Assembly (NCBI GenBank): GCA_007117525.1
Contig: SKGJ01000144.1
Span: forward strand, 1-12,834
Source of the DNA: Alkalimonas sp.
GTDB lineage: Bacteria > Pseudomonadota > Gammaproteobacteria > Enterobacterales > Alteromonadaceae
DNA length: 12,834 bases
Direction: 5' to 3'
Both the position numbers and the translations under genes were made by a program. The notes below the pieces were generated by a model, which was not told where the DNA came from, made no database searches, and saw only the letters and a list, made by a program, of their open reading frames with translations. Below are positions 1 through 12,834 of this stretch, piece after piece. Numbering within the stretch: the stretch's first letter is position 1; every line of letters starts with the position of its first letter.

Positions 1-1
1 G

Positions 2-799
2 AACAAAGAGCTGATAGGGCAAGGGCTTGGCAATGTGCTGTGTTCCTTTATCGGTGGCTTGCCGGGAGCTGGCGCTACCATGCGGACTGTGGTCAATGTC
101 AACGCCGGTGGCCGCACCCGGTTAAGTGGCATGGTGCATGCGCTCTTTCTGCTGGCTTTATTGCTGGGGCTAGGCCCTCTTGCAGCGCAAATTCCGCTGG
201 CAGTGCTGGCTGGTATTTTGGTCAAAGTCGGGCTCGATATCCTCGATTACCGCTTGCTAAAACGCATTTCTGGCACGCCTAAGCCTGAAGTGATCATTAT
301 GCTCAGCGTCTTTGCGCTGACGGTGTTGGTGGACCTAGTGATCGCCGTCGGTGTGGGCGTGGTGCTGGCGATGGGGTTGGTGACCTGGCGCATGGCCCAA
401 ACGGCGCACATTCATCTCGAAGACGACGAGCTGCTGGATGTACCGGACGACCCAGAGCATCCGGGAGTGCGACTGGTGCGTTTAAGCGGCCCGCTGTTTT
501 TTGGCTCGATGGCGCAGATGCTGGATCGGATGGATAAGGTTGACCAGGTAATGCAAACCAGAGACATAGTGCTGGATTGTCGCGGGGTGGATTACATGGA
601 TCTCACTGCTGTCTTTGCCATTGAAGACATGCTGCAAAAACTGCAGCAAAAAAAGCTGCGGCCGCGCTTGCTGCTGGATGATGAAGCGCTGCGTCAGCGT
701 TTGTTGGGGCTGCAAAGTAATGTCTTTACCGAGCAGACGCTCTGTACTTCTGTTGAACAGGTGCTGCAGGATTGCTGCAACGCCAGTGATGGCCGGTAA
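2..799 (+). CDS. SulP family anion transporter, C-terminal part with STAS domain (5' truncated)
   Basis: This is the 3' part of an inner-membrane SulP (SLC26-like) transporter for sulfate, bicarbonate or a similar anion; the substrate cannot be told from sequence. The frame is open to the left edge, so the true start is outside the window and GTG 35 is internal. About 265 residues are visible. The first 60 carry the SulP signature region (GGLPGAGATMRTVVN, then AGGRTRLSG). Hydrophobic helices follow: a Leu-rich segment ending in IPLAVLAGILVKVG, then a Val-rich pair around nt 295-400. From about nt 465 the protein becomes soluble and matches a STAS domain (GVRLVRLSGPLFFGS, then VLDCRGVDYMDLTA), the cytoplasmic regulatory domain normally fused to SulP proteins. 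The gene ends in TAA, 97 bp before the next gene on the same strand. The family assignment is firm. Confidence 0.93.
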   Translation, partial: NKELIGQGLGNVLCSFIGGLPGAGATMRTVVNVNAGGRTRLSGMVHALFLLALLLGLGPLAAQIPLAVLAGILVKVGLDILDYRLLKRISGTPKPEVIIMLSVFALTVLVDLVIAVGVGVVLAMGLVTWRMAQTAHIHLEDDELLDVPDDPEHPGVRLVRLSGPLFFGSMAQMLDRMDKVDQVMQTRDIVLDCRGVDYMDLTAVFAIEDMLQKLQQKKLRPRLLLDDEALRQRLLGLQSNVFTEQTLCTSVEQVLQDCCNASDGR

Positions 800-837
800 C
801 AGCCTGTACCTCTAAAGAGGAATGATCGCACTTTACT

Positions 838-866
838 TTGTATATTTCCTGAGCATTTGCTAGGCT
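838..866 (+). promoter_or_regulatory. Possible sigma70 extended -10 promoter for the diguanylate cyclase gene
   Basis: A TTGTAT at 838-843 lies 17 bp upstream of TAGGCT at 861-866, which is preceded by TGC as in extended -10 promoters. The -35 matches 4 of 6 and the -10 only 3 of 6 consensus bases, so the call rests mainly on spacing and the TGn. It would start transcription near 873, giving a leader of about 24 nt. No clear Shine-Dalgarno sequence is seen before ATG 897. Confidence 0.3.
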
Positions 867-896
867 GAGATTACCTGCCGATTACTGCCAAAGCAT

Positions 897-3740
897 ATGA
901 TTAAGTTGTTGATTATCTTGGCGCTGTGTACATCACCTGCTGCTGGCCTTGCCGCCAGTTACCAGCTTGATGCTGAGCAACTGCATTTTCGCCGCTTATC
1001 GGTCCGGGATGGGTTGCCTTCTGCCTACATCAATACCATCAGTCAACACCAGGATGGTTTTATCTGGTTAGGAACCAAAGGCGGCCTGGCGCGCTTTGAC
1101 GGCTTACGCTTTGTGCATTATCAATTGTCTGCCCACAGTGGCCTTGGCAGCAACGATATTCTGGTATTGCTGCAGGACCAACAGCAGCGCTTCTGGGTAG
1201 GGTCTGAAAAAGGCTTGTATCTGTTTGATGAAGTGACAGGCCATTTCAGCCTGCAACCCTTACCCAAGCCCGACGCTACGGTATTAACCCTGTACCAGGA
1301 TAGTGAGCAGCAGCTCTGGGTGGGAACGGATGCGGGCTTGTATCGGTTGGTTGATCCCATCGGTGATTTTGAACTGATTCTGCCTGATGTGGAAGTGAAG
1401 TTTCTTACGGAGCAAGGAAATGCGCTCTGGATTGGTACCAAGCAGGGGCTCTACGCCAGGCAGGCAGAAAATGAGCCAGAACCGATTGATTTAACGGCCA
1501 TGCCGGGCTTCGATGTGCAGCATCAGCGGTTGTTTGATGGCCTGTTGCTGGGGGAGCGGCTTTATCTGGCCACACAGCGGGATGGCTTGCTGATCTTTAA
1601 TACGGCCAGCCGACAGCTGGAGCGGCAACTGCTTACCGATGACGGCCTGCTTTCCAACAGCATTTGGTCGTTGGCGCTTCGCAACAATGAGCTCTGGCTT
1701 GGCTACTTTTACGATGGTATAGCGGTTTTATCGTTGCAGGATCATAGCATTCGCCATTACAGCCATCATCCCCAGATCCAATACAGCATGCCTCATAACA
1801 ACATCAGCCAGTTGCTGTTTGATCAAGCCGAGCACTTATGGGTCGCTACCACCAATGGCCTGGCGGTGGCGAATCCGGTTGATGCCGCCATCATCCATTT
1901 GGGGGAATATCAGAATATTACCAATAAGCATGTGTGGTCGGTGGCAGCGACTGAGCAGAGCGTCTGGTTTGGCACGGAAAGTGGTTTGAATCATTTTGAT
2001 GTGCGCAGCCAACAGCTGCGCACTTTCCCGGCTTCCAGTGAGCCGGATGCTTTGCCACGCACGGTGATCTGGAGTTTGCTGCCATGGCAAGATCAGGTGC
2101 TGCTGGGCACCAATGCCGGATTGCTTGGTTTTGACCCCGACAGCGCTCAGGTTGAAGTGCTGATAGCAGGGCGGGAAGTGTATAGCCTGCGACAGGATCA
2201 GCAGCAATTGCTCATTGGCTTTTATGACGGTGGTTTTGCCGTCATGGATCTGGCAAGCCGTGAGCTCCAGCTGGAGCATCCTCCGATCGCCCGCGGCTAC
2301 ATCACGGATATCCAGCCTGTGGAACAGGGGTACCTGCTGGCCAGTTCGCGTGGCTTATGGCATCTGCACCAACAGGAAGCGGTTGAGCTGGCTGAACAAC
2401 TTGGGATCACAGAGCTGCAGCAGCGCCATATCACCAGCCTGCTGCTGGAGGAAGACAGGCTGTGGCTGGCGACGCAGGATCACGGTCTGTTTGTGCTAGG
2501 CTGGCAACAAGTGCAACAGCAATGGCAATTGCAACACCATCTGACGGTAGAGCAGGGACTGGCAGAGAATCAGTTGCGCGGCCTGGCCAAAGCCGAAAAC
2601 GGCGATATCTGGCTAACCGGCATGAGAACTTTGAGCCGTATTGAGCCGGAAACCTTGACGATTACGGCACTATCCCGTCATCTGCACTGGCTGGATATGG
2701 AGTTTCATGCCAATGCGGTGAGCCGTACGGGCGCAAGTCAGCTGGCGTTTGGTGGCAATCAGGGGCTGCTGTTGTTTGCGCCAGAGCAGTTGGCTGCCGA
2801 TGTCGAATTCCCTAGGCTGCATCTGACATCGGTGCAGGTGATGGCGCAGAGCCTGCCGGCTTTTATTGAGCAGTTGACCATTCAGCCGGAACAGAGTTAT
2901 TACGCTTTTGAGTTTGCCGCTTTGGAGTTTCTCAGCCCCGAGCGCATTCAATACCAATACCGGCTGCCGCCGTTAATGAACAGCTGGCGTGCCATGGCCG
3001 GCAACCAGCTGAGTTTAAGCCAGTTACCGTACGGCCAGTATGAACTGGAGGTGCGCACAACCAATGCAGATGGTATCTGGAACCCTGCTAGCAAGCGGAT
3101 CCAACTGGATGTGATCCCGCCCTGGTGGCAAACCTGGCAAGCCAAGCTCAGTTACCTGCTGATTGTGTTTTTCCTGATCAGCTACAGTGCTTTTGTGCAG
3201 CTACAGCGAAACCGTAAACTGTCGTACATCGCCAATCACGATAATTTAACCAAACTGGCCAATCGGCGTTTCTTCAATAAAGAGCTGGAACGGCGGCTGC
3301 AATTGGCTCGAAAATACCAGCACCAACTGGCGCTGATGTACTTTGATCTGAACAAGTTTAAAGAACTGAATGATACCCATGGCCACGATGCTGGCGATCA
3401 ACTGCTGGTTGAAACTGCAATCAAGTTGCAGCAAGCCAGCCGCTCTTCGGACTTTGCTGCCAGGTTGGGTGGGGATGAGTTTGTGCTGATATTGGATCGA
3501 ATCAACAGCGATGAAGAACTGTGCAAAGCCATTGAGCGGCTCAGCAGTGCTTTAAACACACCCGGTGTGCACTACTCAGCGCAGCAGATCGATGTATCTT
3601 GCAGCATTGGTGTTGCCCTGTTTTCACCCGGCCAGCCAGTTTCGGCAAAAACCTTACTAAAGCAAGCCGATAGTGCCATGTATCAAAGTAAAACCGGGCA
3701 TCACGCTTGGTGCATGTATCAGGAAGACAAAACAACCTGA
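897..3740 (+). CDS. Membrane diguanylate cyclase with periplasmic Reg_prop beta-propeller and Y_Y_Y domain
   Basis: A 947-residue sensor enzyme predicted to make cyclic di-GMP from two GTP in the cytoplasm in response to a periplasmic cue. Residues 1-20 form a signal peptide (hydrophobic ILALCTSPAAGLAA). Residues about 35-640 hold many two-component-regulator propeller repeats with W-[LIV]-G-T cores, such as GFIWLGTKGGLARFDG at 54-69; at least ten are visible, enough for two beta-propellers. Residues about 665-740 resemble a Y_Y_Y domain. One transmembrane helix lies at about 751-771 (LSYLLIVFFLISYSAF). The GGDEF domain follows, with DNLTKLANRR, the metal and substrate motif YFDLNKFKELND, an intact GGDEF at 858-862 and a product-inhibition I-site RSSD at 849-852, five residues upstream. 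It therefore looks active and feedback-inhibited. No histidine kinase or EAL domain is present. An in-frame TAG at 861 limits upstream extension, supporting ATG 897. Confidence 0.93.
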   Translation: MIKLLIILALCTSPAAGLAASYQLDAEQLHFRRLSVRDGLPSAYINTISQHQDGFIWLGTKGGLARFDGLRFVHYQLSAHSGLGSNDILVLLQDQQQRFWVGSEKGLYLFDEVTGHFSLQPLPKPDATVLTLYQDSEQQLWVGTDAGLYRLVDPIGDFELILPDVEVKFLTEQGNALWIGTKQGLYARQAENEPEPIDLTAMPGFDVQHQRLFDGLLLGERLYLATQRDGLLIFNTASRQLERQLLTDDGLLSNSIWSLALRNNELWLGYFYDGIAVLSLQDHSIRHYSHHPQIQYSMPHNNISQLLFDQAEHLWVATTNGLAVANPVDAAIIHLGEYQNITNKHVWSVAATEQSVWFGTESGLNHFDVRSQQLRTFPASSEPDALPRTVIWSLLPWQDQVLLGTNAGLLGFDPDSAQVEVLIAGREVYSLRQDQQQLLIGFYDGGFAVMDLASRELQLEHPPIARGYITDIQPVEQGYLLASSRGLWHLHQQEAVELAEQLGITELQQRHITSLLLEEDRLWLATQDHGLFVLGWQQVQQQWQLQHHLTVEQGLAENQLRGLAKAENGDIWLTGMRTLSRIEPETLTITALSRHLHWLDMEFHANAVSRTGASQLAFGGNQGLLLFAPEQLAADVEFPRLHLTSVQVMAQSLPAFIEQLTIQPEQSYYAFEFAALEFLSPERIQYQYRLPPLMNSWRAMAGNQLSLSQLPYGQYELEVRTTNADGIWNPASKRIQLDVIPPWWQTWQAKLSYLLIVFFLISYSAFVQLQRNRKLSYIANHDNLTKLANRRFFNKELERRLQLARKYQHQLALMYFDLNKFKELNDTHGHDAGDQLLVETAIKLQQASRSSDFAARLGGDEFVLILDRINSDEELCKAIERLSSALNTPGVHYSAQQIDVSCSIGVALFSPGQPVSAKTLLKQADSAMYQSKTGHHAWCMYQEDKTT

Positions 3741-3845
3741 TGCGCAAGCAAACCATACCACGTCGTTAGTCGTTAAACAGATGGGTAGCCGCTCAGCCAA
3801 ATGTTGTGTGGCAGTCAAAGGCATGCTTTTTTAACGGCGCGACTT

Positions 3846-3856
3846 GCTGCTATGAT
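3846..3856 (+). promoter_or_regulatory. Extended -10 promoter element ahead of the acetyltransferase gene
   Basis: TTGCTGCTATGAT contains TATGAT at 3851-3856 (5 of 6 consensus bases) with TGC just upstream, a strong extended -10. No good -35 is seen; T-rich sequence at 3827-3833 lies at about the right distance. Transcription would start near 3863, which favours translation from ATG 3885 over ATGs further upstream in the same frame. Confidence 0.42.
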
Positions 3857-3884
3857 GATGCACCCTCAATCCACATCTGTTTTT

Positions 3885-4685
3885 ATGAACATCATTCTTG
3901 ATCCCCTCGAGTCCTCGGCCGTCATTGCACTGCTGCAGGGCCATCTGGCCGATATGTACGCCACCTCACCGGCAGAGAGTGTGCATGCGCTGGACTTGAG
4001 CAAACTCAAAGCACCGGATATCCGCTTTTGGACTGGCTGGGAAAACGATGCGTTGCTGGGCTGCGTGGCTTTAAAGCAGCACAGTGCCGGCATCGGCGAG
4101 ATTAAATCGATGCGCACCGATCCCAAGGTGCGTGGCAAGGGCATTGGCCGGGCTTTGCTGCAGCATGTGCTGGCCGAGGCAGCCGCTTTGGGGATCGATA
4201 CCCTTTACCTTGAAACCGGCTCGATGGATTTTTTCAAGCCAGCCCGTAGCTTGTACCAAAGCGCTGGCTTTGTGTTTTGCGGCCCTTTTGCCGATTACCC
4301 GGAAGATGCCAACAGTTGCTTTATGGTCAAAAGCCTGCTGGCGGCGCCCGATGTGCGTGAGCCGGTGCAGCGTCAGCTGGATGCTTACAATGCCAAAGAC
4401 TTAGCCGCTTTTTGCCGTTGTTACCACCCAGACATAGCCATTTACCGCATGCCGGCAAGTTCCCCGGCGCTGCAGGGGCTGGCTGCGCTGCGGCAGTTCT
4501 ATGCCAGTGAGCGCTTTACCCTGCCAGCGCTTCGCGCCGAGGTGCTTAGCCGTATGGTGGTTGGCAATAAGGTGATTGATCACGAGCGGGTCTATGGCCT
4601 AAGCGAGACGCCATCCGAAGTGGCCGTGGTGTACGAAGTCGAAGCTGGCCTGATTAAAAATGCCTGGTTTTATCCGGCCAGCTAA
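3885..4685 (+). CDS. GNAT N-acetyltransferase fused to a SnoaL/NTF2-like domain
   Basis: A predicted cytoplasmic two-domain protein of 266 residues. Residues 1-150 are a GNAT acyltransferase domain; the acetyl-CoA loop is MRTDPKVRGKGIGRALL at 76-92, with R83, G86 and G88 as the R-x-x-G-x-G pattern. ETGSMDFF, then ALYQSAGF-like SLYQSAGF, follow as in YncA/ElaA-type acetyltransferases. Residues about 159-266 (QRQLDAYNAKDLAAF to the C terminus NAWFYP) match a SnoaL-like/NTF2 fold, a cone-shaped ligand pocket; its substrate is unknown. The frame stays open upstream to ATG 3801, but I choose ATG 3885 because MNIILDPLES is the usual start of such GNATs and a likely -10 element overlaps the longer form. 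No convincing Shine-Dalgarno sequence is visible before either start. The next gene follows after 56 bp on the same strand. Confidence 0.88.
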   Translation: MNIILDPLESSAVIALLQGHLADMYATSPAESVHALDLSKLKAPDIRFWTGWENDALLGCVALKQHSAGIGEIKSMRTDPKVRGKGIGRALLQHVLAEAAALGIDTLYLETGSMDFFKPARSLYQSAGFVFCGPFADYPEDANSCFMVKSLLAAPDVREPVQRQLDAYNAKDLAAFCRCYHPDIAIYRMPASSPALQGLAALRQFYASERFTLPALRAEVLSRMVVGNKVIDHERVYGLSETPSEVAVVYEVEAGLIKNAWFYPAS

Positions 4686-4691
4686 ATCCTT

Positions 4692-4737
4692 TTGGCCCCC
4701 TGTGGCGTATTGCCTCGGTGGGATGATGTTGGGGGCC
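4692..4737 (+). repeat. Perfect 7-bp inverted repeat GGCCCCC/GGGGGCC in the intergenic gap
   Basis: GGCCCCC at 4692-4698 is complementary to GGGGGCC at 4731-4737, with about 32 nt between the arms. There is no T tract after it, so it is not a classical terminator. The right arm lies just 5' of the GTG start of the next gene, where it is the only G-rich stretch able to act as a ribosome binding site. Pairing of the arms could therefore mask initiation, but this is inference. Confidence 0.3.
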
Positions 4738-4741
4738 TTAC

Positions 4742-5287
4742 GTGAAACCCTGGATATTATTATTTTTGTTGCCATTTAGCCTGACGGCGGATGAACTGGC
4801 ATGGCAAGCCTGGCGTGATGGCAACGCCGTTTTAATCATGCGCCATGCGTTAGCACCAGGTACCGGCGACCCGCCAGGTTTTGTACTGCAAGACTGCAGC
4901 ACTCAGCGTAATCTGAATGCGCGCGGTCGCCAGCAGGCCCAGGCCTGGGGGCATTTGCTGCAGCAAAAAACAGCTGCCGATGTGCAGATTTTTAGCAGTG
5001 AGTGGTGCCGCAGCCTTGAAACCGGTCAGCTGATGGCGCTTTCAGCGGTTGAGCCCTTGCCACTGCTGAATTCATTTTTTGCTGGCCGAGGTGATCGGCA
5101 GGCACAAACCAGCGCATTGAAAGTCTTTCTGGCGCAGGCTCCCTTTAGCACCCCCACAGTGCTGATCACTCATCAGGTCAATATCACCGCTCTGACTGGT
5201 ATTTTCCCCGCCTCCGGCGAAGGCTTACTGCTGGCCTTACCGCTGACCGAACCTATTACTGTGCTGGCACGGGTGCAGCCTGAGTGA
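4742..5287 (+). CDS. Exported histidine phosphatase family protein
   Basis: A 181-residue protein of the histidine phosphatase (phosphoglycerate mutase-like) superfamily, which transfers phosphate through a phospho-histidine. An N-terminal hydrophobic segment (WILLFLLPFSLTA, residues 4-16) suggests export to the periplasm. The catalytic set is visible: the RH pair R34-H35 in IMRHALAPG, the second phosphate-binding arginine R90 in SSEWCRSLETG, and the distal histidine H144 in LITHQVNITALTG. NLNARGRQQAQ at 57-67 is the usual segment after the RHG motif. The length and the short insert are typical of small SixA/Ais-like branches; the physiological substrate is unknown. The start is a GTG, chosen because it precedes the signal sequence directly. 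It may be co-transcribed with the acetyltransferase gene. Confidence 0.85.
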   Translation: MKPWILLFLLPFSLTADELAWQAWRDGNAVLIMRHALAPGTGDPPGFVLQDCSTQRNLNARGRQQAQAWGHLLQQKTAADVQIFSSEWCRSLETGQLMALSAVEPLPLLNSFFAGRGDRQAQTSALKVFLAQAPFSTPTVLITHQVNITALTGIFPASGEGLLLALPLTEPITVLARVQPE

Positions 5288-5296
5288 TTGGGGCAC

Positions 5297-5325
5297 AACA
5301 GGCAGAGCTTATGGTAAAGCCTGTT
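5297..5325 (+). repeat. Inverted repeat AACAGGC/GCCTGTT just after the phosphatase gene
   Basis: AACAGGC at 5297-5303 and GCCTGTT at 5319-5325 form a perfect 7-bp stem with a 15-nt loop, 9 bp after the phosphatase stop. It sits where a terminator is expected but has no following T run, so it may be only a weak or factor-assisted terminator or an RNA-stabilising hairpin. Confidence 0.35.
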
Positions 5326-5342
5326 CAGTGTGATATCTGGAC

Positions 5343-5391
5343 GTTCTAAATTCTGTTTTAAATTGCGAAACAGAAGCTTATGTTCTAAATT
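5343..5391 (+). repeat. Direct repeat GTTCTAAATT (two copies, 39-bp period) bracketing a hairpin
   Basis: GTTCTAAATT occurs at 5343-5352 and again at 5382-5391. Between the copies, TTCTGTTT (5351-5358) and AAACAGAA (5368-5375) form a perfect 8-bp stem with a 9-nt loop. The stretch is very AT-rich (18 G+C of 60 at 5341-5400), unlike the genes on either side. Together with 5405-5460 it accounts for most of the non-coding gap between the phosphatase and the Abi gene. Function unknown; a protein-binding region or remnant of an element end are both possible. Confidence 0.5.
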
Positions 5392-5407
5392 GGGTATGAA
5401 TACTCAT

Positions 5408-5426
5408 TTGGTTAAATGATAACCAA
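5408..5426 (+). promoter_or_regulatory. Operator-like palindrome TTGGTTA-N5-TAACCAA
   Basis: TTGGTTA at 5408-5414 and TAACCAA at 5420-5426 are perfect inverted repeats with a 5-nt spacer. They end one base before the -35 region of the promoter at 5428-5456. Size, symmetry and position fit a binding site for a dimeric helix-turn-helix regulator, but no regulator gene is visible here. Confidence 0.4.
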
Positions 5427-5427
5427 T

Positions 5428-5456
5428 TTGATAGCCGCTGCTGTAAGCAATATCAA
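5428..5456 (+). promoter_or_regulatory. Sigma70-like promoter upstream of the small ORF and Abi gene
   Basis: TTGATA (5428-5433, 5 of 6 to TTGACA) and TATCAA (5451-5456, 4 of 6 to TATAAT) are separated by exactly 17 bp. The two hexamers are also inside a perfect inverted repeat, TTTGATA/TATCAAA at 5427-5433 and 5451-5457. Transcription would start near 5463, just before the ribosome binding site of the small ORF, and could continue into the Abi gene. Confidence 0.5.
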
Positions 5457-5478
5457 AACAATAAGAAAGGGATATCCA

Positions 5479-5541
5479 ATGAAGTTGAACCAAGTTCTGT
5501 CTGCGCTCAATCAAATTGAAAAATCTAAGTTCATTACCTGA
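5479..5541 (+). pseudogene. 20-codon ORF: leader peptide or head of a decayed gene
   Basis: ATG 5479 opens a 20-residue frame (MKLNQVLSALNQIEKSKFIT) ending in TGA at 5539-5541. It has a good ribosome binding site (AGAAAGGG at 5464-5471, 7 nt before the ATG) and lies right behind the best promoter in the region. The peptide looks like an amphipathic start of a larger protein rather than a random frame. The same frame continues without stop for 23 further codons to TAA at 5611-5613, overlapping the Abi start. It may be the left-over N terminus of a lost gene, or a leader peptide controlling the Abi gene. I cannot decide between these. Confidence 0.35.
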
Positions 5542-5577
5542 CTGCTAAGCTCGGAAGAGGTTTTTTGCCTTCGTCGT

Positions 5578-5592
5578 AAAAGTACTACTTTT
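5578..5592 (+). promoter_or_regulatory. Perfect palindrome AAAAGTA-C-TACTTTT at the Abi gene start region
   Basis: A 15-bp palindrome with a single central base lies directly upstream of the Abi ribosome binding site and includes the TTG at 5591. It could be an operator for autoregulation or a short hairpin close to the initiation region. No matching copy was noticed elsewhere in the window. Confidence 0.35.
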
Positions 5593-5596
5593 GAGC

Positions 5597-5606
5597 AAGG
5601 AGGGGG
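5597..5606 (+). promoter_or_regulatory. Strong Shine-Dalgarno AAGGAGGGGG deciding the Abi start
   Basis: AAGGAGGGGG is an excellent ribosome binding site, but it lies downstream of the most upstream possible start (TTG 5591). It is 11 nt before an in-frame GTG at 5618. This argues that translation starts at GTG 5618, giving a protein nine residues shorter than the TTG form. Confidence 0.6.
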
Positions 5607-5617
5607 TAAATAAACCT

Positions 5618-6577
5618 GTGCCAGACTTAAAACCATGGCGGTCAATGACCGACCAATTAGCTATTCTAAAATCCCGTGGTTTGCTGGTTGATAATGAACC
5701 AGCAGCGCTTAATTACCTTGCACGTATTGGTTATTACCGGCTAAGCGGCTATTGGTACCCCCTTCGCGTTATCGACACTGAAACATCACTACAAGAACAC
5801 CGACCCGTGCGCTTTGATCACTTTATGCCAGAAAGCCATTTTGAAGATGTGGTTAAGTTGTATGTGTTTGATAAAAAGCTACGTCTACTGGCGCTGGATG
5901 CATTGGAACGAATTGAAATGGCACTTCGGGTGGACATTGCCCATCGGTTAGGGGAGAAAGATCCCTGTGCACACCTGAACCCGGATTGCTTGCATGGTAA
6001 TTTTGCCAAAAAAGCGATAATAAAAGGGCCAAACAAAGGCAAGACTGAGCATCAGGTATGGCTGGAAAAATACGATACTATGTTGAAACGAGCGCGACGG
6101 GAGCCTTTTATTGCTCATCACCGCGAGAAGTATGACGGCTGTTTACCAATATGGGTAGCGATTGAAGTATGGGACTTCGGACTACTGTCCCGGTTATTTG
6201 AAGGCATGCAGTTTACAGATAAAAATCAGGTGGCCCAAAAGTATGGGCTTGCGGACGGCGCTCAGCTGGCAAAATGGCTTAAGAGTTTGAACTTTGTGCG
6301 TAACGTGTCAGCGCACCATAGCCGACTATGGAATATCAACGTATTAGAGCTATCAGTCTGCCCAACTAACTGGCCAAAGATGAACCATAGCCGCCCTTTT
6401 ATGTACTTTGCCATCATGGCGAAACTACTCGCTGTTATTTGCCCTAACTCAAGCTGGACACAACGACTGATTGCACTGATAAACGACTTCCCAAGCTCTA
6501 GAAATGGCATGTTAACAGTGCAAGACCTTGGTGTCGTTGAGGGGGCTGTTGAATGGCTGAGTCAATTTCAGAAATGA
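5618..6577 (+). CDS. Abi_2 (AbiD/AbiF-like) family protein with HEPN-type R-x4-H motif
   Basis: A 319-residue protein (328 if translation began at TTG 5591) of the Abi family. Related lactococcal AbiD/AbiF proteins abort phage infection; the family belongs to the HEPN superfamily, many members of which are RNases. The N-terminal signature is clear: a lysine/arginine-rich start, ILKSRGLLVDNEP, then ARIGYYRLSGYWYPLR. LLALDALERIEMALR follows. Near the C-terminal third, FVRNVSAHHSRLWN carries the R-x4-H pattern (R228 and H233 from GTG 5618) proposed as the HEPN catalytic pair. No partner antitoxin ORF is evident. Its composition is more AT-rich than its neighbours (25 G+C of 60 at 5641-5700, against 42 of 60 at 11701-11760), suggesting acquisition by transfer. 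It converges on the condensin-like operon, so the two are not co-transcribed. The family is firm; function here is inferred. Confidence 0.88.
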   Translation: MPDLKPWRSMTDQLAILKSRGLLVDNEPAALNYLARIGYYRLSGYWYPLRVIDTETSLQEHRPVRFDHFMPESHFEDVVKLYVFDKKLRLLALDALERIEMALRVDIAHRLGEKDPCAHLNPDCLHGNFAKKAIIKGPNKGKTEHQVWLEKYDTMLKRARREPFIAHHREKYDGCLPIWVAIEVWDFGLLSRLFEGMQFTDKNQVAQKYGLADGAQLAKWLKSLNFVRNVSAHHSRLWNINVLELSVCPTNWPKMNHSRPFMYFAIMAKLLAVICPNSSWTQRLIALINDFPSSRNGMLTVQDLGVVEGAVEWLSQFQK

Positions 6578-6579
6578 GA

Positions 6580-6611
6580 ACCGACGCGTACATAAATGCA
6601 GAGGCGTCGGT
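6580..6611 (+). terminator. Hairpin ACCGACGC/GCGTCGGT just after the Abi stop
   Basis: ACCGACGC (6580-6587) and GCGTCGGT (6604-6611) form a perfect GC-rich 8-bp stem with a 16-nt loop, starting 3 nt after the Abi stop codon. The position suits transcription termination between convergent genes, but neither side has a T tract, so intrinsic termination would be weak. Confidence 0.38.
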
Positions 6612-6617
6612 CATATT

Positions 6618-6635
6618 GGTTCTAATAGTAGAACC
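6618..6635 (+). repeat. Hairpin GGTTCTA-atag-TAGAACC in the convergent gap
   Basis: A perfect 7-bp inverted repeat with a 4-nt loop, 6 bp after the previous hairpin. It contains GTTCTAA, the core of the direct repeats found at 5343 and 5382 on the other side of the Abi gene. The rest of this gap (6636-6765) is AT-rich and shows no gene I can support. Confidence 0.4.
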
Positions 6636-6765
6636 TAGGTGATTCTATGTCAATCCAGTACTTAGAAATTATAATAATCTAATAGTCTGATGCTAGCGCT
6701 TTCAAAATGAACAGAGACTTACTGCAAGCATAACTTTGGTTTGGTCAGTGATTGCTGATATTGCT

Positions 6766-7626
6766 TTAGGTCAGGCTGATTGGTTTTAGTTGCTGCTGTT
6801 GCATATTTTGCTGGCGCAGGCCTTTTAGTTGCTGACAAAGTAACGCTTGGTAAGGCTGAAAATCCTGGCTGCAGGCAGTGCTTTTGATCGCTGGCAGGTA
6901 TTTCAGCTGAGTATCCGGCAGCATGCTGCTGCTGGCTTGTTGTTGCAAAGTGGCAAGATCTGGTAACAGCATGGCCTGATAGCCTTCGTGCAAAGCGATG
7001 CTAACGCCCTTGCCATCAAAATCACCAAAGTAGATGGCGGGTTTCTGCAGCTGAAGCCAGGCGGTTTTGAGTGCTTTGCAGCCCCGGCTGTAGAGGCGAT
7101 CGCCGCGATAAACCACCAACGGCTGCTGGAAGGGTAGCTCCAGAGTGAACAGCTCCAGTTGGTAAAAACAATCAAGGTTTTCCACTACCAGCAAGGTGTC
7201 GAATTGGTCCAGTGGTAGTTGCTGCCAGTCGGTGTCGATAAACTCTGTATGAAGACCTGCTTGCTGCGTTGGTTGATTTAAACGCAGCAGCACCCGCTGT
7301 TGGCGCGGTTTTAAGCCAGCGCTTTTTAATTCCTGCTGGCTATGTTTGGCGGCCTCTAACCTACCCATCTGTTGCGGATTATCGCGAAAACAGGCCTGGC
7401 CGAGCTGGCGCTGGGCTGTGGCAATGGCCCCCAGCAGCGCCAGATCAAAGCGGACTTTGGGCAAGCTGGCGCTGTGGGCTGGCAATAGTTGTTGCTCAAT
7501 GCACCAGTCAATCACCTGAGCTGCCGCTTTTTTGCCGGGGCTTACGGCTTTGCTGCTGCTGGCTTTCAGCCGTAGCTCCAGCTGGCGCAGCCAGTTCAGT
7601 GCCTGCAGCCCCAGCGCCTGTTGCAT
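6766..7626 (-). CDS. jetD: JetD/MksG-like Toprim nuclease subunit of a Wadjet-type system
   Basis: A 286-residue protein with a C-terminal Toprim fold. The Toprim acidic residues are visible: E149 in TLLVVENLDCF and the D-x-D pair D202/D204 in YFGDFDGKGVSIA, separated by a GDRLYSRGCKAL segment. This matches the DUF2220-type Toprim of JetD, where the motif is usually GDIDxEG. In Wadjet systems JetD is the metal-dependent nuclease that cuts DNA after the condensin complex has stalled on a small circle. Residues 1-110 are helical and basic and may be a DNA-binding arm. It appears roughly 100 residues shorter than the JetD proteins I know. It is the last gene of the operon; ATG 7626 overlaps the kleisin stop as TGATG, with only a weak AAGG ahead of it, so translation probably depends on coupling. 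Confidence 0.72.
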   Translation of the reverse strand: MQQALGLQALNWLRQLELRLKASSSKAVSPGKKAAAQVIDWCIEQQLLPAHSASLPKVRFDLALLGAIATAQRQLGQACFRDNPQQMGRLEAAKHSQQELKSAGLKPRQQRVLLRLNQPTQQAGLHTEFIDTDWQQLPLDQFDTLLVVENLDCFYQLELFTLELPFQQPLVVYRGDRLYSRGCKALKTAWLQLQKPAIYFGDFDGKGVSIALHEGYQAMLLPDLATLQQQASSSMLPDTQLKYLPAIKSTACSQDFQPYQALLCQQLKGLRQQNMQQQQLKPISLT

Positions 7627-8867
7627 CAGGCGGCCTTCAGGGCGATCTGAATATCGCGGATCAGCAGCAACTGGTTGACGTTACTGGCCGGAGCTTCGTC
7701 GCGCAAAATACCGAACATGCGCTTTTCTTCCAGCGGTAGTGCCTGGTATTCGGCCAGGATCTGATACAGCCAGATCTCGCTGTCCCAGTCGAGCTTCTGC
7801 TGTGCAAGGTACTCCAGTGCGCTGAGTTTGCCGCCCTGATCAATCACCCGCAGGTAGAAGTTTTCCACATCGGTTTTCAGCGCCTGCTGGCGGGCGGCGA
7901 TTTCTTCATCGACCATCAACTCAGCAAAGCTGGCGCTGTGTTGCTCCGGCAGTTCGATACTGCTGGGCCTTGGCAGGGCGCGTACCAGTTCGGCCAGCAC
8001 GGCCCGTTCGCTGGCTTTATCCAGCGCGATGGCGGCCTGTGGCCGGATCGCTGCTGCCTGGTTGAACAAGGTTGGCAGTTCGGAGCGATTGGGGTAATCG
8101 GCTGGCTGGTATTTGGGGTGCTGGCGTAAAAAAGCCGCCATATTGGCGATCAGCATGGAGCGGGCCTGTTGCTGACGGAATTTCGCCAGCAGTTGCACCA
8201 GCCGCTTTTGTACTTCCAGCAAGCTGCTGTGATGGGAGCTGAGCTGATTTTGCAACTGGCTGACCAGCAGTTTACGCAGGTGGTTGTTGCCTTCCGACAG
8301 CTCGATCAGCTCATTGAAATCGAGCAAATCCAGGCCATCCAGCAAACGGCGCAGCTGCTTTTGCGCCCGTTCGTTTTCGCGGATCTTATCATCCAGGCTG
8401 CTGACAAAACCAAAGTCGCTGTTTAAGCGGTGCCAAAGGCTGTCGATGGCTTCTTCAAACTGGCCGCTTAAATCGTGCACATGCTCGGTCAGGCGCTGCA
8501 GTTGCAGCTCGGCCACGCTGTAATCGCCTTTGAACTGGGCATCGCGGTAGGCCTGTACCCGGTTGCGGATTTGTTCTAACTTCTCGGCCACGTCGGCATT
8601 GATCTGGCGGCGGTTTTCATCGGCCACCATACTGGCTATCAGCTCACTGACCAAAGGCCGCAGCGCCAGTGGCTGTTGTTCATCCGGTCGCCACAGTATA
8701 CGGGCCGCGATCAGCTTTTTCAGTGCGGCTTCGCTAAAGGCGGTTTCATCAATATGGCCATCCAGATAACCCTGCATCAGCGCTTTGTGGTGCTTGCCAA
8801 GCAAGGCCAGGCGCTCGGCACCGATGCTGAATAAATTGGACGCCAGGCTGGGTTCCAACGGGGCCAT
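7626..8867 (-). CDS. jetA: JetA/MksF-like kleisin subunit of a Wadjet-type condensin
   Basis: A 413-residue, mostly helical protein without enzyme motifs. Residues about 10-85 look like a winged-helix domain. Residues about 90-260 are long amphipathic helices (VAEKLEQIRNRVQAYR, KQLRRLLDGLDLLDF, SLLEVQKRLVQLLAKF) able to pack against an SMC coiled coil. Residues about 330-413 form another small helical, winged-helix-like domain ending in LLLIRDIQIALKA. This architecture, the length and the position beside SMC and KITE genes identify it as the kleisin-like bridge (MukF/MksF/JetA class) linking the two ATPase heads. The assignment comes from context and architecture more than from conserved motifs. 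ATG 8867 shares TGATG with the preceding stop and has AGGAGG 10 nt upstream (plus-strand 8878-8883). Confidence 0.68.
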   Translation of the reverse strand: MAPLEPSLASNLFSIGAERLALLGKHHKALMQGYLDGHIDETAFSEAALKKLIAARILWRPDEQQPLALRPLVSELIASMVADENRRQINADVAEKLEQIRNRVQAYRDAQFKGDYSVAELQLQRLTEHVHDLSGQFEEAIDSLWHRLNSDFGFVSSLDDKIRENERAQKQLRRLLDGLDLLDFNELIELSEGNNHLRKLLVSQLQNQLSSHHSSLLEVQKRLVQLLAKFRQQQARSMLIANMAAFLRQHPKYQPADYPNRSELPTLFNQAAAIRPQAAIALDKASERAVLAELVRALPRPSSIELPEQHSASFAELMVDEEIAARQQALKTDVENFYLRVIDQGGKLSALEYLAQQKLDWDSEIWLYQILAEYQALPLEEKRMFGILRDEAPASNVNQLLLIRDIQIALKAA

Positions 8868-9487
8868 CAGAGCAGTGCCTCCTGACTGGGGGTATCGTCT
8901 ACCGGCAGTTGCTCTTCATCGCGGATAAAGCGGATCACATCCAGCAGATGATCAATTTTACCGGTGACGATGTAGTACTGGCGTTCACTGTGCGGTTGCA
9001 GCAGATAGCCGTGCTCTTTTAAGCGGCGGAAAATCAGTTTGACCTGGCTGTCCAGTTGCTCGCTCTGGCTGTTAAAAAAGCGGTCGCTGGCCAGGGCGTT
9101 CAGGCGCTGGCGCAGGCTCTGGTTGTCTTCGGTGCGCAGCACAAACTCCTGCAGCTTGATGGTATCGCCGGCGGTCAGGGCGCTGTCGCGGCCCAGGGTT
9201 TCCTGCACCAGTTGCAGCCATTCCAGCAAAGGCAGCAAGGATTGCACCGTCAGGGCAAACTGGCTGCTTAGATGCTCGCGGGCTTCTTTGCTCAGCTCGT
9301 GGTAACCGAGATAAAACACCGAGCCATCGTCATTGCTAACCAGCCGGCGGTTTAACGGCCGCAGGTAGTGGTTGATCTCCTGCTGGGTTTGTTCATCGCT
9401 CAGGTGGCGATAGCCATCTTCGTCGCTGATTTGACAGATAAAGTCACCGGCCAGCAGCCGTTCCAGTAAAGGGCCGTGTTGCAGCAT
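8867..9487 (-). CDS. jetB: JetB/MksE-like KITE subunit of a Wadjet-type condensin
   Basis: A 206-residue acidic to neutral protein resembling MukE/MksE/JetB, small tandem winged-helix (KITE) proteins that bind the kleisin and DNA in bacterial condensins. The first domain (1-75) has the pattern GDFICQISDEDGYRHL, then RLVSNDDGSVFYLGY, like a winged helix with a beta wing. The second (about 130-195) has LIFRRLKEHGYLLQPHS, then YYIVTGKIDHLLDVIRFI, again helix plus wing. No catalytic residues are seen. ATG 9487 shares TGATG with the SMC stop and has AGGAGG 7 nt upstream (plus-strand 9495-9500), lying inside the last SMC codons. It should therefore be made efficiently and coupled to SMC translation. 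Confidence 0.7.
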   Translation of the reverse strand: MLQHGPLLERLLAGDFICQISDEDGYRHLSDEQTQQEINHYLRPLNRRLVSNDDGSVFYLGYHELSKEAREHLSSQFALTVQSLLPLLEWLQLVQETLGRDSALTAGDTIKLQEFVLRTEDNQSLRQRLNALASDRFFNSQSEQLDSQVKLIFRRLKEHGYLLQPHSERQYYIVTGKIDHLLDVIRFIRDEEQLPVDDTPSQEALL

Positions 9488-12400
9488 CAGCTGGCCTCCT
9501 GCTGTTTCTGTGCCAGCCGCTCAGCAAGGCGGCTGACTTTGGGTTGAATGCGTTTCAGCTGGCGCTGGTTCGGGTTCTGCTGGCTGGGCTCAATCAGATA
9601 GCGGTGCTGGAACAGCATCAGCACATCGGACTCCGGGTTCGGGAAGGCACCGACAATGACAATGTTGTTGCTGCTGCAAGCCTGGAACAGTTTTTCCACG
9701 TTATGGTAGGCCAGGGTACCGATTTCATCAATCGGCCAGTGAATGCTGACCTTGGCCTCGCCGCGCAGCAAGCGGGTAAAGGCCAGCAGGTATTTGCACA
9801 GAATAAGGTAGGCCATGCCATGGCTGGAGGACTCCAGCAACTGGCGATCGTTCTTAATCACCAGCTCGGAGCCGCCTTCGCTTAAATGCAATTCCAGCCG
9901 CAGCAGGGACTCAATGCTGTACTGCTCGTCGGCGCGCAGCAGCTCGACCACATCGGCCAGGGCGTTTAAGTACTGCTCCGAGGGCAGGGCTTTGCCAGAG
10001 GCACCCCAGTCGTCGTACAGCTTGGCGAAGTGCTTCAGTGGTTGCCAGAAACCCAGCTCGTCGATGGTGGATAGAATGCGAACTTCTGAGCGGCTGATGC
10101 CTTCCAGCACCAGATCGTCGGCCACGGCTTCACTTAAACGGCGGCTTTGCAGCGCAATACGGCGGTTGATGTCGCTAAAGACGGTGAAGAACTTTTTCAG
10201 ATCGCCGCCGATGTTTTCGCCCATTTCCAGCAGCTGTTGCTGGGCGTCTTTTAAAATACGCAGCAAATCGGACAGGATTGGCAACTGCTCGCGCTTGCCG
10301 GCGTAGTCGGGCAATTTGCGTTTTTCATGTTCCAGCCGGTCCAGGAACTCAGGGCCGGCATCTTTACTCAGCATGCTTTCAAACTGCTCCATCGCCTGCT
10401 TTAGTGTGCTGTCGAGCTTGCTGCGCTGTTCCAGTGCTTCGTTGGTACGTGACAACCGTTCAATCACATCGGCGCAGGCTGCCAGGCTGGCTGGCTTCAC
10501 GCTGCTCAGGTGCAGCTCGGCCAGCTTGCTCAGGCAAGGTTTTAATTGCACCAGCCGCTGCTCGGCGTGTTGCATCTGTTCCTGATGCTGTTGCTTGCGC
10601 ACATCCAGCTGTTTTTGCTGCTGGCTGTAATCGGCTTTTAGTTGTTCCAGCGCCTGACGGCCCGTGCGCTGTTGTTGTTTCAGTGTGGTTTCCTGCTCCA
10701 GCAGCTTGGGCCGCAGCTGCTGCCAGTCCAGCTGCATAAAGCTTTGCCAGGCGCTCAGTTCATTCTGACGCTCGGTCACGCTTTGGATCTCGGTTTTCAG
10801 CTGGTCCTGCTTTTGCTTTAACTCGGTCAGACGGCGCGGATCGATGCCTTTGGCGGAGAGCTCTTCGGCAAAGGCTTGCTGCAGTTCGCGCAGCTGGTTT
10901 TTGTTGTCTTCGCGCTTGCGTTCCAGTTGGCGCTCCAGCTCGTCCATTTGTTCATCGAATACTTGCAGTTCGGCCTGCCAGTCGGCTTTTAGCTCCATTT
11001 TCTGGCTGTTGTGGTCGTCTTTGAGGCCGTGCAGATCCTGTTGTTGCTGGTGCTGCAGTTTTTCCAGTTGCTGCTGACGGCTGCTCAGTTCCGAGCGTAC
11101 GCTGGCCTGGCGCTGTTTCACCAGCTCGCGCTGCTGGGCTTCTAAGCGGTTGCGGGCATCGCGGGCGTAGTCGATGTTTTGCTCGTACTGGGTCAGTTGC
11201 CATTCGGCCTGCTCCAGTTGTGCCCGGGCCAGTTCGGCCTGCTCGTACTTGTCTTTTAATGCTTTCTCGGCCGCCGCTTTGTTGCTGTTGGCCTGCTCCA
11301 GCTGCTGTTCGGCACTGTGAATGCGGTGACGAATGGCGGCTTCATCCTGGGCGTAGTCCGGGGTGTCGATGGCGGCTATATCCAGCTGCAGGCCATAGAG
11401 GCTGTCGGTCAGATCCAGCAGGTGTGGCTGCAAGTCGTGCCGCTCCAGCAGGCGTTCGTCCAGCACCTTGCCAAGCTTTTGCTCCCAGCCGTTGTAATGC
11501 AGCCGCAGGAAATGGCGCAAACTGCCTTGTTCGGGGCTTAGTTGGCGATGCAGGTTTTGCAGCTGCTGCTCGGCGCTGTGCAGGGCTTTGCGGCTGGCTT
11601 CCAACTGCTGGTCGGCCTGCTCACGCTGTTGCTGTGCTTGCTGGTGCTGCTTTTGCAGTTGCTGCAACTGCCGCGCCTGCTGCTGTGCTTGCTGCTGGGC
11701 TTGCTCCAGCCGCAGTTCGGCGGAGCGCAGCTCGTCGTGCTCGGCTTCGGTCAGCGGCGAGGCGCTTAGCTGGCTGTGCAACACGGCGATAGCACTGTGG
11801 CATTCACTGAGCTGATTGGCGAAGGCTTGCTGTTGCTCTTGTAGCCGGCTTTGAAAGGCCTGTTCCAGCGCAGCCAGTTTGTTGTCTTGTTGCTCGCGGG
11901 TCTGGTCCTTTTGCAGCTGCAGCTGCTTGGCCTTGGCTCTGTACTGCTCGCTTAAGCGATTAAAGGACTCCGCCAGCTTGGCTTTGCGCTGCTCCAGCTG
12001 ACGCTCCATATCGCCGTGCTGCTCCACCATCAATTGGTACTGTTCAGCCAGTTCTTGCAGGGTTTCGCGCCACAGCGGCAGCGCATCGGTATCGCGCTGC
12101 AGTTTCGGCATGTCTTTGCTGTCAAAGTCATCGTACTGTTGCTGTAAGCGATCCAACCGGGCCGAGGTTTCATGCAGATCGGCTTCCACTTTGGCCAGTT
12201 GGCTGTTGTGCTCCAGTTGCTGTTGCTGATACTGATCTTTGGCGCTTTGCAATTGCTGACGCAGGCTTTGCACCTGCTGCTCGGCATCGGCGCGTTGTTG
12301 CTTTAACTGCTGCTCATCCTGCTCCAGCAGGGGCAGCAAAGCCGCCAACTGGGCTTCGGCACCATCCAGTTGCAATGCCAGTTGTTGCAGCCGCTCGAAA

Positions 12401-12834
12401 TCCTGTTGCAACCGGTCCAGCCGCATCGATTGGCGCATCTGCTGGATCCAGTCCCGTGCCTTGGTGTTTTTTACCTTGGTGGTCGGTAGCGTCACGCCAT
12501 CTTCTTCAAAAATAGCCGCCAGCATCGCTTTTAGCGTATCCATCTTGCCTTCTTTGGCATGGACGGCGCTGACCAGCTTTTCGATATGACGCAGCTTGTG
12601 GCCACTGGCGACCAGACTAAAGCTGGCGGCCAGCCGGCGCAGCTTGATGCTGTCGGCATTGTTGCCACGCAGCGCGGCGGCGTCGTTTTGAATAATGCTG
12701 CGGTACTCGCTGGTGGCACTTATTTTGGCAGAGACTTGCACATCAGGCCGGGCGCGCATGGCGCTGGCCCAATCGCTGTAGCTCAGCGCCTTCACGCCTT
12801 CTTCGCTTTGCTGCAGGTAGAAATCGCTCTGGTA
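9487..12834 (-). CDS. jetC: SMC/MukB-like ATPase (JetC/MksB class), N-terminal head cut off by window edge
   Basis: At least 1115 residues of an SMC-type motor; the frame is open to the right edge, so GTG 12795 is internal and Walker A is not visible. Residues are counted from GTG 12795. About 130-420 and 480-800 are two long Gln/Glu/Leu-rich coiled-coil arms. Between them, about 424-475, lies a compact hinge-like segment (SLRHFLRLHYNGWEQKLGKV, then LYGLQLDIAAI). The C-terminal head holds a signature-like SSSHGMAYLILCKY at 989-1002 and Walker B with catalytic glutamate in IHWPIDEIGTL (D1023, E1024), followed by IVIVGAFPN. This matches MukB/MksB/JetC-type proteins, possibly the DUF3584 branch. 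In such complexes ATP hydrolysis drives DNA loop extrusion. It is the first visible gene of the operon; the promoter is outside the window. Confidence 0.82.
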   Translation of the reverse strand, partial: YQSDFYLQQSEEGVKALSYSDWASAMRARPDVQVSAKISATSEYRSIIQNDAAALRGNNADSIKLRRLAASFSLVASGHKLRHIEKLVSAVHAKEGKMDTLKAMLAAIFEEDGVTLPTTKVKNTKARDWIQQMRQSMRLDRLQQDFERLQQLALQLDGAEAQLAALLPLLEQDEQQLKQQRADAEQQVQSLRQQLQSAKDQYQQQQLEHNSQLAKVEADLHETSARLDRLQQQYDDFDSKDMPKLQRDTDALPLWRETLQELAEQYQLMVEQHGDMERQLEQRKAKLAESFNRLSEQYRAKAKQLQLQKDQTREQQDNKLAALEQAFQSRLQEQQQAFANQLSECHSAIAVLHSQLSASPLTEAEHDELRSAELRLEQAQQQAQQQARQLQQLQKQHQQAQQQREQADQQLEASRKALHSAEQQLQNLHRQLSPEQGSLRHFLRLHYNGWEQKLGKVLDERLLERHDLQPHLLDLTDSLYGLQLDIAAIDTPDYAQDEAAIRHRIHSAEQQLEQANSNKAAAEKALKDKYEQAELARAQLEQAEWQLTQYEQNIDYARDARNRLEAQQRELVKQRQASVRSELSSRQQQLEKLQHQQQQDLHGLKDDHNSQKMELKADWQAELQVFDEQMDELERQLERKREDNKNQLRELQQAFAEELSAKGIDPRRLTELKQKQDQLKTEIQSVTERQNELSAWQSFMQLDWQQLRPKLLEQETTLKQQQRTGRQALEQLKADYSQQQKQLDVRKQQHQEQMQHAEQRLVQLKPCLSKLAELHLSSVKPASLAACADVIERLSRTNEALEQRSKLDSTLKQAMEQFESMLSKDAGPEFLDRLEHEKRKLPDYAGKREQLPILSDLLRILKDAQQQLLEMGENIGGDLKKFFTVFSDINRRIALQSRRLSEAVADDLVLEGISRSEVRILSTIDELGFWQPLKHFAKLYDDWGASGKALPSEQYLNALADVVELLRADEQYSIESLLRLELHLSEGGSELVIKNDRQLLESSSHGMAYLILCKYLLAFTRLLRGEAKVSIHWPIDEIGTLAYHNVEKLFQACSSNNIVIVGAFPNPESDVLMLFQHRYLIEPSQQNPNQRQLKRIQPKVSRLAERLAQKQQEAS

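Follow-up and report, generated by a model that had tools for sequence, protein, structure and literature searches.

The 12,834-nucleotide stretch of Alkalimonas sp. DNA analysed here (the window), which is an entire contig (G000:C259), carries a four-gene operon that probably encodes a Wadjet-like plasmid-restriction complex, whose condensin probably plays a second, nuclease-independent role as well. The condensin core is under strong purifying selection with or without the nuclease gene, while the nuclease evolves fast, is often missing and is discordant among close relatives; it is this combination that argues for a nuclease-independent role of the core.

A four-gene condensin operon

Four adjacent minus-strand open reading frames make up the operon, in the transcription order SMC ATPase (JetC/MksB equivalent; 9487..12834), KITE (JetB/MksE equivalent; 8867..9487), probable kleisin (JetA/MksF equivalent; 7626..8867) and Toprim nuclease (JetD/MksG equivalent; 6766..7626). 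At each junction the stop codon of the upstream gene overlaps the start codon of the downstream gene in the sequence TGATG. The coordinates confirm the order C-B-A-D given in the initial annotation, and its list of four parts holds, with the kleisin as the least certain of them. An AbiD/Abi_2-like gene (5591..6577, plus strand; Pfam Abi_2, 4.9e-54; PADLOC AbiD, 9.8e-58) is convergent with the operon, as a neighbour outside the complex; a gene of the same protein cluster also lies downstream in 3/27 related loci.

Divergent core subunits and a short nuclease

The SMC belongs to DUF3584 (PF12128, E 1.2e-189). Its reading frame is open at the 5' end, with 1115 aa in the window; about 106 N-terminal residues are cut off by the contig end, and the Walker A motif therefore falls outside the window. 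The Walker B motif (WPIDEIG) and the signature motif (SSSHG) lie inside it, and Walker A was read as GTNASGKT from the Alkalimonas amylolytica locus L015, whose full-length homologue (1221 aa) is 99% identical to the SMC of the window. The Walker A lysine and the Walker B DE pair are retained in all 104 rows of family SMCs. In a tree of SMC heads from this family, from JetD_C loci and from MukB, in which L015 stood in for the truncated SMC, 22/22 family SMCs fell on one side of a branch (support 99/99), while 10/10 SMCs from JetD_C loci formed another group (100/99); three of these ten (L169, L172 and L177) were checked with PADLOC and all were JetC1. MukB lay outside the family. This tree, a narrower form of the head tree proposed as a check in the initial annotation, separates the family from canonical JetC and from MukB. 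The PADLOC JetC3 profile gave 0.038 for the SMC of the window and 1.2e-7 for that of locus L058, in both cases over a central, probably coiled-coil part of the protein. At E 0.01, the Pfam MukB family was not matched by the full-length SMCs of L058 and L062, and a single-sequence search of the PDB with the SMC returned no relevant relative.

The KITE protein (206 aa) matched DUF4194 at 9.2e-5 (22.7 bits, under the Pfam cut-off of 32.7) and PADLOC JetB1 at 7.8e-5. Among the KITEs of its relatives, those of L062 (34.0 bits) and L086 (44.3 bits) exceed the Pfam MksE cut-off of 27, those of L058 (24.1 bits) and L160 (20.7 bits) fall under it, and that of L145 gave no match. A scan of viral contigs with the KITE found no relative, and the PDB, searched by sequence and by profile, yielded no relevant one.

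The 413-aa protein is probably the kleisin, judging from its constant operon position, the public names of its homologues and a low-confidence structural model. It matched no relevant Pfam family, and searches with it and its relatives gave no match to Pfam DUF3375 or PADLOC JetA; at least six of the 120 homologues listed in UniRef are nevertheless named as DUF3375 (JetA) domain-containing. The AF2 model (mean pLDDT 66.3) has a helical N-terminal part with short strands, a long helical middle and a C-terminal helix-strand domain, a predicted domain order that resembles that of MukF. MukBEF or MukF chains appeared at Foldseek ranks 1, 9, 12 and 49, none of them significant; the first, 9gm7_C from MukBEF (440 aa; E 0.093), is suggestive only. 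VIA-align returned generic helical matches, with no kleisin among the 50 rows listed, and searching the PDB by sequence and by profile brought up no relevant relative.

The Toprim protein (286 aa) matched DUF7281 (5.6e-20) and JetD_C (1.8e-5; 24.6 bits, cut-off 22) in Pfam. Its metal-site residues, E149 and D202-x-D204, are intact; R174-G175 and, near the C-terminus, Q272-Q273 are further residues of note. The predicted fold matches those of MksG (8b7f), JetD (7til) and Topo VI-A, with the alignments beginning at about residue 109. Since MksG of C. glutamicum is matched only from its residue 217, about 100 N-terminal residues are absent here, in agreement with the short Toprim subunit noted initially. 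A search of the PDB with the Toprim protein, by sequence and by profile, found no relevant relative, and general analysis of its 286 aa revealed no catalytic-tyrosine domain. For Top6A, PMC13040014 gives E202, D254 and D256 as the acidic residues and reports that E342Q increases cleavage. The C-terminal QE-to-QQ difference of the Toprim, which may or may not correspond to that position, was weighed as a sign of inactivation, and we base no claim on it.

The gene order is a trait of a divergent family

The order SMC-KITE-kleisin-Toprim recurs in relatives down to about 20–30% identity, which excludes chance as the source of the operon. It was found in other families, on conjugative plasmids, in a cyanophage, in E. 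coli, on chromosomes and beside a Tn7-type gene. A one-off rearrangement is ruled out by this recurrence, and what had been described as a rearranged order is instead a recurrent trait of the whole family. The nuclease was present in all seven mobile-element copies read, namely 6 of the 17 matching plasmid records and the sole matching phage record.

The subunits are indeed divergent: PADLOC scored the canonical operon at L177 strongly (JetC1, E 0; JetA1, 1.5e-214) and the proteins of the window's operon at 1.9e-5 or worse. From these sequence comparisons it is plausible that the operon represents an unclassified condensin subtype, as had been proposed; its parts are in some measure publicly named already, as DUF3584, MksE, DUF7281, 'Wadjet anti-phage system protein JetD domain-containing' and 'DUF3375 domain-containing'. 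The order was not mentioned in the titles and opening lines of abstracts searched; such operons may be listed in Data S1 of PMC7617805. Annotators can use the recurrent order as a simple signature of this family, on which PADLOC scores are only weak.

The nuclease is frequently lost while the core is conserved

In the host GTDB family, a DUF3584 SMC scored above cut-off in 145/295 genomes and DUF7281 in 54/295, and in 50 of these 54 the DUF7281 gene lies beside the SMC by listed coordinates. About 95 genomes with the SMC had no DUF7281 match nearby; in the 42 that were read, none had a Toprim gene at the locus, the DUF7281 profile being one that may miss divergent nucleases. Across 107 loci with a complete core, chosen partly for nuclease absence, the Toprim gene was full in 57, partial in 4 and missing in 46 (two of the 46 duplicate other rows). 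At L022, L029 and L043 remnants of the nuclease are visible, caught in decay. The nuclease-free copies are not an artefact of contig ends, for the fetched loci extend about 4 kb or more beyond the kleisin gene, and L047 lies on a chromosome sequenced in full.

The core tree, which was built by a rapid search, rooted by choice and has several long branches, holds 19 changes of nuclease state, at least 15 of them forced by supported branches. For 34 full loci the deep Toprim and core trees agree on 21/31 splits (random mean 0.15), indicating that absence mostly reflects loss; regain rather than loss is less likely at depth on this comparison, and two supported conflicts between the trees mean that some regains are possible. 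In Rheinheimera and Alkalimonas the Toprim tree is discordant with the core tree, as if nucleases had been swapped between species. Within the pairs L027/L045, L028/L030, L019/L021 and L020/L021 the cores are 96–100% identical per subunit and the loci differ in nuclease presence, and such matched natural pairs make the nuclease transition testable.

Purifying selection on the core is strong in either state (dN/dS 0.006–0.078). Where both members of a pair lacked the nuclease, dN/dS was 0.026–0.070 for the SMC, 0.006–0.039 for the KITE and 0.008–0.066 for the kleisin; where both had it, the values were 0.021–0.049, 0.010–0.078 and 0.017–0.061. The Toprim gene, at 0.115–0.308 (7/8 full–full pairs with finite dS), evolves several times faster. 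The core is not in general the sole condensin: ScpA was found in 16/16 named genomes and in 57/60 family genomes, including 40/42 with a nuclease-free core, so that this idea was rejected. MukB scored above cut-off in none of the 16 named genomes and in 1/295 family genomes. Since DUF3584 scores above cut-off in only 145/295 genomes, the core is not essential across the family.

Discussion

Judging by its homology with JetABCD and MksBEFG, the complex would link a pair of SMC subunits through the kleisin, with KITE subunits at their flanks, and would carry out ATP-driven extrusion of DNA loops. On a small closed circle extrusion would exhaust the DNA, the bent DNA would be passed to a Toprim dimer, and its cleavage would restrict the plasmid. 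The nuclease, encoded at the last gene position, would be an optional effector, and the second role of the core would most likely be auxiliary chromosome folding beside Smc–ScpAB, as for MksBEF of Pseudomonas. Against such a second role, almost every genome examined for it already has Smc–ScpAB, and the core is patchy.

The condensin-based defence initially proposed fits the parts of the operon, but defence alone leaves the frequent nuclease-free cores unexplained. A nuclease-free core could still defend, for instance through DNA compaction or an unseen partner. We give a low but appreciable probability to the view that such cores still defend, either like Smc5/6, by trapping or compacting circular DNA and leaving it uncut, or with the help of a nuclease encoded elsewhere. 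According to PMC10586767, compaction of circular DNA by Smc5/6 could block viral genes, and in G563 and G578, which have a nuclease-free core, a DUF7281 gene lies on a different contig. Of the 16 named genomes searched, however, the seven whose locus lacks an intact nuclease have no DUF7281 match anywhere in the assembly, and the same constraint on the core in dozens of species, with no evident shared neighbour gene, favours housekeeping.

That the operon serves plasmid defence only, its nuclease-free copies being dying leftovers, is unlikely. The nuclease in every mobile-element copy read, the remnants at three loci and the adjoining AbiD gene are what such a view would expect, but cores that lack the nuclease are intact, their dN/dS is similar to that of other cores and their ATPase motifs are kept throughout, and nuclease-free sets survive over long branches of the core tree (for example, an 11-row set with support 88). 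That the Toprim gene sits by chance next to a chromosomal condensin, rather than being its effector, is very improbable: although most core operons in the host family have no Toprim gene detected next to them and its tree differs from that of the core among close relatives, it overlaps the kleisin gene at TGATG, keeps its post-kleisin position in deep lineages, plasmids and phage, is co-inherited with the core at depth and has the predicted fold of known condensin nucleases.

With a plasmid-restriction complex on a dual-role condensin as the preferred reading, a bolder form of it, whose chances we place somewhat short of even, is that the condensin serves the chromosome and carries an optional, horizontally exchangeable nuclease in last position, upkeep and immunity being alternative states of one locus rather than separate systems. 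If so, a lineage would pass from plasmid immunity to genome upkeep, or back, through the loss or exchange of one gene. PMC10586767 poses as an open question how SMC complexes that are close kin can serve the chromosome as well as immunity.

Comparison with known systems

Like Wadjet and Mks systems in general, the operon combines an SMC, a KITE and a probable kleisin with a Topo VI-like Toprim protein bearing E and D-x-D residues, the same parts as in Wadjet type I/MksBEFG of Corynebacterium and Pseudomonas PA14. It differs from type I in gene order, which there is kleisin-KITE-SMC-nuclease (as seen again in L177 and, from gene sizes, in L172; mksFEBG in PMC10123090), and in its SMC heads, which form a clade separate from JetC1. 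Its kleisin has no HMM match to JetA, some homologues being named DUF3375 in UniRef, its nuclease is about 100 aa shorter at the N-terminus and its PADLOC scores are weak. With MukBEF the family shares an SMC, a KITE and a probable kleisin of predicted MukF-like domain order, and nuclease-free variants occur; the E. coli order is mukF-mukE-mukB, unlike that found here, and MukB is set apart by the head tree and, for the SMCs of L058 and L062, by Pfam. Like the nuclease-free cores, MksBEF of Pseudomonas aeruginosa PAO1 is a nuclease-free second condensin alongside Smc–ScpAB; its order is mksF-E-B and its MksB is shorter. With the topoisomerase VI A subunit and Spo11 the nuclease shares, as modelled, a Toprim fold and an acidic triad, its partner here being an SMC complex rather than a GHKL subunit.

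Results

Four minus-strand genes, encoding an SMC (9487–12834), a KITE protein (8867–9487), a probable kleisin (7626–8867) and a Toprim nuclease (6766–7626), are all joined by TGATG stop-to-start overlaps, and their coordinates give the order SMC–KITE–kleisin–Toprim that the initial annotation had reported. The window is an entire contig (C259) of a fragmented assembly (435 contigs, 72% complete). As the SMC gene is open at the contig end, the first ∼106 residues are missing, including Walker A, which was read from the Alkalimonas amylolytica locus L015 (97.6% DNA identity over the operon); Walker B lies within the window. An AbiD/Abi_2-like gene (5591–6577, plus strand) adjoins the operon and is also downstream in L015 and in loci L017 and L039; the 3′ flank of the operon differs strongly from species to species. 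The remaining genes look ordinary (sulfate permease, sensor diguanylate cyclase, GNAT protein and histidine phosphatase).

The initial annotation described this order as rearranged; rather than being peculiar to this operon, it is a trait of the family. Among 36 named loci found through their SMC, 34 retain the kleisin and enough sequence beyond it (L048 and L049 do not), and all 34 have the core order SMC–KITE–kleisin. Behind this core, 27 loci have an intact Toprim gene, three (L022, L029, L043) a remnant and four (L021, L027, L028, L047) nothing. The same order occurs in L058–L063 (five genomes from other families of the bacterial order, one from the host family) and on all six plasmids read of 17 matching (L081, L082, L084–L087), of which L081, L082 and L084 are conjugative. 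On the IncC plasmid L082 the operon adjoins a TnsD-like Tn7-type gene and the SMC is broken by an IS element; on L084 the SMC and kleisin are each divided between two annotated ORFs. Escherichia coli RM14723 (L083) also has this order, with Toprim divided into two ORFs (14665–15542); its operon adjoins further defence-like genes and a cluster for type II secretion. A DNA match was found in 11 of 5426 E. coli genomes. Dolichospermum phage Dfl-JY45 (L080) carries the complete four-gene operon (4684–11039), all genes annotated as hypothetical, possibly to attack competing circular elements.

When SMC heads were compared in a tree, all 22 chosen family members lay on one side of a branch (support 99/99), separate from MukB and from 10 JetD_C-locus SMCs (of which three were checked, all JetC1). 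An unclassified subtype, as suggested initially, is plausible; the tree has several long branches and is limited to these groups, without JetC2, JetC3 and PAO1 MksB.

In the host's GTDB family, DUF3584 (SMC) exceeded the cut-off in 145 of 295 sampled genomes and DUF7281 (nuclease) in 54; by eye, from listed coordinates, 50 of the 54 DUF7281 matches adjoin the SMC (exceptions G563, G578, G475 and G537). Six-frame HMM searches of 58 core-bearing neighbourhoods from this family, selected largely for DUF7281 absence, found the Toprim gene absent in 42 and present in 16. Sixteen named genomes were picked so as to include the seven lacking an intact nuclease, and genome-wide searches of these seven gave no DUF7281 match. 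The core tree, with 107 rows (quick search, SH-aLRT support only, several long branches), requires a minimum of 19 changes in nuclease state, or of 15 if only supported branches are counted; the deepest branches all bear the nuclease, given our placement of the root on L145/L194. The core sequences of L127 and L153 are identical to those of L027 and L047, respectively. Because the core tree and a deep Toprim tree (34 loci) have 21 of 31 splits in common (0.15 by chance; two supported conflicts), most absences read as losses, and the nuclease appears to have been lost repeatedly. Between L019 and L021, homology breaks off shortly after the kleisin; in L019 it picks up again after ∼850 bases, as expected of a clean deletion.

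Judged by its sequence, the core is retained despite nuclease absence. In 104 of 104 rows the ATPase motifs are preserved. In 25 chosen pairs, dN/dS for SMC, KITE and kleisin was 0.006–0.078 where dS was finite, whether the nuclease was present or absent; some nuclease-free pairs gave slightly larger SMC values (maximum 0.070, versus 0.049 where both members had the nuclease). The nuclease itself gave 0.115–0.308 in the seven of eight such nuclease-bearing pairs with finite dS.

Nucleases also appear to have been exchanged among close relatives. Across 27 loci from Rheinheimera, Arsukibacterium, Alishewanella, Alkalimonas and outgroups, core and Toprim alignments reject one another's trees (AU p 7e-34 and 2e-80); 5 of 24 splits are common. 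Of 11 well-supported Toprim splits, 5 contradict core splits that are themselves well supported. Between the window and L039, the core is 95.8% common and the Toprim protein 56.3%, unbroken DNA homology stopping at the kleisin–Toprim junction. This pattern fits nuclease allele replacement, with rapid divergence contributing.

Toprim residues 272–273 (window numbering) are Q-E in deep clades, Q-Q in the window's clade and mostly Q-Q in its sister clade (Q-E in L142, L196 and L197); this site may correspond to the clasp position at which E342Q was examined in Top6A. At L148 (217–7481), a Toprim gene of the DUF7281 type sits upstream of one whose large product (1476 aa) is TmtA-like by PADLOC; nucleases of this type may accordingly serve other systems as well.

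ScpA was found in all 16 named genomes and in 57 of 60 host-family genomes, comprising 40 of the 42 whose core is nuclease-free and 17 of the 18 without DUF3584. MukB exceeded the cut-off in none of the 16 and in one of 295 family genomes, the single match spanning 38 residues. Given this distribution, the core is predicted to be a second condensin. ScpA was not found in the three genus g331 genomes tested (G626, G663, G448); two carry a nuclease-free DUF3584 core, and the third lacks a DUF3584 match as well as ScpA.

Discussion

By homology, the JetABC-like core would extrude DNA and hand the bent DNA of small circles to a Toprim dimer for cutting. Since the core is under purifying selection with or without the nuclease, it probably also works independently of it. 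That some members of the Wadjet group, MukBEF included, have no nuclease is already published (PMC7617805); to this the present analysis adds a subfamily with a recurrent gene order, in which nuclease loss is repeated, partly recent and traceable, alongside nuclease swapping.

Operons L162, L163 and L166 have a short SMC (917–936 aa). By gene size, L162 and L166 run kleisin–KITE–SMC–Toprim, their Toprim matching DUF7281 weakly; the L166 KITE clearly matches MksE (84 bits).

The family order is unlike that of the canonical Wadjet operon L177, which with the same tools reads JetA1-kleisin, a KITE-sized gene, JetC1 and a JetD_C gene, and unlike mukF–mukE–mukB of E. coli. In Pseudomonas aeruginosa, MksBEF exists beside SMC (PMC7485682) and resembles the present core in being a condensin additional to SMC.
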